From NCBI GenBank assembly GCA_016791365.1, contig JAEUMT010000025.1, positions 1-64,000 on the forward strand: a stretch of 64,000 nucleotides of DNA. The letters run 5' to 3'. Below the pieces are notes generated by a model that was not told where the DNA came from, did no database searches, and saw only the letters and a program-made list of their open reading frames with translations. This document shows, piece by piece, positions 1 through 64,000 of this stretch. Each line of letters starts with the position of its first letter. The first letter of the stretch is position 1. The position numbers and the translations under genes are program-made. Origin of the DNA: Hyphomonadaceae bacterium (GTDB taxonomy: Bacteria; Pseudomonadota; Alphaproteobacteria; Caulobacterales; Aquidulcibacteraceae).

Positions 1-13
1 CGCCGGCGGTCCA
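1..13. repeat. Right half of an intergenic GC palindrome, cut by the window edge
   Basis: The first 13 bases match the right terminus of the inverted repeat pair found at 14388-14413 (same CGCCGGCGGTCCA end). The left partner would lie outside the window. It sits just downstream of the gpmA stop codon, so it may act in transcript termination; that role is inference. Confidence 0.5.
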
Positions 14-27
14 TATTGAGTCAGGCG

Positions 28-744
28 TCACGCAGGCAACGCGGGCAATTTCTCCGCGCGCGTTTCATCGAGATAGCGCACTGAAATCGGCTTCAAGTTT
101 GCATCCAGTTCGATCAGCAGCGGATTGCCGGTCGGGATTTCGACATGGACGATATCCGCGTCGGGCACCGCAAAAAGATGTTTCACAATCGCACGTAGCG
201 AATTGCCGTGCGCCGCGATGATCAGATTTTTTCCAACCTTCAAGTCCGGCGCGATCGCATCGCGCCAGTAAGGCAGTACGCGCTCCAGCGTCAGCTTCAA
301 TGACTCCGTCCCCGGCACGTTGACGCCGGCATAGCGGCGGTCCTTGGCGAGATCGAACTCACCGCCTGCTTCAAGCGGCGGCGGCGGCACGTCGTACGAG
401 CGCCGCCAAACAAGCACCTGTTCCTCACCATGCTTCGCGGCGGTTTCAGCCTTGTTCAGCCCCGTCAGTGCGCCGTAATGGCGCTCGTTCAAATGCCAAT
501 CGCGTTCGACGGGAAGCCAAGCCAGCTTCGCCGCTTCCGTGGCCAAAGAGCCGGTGCGGACGGCCCGGGTCTGCACCGATGTGAATAACTTGTCGAACGC
601 CACGCCGCTGGCCGCCAGAAGCTCGCCCGAGCGCCTGGCCTGGCGTTCGCCCTGCTCGGTCAGGTCCACATCGACCCAGCCGGTGAAGCGATTTTCCAGA
701 TTCCATTGGCTCTGGCCGTGACGAAGAAGAGCGAGAAAAGGCAT
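28..744 (-). CDS. gpmA: 2,3-bisphosphoglycerate-dependent phosphoglycerate mutase
   Basis: Interconverts 3- and 2-phosphoglycerate in cytoplasmic glycolysis and gluconeogenesis. The 238-residue protein opens with the histidine-phosphatase motif LLRHGQSQWN (His9 is the phospho-acceptor). It has the conserved LNERHYGALTGLNK segment with the acid/base Glu and a late AAHGNSLRA motif with the second catalytic His. The ATG at 744 is chosen over one seven codons upstream because it places RHG at the usual position. Length is close to the family norm of about 230-250. It is transcribed divergently from the membrane protein at 828. Confidence 0.95.
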   Translation of the reverse strand: MPFLALLRHGQSQWNLENRFTGWVDVDLTEQGERQARRSGELLAASGVAFDKLFTSVQTRAVRTGSLATEAAKLAWLPVERDWHLNERHYGALTGLNKAETAAKHGEEQVLVWRRSYDVPPPPLEAGGEFDLAKDRRYAGVNVPGTESLKLTLERVLPYWRDAIAPDLKVGKNLIIAAHGNSLRAIVKHLFAVPDADIVHVEIPTGNPLLIELDANLKPISVRYLDETRAEKLPALPA

Positions 745-827
745 GCGGCCTCCTCCCAAGCCCATCCTCAGCCGTCAAGAGCCGAAGCCGCTTGGAGGCG
801 GCGCCGCGCTCGGGCTAAACCCGGGAC

Positions 828-1418
828 ATGCGCAATTGGCTGTTCCACCCGGTCATCTTCTATCCGCTGGCGATGATCGTCGCGGCGTTAGCGATCTTTG
901 TGAGCCTGCGCCCGCAATCATGGCCGCGTGAGCCGGCGGTTGTCGCCGGCGTGCAAGACGGCGGGTGGCTGGTGTTTCAAGGCCGGGAATTCAACTCGCC
1001 CGACGAAGGCGCGTTGGAAATGACGGTCATCCGCGACTTCTGGGGCAACGCGCTCCGGCTCCACGTGGCCCAGCCCAAGGGCGCAACGGCCGCGCCGCAA
1101 CCAACCGAAGACGGAACACGTCTGTTGCTCACGGCCGAAGACGCCGCCGCGATTTCCAATCGGCCGGTCACGATCGAAGTGAGCTACAATCCACTGCCGG
1201 TGAACGCCGCCAATCAGCTGGCGATCAGCCTGCGGAGTTCGGACGGCGGCCCCTCGCCGTGGGCGACACAGACCGCGCCGCCCGAAACCGCCACCCTGCG
1301 TTTCAACCTGCCGGCCCGCAGCGCGGTTGACGCCATCGGCATCCGGCCCATCAGCGATCTTCCCGATCAGGCTTACGGACTTGAGATTACGCGTATTCGG
1401 GTCATGCCCCGCACCTGA
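828..1418 (+). CDS. Membrane-anchored protein of unknown function
   Basis: A 196-residue protein not assigned to a family. Residues about 8-26 form one hydrophobic helix (FYPLAMIVAALAIFVSL), followed by a soluble periplasmic-looking domain with alternating beta-strand character and no Cys. The C-terminal part (EVSYNPLPVNAANQLAISL, then TATLRFNLPARSAVDAIGIRP) reads like a beta-sandwich, possibly carbohydrate-binding, but that is a guess. It lies 78 bp upstream of the phosphomannomutase gene on the same strand and may be cotranscribed with it. ATG at 828 has no strong ribosome site. Confidence 0.7.
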   Translation: MRNWLFHPVIFYPLAMIVAALAIFVSLRPQSWPREPAVVAGVQDGGWLVFQGREFNSPDEGALEMTVIRDFWGNALRLHVAQPKGATAAPQPTEDGTRLLLTAEDAAAISNRPVTIEVSYNPLPVNAANQLAISLRSSDGGPSPWATQTAPPETATLRFNLPARSAVDAIGIRPISDLPDQAYGLEITRIRVMPRT

Positions 1419-1496
1419 GACAGAGCGGCGGATTGAAATCCGCGGCCATTTCCATCAAACCGCCCCCAACTTCCTGCCATCCCCGGACCCCAACCC

Positions 1497-3020
1497 ATGT
1501 TGCCTGCGCCGCGCGCAAGCCTCGCGCCCAATTCCGCTGAGTTCGAAAACCTGCCGTTGGTGAAACCAACCGGGTTTCGCGAATACGACGCGCGCTGGTG
1601 GTTCGGCATTCCGGGCGCGGAGAAGCCGCCGGAATTGAACCTGCTCGGCGTGCAGGCGCTCGGCCTTGGCCTCGGCACGCTCATTCATGAATTCGGCGTC
1701 GCGCCGCGGATCGTTGTCGGCCACGACTTCCGCTTCTACTCGACCTCGATCAAGCAAGCGCTGACGCTGGGCCTCATGCAGGCCGGCATGGAAGTGAACG
1801 ATATCGGCCTGGCGCTCTCGCCGACGGCATACTTCGCCCAATTCGCACTCGACATTCCGTGCGTCGCCATGGTGACCGCCAGCCACAACGAAAATGGCTG
1901 GACCGGCGTGAAGATGGGCGCCGATCGCCCGCTCACCTTCGGCCCGGACGAGATGGGCAAGCTCCGCGACATCGTCCTCGGCGGGGCCTTCAAGGAACGC
2001 GCCGGCGGCGCGTACAAGCGTATCGAAGACATACGCGAGCGCTACATCGCCGACATCGTCTCCCGCGTGAAACTCACGCGTCCGATCAAAGTCATCGCCG
2101 CCTGCGGCAACGGCACGGCCGGCGCGTTCGCGCCGGAAGCACTGCGCCGCATGGGCGCGGAAGTGATCGATCTCCACACCGCGCTCGACTGGACATTCCC
2201 GCACTACAACGCCAACCCCGAAGACAGCGAAATGCTGCACGACATGGCGGTGGCGGTGAACAAGCACGGCGCCGATCTCGCGCTCGGTTTCGATGGCGAC
2301 GGCGATCGCTGTGGCGTCGTGGATGACCAAGGCGATGAAATCTTCGCCGACAAAGTCGGCCTCATGCTGGCGCGCGATCTCTCCGCGACGCACAAGAACG
2401 CGACCTTCGTCGCGGATGTGAAATCAACCGGCCTCTACGCCATCGATCCCGTGCTGAAAGCCAACGGCGCCACGGTCGACTACTGGAAAACCGGGCACTC
2501 TTACATCAAGCGCCGCACCACCGAACTGGGCGCTCTCGCCGGCTTCGAAAAGTCAGGTCACTTCTTCTTCCGCGAACCGCTCGGCAATGGCTATGACGAC
2601 GGCATCGTCGCCGCCGCCGCTGTGCTCGCCATGCTCGATCGCAATCCCGGCAAGAAACTGAGTGACCTGAAAAACGCGCTGCCGAAGAGCTATACGTCAC
2701 TCACGATGTCGCCCCATTGTGATGACGAAAAGAAGTACGGCATCGTCGATCGCGTCGTCGCCGACTATCAGAAGCTCGCAGCCGAAGGCGGCAAAATCCT
2801 CGGCCGCTCCATCCGCGACGTGAACACCGTAAACGGCGCTCGCGTCACGCTCGAAGACGGCGCTTGGGTGCTGGTGCGCGCCTCCTCCAACAAACCCGAA
2901 CTCGTCGTCGTGGTTGAAAGCATGACCAGCGACGACGACATGAAGGCGCTATTCCGCAACGAAGTAAAACCACGCCTCGCCCGCTTCGCTGAAGTCGGCG
3001 CCTACAATCAGGAAATCTGA
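1497..3020 (+). CDS. Phosphomannomutase/phosphoglucomutase (alpha-D-phosphohexomutase family)
   Basis: Interconverts hexose 6-phosphate and 1-phosphate, feeding GDP-mannose and/or UDP-glucose synthesis. The 507-residue protein has the phosphoserine loop TASHNENGWTGVKMG (Ser129), the Mg-binding loop GFDGDGDRCG (Asp266, 268, 270) and the C-terminal phosphate-binding segment RASSNKPELVVVVES. It is somewhat longer than typical AlgC (about 460) because of an N-terminal extension with a PTGFREYDARWWFG motif. The neighbours ugd (downstream) and manC (56.7 kb) fit supply of exopolysaccharide precursors. Substrate preference (mannose or glucose) cannot be read from sequence. Confidence 0.9.
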   Translation: MLPAPRASLAPNSAEFENLPLVKPTGFREYDARWWFGIPGAEKPPELNLLGVQALGLGLGTLIHEFGVAPRIVVGHDFRFYSTSIKQALTLGLMQAGMEVNDIGLALSPTAYFAQFALDIPCVAMVTASHNENGWTGVKMGADRPLTFGPDEMGKLRDIVLGGAFKERAGGAYKRIEDIRERYIADIVSRVKLTRPIKVIAACGNGTAGAFAPEALRRMGAEVIDLHTALDWTFPHYNANPEDSEMLHDMAVAVNKHGADLALGFDGDGDRCGVVDDQGDEIFADKVGLMLARDLSATHKNATFVADVKSTGLYAIDPVLKANGATVDYWKTGHSYIKRRTTELGALAGFEKSGHFFFREPLGNGYDDGIVAAAAVLAMLDRNPGKKLSDLKNALPKSYTSLTMSPHCDDEKKYGIVDRVVADYQKLAAEGGKILGRSIRDVNTVNGARVTLEDGAWVLVRASSNKPELVVVVESMTSDDDMKALFRNEVKPRLARFAEVGAYNQEI

Positions 3021-3042
3021 CGATGCGCGCTCCACTTAACTC

Positions 3043-3180
3043 CTCACCCGCTTGCGGGGGAGGTGCTGAACCCGGCGATAAGCCGGGAGAAGCGGAGGGG
3101 GTAATTTTGCCCACCATCGCGCCGTCCCCCCTCAGTCACGCGCTGCGTGACAGCTCCCCCGCACGCGGGAGAGCAGTTGG
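3043..3180. repeat. Intergenic palindromic repeat between the hexomutase gene and ugd
   Basis: The 169-bp gap holds several interlocking inverted repeats. These are CCCGCTTGCGGG, a CCGGCGATAAGCCGG hairpin, a GGAGGGGG/CCCCCTC pair, GTCACGCGCTGCGTGAC, and a CTCCCCCGCACGCGGGAG hairpin near ugd. The arrangement looks like a compound intergenic palindromic element of the kind scattered through alphaproteobacterial genomes. It may fold in the mRNA between the two genes. Confidence 0.6.
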
Positions 3181-3189
3181 AGAATACAC

Positions 3190-4494
3190 ATGCGCGTAAC
3201 TATGATTGGCACCGGCTATGTCGGCCTTGTTTCCGGCGCATGCTTCGCCGACTTCGGCCACACCGTAACCTGCGTCGACAAAGACGCGGGCAAGATCGCG
3301 CGCTTGCAGAAGGGCGAAATTCCGATCTTCGAGCCGGGCCTTGACGAGCTCGTCAAAGACAATGTCGAGCAAGGCCGCCTCTTCTTCACCACCGATCCGA
3401 GCGCCGCGATCCGCGACGCCGACGCAGTGTTCATCGCGGTCGGCACGCCGTCCCGCCGCGGCGACGGCCATGCCGACCTCTCCTATGTTTATGCCGCCGC
3501 CGAAGAGATCGCGGGCTTGATCAACGGCTACACAGTCGTCGTCAACAAATCGACAGTGCCGGTCGGCACCGGCGATGAAGTCGAAGCCATCATCAAGAAG
3601 ACCAACCCCGGCGCTGATTTCGCCGTCGTCTCCAACCCCGAATTCCTGCGCGAGGGCGCGGCAATCGGCGACTTCAAGCGCCCCGACCGCGTCGTCGTCG
3701 GCACCAATGATGAACGCGCGCGCGATGTGATGCGCCAGCTCTATCGCCCGCTCTCGCTCAACGAAACGCCGATCGTGTTCACCGAGCGCCGCACTTCGGA
3801 GCTGATCAAGTACGCCGGCAACGGCTTCCTGGCGATGAAGATCACCTTCATCAACGAAATCGCTGACCTCTGCGAAGCCGTCGGCGCCAACGTGCAGGAA
3901 GTCGCCAAGGGCATCGGCCTCGACAATCGCATCGGCCGCAAATTCCTGAACGCCGGCCCCGGCTATGGCGGCTCGTGCTTCCCGAAGGACACGCTCGCGC
4001 TGATGAAGACCGCGCGCGACAACAACGCACCGATCGAGTTGATTGAAGCCACCGTGCGCGTGAACTCGGCGCGCAAGCAGAAGATGGCGCAGAAGATCAT
4101 CGAAGCCGTTGGCGGCAGCGTTGCCGGCAAGACCATCGCGGTCCTCGGCCTCACCTTCAAGCCGAACACCGACGATATGCGCGATGCGCCGGCGCTCGAT
4201 ATCGTGCCGACGCTGCAAGCCGAAGGGGCCAAAGTGCGCGCGTTCGACCCCGAAGGCATGAACGAAGCCAAGCACATGCTGAAAGACGTGGCCTTCGCGA
4301 CCGGCCCCTACGATTGCGTGCAAGGCGCGGACGCCGTGGTGATCATCACCGAATGGGATCAATTCCGCGCGCTGGATCTGGATCGCATCAAGGATGCACT
4401 GAAAACGCCAACCGTGATCGATCTCCGCAACATCTACCGCCCGGACGAAATGCGCGCCAAGGGCTTCAAGTACGTGAGCGTCGGGCGGGCGTAA
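3190..4494 (+). CDS. ugd: UDP-glucose 6-dehydrogenase
   Basis: Oxidises UDP-glucose to UDP-glucuronate with two NAD+ in the cytoplasm. The 434-residue protein has the N-terminal Rossmann motif GTGYVGLVSGACFADFGH, the conserved YAGNGFLAMKITFINE helix with the catalytic Lys, and the GPGYGGSCFPKDT loop with nucleophile Cys263. The C-terminal UDP-binding domain begins near AVLGLTFKPNTDDMRDAP. Length and motifs match RkpK/Ugd. Its product is the substrate of the UDP-glucuronate epimerase at 55664. A second, different UDP-sugar dehydrogenase lies at 54266. Confidence 0.95.
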   Translation: MRVTMIGTGYVGLVSGACFADFGHTVTCVDKDAGKIARLQKGEIPIFEPGLDELVKDNVEQGRLFFTTDPSAAIRDADAVFIAVGTPSRRGDGHADLSYVYAAAEEIAGLINGYTVVVNKSTVPVGTGDEVEAIIKKTNPGADFAVVSNPEFLREGAAIGDFKRPDRVVVGTNDERARDVMRQLYRPLSLNETPIVFTERRTSELIKYAGNGFLAMKITFINEIADLCEAVGANVQEVAKGIGLDNRIGRKFLNAGPGYGGSCFPKDTLALMKTARDNNAPIELIEATVRVNSARKQKMAQKIIEAVGGSVAGKTIAVLGLTFKPNTDDMRDAPALDIVPTLQAEGAKVRAFDPEGMNEAKHMLKDVAFATGPYDCVQGADAVVIITEWDQFRALDLDRIKDALKTPTVIDLRNIYRPDEMRAKGFKYVSVGRA

Positions 4495-4495
4495 T

Positions 4496-4595
4496 ATGGA
4501 GCGCCGGCGCCCCCGCCGGCATGGCGGCAGATCGAACACGCGCTTGCGCTTGGGCGTTACACCGAGCCGTGCCGGCGAGGGCGCCGGCGCTCCAT
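4496..4595. repeat. Inverted pair of GC-rich intergenic repeats
   Basis: Positions 4496-4522 (ATGGAGCGCCGGCGCCCCCG...) and 4569-4595 are near-perfect inverted copies of one unit of about 27 bp. They are separated by 46 bp and lie immediately after the ugd stop codon. The same unit pair recurs at 14252-14413, and a half copy lies at 1-13. The long stem could terminate or stabilise ugd mRNA. The pair belongs to a family of small palindromic elements rather than to any gene. Confidence 0.75.
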
Positions 4596-4610
4596 GGTGG
4601 AGACAAGCCA

Positions 4611-5297
4611 ATGCCCCTCCGTAAGTTCTCCGATGTCGTGAAGCTGGCTGAAAAGCATCACGGCAAGGCGGGCCTGGCGAAACGCATGGCGGAGTACGAC
4701 GGCGCCAAGAAGCCCGCTGTGAAGAAGCAAGGCGATGACCGCTACCTGGCGGCGATGTCACAGGCCGTGTTCTCGGCGGGCTTCTCGTGGGATGTGATCG
4801 AGAAGAAGTGGCCGGGCTTCGAGGAAGCGTTCGATCACTTCGATCCGCATAAGGTCGCGTTCTATGCCGATCGCGACATCGCGCGGCTGCTGAAAGACAC
4901 ACGCATCGTCCGTAACGGCGCGAAGATTCAGGCGACGATCAACAACGCCCAATTCGTGATCGATACGGCGAAGCAGCACGGTTCATTCGCGGCGTTTCTA
5001 AAATCATGGCCGGCCAGCGATCAGATCGGTCTTATGGAGCACTTCAAAAAGCACGCCTCGCACATGGGGCCCTCCGCCACGACATACTTCCTGCGCTTCA
5101 ACGGCTGGGACAGCTTCATCCTCTCGCCGGATGTGACCAAAGCCCTGATCCGCGAGAACGTGGTCAGCAAGGCGCCTACATCGAAGGGCGACATGAAGGC
5201 CGTGCAAGCCGCCTTTAACGCATGGGTCGAACAAAGCGGACTGGCGCAACGGGACGTTAGCCGCATAGTCTCTTTCAGCGTGGGACCTAAGCAATGA
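4611..5297 (+). CDS. DNA-3-methyladenine glycosylase I-like protein (Tag family)
   Basis: Predicted base-excision-repair glycosylase removing 3-methyladenine. In the 228-residue protein, the block from VFSAGFSWDVIEKKW through FDHFDPHKVAFY to IVRNGAKIQATINNA follows the Tag pattern (QAGLSW, FDP..VA, IIRN..KI.A.I.NA). The HhH-like C-terminal half includes SATTYFLRFNGWDSFI. The N-terminal zinc Cys of canonical Tag is absent, and the Glu of the usual LE motif is not obvious. ATG 4611 is chosen because upstream in-frame codons lie in the repeat. It overlaps the next gene by ATGA, so the two are translationally coupled. Confidence 0.8.
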   Translation: MPLRKFSDVVKLAEKHHGKAGLAKRMAEYDGAKKPAVKKQGDDRYLAAMSQAVFSAGFSWDVIEKKWPGFEEAFDHFDPHKVAFYADRDIARLLKDTRIVRNGAKIQATINNAQFVIDTAKQHGSFAAFLKSWPASDQIGLMEHFKKHASHMGPSATTYFLRFNGWDSFILSPDVTKALIRENVVSKAPTSKGDMKAVQAAFNAWVEQSGLAQRDVSRIVSFSVGPKQ

Positions 5298-6355
5298 TCT
5301 TGGAGAGCTTCGCGGCTGCAGCGGTGAGCGAGGCGATCGGCGCTCTTGCGTCGAGTGCGGTTGGCGCCGCCGGAACCCAGCTCATCAAGACCGTGCTTGC
5401 GAACCGGCAGGACCTCGCGCGCAAGCTCGCATTGCGACAACGGGATCTTGCTGTGCAGATGAGCCGCCTCAATGCCGCACTTGAGGGCACATTTCGCGTT
5501 TATCATTTCCGGCCGGGCATGCCGGCGGTCGTCTGGGACGACCTTGGCGACTACGATTCCGAAATCATTGAGATGGCTAAGCGCCTGCGCGCGGACTCTT
5601 GTTATCCGCCCCACGGCGAAAACCGATCGCACGCGCTTGCGTACCCCGAGGACATCGAGACCAATCAGTTGGCGCACGAGGTGCGCGCAACGCGCAGCGA
5701 TTTCGCCACCGTGATGGCTATGCGCTCCCGCGGCGAACGCCCTCGTGTACTTTCAGCAAACGTGCTCTTGTTCGATCCTCAAGATCGCAGCCTCATTCTT
5801 CACCACCGATCACGCAAATCAGCTACGGGCGCGGGAAGCCTGCATTTTTTCGGCGGCAACTACGAGCCGCCGAGCAAACCGGCGCCTAACGACGCCTCGC
5901 TGCACGAGTGTGCGCTCCGCGAACTCTATGAGGAAACCCGTCTCAAGCTCGAGGTGCCCGAGCACAGCCTGGTATTGGCGGGAGAAGAAACCGACACCGG
6001 CTTCGTTCAGTTTACCTACGTGGCGGTCGCGTTGGGAAAGGACAGCAAACCTCGCGCTCATGCAGGGGAAGGCCAAATTGAGCGATATCCGATAGCGGCC
6101 GTCCTCAACTATGCGCGGGGTGCGCCGCACGCGCTTCACGGCAGACGCTCGCGCATTTCACCGACAGGCGAGCCCCTCGACACGACTATGCTCGATTCTT
6201 GCCTCGGTACGATCGTGATGTGGCTGCTGCTCGGCGCGCCTGACGAGGATTTTCGCACGCCATGGGCCGAAGAAGCGCAAAAGCTGGGAGAAGAAATGCT
6301 CGCGGCGTTGGAAGTAAACCGCAACGAGGAGATTGGCGACGCGGGCGCGCCCTGA
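5294..6355 (+). CDS. Nudix-hydrolase-like protein with an N-terminal helical region
   Basis: A 353-residue protein. Residues 1-60 form an Ala-rich hydrophobic stretch then a basic amphipathic helix. The central part (about 150-270) looks like a Nudix fold: NVLLFDPQDRSLILHHRS, then GSLHFFGGNYEPP, then ECALRELYEET. RE and EE of the Nudix helix (Arg209, Glu210, Glu213, Glu214) are kept. The loop after the conserved GG is longer than canonical, and the first Glu of the signature is out of register. Substrate is unknown. The ATGA overlap with the DNA glycosylase gene suggests a nucleotide-damage context, which is inference. Confidence 0.7.
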   Translation: MILESFAAAAVSEAIGALASSAVGAAGTQLIKTVLANRQDLARKLALRQRDLAVQMSRLNAALEGTFRVYHFRPGMPAVVWDDLGDYDSEIIEMAKRLRADSCYPPHGENRSHALAYPEDIETNQLAHEVRATRSDFATVMAMRSRGERPRVLSANVLLFDPQDRSLILHHRSRKSATGAGSLHFFGGNYEPPSKPAPNDASLHECALRELYEETRLKLEVPEHSLVLAGEETDTGFVQFTYVAVALGKDSKPRAHAGEGQIERYPIAAVLNYARGAPHALHGRRSRISPTGEPLDTTMLDSCLGTIVMWLLLGAPDEDFRTPWAEEAQKLGEEMLAALEVNRNEEIGDAGAP

Positions 6356-6367
6356 TACCAGATACGC

Positions 6368-7915
6368 ATGCGCAATCCCTGGACATCTGTTGAAGCAGAG
6401 GCGGCGCGGCTCAAGCGCACAACTTTACTCGACCTCTTCGCGGCCGATCCAAAGCGCGTAGAAGCGCTCACGTTCGACGCGCCGCACCTGAAAGCGGATT
6501 TCTCTAAGCAGCGCATCGATGGCGCCGCCTTGGACGCGCTGATGAGTCTTGCCGAGGCCGCGGACTTTGACGGCTGGCGCGCTAAGCTCTTTGATGGCGC
6601 TGTTGTGAACACGACGGAAAACCGCGCCGCAAAGCACTGGGCGCTGCGCATCACGGACCCGCCCGGCGGTCACAATGAAATCACCGCCGTATTGGATCGC
6701 ATGCACGACTTCGCACATGAAATCGCCGAAAGCGGCAATTTCGATGCAGTCATTCATCTCGGGATTGGCGGTTCAGACTTCGGACCACGCATGGTGCTTG
6801 ACGCGCTGAAAGCCTACCGGCGTTCAAACATAACAGTGCGCTTTGCGGCCAACGTCGATGGCGCCGATGTGGCTGATGCGATCGAAGGTCTCGATCCGGC
6901 GCGGACGCTCCTGATCGTTGCGTCAAAGACCTTCACGACACAGGAAACGCTGGCGAACGCTGATTTTGTGCGCGCCTGGGGACCGGCTCGGATCGCCGCC
7001 GCAACCGCCGCGCCCGAAAAAGCGATCGCGTGGGGGGTGGCGGCGGCGGATGTGTTTCCGTTCTGGGACTGGGTCGGCGGGCGCTATTCGCTGTGGTCGA
7101 GCGTTTCGCTCGTGTGCGAAATCGCGCTGACGCACGGCGTCTTTTTCCGCATGCTCGAAGGCGCGGAAGAAATGGACAACCATTTCCGCGACACACCGCT
7201 TGCGCACAACTTGCCCGCGCTCTCCGCCGCTATTCAGATGTGGAATCGCGAAGCGTTGGGCCACGGCTCGTACGCGCTCATCCCGTATGCCGAACGGCTC
7301 CGGCTGCTTCCAACTTGGGCGCAACAACTGGAAATGGAGTCCAACGGCAAAGGCGTCACCCGCGACGGCGCGCCATTGGAGCGTTCAGCATGCGCCGTTA
7401 CCTGGGGCGTAGCGGGTACGAACGCTCAACACTCCTTCTTCCAATTGCTGCACCAGGGCGTTGAGGAAATCCCGGTCGAGTTCATCGTCAACGCCGGGGC
7501 CCAGGAAGGCCCGCCTTCTCATCGCGCCAAGGTGTACGCCAACGCGTTGGCGCAAGCGCGCGCGCTCATGGTTGGAAAGACGAGCGCGCAGGCCAAGGCC
7601 GAGATGGTCGCCAGGGGCACAAGCGATGCGGACGCCACGCGATTGGCGCCGCACCGCGCCTTTCCAGGCAATCGCGCATCGACCATGATGGCGATCGACG
7701 CGCTCACGCCGGAGAGCCTTGGCGCACTGCTTGCCTTCTACGAGCACCGCACGTTTGCCCAGGCCGTCCTTTCGGGCATCAACCCGTTTGACCAATGGGG
7801 CGTCGAGCTCGGCAAGGAAATGGCCAACGCCCTGTTGCCGGCGTTGGAAGGCGCCGCCGCCCCCGAAAACCTGGACCCGAGCACCGATTTTTGGCTGCGG
7901 CAGCTGCGCACGTAG
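6368..7915 (+). CDS. pgi: Glucose-6-phosphate isomerase
   Basis: Interconverts glucose 6-phosphate and fructose 6-phosphate, linking glycolysis to glmS and the hexose-phosphate mutases nearby. The 515-residue protein shows the PGI signatures: IHLGIGGSDFGPRMV, SKTFTTQETLANA, QLEMESNGKGV (catalytic Glu), GTNAQHSFFQLLHQG (catalytic His) and NPFDQWGVELGK (catalytic Lys). It lies 12 bp after the Nudix-like gene on the same strand. ATG 6368 has no strong ribosome site, but no better start is available. Confidence 0.96.
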   Translation: MRNPWTSVEAEAARLKRTTLLDLFAADPKRVEALTFDAPHLKADFSKQRIDGAALDALMSLAEAADFDGWRAKLFDGAVVNTTENRAAKHWALRITDPPGGHNEITAVLDRMHDFAHEIAESGNFDAVIHLGIGGSDFGPRMVLDALKAYRRSNITVRFAANVDGADVADAIEGLDPARTLLIVASKTFTTQETLANADFVRAWGPARIAAATAAPEKAIAWGVAAADVFPFWDWVGGRYSLWSSVSLVCEIALTHGVFFRMLEGAEEMDNHFRDTPLAHNLPALSAAIQMWNREALGHGSYALIPYAERLRLLPTWAQQLEMESNGKGVTRDGAPLERSACAVTWGVAGTNAQHSFFQLLHQGVEEIPVEFIVNAGAQEGPPSHRAKVYANALAQARALMVGKTSAQAKAEMVARGTSDADATRLAPHRAFPGNRASTMMAIDALTPESLGALLAFYEHRTFAQAVLSGINPFDQWGVELGKEMANALLPALEGAAAPENLDPSTDFWLRQLRT

Positions 7916-8006
7916 GAAACGCCCTATTCATCCGGGGGCAAGCCTGCGCTAGTCTGGCCCTCTGGGACGCGACCGGCTGCTGAGCCTAGCCGGTGGGGAT
8001 TTTACG

Positions 8007-8597
8007 ATGCGCAAAGCGATTGTTGCGTGCTTGGTCGGGTTGATGGCGCTGAACGGCGTTGTGGTGATGAGCGATGCGCTCGCACAGCAACAGCAGGGCG
8101 GCGGCAAAGGTAAGGGCAAGGGCGAACGCCCTACGCCCCCACCGCCGCCACGTTGTCCTGACCTTGGCGTCGGCACGACCGCGTTTCTCACCGAAGTGCC
8201 AGGCGGCGCGCCGCTCGTGGCGAACGAAGTCGCGATCTCCTGGCAGGTGCGTAACGACGGCAACACGCCGTTCGCGGCATCCGGCGCGGCAGACCAATCC
8301 GTTGCGCTTGAATACACGACGCCGGCCGGGCCGACGCAGCTGGCGCGGACGCCGGCTATCGCTGTTGGCGCCGACGGCCACGTTCTTCTGGCTCAGAACC
8401 ATGCTGTGCGGGGCGTTATCCGCGCGGTGCTCCCGGCCGAGGCCATGGGGCGGCGACTGCGGCTGCGGTTGGTCTATGCAACGGAAGGCACGCGCGCCGG
8501 CATCCCCGATTGCAATGAGGCGAACAACATCGCGCCATTGCCACGCCCGCCCGCGACACCGACAAGCGCGGCGGCGCCGCCCGGGACCGGTCGCTGA
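8007..8597 (+). CDS. Secreted protein of unknown function, possibly with a CARDB-like fold
   Basis: A 196-residue protein with a clear Sec signal peptide (MRKAIVACLVGLMALNGVVV, cleavage near ALAQ), then a low-complexity QQQQGGGKGKGKG linker and a Pro run. The remaining domain (EVAISWQVRNDGNTPFA, then ADQSVALEYTT, ending in DCNEANNIAPLP) follows the pattern of CARDB-type adhesion domains: a 'new or different' strand pair and a terminal N(E)ANN motif. There is a Pro/Ala tail. Converges on glmM with 14 bp between stop codons. The function assignment is weak. Confidence 0.7.
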   Translation: MRKAIVACLVGLMALNGVVVMSDALAQQQQGGGKGKGKGERPTPPPPPRCPDLGVGTTAFLTEVPGGAPLVANEVAISWQVRNDGNTPFAASGAADQSVALEYTTPAGPTQLARTPAIAVGADGHVLLAQNHAVRGVIRAVLPAEAMGRRLRLRLVYATEGTRAGIPDCNEANNIAPLPRPPATPTSAAAPPGTGR

Positions 8598-8611
8598 CTT
8601 ACGAAACCCGG

Positions 8612-9973
8612 CTAAGCGGCTTTCGCCGCCGCCACGACGGCCGCCTTCACGTCGTTCACGGCTGAGCGAACCAGCTTTTCGTCGTCGCCTTCCGCCATGA
8701 TGCGCACCAGCGGTTCGGTGCCGGACTTGCGAACAAGCATGCGGCCGGTGCCTTTGAGGCGCTCTTCCGCATCCTTGATCGCGGCCTTCACCGTGGAAGC
8801 TTCCATCGGATCAGGCTTGCCGCGTTCGTAGCGGACGTTTTCGAGGATTTGCGGCGCAGGATCGAATTGCCTGCACACTTCGCTGGCCGGCTTGCCGGAC
8901 TGGACGATCACCGCGAGCACTTGCAGCGCGGCGAGAAGGCCGTCGCCGGTGGTGGAAAAGTCGCTGAGGATGATGTGGCCGGATTGCTCGCCGCCGACAT
9001 TGTAGCCCTTGGCGCGCATTTGTTCGACGACGTAGCGGTCACCGACATTGGTGCGTTCGAGCTTCAGCGAGAGGCTCTTCAGGAAGCGCTCGAGACCGAG
9101 ATTGCTCATCACCGTGGCGACGATGCCGCCCTTGGTGAGCGTGCCCTGCTCCTTCCAGTTCTTGGCGATGAGCGCCATGAGCTGGTCGCCATCGATGGTG
9201 TGGCCCTTCTCGTCAACGATCACGACGCGGTCGGCGTCGCCGTCGAGGGCGATGCCAATGTCGGCGCGATACTTGAGGACGGCTTCCTTGAGCGCCTTGG
9301 TATCGGTTGAGCCGACTTCCTCGTTAATGTTGAAGCCGTTCGGCTCGACGCCGATCTTGATGACCTCGGCGCCAAGCTCATAGAGCGCGACGGGGGCGAC
9401 TTGATAGGCGGCGCCATTGGCGGCGTCGATCACGATGCGAAGCCCTTTCAGCGAGAGGCGCTTCGGGAACGTCGCCTTGACGATCTCAACGTAACGGGCC
9501 TGGGCGTCGTCGATGCGGCGGGCGCGGCCGAGCTTGTCGGGTGCAGACAAGTGGGTGTCGAGCGGCGCATCCATGAGCTGCTCGATCTCAAGCTCAGCGG
9601 CGTCCGAGAGCTTGTAGCCGTCCGGACCAAAGAGCTTGATGCCGTTATCGGCGAACTTGTTGTGCGAGGCCGAGAGCATGACGCCCAAGTCAGCGCGCAG
9701 CGAGCGCGTCAGCATGGCGACGGCCGGCGTCGGCAGTGGGCCAAAGAGCACCACGTCCATCCCAGCGGCCGTGAAGCCAGCGGTTAACGCCGGTTCGAGC
9801 ATGTAGCCGGAGAGGCGCGTGTCTTTACCAATGACCACAAGGTGGCGACGGTCGTCGGCGGACCGGAAGCGTTTACCAGCGGCCAGACCGACGCGCATGG
9901 CGACTTCCGGCGTCATCGGAAACTTGTTCGCCGTTCCGCGAATGCCGTCTGTGCCGAAATAGGCTCTCGTCAT
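8612..9973 (-). CDS. glmM: Phosphoglucosamine mutase
   Basis: Converts glucosamine 6-phosphate to glucosamine 1-phosphate for UDP-GlcNAc. The 453-residue protein begins [16 protein letters not shown], the classical GlmM N-terminus, so ATG 9973 is chosen over the longer frame. The active-site loop [18 protein letters not shown] has the phosphoserine at Ser103, the metal loop is LDGDADRV, and the C-terminal phosphate loop is [13 protein letters not shown]. It is divergent from glmS, the preceding pathway step, across 206 bp. Confidence 0.97.
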
Positions 9974-10179
9974 GGTAGTGAATGCTCCATCCGGCTTTAG
10001 GCTTGGCCCAAAGTCGGGTAATTCTATCAGCGGTGAGCGCTTAAGCAAAAATCGTTGCACACGCCAGCTGCGCGCACCACGAAACACCGTCGCATGTTGA
10101 AAGACTAATTGAGGTGCAATTCAACACGTGAACGGGCATGAGCCCTCGGGGCGCGCGCGAAGGGACTAAGAGATTAACT

Positions 10180-12003
10180 ATGTGCGGAATTATCGGCATC
10201 CTGGGCGCTGATCCGGCGGCGCCCCGGCTGGTCCAGGCTTTGAAGCTTCTGGAATACCGGGGCTACGATTCCGCAGGCGTCGCCACGTTGGAAAACGGCG
10301 CGATCACGCGCCGCCGCGCCGCAGGCAAACTTGCAAACCTGGCAGCCGAACTTGAGAAGGCGCCGCTCGCCGGCGTCAGCGGCATTGGTCACACCCGTTG
10401 GGCCACGCACGGCGCGCCGACCACAGGCAACGCCCACCCGCACGCGACCGATAAAGTCGCCATCGTCCACAACGGCATCATCGAGAACTTCCGCGCGCTG
10501 CGCGAGGAGCTCGCGGCGGCCGGGCACAAGTTTTCGTCCGAAACAGACAGCGAAGTCATCGCCCACCTGATCACGGACTATTTGGACAAGGGCCAAAAGC
10601 CCGAGCAAGCCGCAATCAGCGCCGTACGCCGCCTCGAAGGCGCGTTCGGCATCGCGGTGCTGTTTGCCGGCGACGACGACATTCTGGTCGGCGCCCGGAA
10701 GGGCAGCCCGCTGGCGGTCGGCCTGGGCGATGGCGAGAACTTCCTGGGCTCGGACGCGATCGCCCTCTCCCCGTTCACGCAGCGCGTGATGTTCCTCGAA
10801 GAAGGCGACATCGCCGTGCTTTCGCGCACGAAGGTGAAGGTGCTGGACGCGCACGGCATGGTGGCCGAGCGCCAAGTGCACGTGTTCGCGGGCGGCGCGG
10901 CGGCGGCGGAAAAAGGCAACCACCGCCACTTCATGCAGAAGGAAATCTACGAGCAGCCGGAAACTATCGGCCGCACCATCACGCGCTATGTAAATGCGTA
11001 CGAAGAGCGCGTGGAAATGCCGGATCTGGACGGCGTCGATCTTTCGGCTGACAGCGCTATCGTGATTGGCTGCGGTACGGCGCACTATGCGGGGCGCGTG
11101 GCTGAATATTGGCTTGAGCAAATCGGCGGCATCGCCGTTGAGACCGATATCGCGTCTGAGTTCCGCTACCGGAAACCGGCGTTCGGCAAGAAGGCATTCT
11201 CGGTGTTCGTGTCGCAATCAGGCGAGACGGCCGATACGCTGGCGGCGCTGCGCTATTGCAAAGAGAACGGGCTGAAGACACTGGCCGTTGTGAACGTGCC
11301 GGAGTCGACGATCTGGCGCGAAGCCGATGCGCGGTTGCCGACGTTGGCTGGTCCGGAAATTGGCGTTGCTTCGACGAAGGCATTTACGGCGCAGCTCTCA
11401 GCGCTTGCGGCTTTGGCCATCGCGGTGGGCCGCGCGCGCGGGACGCTCTCGGGCCAGGAAGAAGGTCGTCTCGTTCATGCGCTGATGGAAACGCCGCGTT
11501 TGGTGGCGGATGCGTTGGCGTGCGAGCCGGAGATTGAGAAGATCGCGCTCGAACTCGCGCAGGCGCGCGACGTGCTCTATCTCGGCCGCGGCGTGCACTA
11601 TCCGATCGCGCTCGAAGGCGCGCTGAAGCTCAAGGAAATCTCCTACATCCACGCTGAAGGCTACGCCGCCGGCGAGCTGAAGCACGGGCCGATCGCGTTG
11701 ATCGATGAGCACACGCCGGTTGTGGTCGTCGCGCCGCACGATGCGCTGTTCGAGAAAACGCTCTCGAACATGCAGGAAGTGAACGCACGCGGCGGCAAGC
11801 TGATCGTGATCACCGACGCGGCGGGCGCCGTGGCCTGCGCCGATATCGCCAAGCACATCATCATGATCCCGGCGTGCGATCCGTTTATCGCGCCACTGGT
11901 TTACTCGGTGCCGATCCAGTTGCTGGCGTACTTCACCGCCGTGCACAAAGGTACGGATGTTGATCAGCCGCGCAACCTCGCCAAGTCGGTGACGGTCGAG
12001 TGA
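10180..12003 (+). CDS. glmS: Glutamine--fructose-6-phosphate aminotransferase (isomerizing)
   Basis: Makes glucosamine 6-phosphate from fructose 6-phosphate and glutamine, the committed step to UDP-GlcNAc. The 607-residue protein starts MCGIIGILG; Cys2 is the amidotransferase nucleophile after Met removal, which fixes the start at 10180. HTRWATHGAPTTGNAHPH and HNGIIENF mark the glutaminase domain. The two SIS domains include SQSGETADTLAALR and GRGVHYPIALEGALKLKEISYIHAEGYAAGELKHGPIALI. The stop codon overlaps the GTG start of the next gene. Confidence 0.97.
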   Translation: MCGIIGILGADPAAPRLVQALKLLEYRGYDSAGVATLENGAITRRRAAGKLANLAAELEKAPLAGVSGIGHTRWATHGAPTTGNAHPHATDKVAIVHNGIIENFRALREELAAAGHKFSSETDSEVIAHLITDYLDKGQKPEQAAISAVRRLEGAFGIAVLFAGDDDILVGARKGSPLAVGLGDGENFLGSDAIALSPFTQRVMFLEEGDIAVLSRTKVKVLDAHGMVAERQVHVFAGGAAAAEKGNHRHFMQKEIYEQPETIGRTITRYVNAYEERVEMPDLDGVDLSADSAIVIGCGTAHYAGRVAEYWLEQIGGIAVETDIASEFRYRKPAFGKKAFSVFVSQSGETADTLAALRYCKENGLKTLAVVNVPESTIWREADARLPTLAGPEIGVASTKAFTAQLSALAALAIAVGRARGTLSGQEEGRLVHALMETPRLVADALACEPEIEKIALELAQARDVLYLGRGVHYPIALEGALKLKEISYIHAEGYAAGELKHGPIALIDEHTPVVVVAPHDALFEKTLSNMQEVNARGGKLIVITDAAGAVACADIAKHIIMIPACDPFIAPLVYSVPIQLLAYFTAVHKGTDVDQPRNLAKSVTVE

Positions 12004-12923
12004 GCAAGCTTCGCGCAGGCGTGCTTGGCGCAGGCGCCTTCGGGCGCATCCATGCGCGCAAATATGCCGAAGACGCACGCGTTCAGTTCATCGGCGTGTT
12101 CGATCCGGACGATGAGCGCGCGCAGCAGCTGGCGGATACGCACGGCGCTGAAAGCTTCGCCACACGCGATGCGCTTTTCGCGGCGTGCGATATCGTGACG
12201 ATCGCCTCGCCGCCGTCGTTTCATGGCGATGCTGGTGTTGCCGCGCTGAAGGCCGGCAAGCACCTGCTGATTGAAAAGCCGATCGCGACGGATATCGAGC
12301 GCGGCTCGGAAATCGTGAAGCTGGCGCGCGAGAAGAAGCTCGTTGTCGGTTGCGGTCACCAGGAGCGCCTGGTGTTCGAAGCAATGGGGTTGCTGACGGC
12401 GCCGGAAAAGCCGACGCATATCGAAAGCGTGCGCGAAGGGCCGTGGACGGGCCGCAGCGCCGACGTTTCGGTCACGCTCGATCTGATGGTCCACGATCTC
12501 GACCTGGCGCTGATGCTGCTGAAGCAGAGGCCGGAGCGCGTGAGCGCTATGGCGGTGAGCGAACACGGCCGCACCGCTGACCGCATCGAGGCGACGCTTT
12601 CCTTTGATGGCGCTCAAGCAAAGTTCATCTCAAGCCGCATCGCGCCTGAGCGCCGCCGCTACATGCACGCGATCTATCCGTCGGGCGAAGTGAAGATCGA
12701 CTTCCTCGCCCGCACCTTCGAAAACACGACGCGCTTCCCGCTCAACGCCGCCTTCGCCGAAACGCGGATCGGCAGCGATCCGCTTGGCGCAAACGTCGCG
12801 CAGTTCATTGACGCTGTGCTGGGCGTCGCGCCACGGCCGGTGGTCAATGGCGAGGAAGCGCTCGCGGTTCTGGAATTGGCGCTTGAGGTGGATGCGGCAT
12901 CAGGTTTGCCGTCCCTAACATGA
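12000..12923 (+). CDS. Gfo/Idh/MocA family NAD(P)-dependent oxidoreductase
   Basis: A 307-residue sugar dehydrogenase-like protein. The Rossmann motif is GAGAFGRIHARKY and the catalytic EKP is Glu92-Lys93-Pro94 in LLIEKPIATD. The C-terminal beta-sheet domain contains VHDLDLALML, in which the conserved His/Asp helix is recognisable. It starts with GTG overlapping the glmS stop (GTGA), so it is coupled to glmS. With the DegT aminotransferase downstream, the pair resembles WbpB/WbpE, which oxidise and then aminate UDP-GlcNAc uronate. The exact substrate is inferred from context only. Confidence 0.85.
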   Translation: MSKLRAGVLGAGAFGRIHARKYAEDARVQFIGVFDPDDERAQQLADTHGAESFATRDALFAACDIVTIASPPSFHGDAGVAALKAGKHLLIEKPIATDIERGSEIVKLAREKKLVVGCGHQERLVFEAMGLLTAPEKPTHIESVREGPWTGRSADVSVTLDLMVHDLDLALMLLKQRPERVSAMAVSEHGRTADRIEATLSFDGAQAKFISSRIAPERRRYMHAIYPSGEVKIDFLARTFENTTRFPLNAAFAETRIGSDPLGANVAQFIDAVLGVAPRPVVNGEEALAVLELALEVDAASGLPSLT

Positions 12924-12936
12924 GCAATTTATTTCA

Positions 12937-13085
12937 CCCATTCCCGGGGCTCGGCGGAGCCGAGAGCCCGGGACCCATAAACACGTTTGTTTCCGCGAGT
13001 GGCGCTGCACGTCCAGCGTTCTATCTCTCCGCAGAGGTGGTTATGGGTCCCGGGCTCGATGCGGCGCATCGCCCCGGGAATGGGT
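12937..13085. repeat. Two inverted copies of a hairpin-forming intergenic repeat
   Basis: A copy at 12937-12980 and an inverted copy at 13041-13085 share CCCATTCCCGGGGC and AGCCCGGGACCCATAA as flanks. Each copy encloses its own small hairpin, with loops differing in sequence but still paired (CTCGGCGGAGCCGAG versus GATGCGGCGCATC). The 60-bp spacer is unrelated. It fills most of the 193-bp gap between the Gfo/Idh gene and the aminotransferase gene. Confidence 0.8.
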
Positions 13086-13116
13086 AGGGTTTTATCCTGC
13101 ACACGAGAGCACGCAC

Positions 13117-14247
13117 ATGATCCCGTTTATCGACCTGCAAGCGCAGCGCGCACGCATTGCTGACAAGATCGACGCCGCCGTTTCCAAAGTGGTGCGCTCC
13201 GGCGCTTACATTTTCGGACCGGAAGTGAAGCAGCTCGAAGGCCAGCTCGCGGCGTTCGCGCAGGCGACGCATTGCATCGGCAACGCCAACGGCACCGATG
13301 CTTTGGTGCTGCCGCTGTGGGCGTGGGGCGTGGGCGAAGGCGACGCGGTGTTCACGCCGAGCTTTACGTTCGCCGCGACCGCCGAGATCGTGCCGTGGAC
13401 CAACGCGACGCCGGTGTTCGTCGATGTGCTGCCGGACACCTACAACATGGACCCGAAATCGCTCGAAGCAGCGATCGCGGGTGTGAAGAAGGACGGCAAG
13501 CTGAAGCCGAAGGCGGTGATCGCGGTCGATCTCTTCGGTCAGCCGGCGGACTACGCCGCGATCAGCGCGATCTGTAAGCGCGAAGGGCTGAAGCTCATTG
13601 CCGACAGCGCGCAAGGCTTTGGCTGCACGCTCGGCGGCAAGCATCCGATGCATTGGGCGGACGCGCAGACGACGTCGTTCTTCCCGGCAAAGCCGCTCGG
13701 TTGCTACGGCGATGGCGGCGCAACGCTGACAAACAATGATACAGACAACGTGCTGATGCGCTCGATCGCGTTCCATGGCGCGAGCGGCGACGACAAGTAC
13801 AATTGCGCGCGCATCGGCATGAACTCGCGCCTCGACACGATCCAGGCGGCGATCCTGATCGAGAAGCTCGCGATCTTCGCCGAAGAGATCACGATGCGGA
13901 ATGAAGTCGCGGATCGGTACGCGCAGATGCTTGAGGGCCTGGTGACGACGCCGACCGTGATCGAAGGCGGCGTGTCGACGTGGGCGCAGTATGTGATCGA
14001 AGCGGACGACCGCGATGGGCTCGCCGCGCATCTGCGCGAAGCCGGCATTCCAACCGCGCAATACTATCCGAAGCCGCTGCACAAGCAGACGGCGTACGAA
14101 ACCTTCCCTGTCGGCGCTGGCGGCTTGAAGGTGAGCGAGACGATCTGCCACCGCGTGCTGGCGCTGCCGATGCACCCCTATCTCGACGGCCAAACGCAAA
14201 CCAAGATCGCCGGCGCGATCCGTGAGTTCGCCAAGGCCGGCGGTTAG
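13117..14247 (+). CDS. DegT/DnrJ/EryC1/StrS family sugar aminotransferase
   Basis: A PLP-dependent nucleotide-sugar aminotransferase of 376 residues. The N-terminus MIPFIDLQAQRARIADKID is typical of WbpE-like enzymes. The PLP lysine is Lys192 in FFPAKPLGCYGDGGA, preceded by the conserved IADSAQGFG (Asp binding the pyridine nitrogen). A C-terminal SARLDTIQAA-like segment reads NSRLDTIQAAIL. It lies downstream of a Gfo/Idh dehydrogenase, which suggests formation of a 3-amino-3-deoxy UDP-uronate. No acetyltransferase partner (WbpD) is present in the window. Confidence 0.88.
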   Translation: MIPFIDLQAQRARIADKIDAAVSKVVRSGAYIFGPEVKQLEGQLAAFAQATHCIGNANGTDALVLPLWAWGVGEGDAVFTPSFTFAATAEIVPWTNATPVFVDVLPDTYNMDPKSLEAAIAGVKKDGKLKPKAVIAVDLFGQPADYAAISAICKREGLKLIADSAQGFGCTLGGKHPMHWADAQTTSFFPAKPLGCYGDGGATLTNNDTDNVLMRSIAFHGASGDDKYNCARIGMNSRLDTIQAAILIEKLAIFAEEITMRNEVADRYAQMLEGLVTTPTVIEGGVSTWAQYVIEADDRDGLAAHLREAGIPTAQYYPKPLHKQTAYETFPVGAGGLKVSETICHRVLALPMHPYLDGQTQTKIAGAIREFAKAGG

Positions 14248-14251
14248 CTCT

Positions 14252-14413
14252 TGGAGCGCCGGCGCCCTCGCCGGCATTCGTGGCCCGCGTCTGCTTCGAC
14301 AAGCTCAGCATGACGCTACTTTGAGCAAGGCGCTTGAATTGGCGTCACCCTGAGCCTGTCGAAGGGCGACGCCACGCTTGATTTAAGATGCCGGCGAGGG
14401 CGCCGGCGGTCCA
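14252..14413. repeat. Nested inverted repeats between the aminotransferase and epimerase genes
   Basis: The outer pair at 14252-14277 and 14388-14413 is the TGGAGCGCCGGCGCCCTCGC unit also seen at 4496-4595. Inside it lies a second inverted pair of a different unit, 14294-14316 (CTTCGACAAGCTCAGCATGA...) and 14341-14364. The region therefore carries two nested families of short palindromes between two convergent genes, where a bidirectional terminator would be expected. Confidence 0.75.
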
Positions 14414-14415
14414 AG

Positions 14416-15537
14416 CTATAGCTTCGCGATCTGCGTCTCGAGCCGCAGCATCTCTGAAAACGCCATGAACAAATGATAGACGCACGAGGCGGGCGTCGTC
14501 GTGGTCATCGGCTTGCCATCGCCGTCGAACTGGTCAGTCCAAAGACCCGGAATGTTGCCGGCAAAATAGCGGCCGAAGATGAGGTCCGTTGAGCTTGCCA
14601 GCGCGCCACGCGGATCGCGTCCGTCCAGTTCGAACAGGCCAAGCGCCGCCTTCATGCGCTCCGTGTTCGGCCACAGCCGTGACGAGGAGCGCAGCACCGA
14701 TCCGTCCTCGTTCAACGCATCATAAACAGCGCGCGTTTCCGGATCGACGCCGTGACGCTCGGCGAAATCCGATGACCGCGCAGCGAGGCTGGCCACTGTA
14801 TCACCTGTCAGCCGCTGGTAGTGCGCAAGGATCCAGGTCCATTCGAAATGGTGACCCGGCTCAACGCCGCCGCCGACGCGCTCCCACGTCTGGTCGAAGC
14901 GCTCGCCCAGCGTGCGCGGATCAAAAAAACGTGTCGCGAAAAGTTGCACAATCTCGCGTGCGGTATCGAGGAAAACCTCCTCGCCGGTCGCTTCGAAGCC
15001 GGCCAAGCACGCTTCCGCCAAATGCATGTGCGGATTTTGCGAGCGGATGAAGGTGAGCGGCAGCGTGTGCCAAAAGCCGCCATTGGGCGCGCGCATGCGA
15101 TCGCGAATGAAGCTGAGGGTTTCGATCGCGTGCGTTCGGGCCTCCTGATCGCCCGAAACGCGAAACCGCCATGCCATGGCGAAGATGACAAACGCCAGCT
15201 CATAAAGATCGACCGTCGCGTCGGCGACGGCGCCACGGCGTGTCAGTTTGCGCGCCCAACCGCCGTCGCGCAGACGCGCCTGGGTCACAAGATATTTGTA
15301 GCCCCACTCGGAAATCGCCGCGCCAGGCGCCCAGCCCAGCGATGCGGCATGGGAGAAGACATAAATCTGGCGGCAGATCACCCGCACGCGTTTGAAATCG
15401 CAGTCGGTCGGCCGGCCGTCGGCGCCGAGTTCCTCGTAAAATCCGCCATCGATCCGGTCGACGCCCCGCTCCGCCCAAAACGGTAGCGCGGCGTCAAACA
15501 GCCAGGCGCGAGCGGCGGCGAACGGAACTGAGCTCAT
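14416..15537 (-). CDS. AGE family sugar epimerase/isomerase
   Basis: A 373-residue protein of the N-acylglucosamine 2-epimerase superfamily, which includes mannose isomerases and cellobiose epimerases. The pattern is an (alpha/alpha)6 barrel: ERGVDRIDGGFYEEL near the N-terminus, RQIYVFSHAASLGW, HMHLAEACLAGFEATGE, PGHHFEWTWILAHYQRLTG and a late RLWPNTERMKA. The conserved His residues of the family (in HAAS, HMHL, GHHFEW) are visible. The likely role is mannose/glucose/fructose (phosphate) interconversion; the substrate cannot be decided. It is divergent from the type I secretion operon. Confidence 0.85.
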   Translation of the reverse strand: MSSVPFAAARAWLFDAALPFWAERGVDRIDGGFYEELGADGRPTDCDFKRVRVICRQIYVFSHAASLGWAPGAAISEWGYKYLVTQARLRDGGWARKLTRRGAVADATVDLYELAFVIFAMAWRFRVSGDQEARTHAIETLSFIRDRMRAPNGGFWHTLPLTFIRSQNPHMHLAEACLAGFEATGEEVFLDTAREIVQLFATRFFDPRTLGERFDQTWERVGGGVEPGHHFEWTWILAHYQRLTGDTVASLAARSSDFAERHGVDPETRAVYDALNEDGSVLRSSSRLWPNTERMKAALGLFELDGRDPRGALASSTDLIFGRYFAGNIPGLWTDQFDGDGKPMTTTTPASCVYHLFMAFSEMLRLETQIAKL

Positions 15538-15733
15538 GCAGGCGCCGGTCTATCATCCCGAGGTTTCGCTCTCCTAACGCCCGATCGCGACGGCTGAATT
15601 TTGGGTTTTGGCGCGTCTTTCGGGGTGCTCGGGCCAACTTGTCGCCTGTGGGCTGCCCGGGCTCCTGGCGCCACGCATTCGATGCTTTATAGAAACGAAG
15701 CGTCCGCCTGGGGCGCCCAAGCTGGGGACGGCC

Positions 15734-17479
15734 ATGGCCGGAAAGGCCGAAGATTTAGCGACTTCGAGCACGCTCAAGGCTGCGCTGGAGGCGTGCCGGC
15801 GCCACATCGGCTTTGTCATCCTGTTCAGCGCCTTCCTGAACCTGCTGTATCTGGCGCCCTCACTTTACATGCTCCAAGTCTATGACCGCGTGCTCGCCTC
15901 CGGCGGGCTGCTTACGCTGGTCTATTTGTCCATCGTACTGATCGCGAGCTTGGCGGCTCTGGCGTTCCTGGATGGGACGCGGATGCGCTTGCTGCTTGCG
16001 ATGGCCCGCAGACTTGATCGCATCCTGTCGCCATTCGTGCTGCGCGCGGCTCTGGACCGGGAAGGCCGGCAGGCGGCCGGCAACGCGCACATCATTCGCG
16101 AGTTCGATTCATTGCGCAGCGCGCTCAGCGGCCCGCCCGCGCTCGCCGCCGTCGATGCGCCGTGGGCGCCGATCTATATCGGCGTCTGCTTTCTCATCCA
16201 CCCATGGATCGGCGCGCTTGCCCTGTTTGGCGGCGCGGCGCTTGTCGTGATCGCGCTCATCAACCAGCGCGCGATGCATCGCGCGCTGCGGGCCAACGAA
16301 GACGCCTCCGGCGCGATGTACGCGCTACAAATGTCGGACGCCAACCAAGGTGACGCAGCGCGCGCGCTCGGCATGCAGAGCCGCCTGGTGAACCGGCAAC
16401 TCAAAGCCCGCCTTGCGCTGACGGAAGCGACAAACGTTGCCGGCAATGCCAATACGCGTTATTCGGCGGCGACGAAGTTCGCGCGCCTGGTACTGCAATC
16501 GGCCGCTTTGGGATTGGGTGCGTTTCTGGCGCTGCGCCAGGACATCTCCGCAGGCGGCATCATCGCTTCATCGATCTTGTGTTCGCGCGCGTTTGCACCG
16601 CTTGAGCTCATCGTCGGCGCCTGGCGGCAATTTGAACAAGGCCGCCAAGCCTACGGCATTCTGACCCGTGTTCTGCGCAGCCAGGAAGGTCAGCGCGATT
16701 TTACCAGCCTGCCGGCGCCGCGCGGCGTTTTGAGCATGGAGGGCGTCACGGTCAGGTCGCCGGCTGGCGATCGCTTGCTGCTGGCGAACGCGACGTTCCG
16801 CGGCGAACCTGGCGACATCATCGGCGTGCTCGGCCCGAGTGGTGCGGGCAAAACCACGCTGTTGCGCGCCGTCGCCGGCGCCTCGCTGCCCGACGGCGGC
16901 GCGGTACGCATCGACGGCGCCAAGATGACAGATTGGGAGCCGGATCGGCTCGGTAGATATATCGGCTATTTGCCGCAAGAGGTGGCGCTTTTTGGCGGCA
17001 CCGTTGGTCAGAACATTTCCCGCTTCGACAGCGGCGTTGGTGAAGACGTCGACGCATCGATCATCAAAGCCGCAAAGTCGGCGGGCGCCCATGAAATGAT
17101 CCTCGCGCTCCCGCGCGGCTACGACACCGAGATCGGCCCGAATGGGCGCGGCCTTTCAGCCGGACAAGCGCAACGCGTGGCCCTCGCACGCGCGCTTTAC
17201 GGCGACCCGGTGCTGCTGGCGCTCGATGAACCGAACTCACACCTGGATGGTGACGGCGAAACGGCGCTGATCAACGCGCTGAAAGACGCAAGCGCGCGCG
17301 GAGTCTGCAGCGTCATCGTCGCGCATCGCACCGGTTTTATCAGCCACGTGAACAAGCTGATGATCGTTACCGATGGCCGTATCGATGCGTTCGGACCACG
17401 CGACACGATCCTTGCTCGCCTGAATCCGGGCGTGGGCCCTCGCCCGATCGCGGTGCCGAATGAAGGGTCGCGGCCATGA
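15734..17479 (+). CDS. Type I secretion ABC transporter (PrtD/RsaD-like permease-ATPase)
   Basis: Inner-membrane ATPase of a type I secretion system, 581 residues, the usual PrtD length. The N-terminal membrane domain has about five to six hydrophobic segments starting HIGFVILFSAFLNLLYLAP. The ATPase domain has Walker A GPSGAGKTT (Lys373), signature LSAGQAQRVALARAL, Walker B VLLALDEPNSHLD and the H-loop VIVAHR. No C39 domain is present, which fits RTX exporters. ATG 15734 is chosen because PrtD proteins start shortly before this point and the upstream codons read as noise. It overlaps the adaptor gene by ATGA. Confidence 0.93.
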   Translation: MAGKAEDLATSSTLKAALEACRRHIGFVILFSAFLNLLYLAPSLYMLQVYDRVLASGGLLTLVYLSIVLIASLAALAFLDGTRMRLLLAMARRLDRILSPFVLRAALDREGRQAAGNAHIIREFDSLRSALSGPPALAAVDAPWAPIYIGVCFLIHPWIGALALFGGAALVVIALINQRAMHRALRANEDASGAMYALQMSDANQGDAARALGMQSRLVNRQLKARLALTEATNVAGNANTRYSAATKFARLVLQSAALGLGAFLALRQDISAGGIIASSILCSRAFAPLELIVGAWRQFEQGRQAYGILTRVLRSQEGQRDFTSLPAPRGVLSMEGVTVRSPAGDRLLLANATFRGEPGDIIGVLGPSGAGKTTLLRAVAGASLPDGGAVRIDGAKMTDWEPDRLGRYIGYLPQEVALFGGTVGQNISRFDSGVGEDVDASIIKAAKSAGAHEMILALPRGYDTEIGPNGRGLSAGQAQRVALARALYGDPVLLALDEPNSHLDGDGETALINALKDASARGVCSVIVAHRTGFISHVNKLMIVTDGRIDAFGPRDTILARLNPGVGPRPIAVPNEGSRP

Positions 17480-18747
17480 GCATCGACTTCCTGACGCGGC
17501 AGCCGGTACGCGAATCCGAACTCGACACCGGCGGCGACGATTCCGGCGGCAGCGAAATTCGCGCCGGCGTGATCGCCCTTCTGGTGTTCTTTGTGGGCTT
17601 TGGCGGCTGGGCCGCATTCGCACCGCTGGACGCCGCTGTTGTCGCGCCCGGCGTCATTGTCGTGTCCGGCAACCGGCAAACGGTGCAGCACCGCGACGGC
17701 GGCGTCGTCTCGGATATCGCCGTCAAAGAGGGTGATCGGGTCGAACAAGGCCAGGTCCTGATTGAATTGGGTTCGCCGGAATTGGTGGCTCAGGAGCAAG
17801 CCCTCCTCTCGCAAGTCGTGGACCTGCAGATGCAGCGCGAGCGGCTGACGGCGGAACGCACTGGCGCCGGCGCTCTGCAACGGCCGGCGGAATGGGACTC
17901 GCTGACGCCCGAGGATCGCCTCGTCGCTGACGCAGCTTTCGAACGGCATCGCCGCGAAGCGCGCACCGGCGCCTGGAGCGCCTTCGACGCCCGCATCGTT
18001 GGCTATCGCGGTGAAATCGCCTCGCTAAACCGCCAGGAACGGCTGCTTAACGAAGAACTCTCAGGCATGCGCGAACTTGCAAGCGAGCAGCTTGTGCCGA
18101 TGACGCGCGTGCGCGCACTTGAGCGCAGCCTGGCCGAGTTGCAAGGACGGCGCGCGGAACTCACGTCTCTCATCGCGTCAACGCAACAGGAACGGTACGA
18201 GGATTTGCGCCAGGTTGATGCGCGCCTGGCGGAATTGAGCCCGCAACTCGCCGGCGCACGCGAGCGTCTTGAACTCACGCGGCTGCGCGCTCCAACGGAC
18301 GGCGTCGTCGTTGGCCTGCAGGTGCATACGGTCGGCGGCGTGGTGCGCGCCGGCGATCGGTTGATGGACATCGTGCCGGAGGGGCAAGATCTCATCGTTG
18401 AGGCGCGCGTCGAACCTGAATCCGCTGACAACCTTGCCGTGGGACAACGCACCGAAGTTCGCATCACCGCATTCGGCGGGCGTAACCTGCCCATCGTCTA
18501 TGGCCGCGTGCGCCAGGTTTCGGCGGACCGCTTCGTCGATGAGCGAACCGGACAAGGATATTTCCTAACTCAAGTCGCTGTGCCGCCGGAAGAACTCCAG
18601 CGGCTGACGGCAGCGGCGGGCGACGAACATCGCCTCCGCGCGGGCCTCTCCGCGCAAGTCGTAATCCCCACGCGCAAGCGGACAGCGCTGCAGTATTTGG
18701 TTGAGCCTCTCAATCAAACGCTCTGGCGCTCGCTGCGAGAGGAATGA
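17476..18747 (+). CDS. HlyD family type I secretion adaptor protein
   Basis: A periplasmic membrane-fusion protein of 423 residues linking the ABC protein to the TolC-like channel. It has one N-terminal transmembrane helix (residues about 31-50, GVIALLVFFVGFGGWAAFAP). A lipoyl half follows (VQHRDGGVVSDIAVKEGDRV), then a long alpha-hairpin region rich in Glu/Arg/Leu (about 90-265), and the second lipoyl half ELTRLRAPTDGVVVGLQVHT. The C-terminal beta-barrel includes GQRTEVRITAFGGRNLP. It is flanked by ATGA overlaps on both sides, giving strict translational coupling. Confidence 0.93.
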   Translation: MSIDFLTRQPVRESELDTGGDDSGGSEIRAGVIALLVFFVGFGGWAAFAPLDAAVVAPGVIVVSGNRQTVQHRDGGVVSDIAVKEGDRVEQGQVLIELGSPELVAQEQALLSQVVDLQMQRERLTAERTGAGALQRPAEWDSLTPEDRLVADAAFERHRREARTGAWSAFDARIVGYRGEIASLNRQERLLNEELSGMRELASEQLVPMTRVRALERSLAELQGRRAELTSLIASTQQERYEDLRQVDARLAELSPQLAGARERLELTRLRAPTDGVVVGLQVHTVGGVVRAGDRLMDIVPEGQDLIVEARVEPESADNLAVGQRTEVRITAFGGRNLPIVYGRVRQVSADRFVDERTGQGYFLTQVAVPPEELQRLTAAAGDEHRLRAGLSAQVVIPTRKRTALQYLVEPLNQTLWRSLREE

Positions 18748-20057
18748 AGAACATGAGAATCCTGTTCGCTTCGATCGCTCTTGTCCCGGCGATATTGGCG
18801 CCGTGCCCCGCTTCCGCGGATACGTTGAACGACGCCCTGGTCGCGGCGCATGCCAACAATCCGAACCTGGAAGAAGCCAGATTAGCCGTCCGCTCGGCGC
18901 GCGAAGGCCGCGCGCAAGCGGTTGCCAACTATCTTCCCTCGGTGGGCATTAGCGGCAGCGCCGGCATGCAGAGCGTCGAGAGTGAGACGACAAGCATCTT
19001 CGGGCCGTCAACCACCCAACGCGACCTGGAGCCGACAAACGCAACGGCCCAGGTGACTCAGCAATTGTTCACGGGCTTTCGCCGTAGCGGCCAGGCTCGA
19101 TTGGCGGACGCGAACATTGCCGGCGCGAACGAAGGCTTGCGCGCTCGTGAGCAGGACGTGCTGCTCGCGGCGGTCAACGCCTATGTCGGCGTGATGCGCG
19201 ACCAGGAAATCGTCCGCCTGCGCGAAGAACATGTGGCCGGGCTCAACCGTTTGCTTTCGGGCACGCGCCGGCGCCTCGACGTTGGCGAGGTCAGCCGCAC
19301 CGATGTCGCGCAGGCGCAGACCCGGCTTGCCGGTGCGCGCGCCAATCTGGCCCGTTCACGGGCTGACCTTGAGACCTCACAGGCCCAATACATCGCCATC
19401 GTCGGGCGCGCGCCGGTGGGCCTTACGCCGGTGGCTGCTTTGCCTCAAACGCCGCATTCCCTTGAAGAGGCCGTGGCCCAAGCCGACGACCGCCATCCGG
19501 ACCTCGGGCAAGCGGTGTCCCAAGAACGGGCGGCGCGCGCGCAAGTGACAATCGAACGCTCGGCTCTGCTGCCGCAGGTTTCCGTGGTTGGCCGCGTCGA
19601 CGAAAATCGCGACTTCAGCACGACGGAAACGCGCCGCGAAAGTTCGAGCGCGGTGGCGCAATTCAGCGTGCCGCTGTTCGAAGGCGGGTTTGCCTGGTCC
19701 CGGACGCGGCAGAGCCGGATCAACGTCGAACGCGCCGAAGCGCGCACTGAAGCGCAACGCCGTGAGATCATCGCCAATGTGACGTCGGCCTGGAGCAACC
19801 TCGCCGCCAGCCGAGAAATCCTCGCCGCCGCCCACGAGCAAGTCGAGACTTCAGCGATTGCGGTCGAAGGCGCGGAACGCGAACGCGGTCTTGGATTGCG
19901 CTCCACGCTTGATGTGCTCGACGCCGAAGAAGAGGCGCGCAACGCGCAAATCGGCCGCGCGCGCGCAAACGCTGACTCCGTCGTCGCCTCCTACGCCTTG
20001 ATGGCCGCCACCGGCGCCCTCACCCTCGACACCGCGACGGGTCAAGCACCCAACTAA
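18744..20057 (+). CDS. TolC family outer membrane channel protein
   Basis: The outer-membrane component of the type I system, 437 residues. The signal peptide is MRILFASIALVPAILAPCPASA, with the first Met at 18744 or the second at 18753. The mature protein shows the internal duplication of TolC: DALVAAHANNPNLEEARLAVRSAREG at the start of repeat one, VGEVSRTDVAQAQTRLAGARANL closing it, and the parallel ERGLGLRSTLDVLDAEEEARNAQ in repeat two. VTQQLFTGFRRSGQ and SVPLFEGGFAWSR are the beta-barrel strands. It is the last gene of the three-gene ATGA-coupled operon. Confidence 0.93.
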   Translation: MKNMRILFASIALVPAILAPCPASADTLNDALVAAHANNPNLEEARLAVRSAREGRAQAVANYLPSVGISGSAGMQSVESETTSIFGPSTTQRDLEPTNATAQVTQQLFTGFRRSGQARLADANIAGANEGLRAREQDVLLAAVNAYVGVMRDQEIVRLREEHVAGLNRLLSGTRRRLDVGEVSRTDVAQAQTRLAGARANLARSRADLETSQAQYIAIVGRAPVGLTPVAALPQTPHSLEEAVAQADDRHPDLGQAVSQERAARAQVTIERSALLPQVSVVGRVDENRDFSTTETRRESSSAVAQFSVPLFEGGFAWSRTRQSRINVERAEARTEAQRREIIANVTSAWSNLAASREILAAAHEQVETSAIAVEGAERERGLGLRSTLDVLDAEEEARNAQIGRARANADSVVASYALMAATGALTLDTATGQAPN

Positions 20058-20108
20058 TCTCGCCGATGGATCAGTTTGCAGGAAGCGCCCCGGAGGCCGC
20101 CGGGTCTG

Positions 20109-21179
20109 TCAGCCGGCGCTGCGAAGATCGCGTTGTAGCCGCTCATCCAATTGCGCGAAGACACGCTGGCGCAGAATGGAATTATCCATTGTGCGCGCCA
20201 GCGCTTCAAGATGCGCCACATCGCCGGCTGTGAGGTGAGCGTCGGCGACTTTCGAACTCACACGGTAAACGTGCGGCAAGCTGCTCGGCTCGGCGTTTTC
20301 ATACTCGTCGATGAGCTGCTCGCTGAGCTTTTCGCCCGGACGCAAGCCGGTGAACACGATCTCGATTTCCTTGCCGGATTTCGCGATCATGCGACGACCG
20401 AGCTCGACGATCGACACCGCGTCGCCCATCTCCATAAAGTAAGCGCCGCCATCGGAATTTAGCGCCGTCACGCTGAGGATGAGGCCGACGGCTTCGTCCG
20501 CCGTCATGAAGAAGCGCTCCATCCTTGGGTGCGTGACCTCAAGGGGACCGCCCGCTTCAATCTGAGCCTGGAAGCGCGGCAGCACCGAGCCTTGCGATCC
20601 CAACACATTCCCAAAGCGGACAGCCTTGAGCCGCATGCTGCGGGCGTGCTCAAGCGCAAAGCCCGATATATAGAGCTCGGCCAGCCGCTTCGTGGCGCCC
20701 ATGACGCACGTAGGCGCGGCTGCTTTGTCCGACGAAATCAGCACAAATTGCGATGCGCCGGCGCTTGCCGAGGCAACGGCCGCGTTGCGGACGCCAACCA
20801 AATTGGTCAGCACGCATTCCACGGGGTGCCGCTCACCCATATGCACGTGCTTCAACGCGGCCGCGTGAATCACGATGTCCGGTTCCGCGCGGCGCACACA
20901 AGCTTCAAGACGCGCCGCGTCACGCACGTCACAGAGAATTTCCGTCGTCTGGAGCGCCGGATGCGCACGACGCACCGCTTCGACCACCTCGAGCAAGCCG
21001 TGATCGAACTGATCGAGCATCGCCAGATGGGCGCATCCCAGCGTCGCAAGCTTCAAGCTCACGGCCGAGCCAATGCTGCCCGCCGCGCCCGTGATCAGAA
21101 CGCGCTTATTCGCGAAATAAGCGCCAAGATCGGCGACCGCGAACCGCCCCTCCGGCCTCTGCAAAAGCTCGTTCGGCAT
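20109..21179 (-). CDS. Polysaccharide biosynthesis dehydratase, CapD/FlaA1-like (soluble form)
   Basis: A NAD-dependent UDP-sugar 4,6-dehydratase-like enzyme of 356 residues. The Rossmann motif LITGAAGSIGSAVSLKLA begins at about residue 28. It has the CapD-specific ISSDKAAAPTCVMGATKRLAE block, in which Met-Gly-Ala-Thr-Lys replaces the usual YxxxK Tyr. The C-terminal FTGLRPGEKLSEQL motif is typical of the family. It lacks the four N-terminal transmembrane helices of full-length CapD/WbpM, so it is the soluble PseB/FlaA1-type version. It converges on the TolC-like gene and is divergent from the large repeat protein gene. Confidence 0.85.
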   Translation of the reverse strand: MPNELLQRPEGRFAVADLGAYFANKRVLITGAAGSIGSAVSLKLATLGCAHLAMLDQFDHGLLEVVEAVRRAHPALQTTEILCDVRDAARLEACVRRAEPDIVIHAAALKHVHMGERHPVECVLTNLVGVRNAAVASASAGASQFVLISSDKAAAPTCVMGATKRLAELYISGFALEHARSMRLKAVRFGNVLGSQGSVLPRFQAQIEAGGPLEVTHPRMERFFMTADEAVGLILSVTALNSDGGAYFMEMGDAVSIVELGRRMIAKSGKEIEIVFTGLRPGEKLSEQLIDEYENAEPSSLPHVYRVSSKVADAHLTAGDVAHLEALARTMDNSILRQRVFAQLDERLQRDLRSAG

Positions 21180-21548
21180 CGACAGTCAGTGTCCCCAGGT
21201 TACGCACCAACGGCCCCTCATGCGGGGCCGCGCCACTCCATCACCTGAACCGGTTAACGTCTATTCCAAACGAGCTATACGCGATGCGCGCGTCAAACGG
21301 CGACAAAGCAACCGGCGCAAGAATTGGGTCAATACCCCGGCAAAAATTCCAGATATTTGCAAGTCGCGTTTACGTCTCTCCAAGCAGAGTGCAAATTAAC
21401 TAGAGCTATCACGTTAATTTCATCGTCCGATTGTTTAACCAAGAACTTTCGTGGCGGCTCCGTGACCCTCCGTTCGCCGAAAGCACCTACCCGGGACCTT
21501 CAATCATGGGAGGGCCGTCGGCTTCATTGCGTACGGAGGTATTTGGAA
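21180..21548 (+). promoter_or_regulatory. Long intergenic leader upstream of the repeat protein gene
   Basis: This 369-bp gap is locally AT-rich against the GC-rich background and contains no convincing gene. It holds a hairpin at 21211-21230 (CGGCCCC, six-base loop, GGGGCCG) and a perfect dyad at 21393-21420. A strong ribosome site GGAGG lies at 21535-21539, nine bases before ATG 21549. The promoter for the fibre-like operon should lie here. I could not fix the -35/-10 boxes with confidence. Confidence 0.6.
21393..21420. promoter_or_regulatory. Perfect 8-bp dyad, putative operator or leader stem
   Basis: AAATTAAC (21393-21400) and GTTAATTT (21413-21420) are exact inverted repeats separated by 12 bases. 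They are AT-rich in an otherwise GC-rich genome and lie about 130 bp upstream of the start codon of the large repeat protein. This is the size and symmetry expected of a dimeric regulator site; the regulator is unknown. Confidence 0.5.
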
Positions 21549-23972
21549 ATGCAACTGAAGCTTTTGAGTTCAGTCTGCGCCGTTGCTCTGGGTCTGGCGT
21601 TCGCGCCGGCCGCCTGGGCGAATGGCGGGACCGATGCGGAAGGTAACGCGGTCGCGGTCGAAGGCAGCACCGCGGCTGTCGACAACAGCGAAACCGAGAG
21701 CGAATTTGAAGCGCGCGACTCTTTCAACTCGCAAAGCGCGGATTCTTATTCGAACCAGGAATCCACAACCGTCGACACGACGGTCGAAGATTCTTTCAAC
21801 GAAGAAGTGAAGAACGAGAACGAGACGACGACCGAAGACTCGTTCAACACCGACAACTCGAACACCACGGCGAACTTCAACGCCACGGACAACGCCAACA
21901 ACTCGACGAACGTTGACGTCGCCGACAGCGGCAACGGCAATTTCTCGGGCAATGGCGACGACAACTCGACCGACATCGCCGATAGCGGCAATGGCAACTT
22001 CTCGGGCAACGGCGACCACAGCGATTCTTCGACGAACGTTGATGTGGCCGACTCGGGCAACGGCAACTTCTCCGGCAACGGCGTTGACAACTCAACCAAC
22101 ACCGACAGCTCGGATAGTTCGCTGAACGTTGCGGTCGCTGACAGCGGCAACGACAACTCAGCCGACAACTCGGTCGAGCACGACGACTCCTACAACACCG
22201 ACATCGAGAACGACGAATCCTACAACACCGTCGCCTCGGGCAACACGCTGACCGACAACAGCGACAACTCGCTGAACGTCGCCGACAGCGGCAACGACAA
22301 CTCGGCCGACAACTCAGTCGAGCACGAAGACTCCTACAACACCGACATCGAGAACGACGAATCCTACAATACCGTCGCCTCGGGCAACACGCTGACCGAC
22401 AACAGCGACAATTCGCTGAACGTCGCCGACAGCGGCAACGACAACTCGGTCGACAACTCGGTTGAGCACGAAGATTCCTATAATACGGATGACTCGCACA
22501 ATACCGACGTCGAAAACGACGAATCGTACAACACCGTCGCTTCCGGCAACACACTGACCGACAACAGCGACAACTCGCTGAACGTCGCCATCGCTGACAG
22601 CGGCAACGACAACTCAGTCGATAACTCGGTTGAGCACGAAGACTCCTACAACACCGACGATTCGAACAACATCGATGACTCGTTCAACGCCGATAACTCG
22701 GTCGAGAACGAAGAATCGTTCAACACGGTCGCCTCGAACAACACGCTCGCGGACGACCAGTCGATGAACTCGGGTTCGAACGTGGCCGGCGACGACCAGT
22801 ACCAGGCGTCGGGCGGCTCGAACATTGTTGGCGACGATCAATACAGCGGCTCCAACGTTGCTGAAGGCGATCTGAACCAGGCTTCGGGCGACTCGAACAT
22901 CGTTGGCGACGACCAGACCAACGTGAACGGCAACTATGCCGGCGACGAACTGAACCAGGCTTCAGGCGACGCGAACATTGTTGGCGACGATCAAACCAAC
23001 AATAACGGCACGATGGTTGGCGACGATCAAACGCTGGCCGGCGGCCACATCGCTGGCGACGATCAAACGATCGCCGACAACGGTTCGAACCTGGTTGGCG
23101 AAGACCAAACCAACAACAACGGCACGATCGTTGGCGAAGACCAAGACAACTCGGTCAACACCGACAACTCGGTTGAGAACGAGGAATCGTTTAATACCGT
23201 CGCGTCGAACAACACTGTCGCTTCGGGCAACACGCTGACCGACAACTCGGTTGAGAATGACGACTCGTTCAACACCGACAACTCGGTCGAAAACGATGAC
23301 TCGTTTAATACCGATAACTCGGTTGAGAACGAAGAATCGTTCAACACCGTGGCCTCGGGCAACACTGTCGCCTCGAACAACACGCTGACCGACAACAGCA
23401 ACAACTCTGTCAACGTCAACGTGGCCGACAGCGGCAACGACAACTCGACCAGCAACGACGAATCCTTCAACACCGACAACTCGGTTGAGAACGATGACTC
23501 GTTCAACACTGATAACTCGGTTGAGAACGACGACTCGTTCAACACCGACAACTCCGTCGAGAACGAAGACTCCTTCAACACCGACAATTCGGTCGAGAAC
23601 GATGACTCGTTCAACACCGACATCGACAACTCGGTCCGCAACGAAGACTCGGGCAACACCGATAACTCGGTGCGCAACGAAGATTCGGGCAACACCGACG
23701 TCGAAGACTCCTACAACGCTGACAACTCGACCACCACGATGGTCGTCACGTCGATGGAGCTCGGCGCGGTCGTGACTGACATCGAAATCGATGCCCACGG
23801 CTTCAAGGAAGGCGAAATCGCCACCGGCGCCATCTCGATGGACGGCGGTGCGTTTGCCAACTTCGGCGGCATCAACACGGCCAGCATGAACACCGGTATG
23901 GGCTCGGCTAACCAAGCGGCGACAGCCGTCGGCGCCAACGCCAATATCGATTTCGGCAACGGCACTCCGTAA
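21549..23972 (+). CDS. Sec-exported Asn/Ser/Asp-rich repeat protein, candidate fibre subunit
   Basis: An 807-residue protein unlike any family I can name with certainty. It has a signal peptide MQLKLLSSVCAVALGLAFAP with cleavage near AWA. The mature chain is almost free of Lys/Arg, has no Cys, and is very acidic. Zones are: DSGNGNFSGNG repeats (about 125-180); 48-residue repeats (about 197-390) built from NSVEHEDSYNTD and SYNTVASGNTLTDNSDNSLN; GDDQ-containing repeats (about 403-530); and hexads alternating DNSVEN and DDSFNT (about 536-717). A non-repetitive tail of about 77 residues ends with an INTASMNTG...Q segment. ATG 21549 is fixed by GGAGG. Its composition and the C39 partner suggest a Fap- or curli-like amyloid fibre, which is inference. 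Confidence 0.85.
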   Translation: MQLKLLSSVCAVALGLAFAPAAWANGGTDAEGNAVAVEGSTAAVDNSETESEFEARDSFNSQSADSYSNQESTTVDTTVEDSFNEEVKNENETTTEDSFNTDNSNTTANFNATDNANNSTNVDVADSGNGNFSGNGDDNSTDIADSGNGNFSGNGDHSDSSTNVDVADSGNGNFSGNGVDNSTNTDSSDSSLNVAVADSGNDNSADNSVEHDDSYNTDIENDESYNTVASGNTLTDNSDNSLNVADSGNDNSADNSVEHEDSYNTDIENDESYNTVASGNTLTDNSDNSLNVADSGNDNSVDNSVEHEDSYNTDDSHNTDVENDESYNTVASGNTLTDNSDNSLNVAIADSGNDNSVDNSVEHEDSYNTDDSNNIDDSFNADNSVENEESFNTVASNNTLADDQSMNSGSNVAGDDQYQASGGSNIVGDDQYSGSNVAEGDLNQASGDSNIVGDDQTNVNGNYAGDELNQASGDANIVGDDQTNNNGTMVGDDQTLAGGHIAGDDQTIADNGSNLVGEDQTNNNGTIVGEDQDNSVNTDNSVENEESFNTVASNNTVASGNTLTDNSVENDDSFNTDNSVENDDSFNTDNSVENEESFNTVASGNTVASNNTLTDNSNNSVNVNVADSGNDNSTSNDESFNTDNSVENDDSFNTDNSVENDDSFNTDNSVENEDSFNTDNSVENDDSFNTDIDNSVRNEDSGNTDNSVRNEDSGNTDVEDSYNADNSTTTMVVTSMELGAVVTDIEIDAHGFKEGEIATGAISMDGGAFANFGGINTASMNTGMGSANQAATAVGANANIDFGNGTP
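22137..22592 (+). repeat. Tandem 144-bp coding repeats within the fibre-like gene
   Basis: Units starting at 22137 and 22281 are each exactly 144 bp (48 codons). The third, starting at 22425, is 168 bp because eight codons are inserted, and a fourth partial unit starts at 22593. Each begins GC(T/C)GACAGCGGCAACGACAA. The near-identity at DNA level suggests recent expansion by slippage or unequal exchange. Confidence 0.8.
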
Positions 23973-23983
23973 GGCCTAAGGGT

Positions 23984-24012
23984 CAGGCCGGTGGGCTCGT
24001 CCCGCCGGCCTG
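23984..24012 (+). terminator. Stem-loop between the repeat protein gene and the downstream genes
   Basis: CAGGCCGGTGGG, a five-base loop and CCCGCCGGCCTG form a 12-bp stem with one mismatch, starting 11 bases after the TAA. A T-rich but interrupted stretch (TTCTTGCCTTTT) follows. It lies between genes that look like one operon, so it may attenuate transcription or protect the 3' end of the abundant upstream message. Confidence 0.6.
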
Positions 24013-24046
24013 GTTCTTGCCTTTTGCAGAAGGAAGGCGCGCATCA

Positions 24047-24442
24047 ATGAAGAGCGTGACCCAAGTGAGAGGGATCCTGATCGCGGCGGCGGTATTGGCG
24101 TCAGCCAGTGCAGCTTCGGCGCAGCAAGCAGCCCTCACCGCTTCGGCCCCGCCGGCGCCAGCCGACGGAACGGAGCTTCTGAGTTTGGAAGATATGGGCG
24201 CCCTCTCTGGAGGGACGGGCGTCACGGTGGTGGTCGATACGGGGCAGGTTCTGACCGCGACGAACACAGGCAATTCGGTGACCGGCGATGTCGTCGGCTC
24301 CGGGCAAGTGAACATCGGGTCGGGCGCTTTTTCCGGCTATGACGGGATCGGCAACTTCGTGATCAACACCGGACACAACAACAACCTTCAATCTAGCATG
24401 AACGTATCGATCGTGCTGGCGCCTCCCGCGCCGGGTCCATGA
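24047..24442 (+). CDS. Small Sec-exported protein with a double-glycine leader motif
   Basis: A 131-residue protein. The Sec signal peptide is about residues 1-26 (ILIAAAVLASASAASAQQ). It is followed by ELLSLEDMGALSGG, which fits the double-glycine leader consensus (Leu-12, Ser-11, Met-7, Leu-4, Gly-Gly). The predicted mature part is Asn/Gly/Val-rich and ends GNFVINTGHNNNLQSSMNVS plus a Pro tail. A strong ribosome site AGGAAGG precedes ATG 24047. The stop overlaps the start of the C39 peptidase gene (ATGA), tying the two together. Likely a peptidase substrate and minor fibre or nucleator component. Confidence 0.8.
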   Translation: MKSVTQVRGILIAAAVLASASAASAQQAALTASAPPAPADGTELLSLEDMGALSGGTGVTVVVDTGQVLTATNTGNSVTGDVVGSGQVNIGSGAFSGYDGIGNFVINTGHNNNLQSSMNVSIVLAPPAPGP

Positions 24443-25206
24443 TCGGCGCCGGAGATCATACTTTGAGCGCGCCGTTCCGCTTCTTGCGGAGCGGCGTTGC
24501 GCTCGCCGCGGCGCTCGCCGCATTGTGCCTCGCTTCGCCGGCCGCCGCGCAAGTGCGCACGCACGGCGAAGGCGGCGGCAGCTACACTATTTCAGTCACG
24601 AGCTGGCGCGACATTCCGTTCCGCACCGTCGTGCGCCAGCAATACGATTATAGCTGCGGCTCGGCCGCGGTCGCGACTCTGCTGCGCTTTCACTACGGCA
24701 TGGCCGTGAACGAAGGCGAAGTGTTCCAGGCGATGTACGCGCAAGGTGATCAGGCGCGCATTCGCTCGGTCGGCTTTTCAATGCTGGACATGCGCGACTA
24801 CCTGCAGGCGCGCGGCTTCAATGCCGACGGATTGCGCCTTTCGCTCGATCGCCTCGCCAGCCTCGAAGTCCCGGCGATCGCGCTCATCACCCACGACAAT
24901 TATCGCCACTTCGTTGTGGTGAAAGGCATCAGCGCCGATCGCGTGCTGGTTGGCGACCCGACATTCGGCATTCAAAGTTACTCGCGCGAGGAATTCACGC
25001 GAATCTGGAACGGCGTTGTCCTCGCCATCCGCCAACCGCCCGAAGGCTGGCCGCCGCCGACCTATAATCGCGCCGAAGAATGGCGCCCCTGGTCGCGCGC
25101 GCCGCTGAACATGGCGCAGCAGCCGATCTCAGGCATCGATCTTACGCTCTCATTCCGTGAACTGTATCAGATCACGCCGCTCACGCCTGCCGTGCCGGGA
25201 TCGTAG
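24439..25206 (+). CDS. Sec-exported C39 family peptidase (stand-alone, FapD-like)
   Basis: A 255-residue protein with an N-terminal signal (GVALAAALAALCLASPAAAQ) and one papain-like C39 domain. The oxyanion Gln is in VRQQYDYSCGSAA with catalytic Cys73, catalytic His157 is in NYRHFVVVKG, and Asp173 is in VGDPTFG. C39 domains normally sit at the N-terminus of bacteriocin ABC exporters and cut after Gly-Gly. This one has no transporter domain and should act in the periplasm, like FapD of Pseudomonas amyloid operons. Both neighbouring small proteins have Gly-Gly motifs. It overlaps the upstream gene by ATGA and abuts the downstream one. Confidence 0.88.
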   Translation: MIGAGDHTLSAPFRFLRSGVALAAALAALCLASPAAAQVRTHGEGGGSYTISVTSWRDIPFRTVVRQQYDYSCGSAAVATLLRFHYGMAVNEGEVFQAMYAQGDQARIRSVGFSMLDMRDYLQARGFNADGLRLSLDRLASLEVPAIALITHDNYRHFVVVKGISADRVLVGDPTFGIQSYSREEFTRIWNGVVLAIRQPPEGWPPPTYNRAEEWRPWSRAPLNMAQQPISGIDLTLSFRELYQITPLTPAVPGS

Positions 25207-25761
25207 ATGCGCACCCTCCTTCTCACCGGCGCGTTTATGGCAATGCTGGCTGCGCCGGCTTGGGCGGACGATTGGGGAAGCGACGTCGAAGTGATGAGCG
25301 TCGAAGATCTCGAGGCGCATCGCGGCGGGTTTGAGATCGGCAATCTGAGCGTCAATTTTGGCGCAACCGTCACCACACTCGTGAACGGCGTTCCCGCCCT
25401 CGTGACTACGCTCACATGGACGGACGTAGGCTCGTTGGTCCAACAGACCGTCGGCGATGTCGGGCAGAACATCGCCAACATGACGCAAGAGCAACGTACC
25501 GCGCTCGGCCTTGATGGATTGGGCGATGCGGGCGGCGTCGTAATCAATGACGAAGCCGGGGTCACAGCCTTGGTTCACAACATTACCGAAGGCTCCCTGC
25601 AGAACATCATCATAAACAATGCGACAGGCCGGGACCTGTCCCAGCAGGTGGATGTGACGCTGACGCTGCCGGGCTTCGAGCTGGTCCAGGACGCGCTGGC
25701 GATCGAGATGTTCGGTATCCGTATCAACGACGACCTGCGCGGGTTCGACCCGGGCGGCTAG
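25207..25761 (+). CDS. Second small Sec-exported protein with a double-glycine leader motif
   Basis: A 184-residue protein whose ATG directly follows the stop of the peptidase gene. The signal peptide is MRTLLLTGAFMAMLAAPAWA. Then comes EVMSVEDLEAHRGG, matching the leader consensus at Met-12, Ser-11, Leu-7 and Gly-Gly. The mature portion (about 145 residues) is mostly beta-prone with LQNIIINNATGRDLSQQVDV, similar in pattern to the end of the first small protein. It ends FDPGG. Likely a second peptidase substrate. The family is not recognised. Confidence 0.8.
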   Translation: MRTLLLTGAFMAMLAAPAWADDWGSDVEVMSVEDLEAHRGGFEIGNLSVNFGATVTTLVNGVPALVTTLTWTDVGSLVQQTVGDVGQNIANMTQEQRTALGLDGLGDAGGVVINDEAGVTALVHNITEGSLQNIIINNATGRDLSQQVDVTLTLPGFELVQDALAIEMFGIRINDDLRGFDPGG

Positions 25762-25875
25762 CCCCTGCCCTCGGCTACCGCCCCGCACAAGGCGCCCGCC
25801 GGACCTTTCAAACGGCGAAAACCCCTTGGCCACGGCGAAAAGAGCCGATAGGCGTGTCCCCCGAAGGGGAAAACC

Positions 25876-28485
25876 ATGCGTATTTCTGGCGGCGTTTGGC
25901 GGGCTGGCGAGTTCTTCTGGGACGGCCCGGAATCTGGTTCCAGCGCGCTGCTCGGCGGCGACGATCTTGGCGGCCGGCAGAACGCGATCACCCCACCGGT
26001 CCAACAAATCGTTGAACCGCCGGATATCGCTGGCAACACCTCCACGACGGCGACGCTGACGATCGGCGGCTCCGAGACCGGCGCGCTGCAAGTGTTCGGC
26101 GATGATGATTGGTTCGCGGTTCAACTGGTCGCCGGCCAGAGCTACGTGTTTACGCTCACACCGGGCGCCTTGTCGCCCATGCAAGACCCCTATCTCGAAA
26201 TCTACAACTCCGCCGGTTCGCTCATCGGCTTCGACGATGACGGCGGCGTAGGCACCAATTCGATCCTGCGTTGGACGGCCACCGAGTCAGGCACGTTCTA
26301 TATCAACGCACGTGCATGGGAAGAAGGCGGCACAAGCCCGAGCTATTCCGGCACCGGTTCGTACACGATCACCGGCGCGCTCGGCGCCCCACAAAATCCG
26401 CTCGATACAATCAATCTCGGTTTCGCGGCGCCGTTGCACATCGACGTGTATTTCAGCGTTGGCACCGAAACCCAGTCGTTTGGACCGCCAGGCAATCAAA
26501 CGAGCGTTACGTCGCTGCGGAGTTGGACGGCCGCCGAGATCGCGCAAGCCATGGCCGCGCTGCAGGTGTATTCAAGCTATACGAACCTGACGTTCGCGCA
26601 GACCGCAACGCAAGGAAGCGCCGAATGGGTGCTTACTTTGGGTGACCTGGAGTCCGGCACGCTCGGCTGGTTCGCGACATATAATGGCGTTGGCTACGGC
26701 GCGTTCGCACCGGACGGGACCGGCTGGTCCACGGCGCCTGGCGGCGGATTGAATCAGGGCGGCCTTGGCTGGGTGACGCTCATCCATGAATTCGGTCACG
26801 GCCTCGGCCTCGCGCACCCGCACGACAACGGCGGCGTGAGCGAAGTGATGCAAGGCGTCACCGGGCCGTTCAATTCGGTTGGAAGCTTCGCGCTCAACCA
26901 GGGCGTTTACACGACCATGACCTATAATGACGGTTGGGTCTCGCAATTTGGCGGCGGCCAAACCGGATACGGATCTCAAGGCACGCCAATGGCGCTCGAT
27001 CTGGCGCTGCTGCAGCAGCGCTACGGAGCCAATGCGACCGCGAATGCGGGCGACACGTTCTACGTCTTGCCGACGGCGAACCAAGCCGGGACATTCTTCA
27101 GCGCCATTTGGGACACGAGCGGCAACGATACGATCGTGCAAACAGGCTCCGTGGGCGCGACCATCGATCTTCGTGCGGCGACGATCCAGAATGCCGTCGG
27201 CGGCGGCGGATGGGTGTCGTTCGTGACCAGCATCAACGGCGGCTACACGATCGCCAATGGCGTCGTCATCGAAAACGCAACCGGCAGCACGGGCGCCGAC
27301 ACGCTGACGGGCAACAGCGCCGCAAACACGCTGACCGGCAACGGCAACAACGACGTACTCCGCGGCGGCGCAGGCAACGACACGTTGATCGGCGGCGCAG
27401 GCGTCGATCAGATGTTTGGCGAAGACGGCGACGACGTCATTTTCTGGGATTTCGTCGACAGCGAAGCCAACGTGCAAGGCGGCGCGGGGACTGACACGTT
27501 CGCCTTCACCAGCGGCAGCGCGCCGACGACGTTCAATCTCGTGGCGCAGGGTTTTGAAGCAGCCGAGGGCCGCTTCACCGACACAGGCTCAAATCCATGG
27601 GCCACGCGCACCGACGCGTACGACACGCTCTGGCGCCTGGACGTATCGACCACCGTCAACGACAACGGCACACGCGAAATCACCGATTACGACCAGGCCA
27701 ACACCGTGGGCTGGTCGAGCTTCGTCACCCGCCAGGATGCGCTGAGCCGCACCACCGAAACCATCCTCACCTATGATGACGGCGTCCGCGACATCACCAA
27801 TTACGACGCGGATAGCTCTGTCTTCTGGACCAGCTTCGTCACGCGTCAGGATGCGTTGGCCCGCACCACCGAGACGCTGCTCATTCACGACGACGGCACC
27901 CGCGACACCACCAATTTCGACGGCGACAACACCCAGTTCTGGACCAGCTTCGTCACCCGTCGCGATGCGCTTGCCCGCACCACCGAGAGCCTCCTGATCC
28001 ACGATGACGGCGTCCGCGACACCACCAATTACGACGCTGACAATTCACAATTCTGGACCAGCTTCGTCACCCGCCGCGACGCGCTTGCCCGCACCACCGA
28101 GAGCCTGCTCATTCACGATGACGGCGTGCGCGACACCACCAATTACGACGCCGATAATTCGCAATTCTGGACTAGCTTCGTCACCCGCCGCGATGCGCTC
28201 GGCCGGCAAACCGAGAGCCTGCTGATCCACGACGACGGCACCCGCGACACCACCAATTTCGATCCCGAGAACGCCGTCTTCTGGTCAAGCTTCGTGACCC
28301 GGCGCGACAATCTGGGCCGCACCGCCGACACCCTGCTCATCTATGACGACGGCCGCCGCGATTCCACCGACTACGACGAGGCCAACGTCCACGACTGGGC
28401 CAATGTCCTCTACCGCTATGACAGCGGCGGCATCCTCCAGCAGACCGTCATCACCTACGACGACGGACGCATCGAAATTATCTGA
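25876..28485 (+). CDS. Secreted M10 (serralysin-like) metalloprotease with RTX and 38-residue repeats
   Basis: A zinc protease of 869 residues. Residues about 55-165 form a PPC-type domain (SETGALQVFGDDDWFAVQL). The metzincin domain follows with HEFGHGLGLAH (His304, Glu305, His308, His314) and the Met-turn region TTMTYND. RTX nonapeptides GADTLTGNS...GGAGNDTLIGGAGVDQMFG lie at about 470-525. From about 575 to the end there are eight 38-residue units of the WTSFVTRRDALGRTTESLL type. There is no N-terminal signal, so C-terminal type I secretion by the upstream transporter is expected. The start follows a GAAGGGG sequence. Confidence 0.9.
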   Translation: MRISGGVWRAGEFFWDGPESGSSALLGGDDLGGRQNAITPPVQQIVEPPDIAGNTSTTATLTIGGSETGALQVFGDDDWFAVQLVAGQSYVFTLTPGALSPMQDPYLEIYNSAGSLIGFDDDGGVGTNSILRWTATESGTFYINARAWEEGGTSPSYSGTGSYTITGALGAPQNPLDTINLGFAAPLHIDVYFSVGTETQSFGPPGNQTSVTSLRSWTAAEIAQAMAALQVYSSYTNLTFAQTATQGSAEWVLTLGDLESGTLGWFATYNGVGYGAFAPDGTGWSTAPGGGLNQGGLGWVTLIHEFGHGLGLAHPHDNGGVSEVMQGVTGPFNSVGSFALNQGVYTTMTYNDGWVSQFGGGQTGYGSQGTPMALDLALLQQRYGANATANAGDTFYVLPTANQAGTFFSAIWDTSGNDTIVQTGSVGATIDLRAATIQNAVGGGGWVSFVTSINGGYTIANGVVIENATGSTGADTLTGNSAANTLTGNGNNDVLRGGAGNDTLIGGAGVDQMFGEDGDDVIFWDFVDSEANVQGGAGTDTFAFTSGSAPTTFNLVAQGFEAAEGRFTDTGSNPWATRTDAYDTLWRLDVSTTVNDNGTREITDYDQANTVGWSSFVTRQDALSRTTETILTYDDGVRDITNYDADSSVFWTSFVTRQDALARTTETLLIHDDGTRDTTNFDGDNTQFWTSFVTRRDALARTTESLLIHDDGVRDTTNYDADNSQFWTSFVTRRDALARTTESLLIHDDGVRDTTNYDADNSQFWTSFVTRRDALGRQTESLLIHDDGTRDTTNFDPENAVFWSSFVTRRDNLGRTADTLLIYDDGRRDSTDYDEANVHDWANVLYRYDSGGILQQTVITYDDGRIEII
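27598..28485 (+). repeat. Eight tandem 114-bp coding repeats, copy 1
   Basis: The segment encodes eight units of 38 residues (the first and last degenerate) with the pattern W-x-SFVTR-x-DALGRTTE, IHDDGxRDTTN and a closing D-x-x-F. Adjacent units are strongly similar at DNA level. The same array recurs at 30610-31497 in the next gene, including the terminal stretch up to the stop codon. Confidence 0.9.
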
Positions 28486-28566
28486 CACGGGCCAGCTGCA
28501 CTCCCAGCAGCCACGGCGCGTTGAAATCGGCCTCCCTCGTGCTAATTCTGCGGCCAAGGGGGGACC

Positions 28567-31497
28567 ATGCCGCAATATCCGGCTGTCATTCAGCTGTCGC
28601 AACTCAACGGTGCGAATGGCTTCCGATTCTTGGGCGACACAGTGCTGGGCAACGCCGGCTTTTCTGTCGCTTCCGCCGGCGATGTGAACGGCGATGGCTT
28701 CGAGGACATCCTCGTTTCCGCGCCCAGCGCCAACCAGCCGGTGGATGGCGCGGGCGCCGTCTATGTAATCTTCGGGCGCGCCGCCGGATTTACCGCAACC
28801 CTCAATCCCGCCGATCTCAACGGCGCGAATGGATTTCGATTTGAAGGCGCCTTTGACGACAGCCGCCTCCGACAGGTCTCCAGCGCCGGCGACTTCAACG
28901 GAGATGGCTACGGCGATATCATCTTCTCTACCGACCACGCTGCGACGGATGGCGGCGCATATGTCGTGTTCGGCCGTTCGAGCTTTTCGGCGGTTACCTC
29001 GGTTAGCGCACTGAACGGCGCGCACGGATTTTTCGTGCCGCAATCGCAAGGCTCATCGGTCGGACACGTTGATTTCAATGACGATGGATTGAGCGACCTC
29101 ATCATCGGCGCGTCACACCAATCGCTATCCCCTGAAACCAACGCCCAGGGCATCACCTACGTCATTTACGGCACGCGCAACGCGATGAGTTCAACGTTCG
29201 ATGTCGCAACACTGAACGGCTCGAACGGTTTTCGCATGGTCGGCGTCGCGTTGGGCGCGACGGCGGGTACTGACGTCGGAGGCATTCAGGATTTCAACGG
29301 CGACGGCAGAGAAGACCTCGTCATCACCGCGCCCAATGCGGACGTCGTCGTGGGATCAACTCGGCATGACGCCGGCATGACGTATGTGGTCTTTGGCAGG
29401 CAATCCGCCATGCCGGCGTCATTCGACCTGGGGTCTCTGGGCGCATTCCAGGGCGTTCGGGTGCTCGGCTCGGTTCAGAACAGCGCCCTCGGCGTCAGCG
29501 CCTCGGGCCTGGGTGACGTGAACGGCGACGGGTACGACGATCTCGGCATCGGCGCGCGCATGGATAATTTCGCAGGCCGCGTTTACGTCGTGCTCGGACG
29601 CGCTTCGCAACAGCAAATCGACATGGATCTTGCCGGTCCGCATCCCAATACGCTCACCACCATCACGATCGGCGCGTCCAGCTCCCATGCATACGAAGTC
29701 TCGGGCGTTGGCGACATCAACGGCGATGGATTCAATGACATTCTCATAGGCGCGTATGGCGGAGGCCAAGGCGCCGCTTATGTCGTGTTTGGTCAAGCGA
29801 CGATGCCGAGCGGCGTCAGCCTGAATTCACTCACCGGCGAGAACGGCTTCAAGCTGAGCGGCGCCGGACAATGGGTGGGTTTCACCGTCAGCAGCGGCGA
29901 CTTCAACGGCGACGGCTTCTCCGACATTCTTCTCGGTTCGCCACAATCGAGCAACGGCATCACAGGCGCCGGCGAGGCGTTCATCGTATTTGGCCGCGCG
30001 CCGGACGCGGCGGTTACGCGCGTCGGCTCGGCCGCCGCGCAGTCCATTCTCGGCGGCGCGTTTGGCGACACGCTCGATGGCAGAAATGGCGATGACACGC
30101 TGATCGGCAATGGCGGCGACGATGTGTTGATTGGCGGCCAAGGCGCGGACGCGCTCATCGGCGGCAACGGCAGCGACACCGCAAGCTACGCGAATTCGAA
30201 CTTTGCCTCCGGCACGCTGATAGATCTCGCCAACCCGGGCGTGAACGATGGCGAGGCCGCCGGCGATACCTACTCCGGCGTCGAGAATATTATTGGCACG
30301 TCACTCGGCGATACGATCAACGGCAACGAAGCCGACAATCGCCTTGAAGGCCGCAACGGCGACGATCGGCTCGAAGGGCGCAACGGCGCTGACACACTCG
30401 ACGGCGGCGCCGGCTCAGACTCACTTTTCGGCGGCGACGGCGACGATACCGTCTTCTACGACGCCTCGGACAATCAGGCGAACGTCCAAGGCGGCGCCGG
30501 CGCCGACACGCTCGTCTTCACAAGTGGCAGTGCGCCAACATCATTCAATTTGGCCTCCCATGGCTTTGAAGCTGCTGAAGGCCGGCTCACCGATACGGGC
30601 GCCAACGCGTGGGCGACACGCACCGAGATCTACGATGCGCTCTGGCGGCTCGATATCAGCACGTTGGTGAATGATGATGGCACAAGGGAGATCGTCGACC
30701 TTGATCAAATGAACAGCGTCAATTGGTCAAGTTTCGTGACCCGTCAGGACGCTCTGGGCCGCACCGTGGAAACGGTGCTGACGTATGATGACGGCGTCTA
30801 TGACGTGACCAATCTCGATCCCGTCAATGCGCAGTTTTGGACCAGTTTCGTTACACGCTACGATGCGCTCGGTCACACGACCGAGAGTCTGCTCATCCAC
30901 GACGATGGCACGCGCGATACAACCAACTTCGATCCTGATAATTCACAATTCTGGACGAGCTTCGTCACCCGCCGCGATGCGCTGGGCCGCACCACCGAAA
31001 GCCTGCTCATTCACGATGACGGCGTCCGCGACACCACCAATTACGACGCTGACAATTCGCAATTCTGGACCAGCTTCGTCACGCGGCGCGATGCGCTCGG
31101 GCGCACCACCGAAAGCCTCCTTATCCACGACGATGGCACCCGCGACACAACCAATTTCGACGGCGACGGTTCACAATTCTGGACCAGTTTCGTCACACGA
31201 CGCGACGCCTTGGGCCGCACGACAGAGAGCCTGCTCATCCACGACGACGGCACACGGGATACAACCAACTTCGATCCCGAAAACACGGTGTTCTGGGAGA
31301 GCTTCGTGACCCGCCGCGACGCACTAGGGCGAACGACAGACACTCTGCTCATCTATGACGACGGCAGACGCGATTCCACCGACTACGACGAGGCCAATGT
31401 TCACGACTGGGCCAACGTCGTCTATCGCTATGACGGCGGCGGCATCCTCCAGCAAACCGTCATCACCTATGACGACGGGCGCATCGAAATTATCTGA
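28567..31497 (+). CDS. FG-GAP/RTX surface protein with the same C-terminal 38-residue repeats
   Basis: A 976-residue secreted protein. Residues about 1-480 contain around seven FG-GAP (integrin alpha beta-propeller) units, for example VASAGDVNGDGFEDILVSAP then AVYVIFGRA. RTX calcium repeats (LDGRNGDDTLIGNGGDDVLI and a second block GDGDDTVFYD) lie at about 493-635. From about 682 to the end there are eight 38-residue units nearly identical to those of the protease upstream. No N-terminal signal is present, so it is a type I secretion substrate by inference. It may be an adhesin or Ca-binding surface protein. GGGGGGA precedes ATG 28567. Confidence 0.9.
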   Translation: MPQYPAVIQLSQLNGANGFRFLGDTVLGNAGFSVASAGDVNGDGFEDILVSAPSANQPVDGAGAVYVIFGRAAGFTATLNPADLNGANGFRFEGAFDDSRLRQVSSAGDFNGDGYGDIIFSTDHAATDGGAYVVFGRSSFSAVTSVSALNGAHGFFVPQSQGSSVGHVDFNDDGLSDLIIGASHQSLSPETNAQGITYVIYGTRNAMSSTFDVATLNGSNGFRMVGVALGATAGTDVGGIQDFNGDGREDLVITAPNADVVVGSTRHDAGMTYVVFGRQSAMPASFDLGSLGAFQGVRVLGSVQNSALGVSASGLGDVNGDGYDDLGIGARMDNFAGRVYVVLGRASQQQIDMDLAGPHPNTLTTITIGASSSHAYEVSGVGDINGDGFNDILIGAYGGGQGAAYVVFGQATMPSGVSLNSLTGENGFKLSGAGQWVGFTVSSGDFNGDGFSDILLGSPQSSNGITGAGEAFIVFGRAPDAAVTRVGSAAAQSILGGAFGDTLDGRNGDDTLIGNGGDDVLIGGQGADALIGGNGSDTASYANSNFASGTLIDLANPGVNDGEAAGDTYSGVENIIGTSLGDTINGNEADNRLEGRNGDDRLEGRNGADTLDGGAGSDSLFGGDGDDTVFYDASDNQANVQGGAGADTLVFTSGSAPTSFNLASHGFEAAEGRLTDTGANAWATRTEIYDALWRLDISTLVNDDGTREIVDLDQMNSVNWSSFVTRQDALGRTVETVLTYDDGVYDVTNLDPVNAQFWTSFVTRYDALGHTTESLLIHDDGTRDTTNFDPDNSQFWTSFVTRRDALGRTTESLLIHDDGVRDTTNYDADNSQFWTSFVTRRDALGRTTESLLIHDDGTRDTTNFDGDGSQFWTSFVTRRDALGRTTESLLIHDDGTRDTTNFDPENTVFWESFVTRRDALGRTTDTLLIYDDGRRDSTDYDEANVHDWANVVYRYDGGGILQQTVITYDDGRIEII
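30610..31497 (+). repeat. Eight tandem 114-bp coding repeats, copy 2
   Basis: This is a direct repeat of 27598-28485. The two arrays have the same number of units (eight), the same first unit (WATRT start) and the same last unit (WANV start, ending DDGRIEII). Only scattered substitutions distinguish them, showing a duplicated module shared by two otherwise unrelated proteins. Confidence 0.9.
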
Positions 31498-31592
31498 CAA
31501 AGAGGCGCCGCGGCGCGCTCAAGAAACAGCCGCGTGTTGAGCGCATGCGGCTTAAGACCTATAACCTGCATGCGCAGTAAGGACGCCAGCGA

Positions 31593-32378
31593 ATGAGCAG
31601 CCCGTTTCGAACCGTCAGCCTGTCCGCGGAACTTGTGGACGAGGCCAACAAGGCGTTCGACTGGCGCGCGGCTACCGAACTGCCGAACGGTTTGATGCTT
31701 GGCCGCATGTTCGAGCACAAGCGCGCCGTGCCTCAAACAATCCCCGACAAACGGATTGTGCAGCTCAATTCAATCGTCGGGTTGCAAGGCAAGAGCGTGC
31801 TGGAAATCGGATGCTTCGAGGGCATCCACACGATCGGCCTGCGGACATTCACCGACAATGTCACCGCGATCGATGTGCGCCCGACAAACGTGTTCAAGGC
31901 GCTGGCGCGCCTCAGCTTTCACGGCGCCGATGCAAAAGTCTTCGTCGCCGACTGCGAAAAGCTCGACCAAAGCTTCGGTCAATTCGATGTCATCTTCCAC
32001 TTTGGCGTTCTGTATCACCTGATGCAGCCGGTTCAGCATCTGAAGGCGCTGGGCGCGATGGGGGATATACTCTTCCTCGACACGCACGTTGCGGCGTCGG
32101 AAGCAGAGCTAGGCAGCGAGAACGTTGATGGGCGCGACTATCAATTCGCGCTGTTCAATGAAGGCGGATGGACTGATCCATTCTCTGGCAAGGACGATTC
32201 GTCGAAGCACCTCACGCTGGCGAGTTTGCAGGACGCCATCGGAAATGCCGGCTTTAGCGCCCAGCGCCTGCTCAACTTCCGCATGGAGCGCAACGGCCCC
32301 CGGGTGCTCATCATCGCATCGCGGACGTTGACGCTAGAAGGTGTCGCATCCGTCTCGCCCGACGCGCCGACGAGCTGA
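31593..32378 (+). CDS. SAM-dependent methyltransferase (class I)
   Basis: A 261-residue protein with a class I motif I, SVLEIGCFEGIHTIGLRTF, at about residue 70. An acidic residue ends strand two (VTAIDVRPTN), and the motif IV region is QFDVIFHFGVLYHLMQPVQHLKALG. The substrate is unknown; the surrounding glycosyltransferases suggest a sugar or glycolipid. It is the first gene of the polysaccharide cluster after the RTX genes, convergent with the methyltransferase at 32383 (4-bp gap). Confidence 0.85.
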   Translation: MSSPFRTVSLSAELVDEANKAFDWRAATELPNGLMLGRMFEHKRAVPQTIPDKRIVQLNSIVGLQGKSVLEIGCFEGIHTIGLRTFTDNVTAIDVRPTNVFKALARLSFHGADAKVFVADCEKLDQSFGQFDVIFHFGVLYHLMQPVQHLKALGAMGDILFLDTHVAASEAELGSENVDGRDYQFALFNEGGWTDPFSGKDDSSKHLTLASLQDAIGNAGFSAQRLLNFRMERNGPRVLIIASRTLTLEGVASVSPDAPTS

Positions 32379-32382
32379 AACC

Positions 32383-33447
32383 TCAGCTCTTCCAAAGCGC
32401 GAAAGCGAAATCCTTCTGATTGGGCGCGGCGACGATCGTCGAGCCCGATATCAAGCCCTGGTGTTTGAGGAAGTCCGCAACATCCGCGAAGGTCTCGGGC
32501 GTGAAGAAATTCACGTGGATCGAATAATCACGCTGGATGAGCGAGGCCGGTGAAACCTCCGGCGCCGTCCAGCGCGTCCAACGCTCGTACTTCGCCAGCG
32601 GAATATCGTGACCCGGAGACTCCGCCTCGGCCAACGCCTCGCTTAAGGTCGTGACGGGCTGGCGACAATCGAACGTGTAGCGAGGATCAGGCGTAACGCC
32701 GGCAATCACCCCGCCCGGTTTCAGCACACGCAACCAATTCCGCAACACGCGTAGCGGATTGGCCAAATGCTCGAAAACATGGTTGGAAAACACGAAGTCC
32801 AACTGTCCCTCGGGAAATTCATCGAGACTTACCGCCGAGCCCACCACGTACCGTGACGCGAGTTCGGACGGCACAGTAACATCAGTGCGTCCCTTGGTAT
32901 ATTTCGCGCTCCACTCTTCCAGCGGACATGACTCAACATAGCTTACGTCGACATCGTCCGCGGGCAGAACGCTCGGTGAAATGCCGGGGCCGACTTCAAG
33001 GCCGACGCCGCGCGCGAGCCGAAGCACGGATGCGCGCATGCTAATCTGCGGACCGACCGCGAGTGCTCCCCCTTCGGACGCAGATATCTCGATGTCAAAC
33101 GCATCGGCGAAATCCCGCTCGACCGGCCAATGGAAGACAATCTGCTTCGGCGCGTCGCCGATGCCGGCTTGAATGGCTGCAAGCTCAGCCTTCACGCCGC
33201 GTGGCGCCTCGATCGAAATGACGAGCGGCGCCTGTAAATTCACCGACGCCCAACGCCAATTCGGGCTCTGAGGGCGCACGCGCAGCGCCGTAAACTCATG
33301 CGCGTTCGCGATCCTCAGCCGCGCCCCTTTTTCAAACTGAACACCGCGCTGCGTTCCGCCCTGCCATTTCAGCGCGCGCGCTTCACCCGCCCCTTCCAGC
33401 CATTGGATTGAGCGATCCTTCCGGTTGACCAGATCGAACAGATTCAC
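32383..33447 (-). CDS. SAM-dependent methyltransferase with an N-terminal beta domain
   Basis: A 354-residue protein. The first 130 residues look like a beta-rich, carbohydrate-associated domain (NWRWASVNLQAPLVISIEAP). The C-terminal half is a methyltransferase-type domain: GVGLEVGPGISPSV as motif I, LDFVFSNHVFEHLANPLRVL as motif IV and WLRVLKPGGVIAGVTPD as motif V/VI. It starts with GTG overlapping the stop of the upstream gene (GTGA on the minus strand), so it is coupled to the glycosyltransferase-like gene at 33444. A role in modifying a surface glycan is inferred from context. Confidence 0.82.
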   Translation of the reverse strand: MNLFDLVNRKDRSIQWLEGAGEARALKWQGGTQRGVQFEKGARLRIANAHEFTALRVRPQSPNWRWASVNLQAPLVISIEAPRGVKAELAAIQAGIGDAPKQIVFHWPVERDFADAFDIEISASEGGALAVGPQISMRASVLRLARGVGLEVGPGISPSVLPADDVDVSYVESCPLEEWSAKYTKGRTDVTVPSELASRYVVGSAVSLDEFPEGQLDFVFSNHVFEHLANPLRVLRNWLRVLKPGGVIAGVTPDPRYTFDCRQPVTTLSEALAEAESPGHDIPLAKYERWTRWTAPEVSPASLIQRDYSIHVNFFTPETFADVADFLKHQGLISGSTIVAAPNQKDFAFALWKS

Positions 33448-34433
33448 GTGCGCGTCTCTTTGCGGCCAAGGCGCGCTCTGAGCGCGGCGACCTCCGCCTC
33501 GCGATCAGCCAACTTGCAGGCGAGACTCGCGACAACCAACGCCTGATCGAACTTATCGTTCACTGCCGGCAAGCGTCGGAGAATGGCATCGACGCGCGCT
33601 GCCTCGCTATCAAGCTGTGCGCGCTCCGGCGTGTCCCAGCGCGCGTCCGGCATGGCCTTGCGGCTGTGATAGAACGCGGCGCCTGGCGCCTCTTGAGTCC
33701 ACTCGCGATGATGCACGAAATAAAACGGCGCCTCACGCACCTGAACCAAACGCCGCCCGCTCGCCACGCATTTGCGGCTGACGGCGATTTCGGCGGCGAT
33801 GCATTCGCCGTAATTGGCGCCGATCGGAAATCCCCCGATGAGCGACAGCGTGTCGCGCGATGCGGCCCATGCCAGTGAGCGCAGGTGGCCGCCGGTCGCG
33901 CCCGGATCAACGCCCCATCTCTTCATTGCATCGAGATAGGCATCTATCCGGCCGGCGGGACGTCCATCGACGAAATGGTCCTGGAGAGTTGAGCCGCGAT
34001 GGAGCGCCCTCAAGCGATCCCAAGTGTGTTCCCAGGCTGGATTGAACGCCTCACCCACGAGGCCAACGCCAGGATCGGCGCAACGCTCTGAAAACGCCAA
34101 ACCCCAATTTTCGCGCACCACCAGACATTCGTCTTGAAGGAAAAGAAAGTGCTCGCTTTCCGGGTTTAGCCGCCAGCCGTGCTCCCATGCGCCAATGTTC
34201 ATTCCCACATTCTCGCGATAGGCGATCGAAACGGGAAACGGGCAAGGCGGGAGGGTCAATTCTTGATCGTTGGTCCGGTTTACAACGATCTGACAGGCGA
34301 ATTGCACACCGGCGTCAAACTTGCTCATTGAGCTGAGCAGCGCCTCGAGCTTGTCGCTCGAACGGCGGTCATAAAAGGAAATCACCACACAGAGCTGAGC
34401 GCCTGCGCCAAGAGAAGCCCGACCCGTTGACAT
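33444..34433 (-). CDS. Glycosyltransferase-like protein
   Basis: A 329-residue protein starting MSTGRASLGAGAQLCVVISF at ATG 34433. The much longer frame to 34685 would run into the divergent gene, so it was rejected. The N-terminal part resembles a GT-A Rossmann half: LCVVISFYDRRSSDKLEALLSSM, then VGMNIGAWEHGWRLNPESEHFLFLQDECLV. In that segment QDE sits where DXD is expected. The C-terminal part has YFVHHREWTQ and a heptad-like tail. Probably a glycosyltransferase of the surface polysaccharide. The family is not assigned. Confidence 0.7.
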   Translation of the reverse strand: MSTGRASLGAGAQLCVVISFYDRRSSDKLEALLSSMSKFDAGVQFACQIVVNRTNDQELTLPPCPFPVSIAYRENVGMNIGAWEHGWRLNPESEHFLFLQDECLVVRENWGLAFSERCADPGVGLVGEAFNPAWEHTWDRLRALHRGSTLQDHFVDGRPAGRIDAYLDAMKRWGVDPGATGGHLRSLAWAASRDTLSLIGGFPIGANYGECIAAEIAVSRKCVASGRRLVQVREAPFYFVHHREWTQEAPGAAFYHSRKAMPDARWDTPERAQLDSEAARVDAILRRLPAVNDKFDQALVVASLACKLADREAEVAALRARLGRKETRT

Positions 34434-34566
34434 GGCGCAAACGTGTTCGAGATGGGCGGCGTAAGTCAAGGGCCGGACCGCGTCCACAACACCCCCCCCG
34501 CACCAGGTGTTTTCGGCGGGACCGGTTTCCAGTACGTATGGCGCGTAGAGCGGAAGAGGACGGCGC

Positions 34567-36294
34567 GTGAGTATTTTTGTGATCGGGATGCATCGTTCGG
34601 GCACCAGCATGGTTGCTGGCATGCTAAAGCATCTCGGCGTCCACTTCGGCGAAGAGCCGGACATGCTGCCCGCCAACAGCGCCAATGAACTCGGCTATTT
34701 TGAGCATCAACGCGCGCTCGCCTTGAATGACGCACTGGGGCGCGCCAACAAAGTGAGCTGGCGCACGCTTCCGTCTCTGGACCTATCCTCTCCCCTCGCC
34801 GGGCAGGACGACTATTCGAACGGCGTCAGAGACCTCGCAACCGAACTTGATCGGCACGCACCTTGGGGCATCAAGGATCCACGTCTCTGTTTCCTTCTTC
34901 CATTCTGGCGGGCGCACGCAGGCGACGTTCATGTCGTTGTATGCATCCGCAAGCCCGAGGCTGTTGCCCGCTCGCTGTCGCGCCGGAATGGATTGTCTCC
35001 AGCTTACGGCGCCGCATTGTGGGAGCTCTACACGCTCGCCGCGCTGAAGAACTCAGACAAGCTCCCGCGAACAATTGTCACTTACGAGGATTGTCTTCTC
35101 GATCCGGGCGGTGTTGTGAGCACTCTCGTCGCCAAGGTGGAGGAGTGGGAGGGGATCAGGCCGAACAGCGCCCAGATTCAAGCAGCGTTGCGGCAAGTTC
35201 GACCCGAACTCGATCACGCGGATGACGCAGCGAAGGAAGAGGCGCCCGATACGGAAAAGCTCGCATTGTACGAGCGCATAGTCGGCGGTCAGTTCGAACC
35301 GTCAGCGACGAATGCGGCGTCGAGCAAAGAGATCATCCGGCTGGAACAATCACATCAGAACGCCAAGGCCGCAATCGACACTCTTCGCAGCGAACTCGCA
35401 CATCAATCGGCGGCGCTCGACAAGGAGCGGCGGTCGATCGAAGCCGTTCAGGAACGCCTCGCTGATCTCTTGGGCTGGGCCCGATTGACTCACGCCTCCC
35501 CCGCTGCTCCAGCCGACACCCAGCGCCCTTCCGGTCTGGACGAGCAGCTCGACGCACTAAAGCAAGTCATCCACTTGGCGACGCAGGTTGCGGCGCTCAA
35601 GCCTCTGGCCGAGCAAGCCCGCGCGGAACTTATCGCGTCGAAGGATGAGCGCATTGCGTGGCGGGAGGCGGAGCTCCGGCGCCTAACGGATCGCTTGTCG
35701 GAAAGCGAACAAAGATACGAAGCAATCTTTGTCGATATGGTTGCTCTGCGCGCGCGCGCGGAAACGGCGAGCCAACTCAAGGCGCAGACCGAGACGCTTG
35801 AACGCGAACTCGCCGCCCACGCGGAACGGACCCAAGCGGCAAAGTCCGAAGCGGCGCGCACGCGTAACCTGCTCGATGACGCGCGAAAAGAATTCGGCGG
35901 CCTCAAGGCGGAGCTTGAGGCAACCGAACATCGCGCGCGCGAAGACAAGCGCAGAGCCAACAAGGCCGACGAAGAAGTGCTGGCGCTGCGTCAGGCGTTG
36001 CAGGCGGCGCGGACGCCGCCGACCACGCCTCCGTCAACCGGCCTCAAGAAGCGGACCGATAGTGCGCCCGCCGAAGCGCCGGCAAATGACGACAAGGCGG
36101 CGCGCCGCGCAATGAGACGGCGCCTCAAGGCGATGCACGAAATCATCAAATCAATGGATCAGGCGCTCTCGCCGCCTTTGGGCCGCATCGCAGTGCCCGT
36201 GCGCCAGTTGCGGGGCGACCTCGTCCGGCTCCGCGCTATCGTCGTCAGCGAGTTGGAAAAGTCCCGCGAGAACGATCCTATCAACGAACAATGA
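34567..36294 (+). CDS. Sulfotransferase-like domain fused to a long coiled coil
   Basis: A 575-residue protein with a GTG start. Residues 1-230 are sulfotransferase-like: the PAPS-binding loop GMHRSGTSMVAGML at 7-20, the IKDPRLCFLLPFW strand, VVVCIRKPEAVARSLSRR and a VTYEDCLLDP motif. Residues about 255-510 are a charged heptad-rich coiled coil (for example QTETLERELAAHAERTQAAK), followed by a basic tail. It may sulfate a polysaccharide or act as a scaffold. It overlaps the convergent glycosyltransferase gene by 14 bp at the 3' end. Confidence 0.8.
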   Translation: MSIFVIGMHRSGTSMVAGMLKHLGVHFGEEPDMLPANSANELGYFEHQRALALNDALGRANKVSWRTLPSLDLSSPLAGQDDYSNGVRDLATELDRHAPWGIKDPRLCFLLPFWRAHAGDVHVVVCIRKPEAVARSLSRRNGLSPAYGAALWELYTLAALKNSDKLPRTIVTYEDCLLDPGGVVSTLVAKVEEWEGIRPNSAQIQAALRQVRPELDHADDAAKEEAPDTEKLALYERIVGGQFEPSATNAASSKEIIRLEQSHQNAKAAIDTLRSELAHQSAALDKERRSIEAVQERLADLLGWARLTHASPAAPADTQRPSGLDEQLDALKQVIHLATQVAALKPLAEQARAELIASKDERIAWREAELRRLTDRLSESEQRYEAIFVDMVALRARAETASQLKAQTETLERELAAHAERTQAAKSEAARTRNLLDDARKEFGGLKAELEATEHRAREDKRRANKADEEVLALRQALQAARTPPTTPPSTGLKKRTDSAPAEAPANDDKAARRAMRRRLKAMHEIIKSMDQALSPPLGRIAVPVRQLRGDLVRLRAIVVSELEKSRENDPINEQ

Positions 36295-38191
36295 GCTTGT
36301 AGGTCGATCTAACCAATCGATAGATCGTCGGATTGCGCAGCGCGCGTTGCATAAACGGCGTCTCCGCCAATCGCTGCGCCAGCCGTTTTGGCAAGGGGCG
36401 TTGTTCAGCCTCAGTTACCGAAGGCAGTGGCGGCGTGGGCGTGACGCGCGGCGGGAGGGGTGATGTCCCCGCGGTCACCGGCAATTGCTTCGCACGCTCC
36501 GTAAGCACCGTGTCCAGCTTGAGCTCATCCAGCGCCATCGCGGTCATTTGCGGATAAAGGCTTCGCAGCAATGTCTTTTGCGGCGCTTCATCAACACGGC
36601 CCCTGCTCGCACCCGGCGTGTGCGTCGCGCACAAATGACCGAGGCTTACACTGCGGAGGCCCAGCAGGTTCACGCGGCACGCGAAGTCGACATCATTGTA
36701 GCCGTTGGGAAACGATACAGGATCGAGCCGGCCAGCTTCCATAAACGTGGCTCGCGACACCGCGGCGCACGCGAACGTGTTTCCGAACACCTCGCGTACA
36801 AACGGCGTGAAACATGCGTCCGATGCTTCTTCCACTATGCTATCGAAATACGCCGTCGGCTGCAGACGCAAAGACATGCCCGCCGTCTCCTGTTGATCAG
36901 CGGGGTTCACCATGCGCACGCCGACACTTCCAACGCCAGGCGCAGCCGCCCACGCCGCCATCTCCTGCACCGCATTCGGAGATTGGATGATCGCGTCATT
37001 GTTCAAGAACACAATCACGTCGCCCAGACTCTCGGCTACCGCTAGGTTGCATTGGGCGCTATGGTTGAATGGCTTGTTGTAAGCGATCAGCTTGCAGCGA
37101 CCTCCATCGAATTCTCGCGCCAGCGCGGAACGCAGCTGCGTAAGAGACTCTGCTGTGGACTGGTTGTCGACAAGGACGACCTCGAGATAGCCGCTGAAGT
37201 TCTGAGCCAAAGCGCTGCGCGCGGCTTTGACCGTCAAATCGGGCTTGTCACGGAAGGGGATGATGACGCTGACCACCGCAGACGCGACCCGTGGCACGAG
37301 ATAATACGGCGCCGGCGAATCGCCTGGCAGCAGCTTCAGCTCGAATGCCTTGGACTGACGGAAAATCTCGACATACGCATCGGCGTAATCCTCGAACGCC
37401 GCGCGCGCCACACCCGCAAGATCCTCAGCGGCGCGATGATTGGCGCGAATGAGAAGCGGTTCTTGAACGCTGCCGCGTGTGACGTCCGCCTTTTGCAGCA
37501 ACCAAAGCTGAAAAAGATGCAGGTGATTGCGAAGCGCTTCGCGCGCGAGGTCGCCCGGATACTGGATGACCCACTTCGACTCCACGGCGAACGCATTGCG
37601 CAGGTAGGGCCAATGTTGCAGGGCGTGGGTGTCGAGCACAGGATTGCGCTGGGCCCATTGGAGCTTCGAACCATCCGCCGAAGGCTGCAACTCGCCCCAG
37701 GCCACAACCGCAGCACTCCCGCGCAACTTCGCGAGCGCGGTGCCAGCGGACGGGTGAAGACGATCCCCATGCCGGAGGAATGTCACCATGCGTTGGCGGG
37801 ATAGAGTCGCGCGTTGCGCCGCCTCCAGCCCCACCCACACCTCTATATCGCCCAGTGCTATGTTGCCTGGTGCAAGCTTGAGCTTCGCAAGCCACCCGCG
37901 GGCAGCCTCCGCCTGATCCGTGTCGCCCGCGACAAGGATACAGCGCGTCGGCCCAAACGACTGCAGCGCCATCGACTCCAACGTCGCCCGCAATGCGTCA
38001 TCAGGCGCCTGCTCAATCAGAACAACGACAGCCAGCGCGTTCGCCACGCCCGCCGTCTCACCACCGCCAGCAAGATTGCGCTCTTCCTTGAGGCGCTTCA
38101 CCAGGCGATCGAACGGCACACCGCGATAGGCGCTGTCGAGCGGCATCGCACGTAGCGCCGCGAGCTCAACTTCGGCCTCTAGGTAACTCAC
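36281..38191 (-). CDS. Glycosyltransferase family 2 protein, large
   Basis: A 636-residue protein with a GTG start. The C-terminal half has a clear GT2 domain from about residue 305: VSVIIPFRDKPDLTVKAARSAL, VLVDNQSTAESL, then VIVFLNNDAIIQSP (NND in place of DXD) and FPNGYNDVDFACRVNLLG. The N-terminal half (1-290) is a second, more diverged GT2-like unit with VVLIEQAPDDALRATLESMA. The double-domain layout resembles O-antigen and rhamnan glycosyltransferases. The donor sugar is unknown. The next minus-strand gene starts 9 bp upstream of it. Confidence 0.88.
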   Translation of the reverse strand: MSYLEAEVELAALRAMPLDSAYRGVPFDRLVKRLKEERNLAGGGETAGVANALAVVVLIEQAPDDALRATLESMALQSFGPTRCILVAGDTDQAEAARGWLAKLKLAPGNIALGDIEVWVGLEAAQRATLSRQRMVTFLRHGDRLHPSAGTALAKLRGSAAVVAWGELQPSADGSKLQWAQRNPVLDTHALQHWPYLRNAFAVESKWVIQYPGDLAREALRNHLHLFQLWLLQKADVTRGSVQEPLLIRANHRAAEDLAGVARAAFEDYADAYVEIFRQSKAFELKLLPGDSPAPYYLVPRVASAVVSVIIPFRDKPDLTVKAARSALAQNFSGYLEVVLVDNQSTAESLTQLRSALAREFDGGRCKLIAYNKPFNHSAQCNLAVAESLGDVIVFLNNDAIIQSPNAVQEMAAWAAAPGVGSVGVRMVNPADQQETAGMSLRLQPTAYFDSIVEEASDACFTPFVREVFGNTFACAAVSRATFMEAGRLDPVSFPNGYNDVDFACRVNLLGLRSVSLGHLCATHTPGASRGRVDEAPQKTLLRSLYPQMTAMALDELKLDTVLTERAKQLPVTAGTSPLPPRVTPTPPLPSVTEAEQRPLPKRLAQRLAETPFMQRALRNPTIYRLVRSTYKLIVR

Positions 38192-38200
38192 GGTTCCGCC

Positions 38201-39208
38201 CTACCCCGGATTCTCGTTGTGCAATTTCAGAAAAGCCTGCCGCCATTGCGCGGCGATTTCTCTGATGTTGAAGCGGGTTCTCACATAGGCCGAGCCCGCC
38301 ATCGTGCGCAGCTGCGCTTCCCGGCTGGACGCCATACAGTGGCGCATACCGGCCTCCCAGTCGTCGATAAACGCAAACGGCGCGAGTTCATCGTATGCGG
38401 GGATGCGATCCGCAAGAACCGGCACGCCATACCAGAGCGCTGTCGCCAGGCGATTGTTCGATTTGCAGAGTGTGAACGGATTGGCGTTGACCGGAATGAT
38501 CACGACGTTCGCACGCGCCAGTTCGCCGCCGAACTTCGCCCCGTCCCATTCGACGTATCGCGACTCGATGTTGAGCTGCGGGCGAAGTGCTTCGAACTTT
38601 GCCCGATCGTTCGAGACAACGACCAATTCTACCGGCGCGCGTTGCGCGGCAGCGTCCAAGCGCCCGCGCACGGTGAGCAAATCCTCCATGCCCGCCGGAG
38701 CATTGGGTGACCCGTGCGAGCCGAACCAGAGAATGCGAAACGGCTCGCCCTCAGGGCGCGCGAACGCCGAACGCGAGCTGTCGCCAAGATCGATCGCCTC
38801 CACTGCGTCGCCGACGACGAGCGCCGGACGGCGAAGCGTCAGTTCGCGTGAGACCGTCTTGGCCAAGTGCGCGCTGCAGCAGATGACGCCGGAAACGGTA
38901 TCGATCATCTCGCGCAACTGCGCGCCAGCCGTTTTATACGCAGGAAGATCGTAGGGATTGTAAAAATGATTGTCCGACAAATCGACAACCGTCTTGATGC
39001 CCTGGCTCGTCAGCGAGCGTGCGAGTTTGACATTCTCGGCGTCATATAATTTCGAGAAGACGACGAGACTGTATTCCGCGGCCCGCGCGGGATCGAAGAC
39101 CTCGACCGGAAACCCCTGCTCACGCAGTGCATTGAGCGGCGAGAGACAGCGAAAGCGTACCGAAGCCACGCTCGGGTCGTCGGATTTTGGCTTCCAGCCC
39201 ACCAGCAT
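38201..39208 (-). CDS. Glycosyltransferase, GT-B (family 1-like)
   Basis: A 335-residue protein. ATG 39208 is chosen over a TTG two codons upstream because GGGAAG lies nine bases before it. The start MLVGWKPKSDDPSVASVRFR followed by DLSDNHFYNP and VICCSAHLAKTVSREL looks like a GT-B acceptor domain. The donor half has FRILWFGSHGSPNAPAGMED, VVSNDRAKFEALRP and LCKSNNRLATALWYGVPVL, the family 1 nucleotide-sugar region. It is part of the minus-strand run 36281-40669. Confidence 0.82.
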   Translation of the reverse strand: MLVGWKPKSDDPSVASVRFRCLSPLNALREQGFPVEVFDPARAAEYSLVVFSKLYDAENVKLARSLTSQGIKTVVDLSDNHFYNPYDLPAYKTAGAQLREMIDTVSGVICCSAHLAKTVSRELTLRRPALVVGDAVEAIDLGDSSRSAFARPEGEPFRILWFGSHGSPNAPAGMEDLLTVRGRLDAAAQRAPVELVVVSNDRAKFEALRPQLNIESRYVEWDGAKFGGELARANVVIIPVNANPFTLCKSNNRLATALWYGVPVLADRIPAYDELAPFAFIDDWEAGMRHCMASSREAQLRTMAGSAYVRTRFNIREIAAQWRQAFLKLHNENPG

Positions 39209-39238
39209 CGGCAAAAACTTCCCGGCAATTCACGCGCC

Positions 39239-40669
39239 CTACGACGCCGTGGCGGCCTTTTTTGTGAAGCGCTTGTAGGGCGGTGTCCATTCGCTCATCA
39301 ACTGCGATCCGCGGGGATGCGGCTTGAGTTTCGCCCATTCCGGCAACAGCGGCGAGACAAAGCCCCGCTCAATCGCTTCGTAAAGCTCATCCATCGTCAC
39401 GAAACCATCGGCAACCGCACGGCGCAGGTCCGCGTACCAGATCTCGCCGTTCTTGTTCTTGTCGCTCACCCACGGTTGGGTCGGCATATCCGTATAGTGC
39501 AGCAGCTTGGTGCGGCCGTGCTCGTACGATTCCAGGGAATTCCATTCAAACTCAAGACCGGCGCGTTTGCGCTCCTGCGGCATCATCGCGAAGTCATACA
39601 TCAGCGACTTGTAGTCAAACTCGCCGGCGTCGAGCGCCTTGACCAGCGCCTTGGCGTCCCACCCGAGCTTCGCGCAATCAAGCAACATGACTGAATATTG
39701 CGGAATGCGCCCTTCCGATCCGCTGAGTTCCGAATAGAGCAACCAGGACTCACCCATGTCGCGCGCCCAAAGATCGCGAATGTCAGTGAAGACTTGCATG
39801 TCCGCATCGACATAAACGGCGCGCCCCTTGTGCCCACATAGCTCCGGAATCTTGAACCGGCAGAACGAGAACCCGGTACGCGCCCGGCGCGCGGGATCGG
39901 CCGGCGTCGGAAGGCCCGCATTGTCGATGACCTCAAAACGCACCGACATGCTGGCGTAGCGCCGCACGCTATATTCAAACATCTTGGCGCCGAGCATTTG
40001 CGTTTCGTCAGCGCCAATGAAGATGCGCGCCGGCGTTTGCATCGTAAGCGGACCGAACACAAGGCTGGGATAGGCTCGCAACGTTTGCGCGAATTGACCG
40101 AACTGCTTGTCGAAATCCTCACGCCCGTTGGCGAGCAAGGTGACATCGTTCAGATCGGAAAACTTCGCCGCATAGGAAGCGCCGCCATCCACGCCGAGCG
40201 TGCGAACCTGCTGAGCGCCCGCCGCCGCGAGAATATTCAGCCCTGCTTCCGCGCTGAAGAACTTGATCGGCGTCAGCGGTTCGCCCGCCAGGGGTTCAAA
40301 ATCGCGCGCCGTCTGCGCGTTGAACGTGACCAGGCGCCCTTCGCGATCCAATTGCGCGAGGCGGGGATTCTCCCGCACGAAATCTTCCAGCGTTTTGGCG
40401 CTCGGCCGGAAATCCACATGCGGACGCCAGGGCATGAACACGAAGTGCGCATTCGTGAGAATATCGTCGCCGCACGCGTCGAAGACGTCGATGTCCATCA
40501 TCAAGGCGGCGTCGCATTTCACCGCGCGCGCGACATGGTTGAGCGCCAAAATCGAATAAGTCTCGACCATTTCTGGCCGGAACTTGCCGAAGGTTGGCCC
40601 CTTCCCGAGGATCAGCCAGGGTTTGGCGCTGATATCGTATTGCAGCGCCCAATTGCGTGCAGTCAGCAT
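39239..40669 (-). CDS. Two-domain glycosyltransferase (DUF115-like plus GT8-like)
   Basis: A 476-residue protein from ATG 40669 (MLTARNWALQYDISAKPWLI); the longer frame runs into the divergent promoter region. The N-terminal domain (1-220), with KPWLILGKGPTFGKF and CDAALMMDIDVFDAC, resembles DUF115/sialyltransferase-like proteins. The C-terminal domain starts at IFIGADETQMLGAKMFEYSV and has the GT8 metal motif YVDADMQVF. It ends with KLLHYTDMPTQPW, the His-containing GT8 C-terminal motif. The combination would be a bifunctional surface-glycan enzyme. It is divergent from the ABC exporter genes. Confidence 0.8.
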   Translation of the reverse strand: MLTARNWALQYDISAKPWLILGKGPTFGKFRPEMVETYSILALNHVARAVKCDAALMMDIDVFDACGDDILTNAHFVFMPWRPHVDFRPSAKTLEDFVRENPRLAQLDREGRLVTFNAQTARDFEPLAGEPLTPIKFFSAEAGLNILAAAGAQQVRTLGVDGGASYAAKFSDLNDVTLLANGREDFDKQFGQFAQTLRAYPSLVFGPLTMQTPARIFIGADETQMLGAKMFEYSVRRYASMSVRFEVIDNAGLPTPADPARRARTGFSFCRFKIPELCGHKGRAVYVDADMQVFTDIRDLWARDMGESWLLYSELSGSEGRIPQYSVMLLDCAKLGWDAKALVKALDAGEFDYKSLMYDFAMMPQERKRAGLEFEWNSLESYEHGRTKLLHYTDMPTQPWVSDKNKNGEIWYADLRRAVADGFVTMDELYEAIERGFVSPLLPEWAKLKPHPRGSQLMSEWTPPYKRFTKKAATAS

Positions 40670-40836
40670 CCTCAATGGTCTCCCAAACCGGATTCGGCCC
40701 CACCCGAAGCTCATAAACAAAAGGTTCGCCCTGTAAACGAGACCAGACGCCGCTCCGCTCAAGCAGGCGCCCCCTTGGCTTAATGGTCGCCGTTGGCGAC
40801 ACTGCCGGGCGCACACTGGGCCGCGGAACGGGTGAC

Positions 40837-41718
40837 ATGACTGCTGGCATTTGGACCACTCGTCTCAGAGTCGCCGCACTGCGGTTTGGGCTATGGATGG
40901 GCAGCCCACTGCGGCCCGCTAAAGGCGCCAATACGAACTTCGTCCGCGACGCCGCACGCGCTTGGCGTATGTCCGCGTTCGCCCGCAGCCTCGCTTATCA
41001 CAGAGCAATTGCCCGCAATCGGCAAGCCTATCTCGGCGCGCTGTGGATGCCGCTCGGCTTTGTGCTCTTTGCCGGCGGCATATCGCTCTTGTGGGCGCAA
41101 ATTTTCGATCGCCCGCTCAACACCTACTTGCCTTACGTCACGTTCGGGTTGTTCGTGTGGAACCTCATCCTGGGTTCGCTGGTGGACGGCGCGCGCGCCA
41201 TGCAGGAGAGCCGCAATCTCATCCTGCAGAGCAATACGCCAATTCTCATCTACCCGCTCACGGCGATGCTCAAGCAGTCGATCATGGCGGCGTACAACAT
41301 TCCGTTTGTCATTCTGGTCGCGATTGCGTTTTCACCAGCATTTGACCCCGCGATGCTGCTGGCGTTGCCCGGCCTGTTGCTGGTCTGGGTGCTGGGATTG
41401 GCAGTCTGCATAACGCTATCAATCCTCTGCACGTACGTCCCGGATCTTAGCGAACTCATAGCCAGCGGTTTGCGCTTTGTGTTTTTCTTCACGCCAATCC
41501 TGTGGCTGCCGAACACGCGCGAGGGGCTGCACCATATCTGGATGTGGAACCCGTTCTACTACGTCATAGAAGTGGTCCGCGCCCCGCTGTCAGGCAATCA
41601 CGAGATCGCGCCGCTCGCATTTGCGGTCACGGGCGCTCTCACCTTGATTGCTTGGCTGGTGGCGGTCTTCGTTTATCGGCGCTTCGCGGGCGCCGTCCCC
41701 ACGCGGCTCGGAGGCTGA
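40837..41718 (+). CDS. wzm: Polysaccharide ABC exporter, permease subunit (Wzm/KpsM type)
   Basis: An inner-membrane subunit exporting an undecaprenyl-linked glycan, 293 residues from ATG 40837 (an ATG 18 codons upstream is also possible). It begins with a cytoplasmic amphipathic segment (SLAYHRAIARNRQAYLGALW). Six hydrophobic segments follow, including MPLGFVLFAGGISLLWAQIF and VFFFTPILWLPNTREGLHHI. The typical WNPFYYVIEVVRAPL motif precedes the last helix. The ATP-binding subunit gene follows after 3 bp. Confidence 0.88.
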   Translation: MTAGIWTTRLRVAALRFGLWMGSPLRPAKGANTNFVRDAARAWRMSAFARSLAYHRAIARNRQAYLGALWMPLGFVLFAGGISLLWAQIFDRPLNTYLPYVTFGLFVWNLILGSLVDGARAMQESRNLILQSNTPILIYPLTAMLKQSIMAAYNIPFVILVAIAFSPAFDPAMLLALPGLLLVWVLGLAVCITLSILCTYVPDLSELIASGLRFVFFFTPILWLPNTREGLHHIWMWNPFYYVIEVVRAPLSGNHEIAPLAFAVTGALTLIAWLVAVFVYRRFAGAVPTRLGG

Positions 41719-41721
41719 CGC

Positions 41722-42534
41722 ATGGCCGGGCTGATCCTCGAAAACGTATCCGTATCGTTTCCCATCCGGGGTGCGCCGGCGCAGGGAAAGCGCGGCGGCG
41801 TCATGCAAAGACTGCGCAGCGCCTATGGCGGCGGCCGCGCCACCGGCTCCGCGACCGTGCTTTCGAACCTTTGGCTCTCGCTGAAGCCCGGCGACAGTTT
41901 GGCTATCCTTGGACACAACGGCGCGGGCAAGAGCACGCTCTTGCGCACAATGGCTGGCGTCTATCCGCCATCGACAGGACGCATGTGGACCGATGGCGTC
42001 GTGGCGCCAATTCTTTCGCCTCAGGTGGGCTTTGTCCCCAATGCGAGCGGATACGAGAACATCGCCCTACGCGGCATGCTGCTTGGCATGTCGCGCCGGG
42101 AGGTCGACGCAAAGACTGAAGAGATCCGCGCCTTCGCCGATATCGGCGATTGGATTCACGAGCCAGTCGCGACCTATTCAAGCGGAATGGCGCTCCGGCT
42201 GGCCTTTGCAATCTGCACCAGCATGCGTCCCGATATTCTCCTGATCGACGAATGGATCGGCGCAGGTGACGCGCTGTTTATGCAAAGGGCCGGCGAAAGA
42301 CTGGAAGAGCTGGTCGGCTCGGTGGAAATTCTGGTGCTCGCGTCACATCGCGATTCCATCCTGCGCAAATTCTGCAACCAGGGGATCGTGCTCGATCGCG
42401 GCGCCATCGTCTTTCACGGCTCCGTCGCGGATGCGATCAGCTTTCACGGCGAATTGGTGCGCCTCTATGCCGAGTCAGGGCGCGACGCCCGCCCTATCGG
42501 CCGCATCGATTTCCCAAGCCTGAGTGACGTCTGA
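41722..42534 (+). CDS. wzt: Polysaccharide ABC exporter, ATP-binding subunit (Wzt/KpsT type)
   Basis: A 270-residue ATPase driving export through the Wzm-like permease. Walker A is [11 protein letters not shown], the signature is [13 protein letters not shown] and Walker B is [27 protein letters not shown] is the characteristic Wzt/KpsT segment. It ends shortly after the nucleotide-binding domain, so it lacks the C-terminal carbohydrate-binding domain of E. coli O9a Wzt. Such short versions export glycans without recognising a terminal cap. It is 3 bp from the permease stop. Confidence 0.9.
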
Positions 42535-42606
42535 ACGGCCTGGAACCGCAGCGCGGCTGCTTTCGCCGCATTTGCCCCACCCCGCCCGCTCGGGTAAGAA
42601 AACACC

Positions 42607-43473
42607 GTGACCGACGAACTCGAAATCCCCGCTCAAACGCCAGAGAATGCCGCCTTTCCATTGGAAAAGCGCCTCGTCGCGGCTGAAGCCAAGGTCGATC
42701 AACGCGGGTCCAGAATTACCGAACTCGCCCACGAATTGGTCAATGCGCGCGCGCAAGTGAGAGACCTGCAACGGCAAGTCACCCAATACCGCACCGTTGT
42801 GGATCGATTGCTGCCGCTCGGCACGTGGCTCAAGGAATTGCCGCCAGAGCATTTGCGCTTGAACGTTGGAACCGTCACCACGGAGTCGAACTTCCTCGCG
42901 CAAGGCGCCATGTCCTCCGCGCGCGTGATGAAGGAGTTCGATCCGTCCGCTGGTCCGATGCTCGATTGGGGTTGTGGTTCGGGGCGAACTCTCAACTGGC
43001 TTCTCGCCGATCCGGCATGGGAAAAAGTCTATCATGGCTGCGACGTCGACTCAGCGGCGATCGCATGGCTCAAGCAACTCGGCGTGCGCGCCGAAGTATG
43101 CGGCGACGAACCTCGGCTACCCTATCCCGACAACACCTTCGCTGGCATCTTCTCGTTCAGCGTGCTGACGCACATTCCGCCAACGGCGCATCGCGGCTGG
43201 TACCAGGAATTTCAGCGGGTGCTAAAGCCAGGCGGGCGCGTGTTCTGCACGACCTGTGGCGACTACACGCTTGAGATCGACAGCGCGCGATTGGACTCCT
43301 TGAAGCCGCAGATCGCCGAGCACGGCTGGGCGTTCAGTGAAACCGAAGGCCATTACAAGCACATCGCGGTCGCCACACGCGCCTACACGACGAAGGCTTT
43401 CGAGGGGCTCCTGGAGGAAGAATCCTACGGGCGGTACAGCAACATGGACGCCTTCGTTCTACGGAAGCGCTGA
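42607..43473 (+). CDS. Coiled-coil methyltransferase next to the polysaccharide exporter
   Basis: A 288-residue protein with a GTG start. Residues about 15-75 form a predicted coiled coil (EKRLVAAEAKVDQRGSRITE, then ARAQVRDLQRQVTQYR). The rest is a class I methyltransferase: MLDWGCGSGRTLNWLL, YHGCDVDSAAIAWL, FAGIFSFSVLTHIPPTAHRGW and LKPGGRVFCTTCGD. It lies 72 bp after the Wzt-like gene. The combination recalls chain-terminating or capping methyltransferases such as WbdD, but it has no kinase domain. Its stop codon directly abuts that of the convergent gene at 43474. Confidence 0.83.
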   Translation: MTDELEIPAQTPENAAFPLEKRLVAAEAKVDQRGSRITELAHELVNARAQVRDLQRQVTQYRTVVDRLLPLGTWLKELPPEHLRLNVGTVTTESNFLAQGAMSSARVMKEFDPSAGPMLDWGCGSGRTLNWLLADPAWEKVYHGCDVDSAAIAWLKQLGVRAEVCGDEPRLPYPDNTFAGIFSFSVLTHIPPTAHRGWYQEFQRVLKPGGRVFCTTCGDYTLEIDSARLDSLKPQIAEHGWAFSETEGHYKHIAVATRAYTTKAFEGLLEEESYGRYSNMDAFVLRKR

Positions 43474-44490
43474 TTAGACGACTGTCTTGCCGCCCTTGAG
43501 CGACATCTCGACAACGCCAAGCAGCGTGACCTCGGGCAACGCATAGACTTCAAAGCGCCGCTGCTGCTCGCCCGCGAGGTGTCTGGTGACATCAAACGCC
43601 AAGCCATGAGCGCCATCACCGATATTGTGCGGGAGCAAGTCTTCGCGAAAGTCGTCACAGATTGCTTCGCCGATCTGCTGACCATCCAGCAAAACCCGCA
43701 CCGGCACACGCTCGCCGCTTTGCGGGAATTTGGCCCAACCGCGGATAATTCCACCCGGTTTTTGAACCTTGTCCAACGCGCCTTGCGCGGCGCGGCGGCC
43801 GAGGTTCGGCGCCCGTATTGAGCGCACGCCCTGATCAAGCATGAGCGTCGCCGCAAGACGTGTCTCGGGCGGCGGGTTGATGCCGGCAAACTCAGCGATC
43901 GCGTCAACGTTCTCCTGCGCGAACTCGCGGGCCTTTTGCAGCGACACGATGAGGCTTGGCGCGCGCGTCTGCGTCGCGAAGATGGCAAGCTCCGCGCTCT
44001 TCTCGGCCGCCTCAAGCAGCGCGCTTTCAACACCTTTGTCGGAGCGCTCCCGGCTGATCGCGGTCGCCGCGACGTCCTCGGTGACAATCACGACATGCGG
44101 GTTGCGAACAATCGAAAGCGAGCGCGTCACCATGTTGCGCGCGAACGGCACACGCGCCGCCCACGTCGAGTGCGACTGCGAGAGCCGCCGCGCGGCGTCG
44201 CGAAAACCTGAACCCGTGAGCGTTATCGGTGACGACGTCAGCGTCCCGCCAGCGGGAAAGAAGAATACCGGCACGCCCAATTGGCGAAGGACGCTCGCGA
44301 TCACCAAAGGGCCGTCAGCTGGTTCAATACCCGTGAGAATGAGCGTCCTGCCCTCGCCGCTGGGCCCGCGCCAATTCCGGCGCAGAAAGCCGAGGTTCGG
44401 CGCATGCCCAACCTTCGGCTCCACCGCCGCGTTATCCGGAAACGGCAAATTGTCAGGCACTCCGGCCGCCCCTCTCGAACCACGGCGCAT
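43474..44490 (-). CDS. Sulfotransferase-like protein with a C-terminal beta domain
   Basis: A 338-residue protein not confidently assigned. After a 45-residue lead, TLILTGIEPADGPLVIASVLRQLGVPVFF could be a degraded sulfotransferase P-loop, and HVVIVTEDVAATAISRERSD resembles the 3'-phosphate strand of that fold. The C-terminal part (about 250-330: GGIIRGWAKFPQ, VRVLLDGQQIGEAICDDFRE, NIGDGAHGLAFDV) matches a beta-sandwich domain often appended to glycosyltransferases. No standard catalytic residues can be identified. Possibly inactive or a binding protein. Confidence 0.65.
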   Translation of the reverse strand: MRRGSRGAAGVPDNLPFPDNAAVEPKVGHAPNLGFLRRNWRGPSGEGRTLILTGIEPADGPLVIASVLRQLGVPVFFFPAGGTLTSSPITLTGSGFRDAARRLSQSHSTWAARVPFARNMVTRSLSIVRNPHVVIVTEDVAATAISRERSDKGVESALLEAAEKSAELAIFATQTRAPSLIVSLQKAREFAQENVDAIAEFAGINPPPETRLAATLMLDQGVRSIRAPNLGRRAAQGALDKVQKPGGIIRGWAKFPQSGERVPVRVLLDGQQIGEAICDDFREDLLPHNIGDGAHGLAFDVTRHLAGEQQRRFEVYALPEVTLLGVVEMSLKGGKTVV

Positions 44491-44630
44491 GAAAGATAGC
44501 GATCCGGCCGCACATTGTCGAAGGATGCACTGCAGAGGCGCCTATTAGGCGCGGTTGGCACGCCCGGAGGCCCTGGCTATAAGCCCCGCAACGACCAACA
44601 ACCGCGAGCTCCCACCGGCTCGGAGGGATC

Positions 44631-45680
44631 ATGCGTGTATTGATAACCGGCGGTTGCGGATTCATCGGATCGGCGCTCTGTCGCGCCGCGATTCAGCATT
44701 CCGGCTGGACCGTGCTCAATGTTGATAAGCTGACCTACGCCGCCAGCGAACACGCGCTCGATGAGGTTGCAGCGTCGAGCAGCTACCAACTGCTAAAAGC
44801 GGACATCTGCGACCGCGCCGCGATGGATAAGGCCTTTGCCGACTTCCAGCCTGACGCCGTCATGCACCTTGCGGCCGAATCACACGTCGATCGCTCCATC
44901 ACCGGCTCGGCGGCTTTTGTGCAGACCAACATCGTCGGCACACATACGCTGCTGGAGTCGGCGCTCACGTACTGGAGCGCGCTGCCGTCTGGGCGCAAAG
45001 CAGGCTTCCGTTTCCTGCATGTATCGACCGATGAAGTGTTCGGCTCGCTCACGGACGAAGGCTATTTCCGCGAAGACACGCGCTACGATCCACGCTCGCC
45101 CTATTCGGCCAGCAAAGCCGCATCCGATCACCTGGCGAGCGCGTGGCGACACACGTACGGCCTGCCTGTCGTCACCTCGAATTGCTCGAACAATTACGGC
45201 CCGTATCAGTTTCCGGAAAAACTGATCCCGCTCACAATCCTCAACGCTCTCGAAGGCAAGCCGCTGCCGGTATATGGCGACGGCAAGAACGTCCGCGATT
45301 GGCTGTTCGTGAACGACCACGCGGATGCGCTGCGTTTGGTGCTGACCGAGGGCAAGCCGGGCGAAACCTACTGCATCGGCGGCGCCTCGGAACGCGCCAA
45401 CATCGATGTCGTGCACGCGATCTGCGACCTGCTCGATTCAATCGCTCCCGACGCCAGGATCGGCGCACGGCGTAACCTCATAACATTTGTCCGCGACCGC
45501 CCCGGCCACGATCACCGCTACGCCATCGACACTTCGAAAATCACCAATGAACTCGGCTGGCGCCCAACGCGCACGTTCGAGCAAGGCCTGGCGGAAACGG
45601 TTCGCTGGTATTTGGATCGCAGCGATTGGTGGCAACCGATCCGCGAAGGCAAGTATCGCGGCGAACGCTTGGGTCTTTGA
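44631..45680 (+). CDS. rfbB: dTDP-glucose 4,6-dehydratase
   Basis: Second step of dTDP-L-rhamnose synthesis, 349 residues. The Rossmann motif [12 protein letters not shown] is at the N-terminus. Tyr158 and Lys162 lie in [11 protein letters not shown], the DE pair in [10 protein letters not shown], and the substrate loop is [18 protein letters not shown]. The late [11 protein letters not shown] motif is typical of RmlB. It is followed after 28 bp by rfbA, with rfbC and rfbD further on. It starts about 140 bp from the divergent gene at 43474. Confidence 0.97.
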
Positions 45681-45708
45681 TGACCGCGCAGCACACACAG
45701 GCAAGCAC

Positions 45709-46572
45709 ATGAAGGGCATTATTCTCGCCGGCGGTTCGGGCACGCGGCTTTATCCGCTGACACGCGGCGTCAGCAAACAGCTGCTGCCGATCTACGACAA
45801 GCCCATGATCTACTATCCGCTGAGCACGCTAATGCTCGCGGGCATCCGCGAAATCCTGGTCATCTCGACGCCGCGCGACACGCCGCTGTTCAAGGATACG
45901 CTCGGCGACGGCTCGCAATGGGGCATCAAGCTCGACTACGCCGTGCAAGAAACCCCGCGCGGACTCGCCGACGCCTTCATCGTCGGCCGCCACTTCGTCG
46001 ACGGCGGCCCATCGGCGCTCATCCTCGGCGACAACCTCTTCTTCGGCCACAGCCTGACAGACCATCTACGCCGCGCGGCCGAGCGCACCGACAGCGCCAC
46101 CGTCTTCGCCTATCGCGTGCGTGATCCAGAGCGCTACGGCGTCGTAGAGTTTGACGATCAGGGCCGCGCGCTGGGCGTCGAAGAAAAGCCCAAGGCGCCC
46201 CGCTCCGACTGGGCGATCACGGGGCTCTATTTCTACGACGCGCGCGTCACCGAGTTCGCGGCAAGCGTAAAACCGTCAGCGCGCGGCGAAATAGAGATCA
46301 CCGATATCAACCGCATGTATCTCGAAGCCGGCGATCTGCATGTCGAGCGGCTCGGCCGCGGCTTTGCCTGGCTCGACACCGGCACGCACGATTCTCTGCA
46401 GGAAGCCGGCGGCTTCATCAAAGCCATCGAGCACCGGCAAGGTCTGAAAGTGGCTTGTTTGGAAGAGATCGCCTTCCATCAAGGCTTCATCGACGAAGTC
46501 CAACTAAAGCGCGTCGCCGAGGAAATGGGCAAGAGCGACTACGGGCGCTATTTGCTTTCGTTGATCGATTAA
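45709..46572 (+). CDS. rfbA: Glucose-1-phosphate thymidylyltransferase
   Basis: First step of dTDP-L-rhamnose synthesis, 287 residues starting [20 protein letters not shown] at ATG 45709 (a longer frame was discarded). The nucleotide loop [28 protein letters not shown] and [11 protein letters not shown] are all present. [11 protein letters not shown] near the C-terminus is the usual RmlA motif. The stop codon overlaps the stop of the convergent rfbC by three to four bases. Confidence 0.97.
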
Positions 46573-47138
46573 TGCGCGTCTTGCCACACGAACGGCGATT
46601 GCAGTTTGTCGATCGTAGGCCAACGCGTATCCCGCGCCGAGAGCGTCGCGTCGGCGGGGCTAACCGGCCAATCAATCCCAAGCGCCGGATCGTTCCACAA
46701 AATACCGCCCTCAAGATCGGGCGCATACTCGGATGTCGTTTTGTAGAGCACCTCACACTCGTCCGTCAGCGTGCAAAAGCCGTGCGCGAACCCGGCCGGC
46801 ACCCAAATCTGATTCCACGCATTCGCGCTGATCTCCGCCGAGACATGCTGACCATAAGTCGGCGAGCCAACGCGTATATCGACGGCGACATCCCAAATGG
46901 CGCCGCGCACCACACGCACCAGCTTGCCTTGCGCCATCGGCGGCGCCTGAAAGTGCAACGCGCGCACGACGCCCCGCTGCGACGAGAACGAGTGATTGTC
47001 CTGCACGAAGCGCGGCCCGACGCCGTTTTCGCGAAAAAGCGATTCCCTGAAGACCTCGGAAAAAAAGCCGCGCTCGTCGCCATGCTTCTTCGGCGAGAGC
47101 ACGATCACATCCGGGATAGCGAGAGCGGTCGCTTGCAT
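46569..47138 (-). CDS. rfbC: dTDP-4-dehydrorhamnose 3,5-epimerase
   Basis: Third step of dTDP-L-rhamnose synthesis, 189 residues. The cupin has the motif [33 protein letters not shown] (catalytic His in ALHFQ) and the Asp in [40 protein letters not shown] closes the active site. It is unusually placed on the opposite strand from rfbB, rfbA and rfbD, convergent with rfbA and divergent from the glycosyltransferase at 47180. Confidence 0.95.
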
Positions 47139-47179
47139 GAAAACCTAATTCCCTGCGCGACGCACAATCGGGTCCGCGC

Positions 47180-48160
47180 ATGACTCAACGTGTTCTGGTC
47201 TGTATCGTCGCCTTCAATTCCAGGCAACACTGGCCGGAATTGCGCGCTGCGCTGGAGGCGCAGACCTATACCGATTTTCGGACAATCATAGTCGACAACG
47301 CCTCCCGACCGGATCAACGCCTTTCGCCTGACGAACTGCCCACGGGCGCCGAGCTCCTGCAACTCGAAAACAATGTCGGTTTCGCCAAGGCCAACAATCT
47401 CGCCGCCGAAAAAAGCGATGCGGAGTTCTTCGTGACGCTAAACCCGGACGCGTTCCCGGCGGCCGATTGGCTCGAACGGCTCGTCGCCGCCGCCGATGCA
47501 TCGCCGCAAACGGCCGCCTTTGGCTCTCTCCAAATCAGCGCGCTCGATCCGGACACCCTCGACGGCGCCGGCGACGAATACTGGTTCGGCGGCCTGCCCT
47601 ATCGCAGCTTGTACAATCGCGCGCGCAACCGCGCACCCAGGGCGGGCCCAACGTTCTCAGCTTGCGCCGCCGCCGCGCTCTATCGGCGCAAAACCTTCCA
47701 AGACCTTGGCGGTTTCGACGAAGACTTCTTCTGCTATTGCGAGGACGTCGACCTTGGCTTCCGCCTCCGGCTGCAGGGCCACGACGTACGCCAGGCGCCA
47801 GGCGCCATCGTGCGCCACGTTGGCGGCGGCACGGCTGGCGCGCGTTCCTCGTTCGCGATCTTTCACGGCACGCGCAACCGGCTCTGGACCTTCGTCCGCG
47901 ACATGCCTGGCGTGTGGTTTTACCTGCTCGCGCCCATACACGCCGCGATGACGATCTTCATCATGGCTTGGTCGCTCTTCCGGGGTACCGCCAAACCAAC
48001 ATGGCGCGGCGTCGCCGCTGGCTTGCGGGGGTGGCGCCAGGTCTGGGGCAAGCGCCGCCTCACCCAAAAAACCAGAACGGCGCCTGACTTCGCGATCATC
48101 GGCGCTATGATGTTCTCGCCGCTCGCCGTGATCAGCCGCAATCCAAAGCGGCGCAACTGA
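47180..48160 (+). CDS. Glycosyltransferase family 2, rhamnosyltransferase-like
   Basis: A 326-residue GT2 protein: VLVCIVAFNSRQHWPELRAAL, then IIVDNASRPDQ, FVTLNPDAFPA (NPD metal motif) and GFDEDFFCYCEDVDLGFRLRL (ED catalytic base region). A C-terminal hydrophobic helix (GVWFYLLAPIHAAMTIFIMA) anchors it to the inner membrane. Its position between rfbC and rfbD supports a dTDP-L-rhamnose donor, which is inference. Confidence 0.88.
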   Translation: MTQRVLVCIVAFNSRQHWPELRAALEAQTYTDFRTIIVDNASRPDQRLSPDELPTGAELLQLENNVGFAKANNLAAEKSDAEFFVTLNPDAFPAADWLERLVAAADASPQTAAFGSLQISALDPDTLDGAGDEYWFGGLPYRSLYNRARNRAPRAGPTFSACAAAALYRRKTFQDLGGFDEDFFCYCEDVDLGFRLRLQGHDVRQAPGAIVRHVGGGTAGARSSFAIFHGTRNRLWTFVRDMPGVWFYLLAPIHAAMTIFIMAWSLFRGTAKPTWRGVAAGLRGWRQVWGKRRLTQKTRTAPDFAIIGAMMFSPLAVISRNPKRRN

Positions 48161-48173
48161 ACCGAACGAAGCA

Positions 48174-49064
48174 ATGCCGATCAACGCCATCGTGGTTGGA
48201 AAGTCCGGGCAACTCGCGCGTGCACTGGCGAAGCGGCCGCAACTTCCAGATTGGACGCTGCGTTTCTGTGATCGATCCGAAATCGATCTCGAAAATCCAC
48301 ATGCCGTACAAGCGGCGATCGAAAGCCAGCGTCCCGACATCGTCATCAATGCAGCCGCCTACACGGCCGTCGACGCCGCCGAGACCGATGAAGCACAAGC
48401 CACGCGCATAAACGGCGACAGCCCAGGCGCAATGGCGCGCGCATGCGCAAACATCGGCGCCGCCTTCGTCCACGTTTCGACGGACTATGTCTTCGACGGC
48501 CAATCATCAGGCCGATACGCGGTTGACGCCCCGCGTAACCCGCAAAGCGCCTACGGACGCAGCAAGGCGCTAGGCGAAACGCAAATCCTTGAAAGCGGCG
48601 CCGACGCCGCGATCTTACGGACCTCGTGGGTCTATGGCGCCGAGGGGGCCAATTTCCTGCGCACGATGCTCAAGCTCGCCGAGACGCGCGACGAAGTCTC
48701 CGTCGTCCACGATCAAACCGGTGCGCCAACATGGTCTGCCGACTTGGCCGACGCGGTGATGGCCGCCGCACGGCGTCTGGCTCAACGCGAAGCTGAAGCG
48801 CGTGGTATTTTTCATTTCGCCGGCGGCGGCGAAACGACGTGGGCGGTGTTCGCGGAAGCCATCTTTGACGAAGCACGTGCGCGCGGTTGGCCCGCGGCCA
48901 CGGTCAAACGCATCACGACGGCGGAGTTTCCGCGTCCAGCAAAACGCCCCGCGAACTCGCTCCTCGATCTCGAACCGTTTGAGAGAGCGTTCGGCCTCAG
49001 GCCGCGCGACTGGCGCGCTGCGCTGCGGCTCTGCATGGACGAGATCGCCGAAAACCGGGGATAG
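48174..49064 (+). CDS. rfbD: dTDP-4-dehydrorhamnose reductase
   Basis: Last step of dTDP-L-rhamnose synthesis, 296 residues. It has the N-terminal Rossmann motif VVGKSGQLARALAKR, DIVINAAAYTAVDAAETDE, VSTDYVFDGQSSGRY and YGRSKALGE (YxxxK). The LRTSWVYGAEGANFLRTML and DQTGAPTW segments are typical of RmlD. It lies 13 bp after the glycosyltransferase stop and completes the pathway within about 4.4 kb. Confidence 0.95.
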   Translation: MPINAIVVGKSGQLARALAKRPQLPDWTLRFCDRSEIDLENPHAVQAAIESQRPDIVINAAAYTAVDAAETDEAQATRINGDSPGAMARACANIGAAFVHVSTDYVFDGQSSGRYAVDAPRNPQSAYGRSKALGETQILESGADAAILRTSWVYGAEGANFLRTMLKLAETRDEVSVVHDQTGAPTWSADLADAVMAAARRLAQREAEARGIFHFAGGGETTWAVFAEAIFDEARARGWPAATVKRITTAEFPRPAKRPANSLLDLEPFERAFGLRPRDWRAALRLCMDEIAENRG

Positions 49065-49127
49065 ATTCCGTTCGATCCGGGGAGCGCCAACGCCGCCGTA
49101 ACATGCCGACGAAGGAGTTTCGCCCGC

Positions 49128-50135
49128 ATGTCTCAGACCACTCACCTCCAACTGCCCTTCCTCGCCGCCGCGCAAGCGCAGAAGCATGTCACCGTCAACG
49201 AAACGCTGCTGCGCCTCGACGCGCTCGTGCAACTCGCCGCGAAATCCGCGACCACCAGCACGCAACCCGCATCCCCTAGCGACGGCGACATCTACCTCCT
49301 CCCGGCCGCCAAGTCCGGCGCTGCGTGGGGCGCGATGGCGAGCGGCGCGATCGCTTATTATCGCGACGGCGTCTGGGAGGAGCTGACGCCAAACCCTGGC
49401 TGGCGCTGTTACGTCGCCGATGAAGCAGCGCTTTACGCGCGCGGCGCCAGCGCCTGGAAACGCATCGCAGCCGAACAGGAACATCGCCTGATCTTCACCC
49501 CGGGCGGAGACGGCGTCGTTTCGATCTATCGCATCGACCCCGCGCGCACCCAAAATCCGCGCACCGATACGATCAGCGGCATCGCCAGCGACATCATCAC
49601 GCTCGCCAGCGCCAATGCGGGACTATTCTTCGGCGCGCAGATGGCCGGCGTTTCGTATGCGCGCATCTGGAACACGTCCAAGACACCCAATCAGTCCGCG
49701 TGGATCAAAGCCGCGCCCTCATCGACAACCCTACGCGTCGTCGACGCCGCCGCCATCGCTGGCTGGAGCAATGGCGAGACCATTCAGCTCGGCGATCCCA
49801 CCGGAATCACCCCGAACCGCGTCATCGCGCTCGATATCTCCCCAATGATGCAAACCGTGCTCGGGCGCGTCTTCCGCCAATCGGGCGTGCTGCTCAAAGC
49901 CCTGGTCGAAGGACTCGGGGCGCAAGCGACCCTGGACACGACCGAGGCCGGCTTAAACGGCTCCTTCAACGGCCACCGCAGCGAATCCGGCGGCGGACGC
50001 CTCGGCGGCCAATACACCCAGGTGACCAGCGTGCAGTCACCGATCTCTGACTCGAACCTGGTATTCATGCGTGAGACCGTGACAGGCAGCGCGATGGGGG
50101 TCACGGCATTGTCTGTGGTCGGCGTGTGGGTCTGA
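49128..50135 (+). CDS. DUF2793 domain protein, phage-tail or gene-transfer-agent type
   Basis: A 335-residue protein. Residues 1-105 match DUF2793 (HLQLPFLAAAQAQKHVTVNE, RLDALVQLAAKS, GDIYLLPAAKSGAAWGAMAS, YYRDGVWEELTPNPGWRCYV), a domain known from phage and GTA tail proteins. The remaining two thirds are beta-rich with Ser/Thr/Asn and Gly (for example YARIWNTSKTPNQSAWIKAA) and may be a receptor-binding or adhesive part. There are no other phage genes nearby, so it is an orphan. A GAAGGAG ribosome site is present. No signal peptide. Confidence 0.8.
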   Translation: MSQTTHLQLPFLAAAQAQKHVTVNETLLRLDALVQLAAKSATTSTQPASPSDGDIYLLPAAKSGAAWGAMASGAIAYYRDGVWEELTPNPGWRCYVADEAALYARGASAWKRIAAEQEHRLIFTPGGDGVVSIYRIDPARTQNPRTDTISGIASDIITLASANAGLFFGAQMAGVSYARIWNTSKTPNQSAWIKAAPSSTTLRVVDAAAIAGWSNGETIQLGDPTGITPNRVIALDISPMMQTVLGRVFRQSGVLLKALVEGLGAQATLDTTEAGLNGSFNGHRSESGGGRLGGQYTQVTSVQSPISDSNLVFMRETVTGSAMGVTALSVVGVWV

Positions 50136-50141
50136 CTGGAC

Positions 50142-51287
50142 CTAGCCGGGAGAACGACGGTCACGTGCGCAGTCGATCATCTCGGCAATCTGACTGGCGC
50201 ACGCGGCCAACGTATGGTCACCGAACGCGTTGTGGTTGTGATGCTCGAAGAACTTGTCGTCGTATGGCTTCGGCGTAGTTCCAGAGCGGCCTCGCACGAT
50301 CTTACTCCGGTACTGCGCTTCGGATTTCACGGCGTAATGATTGATCGCGAGAAGAGTCGCTGACGCGCGTCCGCGCACCTCACCACGGAGCAAAAAGACA
50401 GGATCGCCTTGTGCATTGACCGTCGGGCCCACAACCAGAAACTGATGAGTGCTCAACGATCGCACAACACGCGACATCCGCACGATTGATTTCACTTTGT
50501 TGGCGGCCCGGCGCCTGCGACGCGTGAATGCTTCCACGCACAATCCGTCGGGCTTTTCCACGTGGCCGCCGGATCCAAACAAGAGCCAGTTGAGCGCAAC
50601 GCAAGCAACATTCTCATCCATGCCCTCGAGCACAACCCGCACGTCGTCCAATCCGTGAATCGGTCGGATGAACTCGTCGGCATCGATCAGGGCCGCCCAT
50701 TCGGTTTCGTGCCGGTGCGTCTCAAGGAAATGAGACATCGCCAAATCTTGCGCTGGCTGTCCGGTGAATGAATAGGAGCGAATGTCGTAAAATCTCTTGG
50801 CGTTCTCAATGATCTCGCGCGTGGCGTCCGTGGAATTGTTCTCATAGAGGTAAAACCGTTCCGCGCCGACAAGCGCATGGTGCGCCAACCATTCCTCCAG
50901 GTACTCGGCTTCATCCTTCAGAGCGGCGAAAACCGAAAAAAAGGCGGACGGCTTAAAGGGTGACGCGCGGCGCAAACCTAGCGCATCGCGACGCCTCCAA
51001 GTTTCAAACTCTGTCAGCGCCCAATCATCAGGCGCAGCGCGCGCCAGCGCAGTGCAGGCCATTTTGATATTGCCTTGGTGCAGGTGGTAGTACGCCTTGA
51101 TGCGCAATGAGGGAGCGTGAGTTGAGTTTGGCGGAATGGAGTCGATGAAGTTTGCAACTTCCGCCCAGTCAGCGAGATAGAGCGCTCCAATCGCGCGATA
51201 GCTGGCGCCGTCCTCGTCACCCGCATTTTCTAGGGCGGCGAAATGTCTTCGCACCTGCCCTATTCGGACATTCGGGAAATCACGCAT
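50142..51287 (-). CDS. Glycosyltransferase family 92/GT2-like protein
   Basis: A 381-residue protein from the ATG at 51287; a TTG at 51335 would extend it by 16 residues. The first 130 residues look like helical TPR-type repeats (SYRAIGALYLADWAEVANFI, LRIKAYYHLHQGNIKMACTA). From about 145 on there is a GT domain: FFSVFAALKDEAEYLEEWLA, RFYLYENNSTDATREI, EWAALIDADEFIRPI (DAD metal motif) and an AINHYAVKSEAQYRSKI motif near the end. This combination is seen in proteins that decorate surface polysaccharides. Confidence 0.8.
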   Translation of the reverse strand: MRDFPNVRIGQVRRHFAALENAGDEDGASYRAIGALYLADWAEVANFIDSIPPNSTHAPSLRIKAYYHLHQGNIKMACTALARAAPDDWALTEFETWRRRDALGLRRASPFKPSAFFSVFAALKDEAEYLEEWLAHHALVGAERFYLYENNSTDATREIIENAKRFYDIRSYSFTGQPAQDLAMSHFLETHRHETEWAALIDADEFIRPIHGLDDVRVVLEGMDENVACVALNWLLFGSGGHVEKPDGLCVEAFTRRRRRAANKVKSIVRMSRVVRSLSTHQFLVVGPTVNAQGDPVFLLRGEVRGRASATLLAINHYAVKSEAQYRSKIVRGRSGTTPKPYDDKFFEHHNHNAFGDHTLAACASQIAEMIDCARDRRSPG

Positions 51288-51439
51288 GAACGCATCCCAC
51301 TCACCGGCGAGCGATGATGATGGGATCCCCTGCAAGCGTGCCCCCGACCCAAACTCCCGACTGTTCTATCCCTTCGCGCCGGAGCAAGGGCAAGTGCGGG
51401 TCGAATCCCAGGGGAAACGATAACGCTGCATGCTCGGGG

Positions 51440-52258
51440 CTACCGCCCCATCACCACCAACACCCATCCTGCCATCATCGCCAACGCACCCTCCACCGGC
51501 CCCTGCGCGAATTTCCTGAAATAGCGCGCCATGCCGCGCGCTTTGTGCCGCGCGACGATACGCGGGCTGACATCGCTGGTGGAGCGCAGGTGGCGGCCAT
51601 GCGGGCCGGGCGCGAACAGCACGCGCCAGCCAAGCAGCTCGGCGCGCCGGCACAGATCAAGGTCCTCGACGTGGATGAAGTAACCCTCGTCAAACCCGCC
51701 GAGGCGCGCGAAGTCCTCGCGCCGGATGAGGAAGAGCGCGCCGCTAATGGCGCCGACGAGTTGCGGCGTAGCCGGTATAGGATCGGTGTGGCGGTTGAAG
51801 TCGCGCAGGCCAAGGCGCGTCAGGCCCGTGAACGCAGCAAAAGCGCGCCAGAGCGTCAGCCGCTCGCGCCGGCTGCCACGCTCGGGGCGGCCCTGCTCGT
51901 CGCGGAGGTCGCCGCCCACGATCGCAGGCGGCGGCGCGGCGGCAAGCACGGCGGCAAGACGCGTGATCGCGTCCAGTTCCAGGATCACGTCCGGATTGAT
52001 GAAGGCGAGCGTATCTGCCTGCGCTTCGCGCGCAGCCAGATTGCAGCCGGCGGCGAAACCGACATTGCCATGCCCGCGCAAGACGCGCACGCGCCGGTCA
52101 AGCTGCGCCGTACTGTCCAGGAAAGCCACGCCGTCGGAATCGTTACCGTTGTCGGCGATGACGATCTCATCAAGCCCCTCCGCCGCAAGCAGCGCGGCGA
52201 GGCACGATTTGAGCGCGGGGCCCGTGCGATAGCTGACGATGACAGCGCAAATGCTCAC
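51440..52258 (-). CDS. Glycosyltransferase family 2 (WbbL-like)
   Basis: A 272-residue GT2 protein with a GTG start: MSICAVIVSYRTGPALKSCL, EIVIADNGNDSDG, VGFAAGCNLAAREAQADTLA, FINPDVILE (metal motif) and GGFDEGYFIHVEDLDLCRRA (catalytic base). A short C-terminal hydrophobic segment (ALAMMAGWVLVVMG) may contact the membrane. It is similar in plan to the glycosyltransferase at 47180 and is probably a rhamnosyltransferase. The last gene of the glycosyltransferase-rich stretch. Confidence 0.85.
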   Translation of the reverse strand: MSICAVIVSYRTGPALKSCLAALLAAEGLDEIVIADNGNDSDGVAFLDSTAQLDRRVRVLRGHGNVGFAAGCNLAAREAQADTLAFINPDVILELDAITRLAAVLAAAPPPAIVGGDLRDEQGRPERGSRRERLTLWRAFAAFTGLTRLGLRDFNRHTDPIPATPQLVGAISGALFLIRREDFARLGGFDEGYFIHVEDLDLCRRAELLGWRVLFAPGPHGRHLRSTSDVSPRIVARHKARGMARYFRKFAQGPVEGALAMMAGWVLVVMGR

Positions 52259-52337
52259 GCGCGCGTCTTAGCGGGCGCGCACACATGCGTCGAGGCAACG
52301 CGCCAGCGCGTTGTCGGCGCCTTCAAACCAGCGACGT

Positions 52338-52931
52338 TCAGAAGTTCTCGTGCGCGAGAATGAGATCCGCAAGTTCCAGGTGCGGATCGCGGTAAGGCAC
52401 TTGCGCGTCATAGCCTGGGCCGGCGTAGCTGGCGGGCATTGCCGTCGCCTCTACCGGGGCCTGGATAATGTAGGATTCCACCGGCGCTTCCGCGAACGAA
52501 GCGGGCTCGCTCAGCGTGAGGCGCAAAGCGGCGTCCGGCGTTGCAATGCGAGCCACAGGCGCGCGCGACGGCGTGAAGGTTACGAGGCCATCACCCATGG
52601 CGAGCGAGCGCACGTGCTCAATCTTGTCGTCCGTCGCGGCGCGCGTGATTTCAAGCGAGGCGACCGTCGATGCGAGCTGACCGCGAATCTGGCTCAGCTC
52701 GGTTTGCGACAGCGGCGCAGGATACGCCGGCAGGTTTGCATAAGGGTTGTCAGCAGCGCTGGCGGTCGTGTCGACACCGAAACTAGACGCAAGCGTTTCG
52801 CCAATCATGCCGCCGAAACCGGCCGGCGAGATAAACGTCACAGCAAGAGCCGCGGCCGCGACGCCCGTGAGACCCGACTTGAAGATCGTGTCGCGCGCTT
52901 CGCGTTCGAAGTTCGAAGGCCGTCCCGCCAT
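52338..52931 (-). CDS. Membrane-anchored protein of unknown function
   Basis: A 197-residue protein with a basic cytoplasmic start (AGRPSNFEREARDTIFKSG) and one hydrophobic helix (LTGVAAAALAVTFISPAGFG). A long periplasmic part follows with a predicted helical segment (LSQTELSQIRGQLASTVASL, ATDDKIEHVRSLA) and a Pro/Ala-rich tail. It shares its layout and the [AS]TDDx(7-8)LA motif with the small protein at 62339. No family recognised. Confidence 0.7.
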   Translation of the reverse strand: MAGRPSNFEREARDTIFKSGLTGVAAAALAVTFISPAGFGGMIGETLASSFGVDTTASAADNPYANLPAYPAPLSQTELSQIRGQLASTVASLEITRAATDDKIEHVRSLAMGDGLVTFTPSRAPVARIATPDAALRLTLSEPASFAEAPVESYIIQAPVEATAMPASYAGPGYDAQVPYRDPHLELADLILAHENF

Positions 52932-53076
52932 GTACTCACTCCCGCGCGGCTCGGCGCGTTGTCCCCTTGTGGGCCCCCAATACGCGCCAGAGGCGTAACA
53001 AAAGCACTAAAACTTACTGCCAGACAAGCACTAAGGCGGTCTAATCCGGTGACGGTGCAGAAATGTTGCTTACGGA

Positions 53077-54285
53077 ATGGTCGCCGGTGATGCGATGAAG
53101 GCAGCCATGAAGCAGGCGCTCGGACCGGCCGATTTCGCACGCGCGGTATTTTTCGCGCTGCTCCCGGCGGCGGCAGCCGGGGGCGCGATGGGGCTGCCGG
53201 TGCTGCTCGCGCTGGCCGGATTGGCCTCGCTCGGCCCGGGGCTGCTCCGCCAAGCTGTTGAAAAAAGGCCTCTGGTGCTGGCGCTCGTGGCGGCCTGGAC
53301 GGCGTGGGCGGCGACCACCAGTCTCTGGTCGCCCTGGGACGGGCCGACCGCCGTCAAAACCATCGCGCTGATCGCGCTCGGCCTTCCCTTCATCGCCGTC
53401 GCAGCTGCGAACGAAAAATCGAGCGCGCTGACCCTCTGGGCGGCGGTCGCCGCCTTCATGGTTCTGGCGATCCTGCTGGGGGTCGAGGCCGCCTTCGACA
53501 TGCCGCTCAACCGCAGCATCCAGCCGAGCCTCGCCGACGGCGAACTCAACCGCAACCCAAGTCGCGGCCTCATCGTGCTGCTGGCCCTGACATGGCCTGC
53601 CGTCGCCTGGCTGCTTGCCAATCGTCGCGGTTGGAGCGCGGCGCTCGCCGGCGCCGTCATGATCGCCGCCTGCGCACTGTCGCTGCAGTTCGATCAATTG
53701 GTGACAGCGATTGGATTTGGCGCCGCAGGCCTCGTGTTCGCTGTCGCGCTTTTCGCGCGCCGCTTGGCGATCCTCGCCACGTCGTTTGGCCTGGCTGTGT
53801 GGATGCTCATCGCGCCATTCGCCACGCCGCTCCTCGTCGCGAACCCGCAGCTTGTCGAGAGCGTGCCGCTCAGCTGGGCGCACCGCATCGCCATTTGGCG
53901 CTACACCTGCGCGCGCATCATGGAGCAACCCTGGCTTGGGCACGGCATCGACGCCGGCCGCACAACGACAGACATGCTCGAAATTCGCGGCCTGGTGACA
54001 CGCGGCATTCCCGTGCATCCGCACAGCGCTTCGCTGCAGGTCTGGCACGATCTTGGACTGATTGGCGCGCTCCTGTCCGCGGCGCTGCTGGCGTATGGCG
54101 GCTGGCGGCTTTCGCGCGCCTTCGCGCATGATCGCTACACGGGCGCCGCGACCGCCGCCGTACTCACGATGTTCGGGCTCATGGCCAATGTCGGCTGGAG
54201 CTTGTGGCAGGAATGGTGGATGGCGACGCTGCTTTTGACGGCGGCGTTGATCGCCGCTTTGGGGGCTAGAGCCGCCAGAGCGTGA
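53077..54285 (+). CDS. O-antigen ligase/polymerase-like membrane protein
   Basis: A 402-residue polytopic protein with around ten hydrophobic segments. A large periplasmic loop contains ESVPLSWAHRIAIWRYTCAR and IMEQPWLGHGIDAGRT, then VHPHSASLQVWHDLGLIGAL. The Arg and His positions of this loop match the O-antigen ligase (WaaL/Wzy_C) pattern. It would link or polymerise the glycan on the periplasmic side. The start is uncertain between ATGs at 53077, 53095 and 53107. It converges with the dehydrogenase at 54266 with a 20-bp overlap. Confidence 0.85.
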   Translation: MVAGDAMKAAMKQALGPADFARAVFFALLPAAAAGGAMGLPVLLALAGLASLGPGLLRQAVEKRPLVLALVAAWTAWAATTSLWSPWDGPTAVKTIALIALGLPFIAVAAANEKSSALTLWAAVAAFMVLAILLGVEAAFDMPLNRSIQPSLADGELNRNPSRGLIVLLALTWPAVAWLLANRRGWSAALAGAVMIAACALSLQFDQLVTAIGFGAAGLVFAVALFARRLAILATSFGLAVWMLIAPFATPLLVANPQLVESVPLSWAHRIAIWRYTCARIMEQPWLGHGIDAGRTTTDMLEIRGLVTRGIPVHPHSASLQVWHDLGLIGALLSAALLAYGGWRLSRAFAHDRYTGAATAAVLTMFGLMANVGWSLWQEWWMATLLLTAALIAALGARAARA

Positions 54286-55546
54286 TCCCGTCAGGCATGG
54301 TGGTGCGATCGAGGAAGCCGCGCACGTCCATGACAATGCCTTTGCCGCCACGCAGCAGCTTGGTCACCATCGGCCAGCCGCCGTCGCGGAATTCCTTGTG
54401 CGACACGGCCATGATCACCGCATCGACTTGGCCGATCTCATCGAACGCCGTCAGCGCCGCGCCATGTTCCTCGGAGATGTGCGGATCGGCGTAAGGATCG
54501 TGCGCGACAACGTCGAAGCCGAACGACCGCAGCTCGTTGACGATGTCATAGACCTTCGAGTTGCGCACATCCGGCACGTCTTCCTTGAAGGTGACGCCCA
54601 TCACCGCAACGCGGGCGTTGGATTTGCCGGCCCGGCCAAGCAGGCGGACGCACTCGCGGCCAATGTGGGGCCCGATGCTGTCGTTCACCCGGCGGCCGGC
54701 AAGCACGACTTGCGGGTGGTAGCCCACCTGCTGGGCCTTGTGCGTGAGGTAGTAAGGGTCGACGCCGATGCAGTGGCCGCCGACCAGGCCTGGCGTGAAG
54801 CCGAGGAAATTCCACTTGGTGCGGGCAGCCGCGAGCACGTCGCCGGTATCGAGACCGAGGCGGCCGTTGATCAGCGCCAGTTCGTTCATCAGCGCGATGT
54901 TGATGTCGCGCTGGGTGTTTTCGATCACCTTGGCGGCCTCCGCGACCTTGATCGACGGCGCGCGGTGGATGCCCGCCGTCACCACCGCGCCGTAAGTCTC
55001 GGCGACGATGTCCAGTGTCCTGGCGTCCGAACCCGAGACGACCTTCACGATCGTCTCGAAGCGGTGGAGATGGTCGCCTGGGTTGATCCGCTCCGGCGAA
55101 AAGCCGAGCGTGAAGTCAGCGCCGGCCTTAAGGCCCGAAGCCTTTTCCAGGATCGGGCCGCATTCGTCTTCGGTGCAGCCGGGATAAACCGTCGACTCAT
55201 AAACGACGATATCGCCTCTTTTCAGCGCCTTGCCGACAGTACGCGAGGCCGCGTGCACGGCGCCGAGATCGGGCACGAGCGCGTCATCGATCGGCGTCGG
55301 CACCGTGACGATGAAGAAATCCGCTTTCTTCAAGTCTTCGACGTCCGTGGTGACGTAGAGATCGAGCGAACGCAGCTCTTCGGCCGTCACTTCCCGCGTC
55401 CGGTCCCTGCCTTCGCGCAATTCAGCCACGCGCGAAGCGTCGATTTCAAAGCCAACGACCGTAAAACCGGCGCGCGCGAATGCGACGGCGGCGGGCAAAC
55501 CAACATAGCCCAGGCCGATGACAGCGATGCGGCGGCGTGCGTTCAT
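54266..55546 (-). CDS. UDP-sugar 6-dehydrogenase, WbpA/TviB type
   Basis: A NAD-dependent nucleotide-sugar dehydrogenase of 426 residues, distinct from ugd. The start MNARRRIAVIGLGYVGLPAA, with ERINPGD, and the catalytic GLVGGHCIGVDPYYLTHKA (Cys in GGHCIG rather than GGSCFP) mark the WbpA/TviB/WecC group, which oxidises UDP-GlcNAc or UDP-GalNAc. VMGVTFKEDVPDVRNSK is the C-terminal UDP-binding segment. It probably provides the uronate for the Gfo/Idh and DegT pair at 12000-14247. It is divergent from the epimerase gene. Confidence 0.9.
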   Translation of the reverse strand: MNARRRIAVIGLGYVGLPAAVAFARAGFTVVGFEIDASRVAELREGRDRTREVTAEELRSLDLYVTTDVEDLKKADFFIVTVPTPIDDALVPDLGAVHAASRTVGKALKRGDIVVYESTVYPGCTEDECGPILEKASGLKAGADFTLGFSPERINPGDHLHRFETIVKVVSGSDARTLDIVAETYGAVVTAGIHRAPSIKVAEAAKVIENTQRDINIALMNELALINGRLGLDTGDVLAAARTKWNFLGFTPGLVGGHCIGVDPYYLTHKAQQVGYHPQVVLAGRRVNDSIGPHIGRECVRLLGRAGKSNARVAVMGVTFKEDVPDVRNSKVYDIVNELRSFGFDVVAHDPYADPHISEEHGAALTAFDEIGQVDAVIMAVSHKEFRDGGWPMVTKLLRGGKGIVMDVRGFLDRTTMPDGITLWRL

Positions 55547-55663
55547 GATTAACTCTGAAATGTCGACAGTGAGTTGATTTCGCTAGCGTCTCCACCTATC
55601 GAAACGCCACGTTAAAAACAACAGCGCACACCTGAAGCGCACTGCCGAAAGAGCGTTAAAAAC

Positions 55664-56674
55664 ATGAAGCCCGTGCTTGTGACCGGCGCCGCCGGTTTCA
55701 TCGGCTATCACCTGTCCGAACGACTGCTGCGCGAGGGGCGCACAGTGATCGGCTACGATTGCTTGTCGGACTATTACAGCGTCGAGCTCAAGCAGGCGCG
55801 CGTGAAGAAGCTTCAGGAAAAATCGGGCTTCACCTTCGTTAAAGCCCGACTTGAGGATGCGCCGACGCTGAAATCGCTCTTCGAAGAGCATCAGTTCGAT
55901 CTGGTTTACAATCTCGCGGCGCAAGCGGGCGTGCGCTACTCGCTGGTGAACCCCCAGGCCTACATCTCTGCCAACCTCGAAGGGTTCATGAACGTCCTCG
56001 AGTGTTGCCGTCACAACAAGACCGGCCACCTCGTGTTCGCTTCGTCGAGTTCTGTCTATGGCGCCGGCACCAGAATGCCCTTCTCGGTGCACCAAAACGT
56101 CGATCACCCGCTTAGCGTCTATGCCGCCTCGAAGAAGGCGAACGAGTTGTTCGCGCACTCCTATGCGCACCTCTATCGCCTTCCCGTCACCGGCCTGCGT
56201 TTCTTCACGGTCTATGGCCCGTGGGGCCGGCCGGACATGATGATGTTCCTGTTCACAAAGGCGATCCTCGAAGGCAAACCGATCGACGTGTTCAACAACG
56301 GCATGATGCAGCGCGATTTCACTTATGTGGATGACATCGTGGAGTCGCTTTATCGCGTTGGCTTGCGCGTTCCGGCGCCAAATCCGAACTGGGATAGCCT
56401 CGCGCCCGATCCGGCGACTTCAAACGCGCCCTACCAGATCTACAATATCGGCAATCACTCGCCGGCGAAGCTCCTGGACGTCATCGCCATCCTCGAACAG
56501 GAACTGGGGCAGACGGCGACCAAGAACATGCTGCCAATGCAGCCGGGCGATGTGCCCGCAACATTCGCAGACGTTGAAGACCTCGCCCGCGATGTCGATT
56601 TCGCGCCACGTACGCCGATTGAGGTCGGCGTGAAACGCTTTATTGAATGGTACCGGGAGTATTACAGGGTCTAG
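55664..56674 (+). CDS. UDP-glucuronate 4-epimerase
   Basis: A 336-residue short-chain epimerase (LpsL/Cap1J type) converting UDP-glucuronate to UDP-galacturonate. The Rossmann motif [17 protein letters not shown] is followed by the family-specific [38 protein letters not shown], the Ser-Ser-Ser of FASSSSVYG and Tyr153/Lys157 in [10 protein letters not shown] complete the site. [16 protein letters not shown] is characteristic. Its stop is immediately followed by the manC-like ATG. It uses the product of ugd. Confidence 0.92.
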
Positions 56675-57679
56675 ATGACTCTGACGATCATACCCGCGAT
56701 CATGTCCGGCGGCGCCGGCACGCGGCTATGGCCGCTCTCAACGGAAGATCACCCAAAACAGTTTCACGCACTGATGGGCCCGCGGACAATGTTCGCGGAC
56801 ACCGTGGCGCGTATGAGTGGCGCCGCCGGCGACATCTCGTTCGCGCCGCCAATCGTGCTCTGCGGCGAAAGACACCTGCCGCGCGTCCGCGTCGCTTTGA
56901 ACGAAGTGAACGCACACGCCGCCGCCATCGTCATCGAACCCGAAGCCCGCAACACCGCCGCCGTCGCCGCGACCGCCGCCGCCATCGCACGCCAGATCGA
57001 CGCTCACGCCCTCGTCCTCCTCACGCCGTCAGACCACGTGATCGCGAACACGGCCGCGTTCCACGAAGCGATCCAGCGCGCCGCGCGCTACGCCAATGAT
57101 CGCATCGTCACCTTCGGCATCACGCCGGATCACGCCGCGACCGGCTACGGCTACATCAAGAGCGGCGCGGCGCTTGGCGAGAGCGTCTTCGCCGTCGAGG
57201 CCTTCAAGGAAAAGCCCGACGCCCGCACCGCGCAAACCTATCTCGATCACGGCGGTCATTTCTGGAACAGCGGCATGTTCCTCTTCGCGCCGCAAATCCT
57301 GCTCGACGAATTCGGCGCCAACGTCGCCATCCGCGATGCAGCGCTGGCTGCGATACAGTTCGCCACGCGCACCAACGACGAAATCCGTCTCGGCCGCGAA
57401 TACGCCGCCGCGCCCAAACTGCCGCTCGACATCGCCATCATGGAGCACACCGCCCGCGCCGCCGTCGCTCCTTGCGACATCGGCTGGGCCGACATCGGCT
57501 CCTGGTCCGAAGTGTGGCGCCTAGCGCCACGCGATGCGGACGGCTTTGCCGTGCTCGGCCCCGCCGCGAGCACTGACACAAGCAAAATGAAAGAAAGCGG
57601 CGTTAGCGCCAAAGCCCGGGACGGCAACGATCTTGTCGTGGTCGTCACGCCCAGCGGCCTTCTCATCCGCCCGCGTTAG
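56675..57679 (+). CDS. manC: Mannose-1-phosphate guanylyltransferase
   Basis: Makes GDP-mannose from mannose 1-phosphate and GTP. The 334-residue protein has the pyrophosphorylase loop MSGGAGTRLWPLSTEDHPKQF near the N-terminus. VIEPEARNTAAVAATAAA, LLTPSDHVIAN, FKEKPDARTAQTYL and FWNSGMFLFAPQ follow the ManC pattern, as does DIGWADIGSW. It lacks the C-terminal isomerase domain of two-domain ManC, which fits its short length. The start abuts the upstream stop, so it is probably cotranscribed with the epimerase. Confidence 0.93.
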   Translation: MTLTIIPAIMSGGAGTRLWPLSTEDHPKQFHALMGPRTMFADTVARMSGAAGDISFAPPIVLCGERHLPRVRVALNEVNAHAAAIVIEPEARNTAAVAATAAAIARQIDAHALVLLTPSDHVIANTAAFHEAIQRAARYANDRIVTFGITPDHAATGYGYIKSGAALGESVFAVEAFKEKPDARTAQTYLDHGGHFWNSGMFLFAPQILLDEFGANVAIRDAALAAIQFATRTNDEIRLGREYAAAPKLPLDIAIMEHTARAAVAPCDIGWADIGSWSEVWRLAPRDADGFAVLGPAASTDTSKMKESGVSAKARDGNDLVVVVTPSGLLIRPR

Positions 57680-57684
57680 AACAC

Positions 57685-57713
57685 TTGCCGTACTACGCGT
57701 GACGTAGTATATT
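57685..57713 (+). promoter_or_regulatory. higBA promoter with an operator palindrome in the spacer
   Basis: TTGCCG (57685-57690) and TATATT (57708-57713) are spaced by exactly 17 bp. The spacer is filled by TACTACG-CGTGA-CGTAGTA (57691-57709), a perfect inverted repeat with 7-bp arms. A start site about six to seven bases after the -10 box would fall on or next to the A of the higB ATG at 57719. HigA binding here would block the polymerase directly; that role is inference. Confidence 0.7.
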
Positions 57714-57718
57714 GTACT

Positions 57719-57997
57719 ATGATCAAATCCTGGGCGAACAGCGCCACGCGCCGCTTTGCGGAGAGCGGCAAGGCAAAGTTCTCAGGATTTGACGAAGATG
57801 CCGCCTTGGAACTGCTTGCCTCACTAGATGCCGCCACCTCGTTGGATGACCTCAGCCCGCTAAAATCGGTCGGGCTTCACAAGCTGAAGGGCGATCGCAA
57901 GGGGCAATGGGCGATGACCGTGAACGGCCCGTGGCGGATTTGTTTCCGCTTCAAGGATGGCGACGCCTGGGATGTTGAGATTGTCGATTACCACTGA
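57719..57997 (+). CDS. higB: HigB-like toxin (RelE/ParE superfamily)
   Basis: A 92-residue predicted mRNA interferase, the toxin of a type II toxin-antitoxin pair. The C-terminal half has the HigB pattern: LSPLKSVGLHKLKGDRKGQW, then VNGPWRICFRFKDGDAWDVEIVDYH. It includes the Arg of WRICF and the terminal VDYH with its catalytic-type His. No ribosome site is visible upstream, and the promoter position suggests a leaderless message. The toxin precedes the antitoxin, the usual HigBA order, with 10 bp between genes. Confidence 0.92.
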   Translation: MIKSWANSATRRFAESGKAKFSGFDEDAALELLASLDAATSLDDLSPLKSVGLHKLKGDRKGQWAMTVNGPWRICFRFKDGDAWDVEIVDYH

Positions 57998-58007
57998 GAG
58001 AAGTTCG

Positions 58008-58295
58008 ATGAGGATTGCCCCTGTTCACCCCGGCCGCGTCTTGAAGCGCGAACTCACGACGCGTGATTTGTCGGCGAACCGCCTAGCGCTCGCTCTGCGC
58101 CTGCCGTCCGGCCGCATCACTGACATTCTGAACGGCAAGCGCGGAATTTCGCCCGACACCGCGTTGCGGCTTGGCCGCTATTTCGGCAACAGCGCGCGCT
58201 TTTGGCTAAATCTGCAAACCGCCTACGAACTCGCTCTAGCGGAAAAAGAAATCGGCGCGCGCATCGCAAGCGAGGTCAAACCCGACGCAGCGTGA
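58008..58295 (+). CDS. higA: HigA-like antitoxin (helix-turn-helix)
   Basis: A 95-residue XRE-type DNA-binding antitoxin that should neutralise HigB and repress the operon. It starts MRIAPVHPGRVLKRELTTRD at ATG 58008; the HPGR...LKRE start is the standard HigA opening. The helix-turn-helix is SANRLALALRLPSGRITDIL followed by NGKRGISPDTALRLGRYF, then the family motif ARFWLNLQTAYELALA. It lies ten bases after the toxin stop. Confidence 0.94.
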   Translation: MRIAPVHPGRVLKRELTTRDLSANRLALALRLPSGRITDILNGKRGISPDTALRLGRYFGNSARFWLNLQTAYELALAEKEIGARIASEVKPDAA

Positions 58296-58489
58296 CACGA
58301 CGCGGCGCAAAGCGCGTTGCCCAACTAGTCATGATCGTCACTTGCGCTAGGCTTTGTCCGCGCCGTACGCAGCCAACAACCGCCATCGCCATTTGAATAC
58401 TTGCCTCGAAACGCACACGCGTTCCGGGAGCGCCCGCGTTCCAAGCGAAAACGGCATGAAACCTGGAACGGCGATCCGCGTTCACCGGC

Positions 58490-58672
58490 ATGCGCCTGTT
58501 TTCTTCCCAACGCGACAACATCCCAGCCGAGCCGGAGGACGTCATCAATCTGCTGTGGCGGTACGAAGTTTCCGCCGACGGCGGAAAGACCTGGCGCCCG
58601 GAGGCGGAACATGAGGACGCGGACTGTTACGTCCTCCGCCGCGGCAATTGGATTGCGCCTGCGCTAAACTAA
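58490..58672 (+). CDS. Small protein of unknown function
   Basis: A 60-residue frame: MRLFSSQRDNIPAEPEDVIN, then LLWRYEVSADGGKTWRPEAE, ending in RRGNWIAPALN. The ADGGKTW segment is reminiscent of BNR-type turns but is too short to assign. The reading is protein-like, with a Trp-rich core and no low complexity. It ends close to the convergent DUF3108 gene. No clear ribosome site, so it remains uncertain. Confidence 0.45.
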   Translation: MRLFSSQRDNIPAEPEDVINLLWRYEVSADGGKTWRPEAEHEDADCYVLRRGNWIAPALN

Positions 58673-59430
58673 TTTCGCCGCTGATAGCTTGCCAGATTGA
58701 GCTGCCCCTCGCCCAACGGCGTCGGCACGATCAATTGCAATGGCGGCGCAAAGCCCGGCCGCGCTGGCATCGCGAACCAGATTTGGCCCAACGGCACGCC
58801 AGCACGATCGAAGTCACGGCTGAAGCCGGAGATCGGCGTGTAGCGGAACTGGCACAACACCGCCGGCCCCTCATAGCCGCCGCCATTGTAGGTTCCGTTG
58901 GAACGCGGCGCGACGCTTAGCCGGTAATGTTGGCGCCCGTCGAAAACCAGCACCGAGCCTTCACAGCCGCGCGAAAGACCGACGCGGCGGCCTAAGACAA
59001 ACACCGCGCTCAGCGGATCGAACGAATCCGATTGCTGCTCCGCCGTGGCGGGCGGAAAACCCTGATCCCAATACGCCGGTGAAATTGTTGCGGCGACGCC
59101 GCGCGCGCTTCGCACAAGCGCTGTCTGTCGGCGCTTGCGCCCATATGTGTGATTGAGCGCGTATCGCGACCAGCTCAGCGCTTCGCCAACATGCACGCCG
59201 CTCGCGCTTGCGGTAATGTCCGTCTGATCAAACAGGCGTGCGAGACCGGATGTCCGCAGCGTCGAGCGCACGGTGTACCCTGCGGGTATGTCGGTCACTT
59301 CGTACTCAGCGGCGCCAAGCTCGACCACGCCCAACACCACCGCCTGATAGCTCATGCGATAGGTTTCCGCGTGCGCCACGCCAACCAGGCAGCTTACAAG
59401 CGCCAACACCACAGAAACCAAGCGTATCAT
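58669..59430 (-). CDS. DUF3108 family secreted protein
   Basis: A 253-residue protein with a signal peptide (MIRLVSVVLALVSCLVGVAHA), which fixes the ATG at 59430 rather than the longer frame. The mature part follows the DUF3108 pattern: TYRMSYQAVVLGVVELGAAE at the start, AISPAYWDQG-like ATISPAYWDQGFPP, then DSFDPLSAVFVLGRRVG and SVLVFDGRQHYRLSVAP, ending in a strand region with IWFAMPARPG. The family is beta-rich, periplasmic and of unknown function, common near envelope genes in Alphaproteobacteria. Confidence 0.85.
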   Translation of the reverse strand: MIRLVSVVLALVSCLVGVAHAETYRMSYQAVVLGVVELGAAEYEVTDIPAGYTVRSTLRTSGLARLFDQTDITASASGVHVGEALSWSRYALNHTYGRKRRQTALVRSARGVAATISPAYWDQGFPPATAEQQSDSFDPLSAVFVLGRRVGLSRGCEGSVLVFDGRQHYRLSVAPRSNGTYNGGGYEGPAVLCQFRYTPISGFSRDFDRAGVPLGQIWFAMPARPGFAPPLQLIVPTPLGEGQLNLASYQRRN

Positions 59431-59507
59431 CTTGTCTCCATCCTGCAGCGGACGAGGGTATGTCGCTCGCGCCGCGCTGTCACGATGCGATGTGCCAGCT
59501 GATGAAG

Positions 59508-61502
59508 CTAGTCGAGCAAGAGCTTCGCGGTATCCGCGATCGCTTCGGCCGTGATGCCGAAGTGCGCGTAGGCGTCCTTCGCCGGCGCCGAGGTCCCGAA
59601 CTCCGACATGCCGACGAACGCATCGAGGCCGAAAGCTTCGAACCAGCCCTGCCCGACCGCGGCTTCGCACCCGATCTTGATCTCGTCGTCATCGCCGCAG
59701 ACGGCGTCCTGGTAGGCGTCGTCCTGAAGTTCAAACATCTCGAAGCAAGGGGCGGAGACAACGCGCGCCGGGATGCCTTCCTTCTGCAACAACTCGCGCG
59801 CCTTCACGGCAAGGGCAACTTCGGTTCCGGTTGCGAAGATCGCAACGCGCGAGGCGCCGCCTTCGGCTGGGAGCAGTTCGTAAGCGCCGCGCACGGAGAG
59901 ATTTTCGCTCGCGTCGTCGCGCAGAGGCGGCGTCGCCTGGCGCGACAGTGCGAGCAAGCTTGGGCCGTCGTCGCGGAGCAACGCCGCTTGCCAGCACTCG
60001 GCCGTTTCGACCGCGTCTGCCGGACGGAAGACGTAGAGGTTCGGAATCGCACGCAGGCTGGCGAGATGCTCGACCGATTGGTGCGTCGGGCCGTCTTCGC
60101 CGAGGCCGATGGAATCGTGCGTCATCACGTGAATGACGCGAATACCCATCAGCGCGCTCAAGCGAATGGCGGGACGCGAATAGTCAGCGAACGTCAGAAA
60201 CGTGCCGCCATACGGGACGACGCCGCCATGCAGAGCCATGCCGTTCATCGCGGCGGCCATGCCGTGCTCGCGGATGCCATAGCGTACATAGCGGCCGGCG
60301 CGGTTCTCCGGCGTGAAATCCTTCGAGCCCTTGGCGAGCGTGAGGTTCGAGCCGGTGAGATCAGCGGAGCCGCCGAGCAATTCCGGGCACGCGTCGAACA
60401 TCGCATCAATGGAGCCTTGTGACGACGCGCGCGTCGCCAGGGCTGGCTTCTCTGACGCCATTTTCGCGGCGTGCATGCCGAGCGCGGCGACAGCGGCGTC
60501 GATATTGCCGTCGCTCATGGCGGCGGCAAATGCATCCTTGTGCTCGGAGCGTTTGAGGCGCGACGCCCATTCTTCGCGCTTTCCGGCGCCGCGCGCGCCA
60601 ACCTTGAGCCATGCGGCGCGGATAGTGTCCGGGATCTCGAACGCGCCATACGTCCAGCCGAGCGCGGCTTTCGTTGCGGCGAGTTCTTCCGCGCCAAGCG
60701 CTTCGCCGTGCGCTTTCGCGGTGCCGGCCTTCTTTGGCGAGCCATAGCCGATGGTGGTCTTGCACGCGATCATCACAGGACGATCAGACTTGGTGGCGGC
60801 GTCGAACGCGCGCGTGACGTCGGCAAAATCATGCCCGTCACACGAAAGCACGCTCCAGCCGCTCGCGGCGAAACGGGCTTTTTGGTCGGTGGTGTCCGCA
60901 AGCGAAACCGCGCCATCGATAGAGATGGAGTTATCATCCCAAATCACGATCAGCTTGTTCAGCTTCTGCCGGCCGGCAAGCGCGATGGCCTCCTGGCTGA
61001 TCCCTTCCATCAAGCACCCATCGCCGGCGATGACCCAGGTGCGATGATCGACAAGCGCGCCGCCGAAGCGCGCGGCCAGGTGCGCTTCCGCCATCGCCAT
61101 GCCGACAGCATTCGCAAGCCCCTGCCCGAGCGGGCCCGTCGTCGTTTCAATGCCGGAGGCGAGAAAGTTCTCGGGGTGACCCGCAGTCTTCGAACCGAGC
61201 TGACGGAAATTCTTGATCTCATCGAGCGTCATGTCGGCGTAGCCGGTGAGATGCAGCAGCGCGTAGAGCAGCATCGAGCCGTGACCTGCCGAGAGCACGA
61301 AGCGATCGCGATCAGGCCAGTTTGGATTGCTCGGGTCGTATTTCAGGAACTTCGCGAACAGCACCGTCGCCGCATCGGCCATGCCCATCGGCATGCCGGG
61401 GTGGCCGGACTTGGCCTTCTCCACAGCATCCATGGCCAGGGCGCGGATGGCGTTGGCGAGTTCTTTCGCCTCGACGCCTTCGATCAGTTCGCTTTTGCTC
61501 AT
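59508..61502 (-). CDS. tkt: Transketolase
   Basis: A thiamine diphosphate enzyme of the non-oxidative pentose phosphate pathway, 664 residues, normal length. It begins with [36 protein letters not shown], the ThDP motif [13 protein letters not shown] with [10 protein letters not shown], and [13 protein letters not shown], with the Glu of the REHG segment, are all present. [20 protein letters not shown] is the conserved second domain loop. The nearby small transaldolase, galU and pgl point to a sugar-phosphate cluster. The operon partner upstream is divergent (tal). Confidence 0.96.
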
Positions 61503-61611
61503 TGGGGTTCCTTCGGCTCAGCGCTGTTTAGCGCCGATTCGGACGCTTTGCCTGACACGCACAGTCCGGTATCAGCGGAAAACGCCGGAAGGAATGCGGC
61601 GGGAGCTTCAT

Positions 61612-62265
61612 ATGCAGATTTTCATCGACAGCGCCGACGCGGCGGAACTCAAGCAGCTGGCGGAAACCGGCCTCGTCGACGGCGTGACGACGAACCCATC
61701 GCTCGTTGCGAAAGCGGGTCGTGACTTCTTCGAGACCCTTCGCGAAATCTGCGCGGCGGTGCCCGGGCCCGTCAGCGCCGAGGTTGTCGCGCAAGATCAT
61801 CAGACGATGATCAAGGAAGGTTTGAAGCTGCGCGAGGTCGCGCCGAACATCGTCGTCAAGGTGCCGCTGACGCCGGAAGGTTTGAAAGCGTGCAAATACC
61901 TCGAGGACAATGGCCACCCAACCAATGTCACCCTCTGCTTCTCAGCGGTTCAAGCTTTGATGGCGGCGAAGGCCGGCGCGACTTTCATCTCGCCCTTCAT
62001 CGGCCGCCTCGACGACAACGGCCAAGACGGCATGGAGCTGATCCGCGAAATCCGCGCCATCTTTGACAATTTCGACTACCCGACCTCGATCCTCGCCGCC
62101 TCGATCCGCACCGCGGGCCACGTACGTGACGCGGCGATCGCGGGCGCCGATTGCGCGACGATACCGCCAGCCGTCTTCAAGAGCCTCTACAAGCACGCCC
62201 TGACGGACATGGGGCTGGAGGCGTTCATGAAAGACTGGAAATCGACAGGCCAGTCGATTCTGTGA
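61612..62265 (+). CDS. tal: Transaldolase/fructose-6-phosphate aldolase-like protein
   Basis: A 217-residue small transaldolase: [20 protein letters not shown], then [18 protein letters not shown], the Schiff-base Lys83 in [11 protein letters not shown], and [40 protein letters not shown] and a final [10 protein letters not shown] are typical of the TalC/FsaA subgroup. A longer frame starting upstream was rejected because ATG 61612 follows GGGAG and starts at the normal N-terminus. It is divergent from tkt, with which it would act. Confidence 0.94.
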
Positions 62266-62338
62266 TTGGAGCGCGGATCTCAAAGACCCGCTTTGCCTTA
62301 CGGGAAAGCGGATGCGGACCTGAAGGTCCGCGGTCCCG
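62266..62338. terminator. Paired hairpins between two convergent genes
   Basis: After the tal stop codon, CCGCTTT (62288-62294) pairs with AAAGCGG (62305-62311). GCGGACC (62314-62320) pairs with GGTCCGC (62325-62331) around a TGAA loop. The outer bases TTGGAGCGC and GCGGTCC resemble the ends of the repeat family at 4496 and 14252. The position between convergent genes suggests a bidirectional terminator. Confidence 0.6.
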
Positions 62339-62623
62339 TTAGTGCGCGAGCTGCTGCAGACGGCTGACGTTATCGTCAGTCGACGCGCGCGCGGCGTCCA
62401 TGGACCGTTCCGCATCCGCCAACGTCGCTTCGATCGCGGCCACATCCAGCGGCTCAAGCGCAGGCGCTTGCTGCGTCATCTCGTTGGCGAAAGCTTCGCG
62501 CATCGAGAGACCGCCCTGCATCGCCACAGGGGCGACGAGGCCCACAAGGACCATCGCGCCGGCGCCAGCAGCAAAGCTGGCCACGACCATGCGAACGGTG
62601 GCTTTGACGTTTGAGGGCGACAT
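62339..62623 (-). CDS. Small membrane-anchored protein
   Basis: A 94-residue protein. After a short basic start, residues about 13-36 form a hydrophobic helix (VVASFAAGAGAMVLVGLVAP). A helical periplasmic segment follows: MREAFANEMTQQ, then PLDVAAIEATLADAERSMDA, ending ASTDDNVSRLQQLAH. It resembles the protein at 52338 in layout and in the TDD-to-LA motif, but is half the size. No family assigned. Confidence 0.65.
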   Translation of the reverse strand: MSPSNVKATVRMVVASFAAGAGAMVLVGLVAPVAMQGGLSMREAFANEMTQQAPALEPLDVAAIEATLADAERSMDAARASTDDNVSRLQQLAH

Positions 62624-62715
62624 AGTGTGGAAAACTCCCGGACCGGCGGCGGTCAGTTAACAAAAGGTTGCCATGATGGCAAACGCTACTTTGCGGCGCC
62701 GAAGAGAGATCGTCC

Positions 62716-62850
62716 GTGACACCCGTCACTACTCTCGACACCCTCACCCACCGACTAGAGCGGCTTGTGGTCACCCTAGTCGAAAATCCTGAATTTCAGC
62801 CGAATCTGACGCTCATGCGCAGTTGCGACTGGTTCAGGCTTGCGGTGTAA
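62716..62850 (+). CDS. Possible 44-residue protein, GTG start
   Basis: An open frame from GTG 62716 to TAA 62850 that reads VTPVTTLDTLTHRLERLVVT, then LVENPEFQPNLTLM, ending CDWFRLAV. A GAAGAGAGA stretch precedes the GTG. The composition is protein-like with one possible helix. It lies in the 274-bp gap before galU and could also be chance. Low confidence. Confidence 0.3.
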   Translation: MTPVTTLDTLTHRLERLVVTLVENPEFQPNLTLMRSCDWFRLAV

Positions 62851-62897
62851 GATGAGGACAAACCCGGCCGTGCTGCGGCGCCGAACACGGAACCACA

Positions 62898-63794
62898 ATG
62901 GCTAGCGCTTCCACCTCACCCCGAACGCTACGGAAAGCGGTACTCCCGGTCGCCGGCTTCGGGACGCGTGTGCTCCCCGCCACCAAGGCGATCCCAAAAG
63001 AAATGCTTCCGGTGTTCGACCGTCCGGCGATCCAGTACGTCGTGGACGAAGCGCTGGCCGCCGGCATCGAGCACATAGTCTTCGTCACTGGGCGAAATAA
63101 GGGTGCGATTGAGGACTATTTCGACCGATCGTATGAACTCGAAGTAACACTCCGCGAGAAGGGCAAGTCAGCTCAGCTTAAGGAAGTTGAAGAGCCGGTA
63201 AGGGCTGCGGGCTCGATGAGCTTCGTGCGCCAACAAGCAGCGCTCGGCCTAGGCCACGCGGTTTGGTGCGCGCGCGACATCGTTGGCGACGAACCGTTCG
63301 CGGTGATGCTGCCGGACATGCTGATGATGGCGCAGCCCTCGTGCCTGGCGCAGATGGTGGACGCGTACAACAAGGTCGGCGGCAACATCATCGCGGTAGA
63401 GCCGACGGACACGCCCGAGCGCTACGGGGTCATCACGCCCGAGAGCCGCGACGGGCGGCTGATCAAGATGAAGGGCATGGTCGAGAAGCCGAAGCGCGAG
63501 GATGCGCCGTCGAACCTCTTCATCAGCGGCCGCTACATTCTGCAGCCCGAAATTTTCGAGCTACTCGAGAGCCAGGGCCCCGGCGCCGGCAACGAAATTC
63601 AGCTCACCGACTCGATGGCGCGTCTCATGGGCGTGCAGCCATTTCATGCGCTCGAATACGAAGGCACGACATACGATTGCGGCGACAAGGTCGGCTACAT
63701 GCAGGCAACCGCGGCCTATGCGCTGGCGAATGCGGAGCATGGCGACAACGTCGAAAAAATGCTGCGCGACTTGCTCGCCAAGCGCGGGAAATGA
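62898..63794 (+). CDS. galU: UTP--glucose-1-phosphate uridylyltransferase
   Basis: Makes UDP-glucose, the substrate of ugd and of many glycosyltransferases. The 298-residue protein has the pyrophosphorylase loop LPVAGFGTRVLPATKAIPKE. VVDEALAAGIEHIVFVTGRNK, VEEPVRAAGSMSFVRQQAA-type context, FAVMLPDMLM and VEKPKREDAPSNL are in the expected order, as is GTTYDCGDKVGYMQA near the C-terminus. The stop overlaps the ATG of pgl (ATGA), so the pair is coupled. Confidence 0.96.
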   Translation: MASASTSPRTLRKAVLPVAGFGTRVLPATKAIPKEMLPVFDRPAIQYVVDEALAAGIEHIVFVTGRNKGAIEDYFDRSYELEVTLREKGKSAQLKEVEEPVRAAGSMSFVRQQAALGLGHAVWCARDIVGDEPFAVMLPDMLMMAQPSCLAQMVDAYNKVGGNIIAVEPTDTPERYGVITPESRDGRLIKMKGMVEKPKREDAPSNLFISGRYILQPEIFELLESQGPGAGNEIQLTDSMARLMGVQPFHALEYEGTTYDCGDKVGYMQATAAYALANAEHGDNVEKMLRDLLAKRGK

Positions 63795-64000
63795 TTCGCG
63801 ACTTCGCAACACGCGGCACGCTGATGCAGGCGGCGGCCGAAGCGATCGCGAATGCATTGAATAAAGGGATTTCGGCACGCGGCGAAGGCGTTGCGGCATT
63901 GTCAGGCGGAAGCACGCCTGAGCCTGCGTACGAAGCGCTTGCGGCCCTGCCCGTCGATTGGAAGCGCGTAACATTCCTGCTGGTCGATGAGCGCTTTGTG
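63791..64000 (+). CDS. pgl: 6-phosphogluconolactonase, N-terminal part (runs off the window)
   Basis: Only the first 70 residues are present. ALSGGSTPEPAYEALAALP is the family phosphate-binding loop of the NagB/RpiA fold, followed by WKRVTFLLVDERFV, the DERxV motif of 6-phosphogluconolactonase (DevB type). The ATG at 63791 overlaps the galU stop. In many Alphaproteobacteria pgl sits with zwf and edd, which would be expected beyond the window edge. Confidence 0.85.
   Translation, partial: MIRDFATRGTLMQAAAEAIANALNKGISARGEGVAALSGGSTPEPAYEALAALPVDWKRVTFLLVDERFV

Follow-up and report, generated by a model that had tools for sequence, protein, structure and literature searches.

Here we report a four-gene locus that probably specifies a secretion system for a surface fibre or matrix, sister to Fap and Fil, in which an acidic repeat protein rich in Asn, Asp and Ser would be exported through a genomically unlinked porin, after leaders have been removed in the periplasm from two small exported proteins, SEP1 and SEP2. 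The locus lies in a stretch of 64,000 nucleotides (hereafter referred to as the window) of contig JAEUMT010000025.1 from a Hyphomonadaceae bacterium. What the computation establishes is the gene set and its conservation, the leader motifs, an intact catalytic site and a porin that co-occurs with the set; export, processing, the sequence of events and assembly into fibres are inferred. All four proteins would enter the periplasm by Sec, where the C39 peptidase would trim SEP1 and SEP2 of their double-glycine leaders; export of the repeat protein would then proceed through the unlinked FapF-like porin, probably joined by both small proteins, with SEP1 serving as a minor subunit and SEP2 as a FapE-like component.

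The four genes are confirmed at the coordinates below, all on the plus strand and in the order that an earlier note on this DNA had given (repeat protein, small exported protein, C39 peptidase, second small exported protein).

21549–23972, plus strand: repeat protein gene (807 residues; ATG at 21549, GGAGG upstream; Sec-type start)
23847–23969, plus strand: conserved C-terminal module of the repeat protein (GAFANFGGINTASMNTGMGSANQAATAVGANANI...), with a profile match to the SEP1 C terminus (3e-8)
23976–24020, plus strand: strong RNA hairpin (−31.6 kcal/mol) between the repeat gene and SEP1
24047–24442, plus strand: SEP1 gene (131 residues; Sec-type start, double-glycine leader, C-terminal module)
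24179–24214, plus strand: SEP1 leader motif LSLEDMGALSGG, with the C39 cut predicted after GG
24439–25206, plus strand: C39 peptidase gene (255 residues; stand-alone, Sec-type start)
25207–25761, plus strand: SEP2 gene (184 residues; Sec-type start, double-glycine leader, predicted beta-rich domain)
25294–25329, plus strand: SEP2 leader motif MSVEDLEAHRGG, with F as the next residue and the C39 cut predicted after GG

The tight coupling ascribed to the last three genes was borne out: SEP1 and the C39 gene overlap by four bases (ATGA), and the C39 and SEP2 genes abut. The Sec-type starts of the window proteins were assigned by eye, and a crude Sec rule was positive for 62 of 79 SEP1 and 51 of 78 SEP2 sequences. 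The hairpin, viewed in 25 loci and tested in 68 of 69, reaches −28 kcal/mol or lower in 47 of 68 loci and at 28 of 603 other gene ends, and is a possible attenuator or processing element. A promoter and terminator scan gave an outcome near chance.

The peptidase matches Pfam Peptidase_C39 at 85 bits (cut-off, 22) and is the only C39 in the window genome. Its catalytic Cys, His and Asp and oxyanion Gln are intact, and the set (Gln67, Cys73, His157 and Asp173) is invariant in 86 of 86 sequences. It also matches FapD (149.3 bits, below the NCBIfam cut-off of 330) and FilB (116 bits, below the cut-off of 475). In a tree of 66 hand-chosen rows that included 11 of 23 FapD sequences, midpoint-rooted for drawing and with a long outgroup branch, the window C39 falls outside the Fap clade. 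Among 14 control genomes, seven also give a below-cut-off match to the FapD model and three to the FapF model; both models reach wider families, as noted in the relevant part of a 2013 survey (PMC3792158).

The leaders of SEP1 and SEP2 are of the double-glycine type and follow the Sec-type start, fitting a C39 peptidase. Such leaders have a hydrophobic residue at position −12, Leu or Met at −7, often a hydrophobic residue at −4, and Gly at −2 and −1. Among 77 aligned SEP2 sequences, Gly occupies position −1 in 77 and −2 in 75, and Leu or Met occupies −7 in 77. The SEP1 leader is looser, with Arg at −1 in 27 of 72 aligned sequences and no residue at that position in 7 of 79. A strict leader pattern was found in 66 of 78 SEP2 and 26 of 79 SEP1 sequences, compared with 37 of 891 other genes, with a search span of up to 600 residues in SEP2 and 250 in the controls. 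Across the window, a pattern composed after the motifs had been seen matched three of the 52 genes called, two of which are SEP1 and SEP2. The conservation of the leader is partly selected, because the SEP family profiles included it. Judged from their sequence, the two motifs look like tags that mark SEP1 and SEP2 for cleavage by the C39 encoded next to them.

The refutation that the earlier note had framed, in which the small proteins prove to be members of an unrelated known family, did not come about: searches of Pfam and NCBIfam with SEP1 and SEP2 gave no match at E values up to 1. A profile–profile comparison aligned SEP2 with FapE at the leader (2e-6, probability 89%, 32 columns); against the NCBIfam FapE model, SEP2 gave no match up to an E value of 1. 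The FapE set comprised 22 sequences, drawn from 24 Fap stretches of a genus taken by inference to be Pseudomonas-like, with two dropped (L181 was in the wrong frame, and L154 is the same place as L143). The predicted SEP2 structure, from an alignment that took in 57 of 77 SEP2 sequences, is beta-rich, with strands over residues 16–127 of the 158 modelled, and a PDB fold search with this model returned nothing at an E value of 0.001 or better.

The repeat protein, a candidate main fibre or matrix subunit, is composed of 18.9% Asn, 14.7% Asp and 14.1% Ser (excluding the first 25 residues) and is strongly acidic, with 169 Asp and Glu residues against six Lys and Arg. It has a period of 12 residues (autocorrelation 0.24, compared with a maximum of 0.149 in 100 shuffles), as exemplified by the unit DNSVENDDSFNT, and the Fap minimal repeat X15GX4NX3GX6NX7 is absent from it. 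AlphaFold2 gave a fold without confidence (pLDDT 34). The C-terminal module that the repeat protein has in common with SEP1 may have a role in recognition or assembly, and SEP1 is a candidate minor subunit or nucleator.

The earlier note had seen no FapF-like porin and had concluded that the secretion route would differ. The first statement holds for the window and fails for the genome, since a single-copy FapF-like porin lies on another contig; the conclusion drawn about the route is not supported. This porin scores 150.5 bits against the FapF model (cut-off, 700) and 94.1 bits against FilC (cut-off, 630), and its profile matches only FapF in the PDB at E values up to 0.01 (best 3e-58). In the genus, the porin gene lies next to the same two genes, CoA-transferase-like by eye, in all seven genomes viewed.

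The gene set recurs in most of 80 public loci, in keeping with the conservation that the earlier note had proposed to examine. Found through their C39 gene, these loci contain, by profile or composition picks, SEP1 in 78, SEP2 in 77, the repeat protein in 68 and, in answer to the synteny survey suggested for the missing porin, a FapF-like porin in 69, with a median C39–porin gap of 707 bases. Two of the loci (L109 and L110) are of the Fap clade or Fap type, the SEP1 pick in L109 being probably a Fap subunit, and two others (L033 and L037) come from the same assembly. Iteration of the SEP1 and SEP2 profiles used one and the same set of loci, and each profile came to recover members of the other family as well as repeat proteins; one partner per locus was therefore chosen by position. 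Repeat proteins in relatives were chosen by their Asn-rich composition and their place upstream of SEP1, and the pick in L061 looks wrong. Related sets are present in Caulobacter, Phenylobacterium and Asticcacaulis loci.

Among 30 genomes of the genus, C39 occurs in seven, including the window genome, a full-length porin in nine and both in six (Fisher p 0.0009, uncorrected for relatedness). Three genomes (G007, G010 and G019) have the full porin without the locus, and one that is 82% complete (G003) has the locus without a detected porin. Among 289 genomes of the class, SEP2 occurs in nine, the porin in 15 and both in eight; in seven of these eight they lie no more than 2 kb apart, the exception being the window genome. 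One genome (G319) has SEP2 matches and no porin at the threshold used.

The Fap likeness claimed in the earlier note stands in part. It is upheld by the exported C39 related to FapD, a FapF-type porin, a low-complexity exported repeat protein and the alignment of SEP2 with FapE at the leader; it gives way at the repeats, which in the window set are acidic 12-residue units and not of the Fap kind. SEP1 is a further difference, carrying a leader and a C-terminal module; the porin is unlinked in the window genus, and the window leaders have GG whereas all 22 FapE sequences have G followed by Lys or Arg. That the locus is an ordinary Fap amyloid operon gone unrecognized is very unlikely, even with relatives of FapD, FapE and FapF present. 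Surveys call loss of fapA common, and a separate fapF is among the most common deviations in the 2013 survey, whose passages on distribution confine Fap to Beta-, Gamma- and Deltaproteobacteria (PMC3792158). The C terminus of the repeat protein scored 0.065 against FapC, which slightly surpasses every one of 20 column-shuffled controls (best 0.10); that of SEP1 scored 0.019, but neither likeness is significant. By the tests made, we set the ordinary operon aside, because the four window proteins match none of the NCBIfam FapA, FapB, FapC and FapE models up to an E value of 1, the Fap repeat is absent, the FapD and FapF matches are below cut-off (149 of 330 and 150.5 of 700 bits) and the C39 lies outside the Fap clade; moreover, five Halomonadaceae loci have an SEP-type set adjoining a Fap-clade C39. 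The set also resembles Fil, in that the window C39 matches FilB and the porin matches FilC, both below cut-off, but its subunits and gene content differ. No window protein matches FilA, which is named as a surface fibre subunit in Acinetobacter Tol 5 (PMC11784438). Three FilA-like proteins, selected with the leader motif in 12 loci and of which only that in L155 was checked as FilA (51 of 220 bits), share the leader spacing downstream of the signal, with GQ at its end.

Other export routes fit the locus less well than the sister-system reading. ABC, HlyD and OEP genes (15608–20057) adjoin it and occur near genus loci L032, L036 and L037, with ABC and HlyD near L035, as if the repeat protein were an adhesin of this type I system whose release is regulated by C39. 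Yet these genes lie near none of 73 non-genus loci (BLAST E value 1e-15), on which ground we rejected type I export of the repeat protein, and the porin occurs in 69 of 80 loci; the repeat protein has a Sec-type start, and a type I exporter would more naturally act on two RTX proteins encoded downstream. We consider this reading highly improbable. It is still less probable that SEP1 and SEP2 are secreted bacteriocin- or signal-like peptides freed by C39. Their leaders have the same spacing as those of C39–ABC exporters, and the C39 finds its best sequence matches in the PDB among peptidases of bacteriocin ABC transporters, but here each leader comes after a Sec-type start, the peptidase stands alone and is itself exported, a FapF-type porin accompanies the set, SEP1 has a module in common with the repeat protein, and SEP2 has a predicted beta-rich domain. 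There is scarcely any likelihood that a CsgG-like protein exports the repeat protein: the genome has one CsgG-family gene (57.4 bits; cut-off, 20.8), but it lies on another contig, unlinked to the locus and with its own repetitive neighbour protein, whereas most relatives keep the FapF-like porin linked to the set. Curli was also rejected, with no curli family match in the four proteins.

The sister-system reading bears on the substrate of FapD. In the passages that treat the protease, a 2017 study describes FapD activity as essential and its target as unclear, finds no canonical C39 site in the Fap proteins, and, on the basis of GG/GA motifs and of N-terminal peptides that were missing, suggests FapE as the target (PMC5557850); the candidacy of FapE is therefore not new. 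A 2018 review, in its part on FapD, still lists no proven substrate (PMC6173800). What is new is a conserved, near-canonical leader, at a defined residue, in two exported proteins encoded beside a FapD relative, together with a matching position located in FapE, which yields a residue-level cleavage prediction and a simple question for N-terminal sequencing. We tentatively propose, at somewhat less than even likelihood, that Fap, Fil and the window system represent branches of a single old route of secretion across the outer membrane. Its defining parts would be a C39 in the periplasm, a porin of the FapF type and exported partners in which a double-glycine-type leader comes after the Sec signal; removal of this leader would license export. 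Pseudomonas Fap would be a derived branch whose leader has degenerated, with FapD cutting FapE at the matching site. The window locus may help to reveal what FapD-like C39 proteases cut.

Four genes on the forward strand, present in the order described in the earlier note, constitute the locus:

21549-23972, + strand, gene call, repeat protein of 807 residues
24047-24442, + strand, gene call, SEP1 (small exported protein)
24439-25206, + strand, gene call, stand-alone C39 peptidase
25207-25761, + strand, gene call, SEP2 (small exported protein)

The SEP1 and C39 genes overlap by four bases, the C39 and SEP2 genes abut, and all four proteins start with Sec-like signals, as judged by eye. The repeat protein is acidic (169 Asp and Glu versus 6 Lys and Arg residues) and has a 12-residue period that far exceeds that of shuffled sequences. 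The catalytic residues of the C39 peptidase are invariant (86/86 sequences).

Downstream of their signals, SEP1 and SEP2 contain the double-glycine leaders LSLEDMGALSGG and MSVEDLEAHRGG, respectively. Counted from the predicted C39 cut, the SEP2 leader (77 aligned of 78) has Gly at −1 (77/77) and −2 (75/77), Arg at −3 (74/77), Leu or Met at −7 (77/77) and Phe at +1 (63/77). The SEP1 leader (72 aligned of 79) has Gly at −2 (65/72), Gly (40/72) or Arg (27/72) at −1, and Leu or Met at −7 (71/72). A strict leader pattern matched 66/78 SEP2 and 26/79 SEP1 proteins, versus 37/891 other genes (9/179 in the subset with Sec-like starts) and at most 15/78 and 9/79 shuffled sequences, and a relaxed pattern matched 51/78 and 45/79, versus 18/891 (7/179); more residues were scanned in SEP2 than in the controls, and both families were collected with leader-containing profiles. 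Within the window, 3 of the 52 called genes match a separate leader pattern, which was composed after the motifs were known. The only match besides SEP1 and SEP2 (52338-52931, − strand) encodes a 197-residue protein without a Pfam match that carries LSQTELSQIRGQ; it is possibly a further C39 substrate or a chance match.

A C39 scan found 135 relatives, and the best 80 of these were kept as loci, mostly from Proteobacteria (Caulobacteraceae, Halomonadaceae, Oxalobacteraceae, Marinobacter, an Erythrobacter and others). Among these best 80 of 135, profile searches on ORFs found C39 in 80/80, SEP1 in 78/80, SEP2 in 77/80 and a FapF-like porin in 69/80; an Asn-rich repeat protein, picked by composition, lies upstream in 68/80, and two loci (L109 and L110) are Fap-type by the C39 tree. 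Seven of the 11 porin-less loci are close relatives (L031-L037), and the other four (L063, L065, L070 and L108) are stretches 5.8–12.6 kb long.

The earlier note saw no FapF-like porin and proposed a different secretion route, which is not supported, since such a porin is encoded elsewhere in the same genome, on contig C30. For a profile built from eight porins of relatives, the PDB matches are all FapF (best 3e-58), and there is one match in this genome (4e-151); the NCBIfam FapF model scores this porin at 158.6 bits, under its cut-off of 700. The porin gene has the same two neighbours in 7/7 genus genomes among those listed. Among 30 genomes of the genus, C39 occurs in 7 and a full-length porin in 9; 6 genomes have both, 1 has only C39, 3 have only the porin and 20 have neither (Fisher p 0.0009, uncorrected for kinship). 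Loss of the locus in two genus genomes is suggested by remnants of SEP2 in G020 and G023, the G023 remnant carrying an in-frame stop. Across 289 genomes of the class, SEP2 occurs in at least 9, the porin in at least 15 and both in at least 8, counts that may be low because candidates in some genomes were scored only in part. The fapD–fapF pair is already known outside Fap, as a 2018 review reports adjacent homologs in five further phyla (PMC6173800).

The analogy with Fap, the Pseudomonas amyloid system, drawn in the earlier note is a good one. At the leader place, FapE has Leu −12, Asp −10, Leu −4, Arg −3 and Gly −2 (each 22/22) and Leu or Met at −7 (22/22), with Lys or Arg at −1; one FapE source locus was confirmed as true Fap by curated FapA-F models. 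The SEP2 and FapE profiles align at the leader (2e-6, probability 89%, 32 columns), and the C-terminal part of SEP1 matches both a middle part of FapE (4e-5, probability 70%) and SEP2 (2e-8). A 2017 study reports FapE peptides as absent over about the first 70 residues (PMC5557850); cleavage at the SEP2-matching site would account for this only in part. The repeat proteins and SEP1 share C-terminal modules (3e-8), the matches of which to FapC are not significant (repeat protein, 0.065; SEP1, 0.019), with the repeat-protein value slightly better than those of 20/20 shuffled controls (best 0.10). A strong hairpin (≤−28 kcal/mol) follows the repeat gene in 47/68 cases versus 28/603 controls and may keep the repeat subunit in excess. 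SEP2 is predicted to form a beta-rich domain (mean pLDDT 82, pTM 0.65), with the leader modelled as a short helix at a pLDDT of only about 60–65; a PDB fold search with this model gave no match at E 0.001.

In the C39 tree, a single Fap clade (support 100/100) unites 11 FapD proteins with the two Paraburkholderia loci and the second C39 copy of each of five Halomonadaceae loci, and is placed beside and among SEP-type C39s. A reading of Fap as a derived branch would hinge on the root of this tree, which is weak. Five Halomonadaceae loci (L079, L083, L093, L094 and L106) contain a SEP-type set a few kilobases from a Fap-clade C39 with a porin.

Three FilA-like proteins of Fil, a putative pilus system, show the SEP leader spacing, ending in GQ; they were chosen by a GQ-ending motif, in a screen whose other matches were one protein resembling SEP2 and one that looks like chance. 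Locus L155 is Fil-type, with FilA, FilB and FilC models matching below cut-off, and its genome (G166) also contains a true Fap operon.

Type I secretion genes (ABC, HlyD and OEP; 15608-20057) adjoin the locus and occur near only four close relatives among the best 80 of 135 loci. Two RTX proteins (25876-28485 and 28567-31497), for which a serralysin-type C-terminal match and FG-GAP repeats were noted, have in common a very similar repeated C-terminal region ending in DDGRIEII and are likely type I substrates. Much of the remaining window (1497-63794) resembles surface polysaccharide synthesis and export genes, a reading from sequence except for one tested gene (20109-21179). At another locus (L184, G000:C1), a CsgG-family gene lies beside a repetitive 401-residue protein; the two may form a system of their own, resembling curli or a holdfast anchor.

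Searches of the openly licensed literature yielded no paper that deals with the leaders or the present locus. We regard the four-gene locus as sister to the Fap and Fil systems, with putative cleavage, export and fibre formation.
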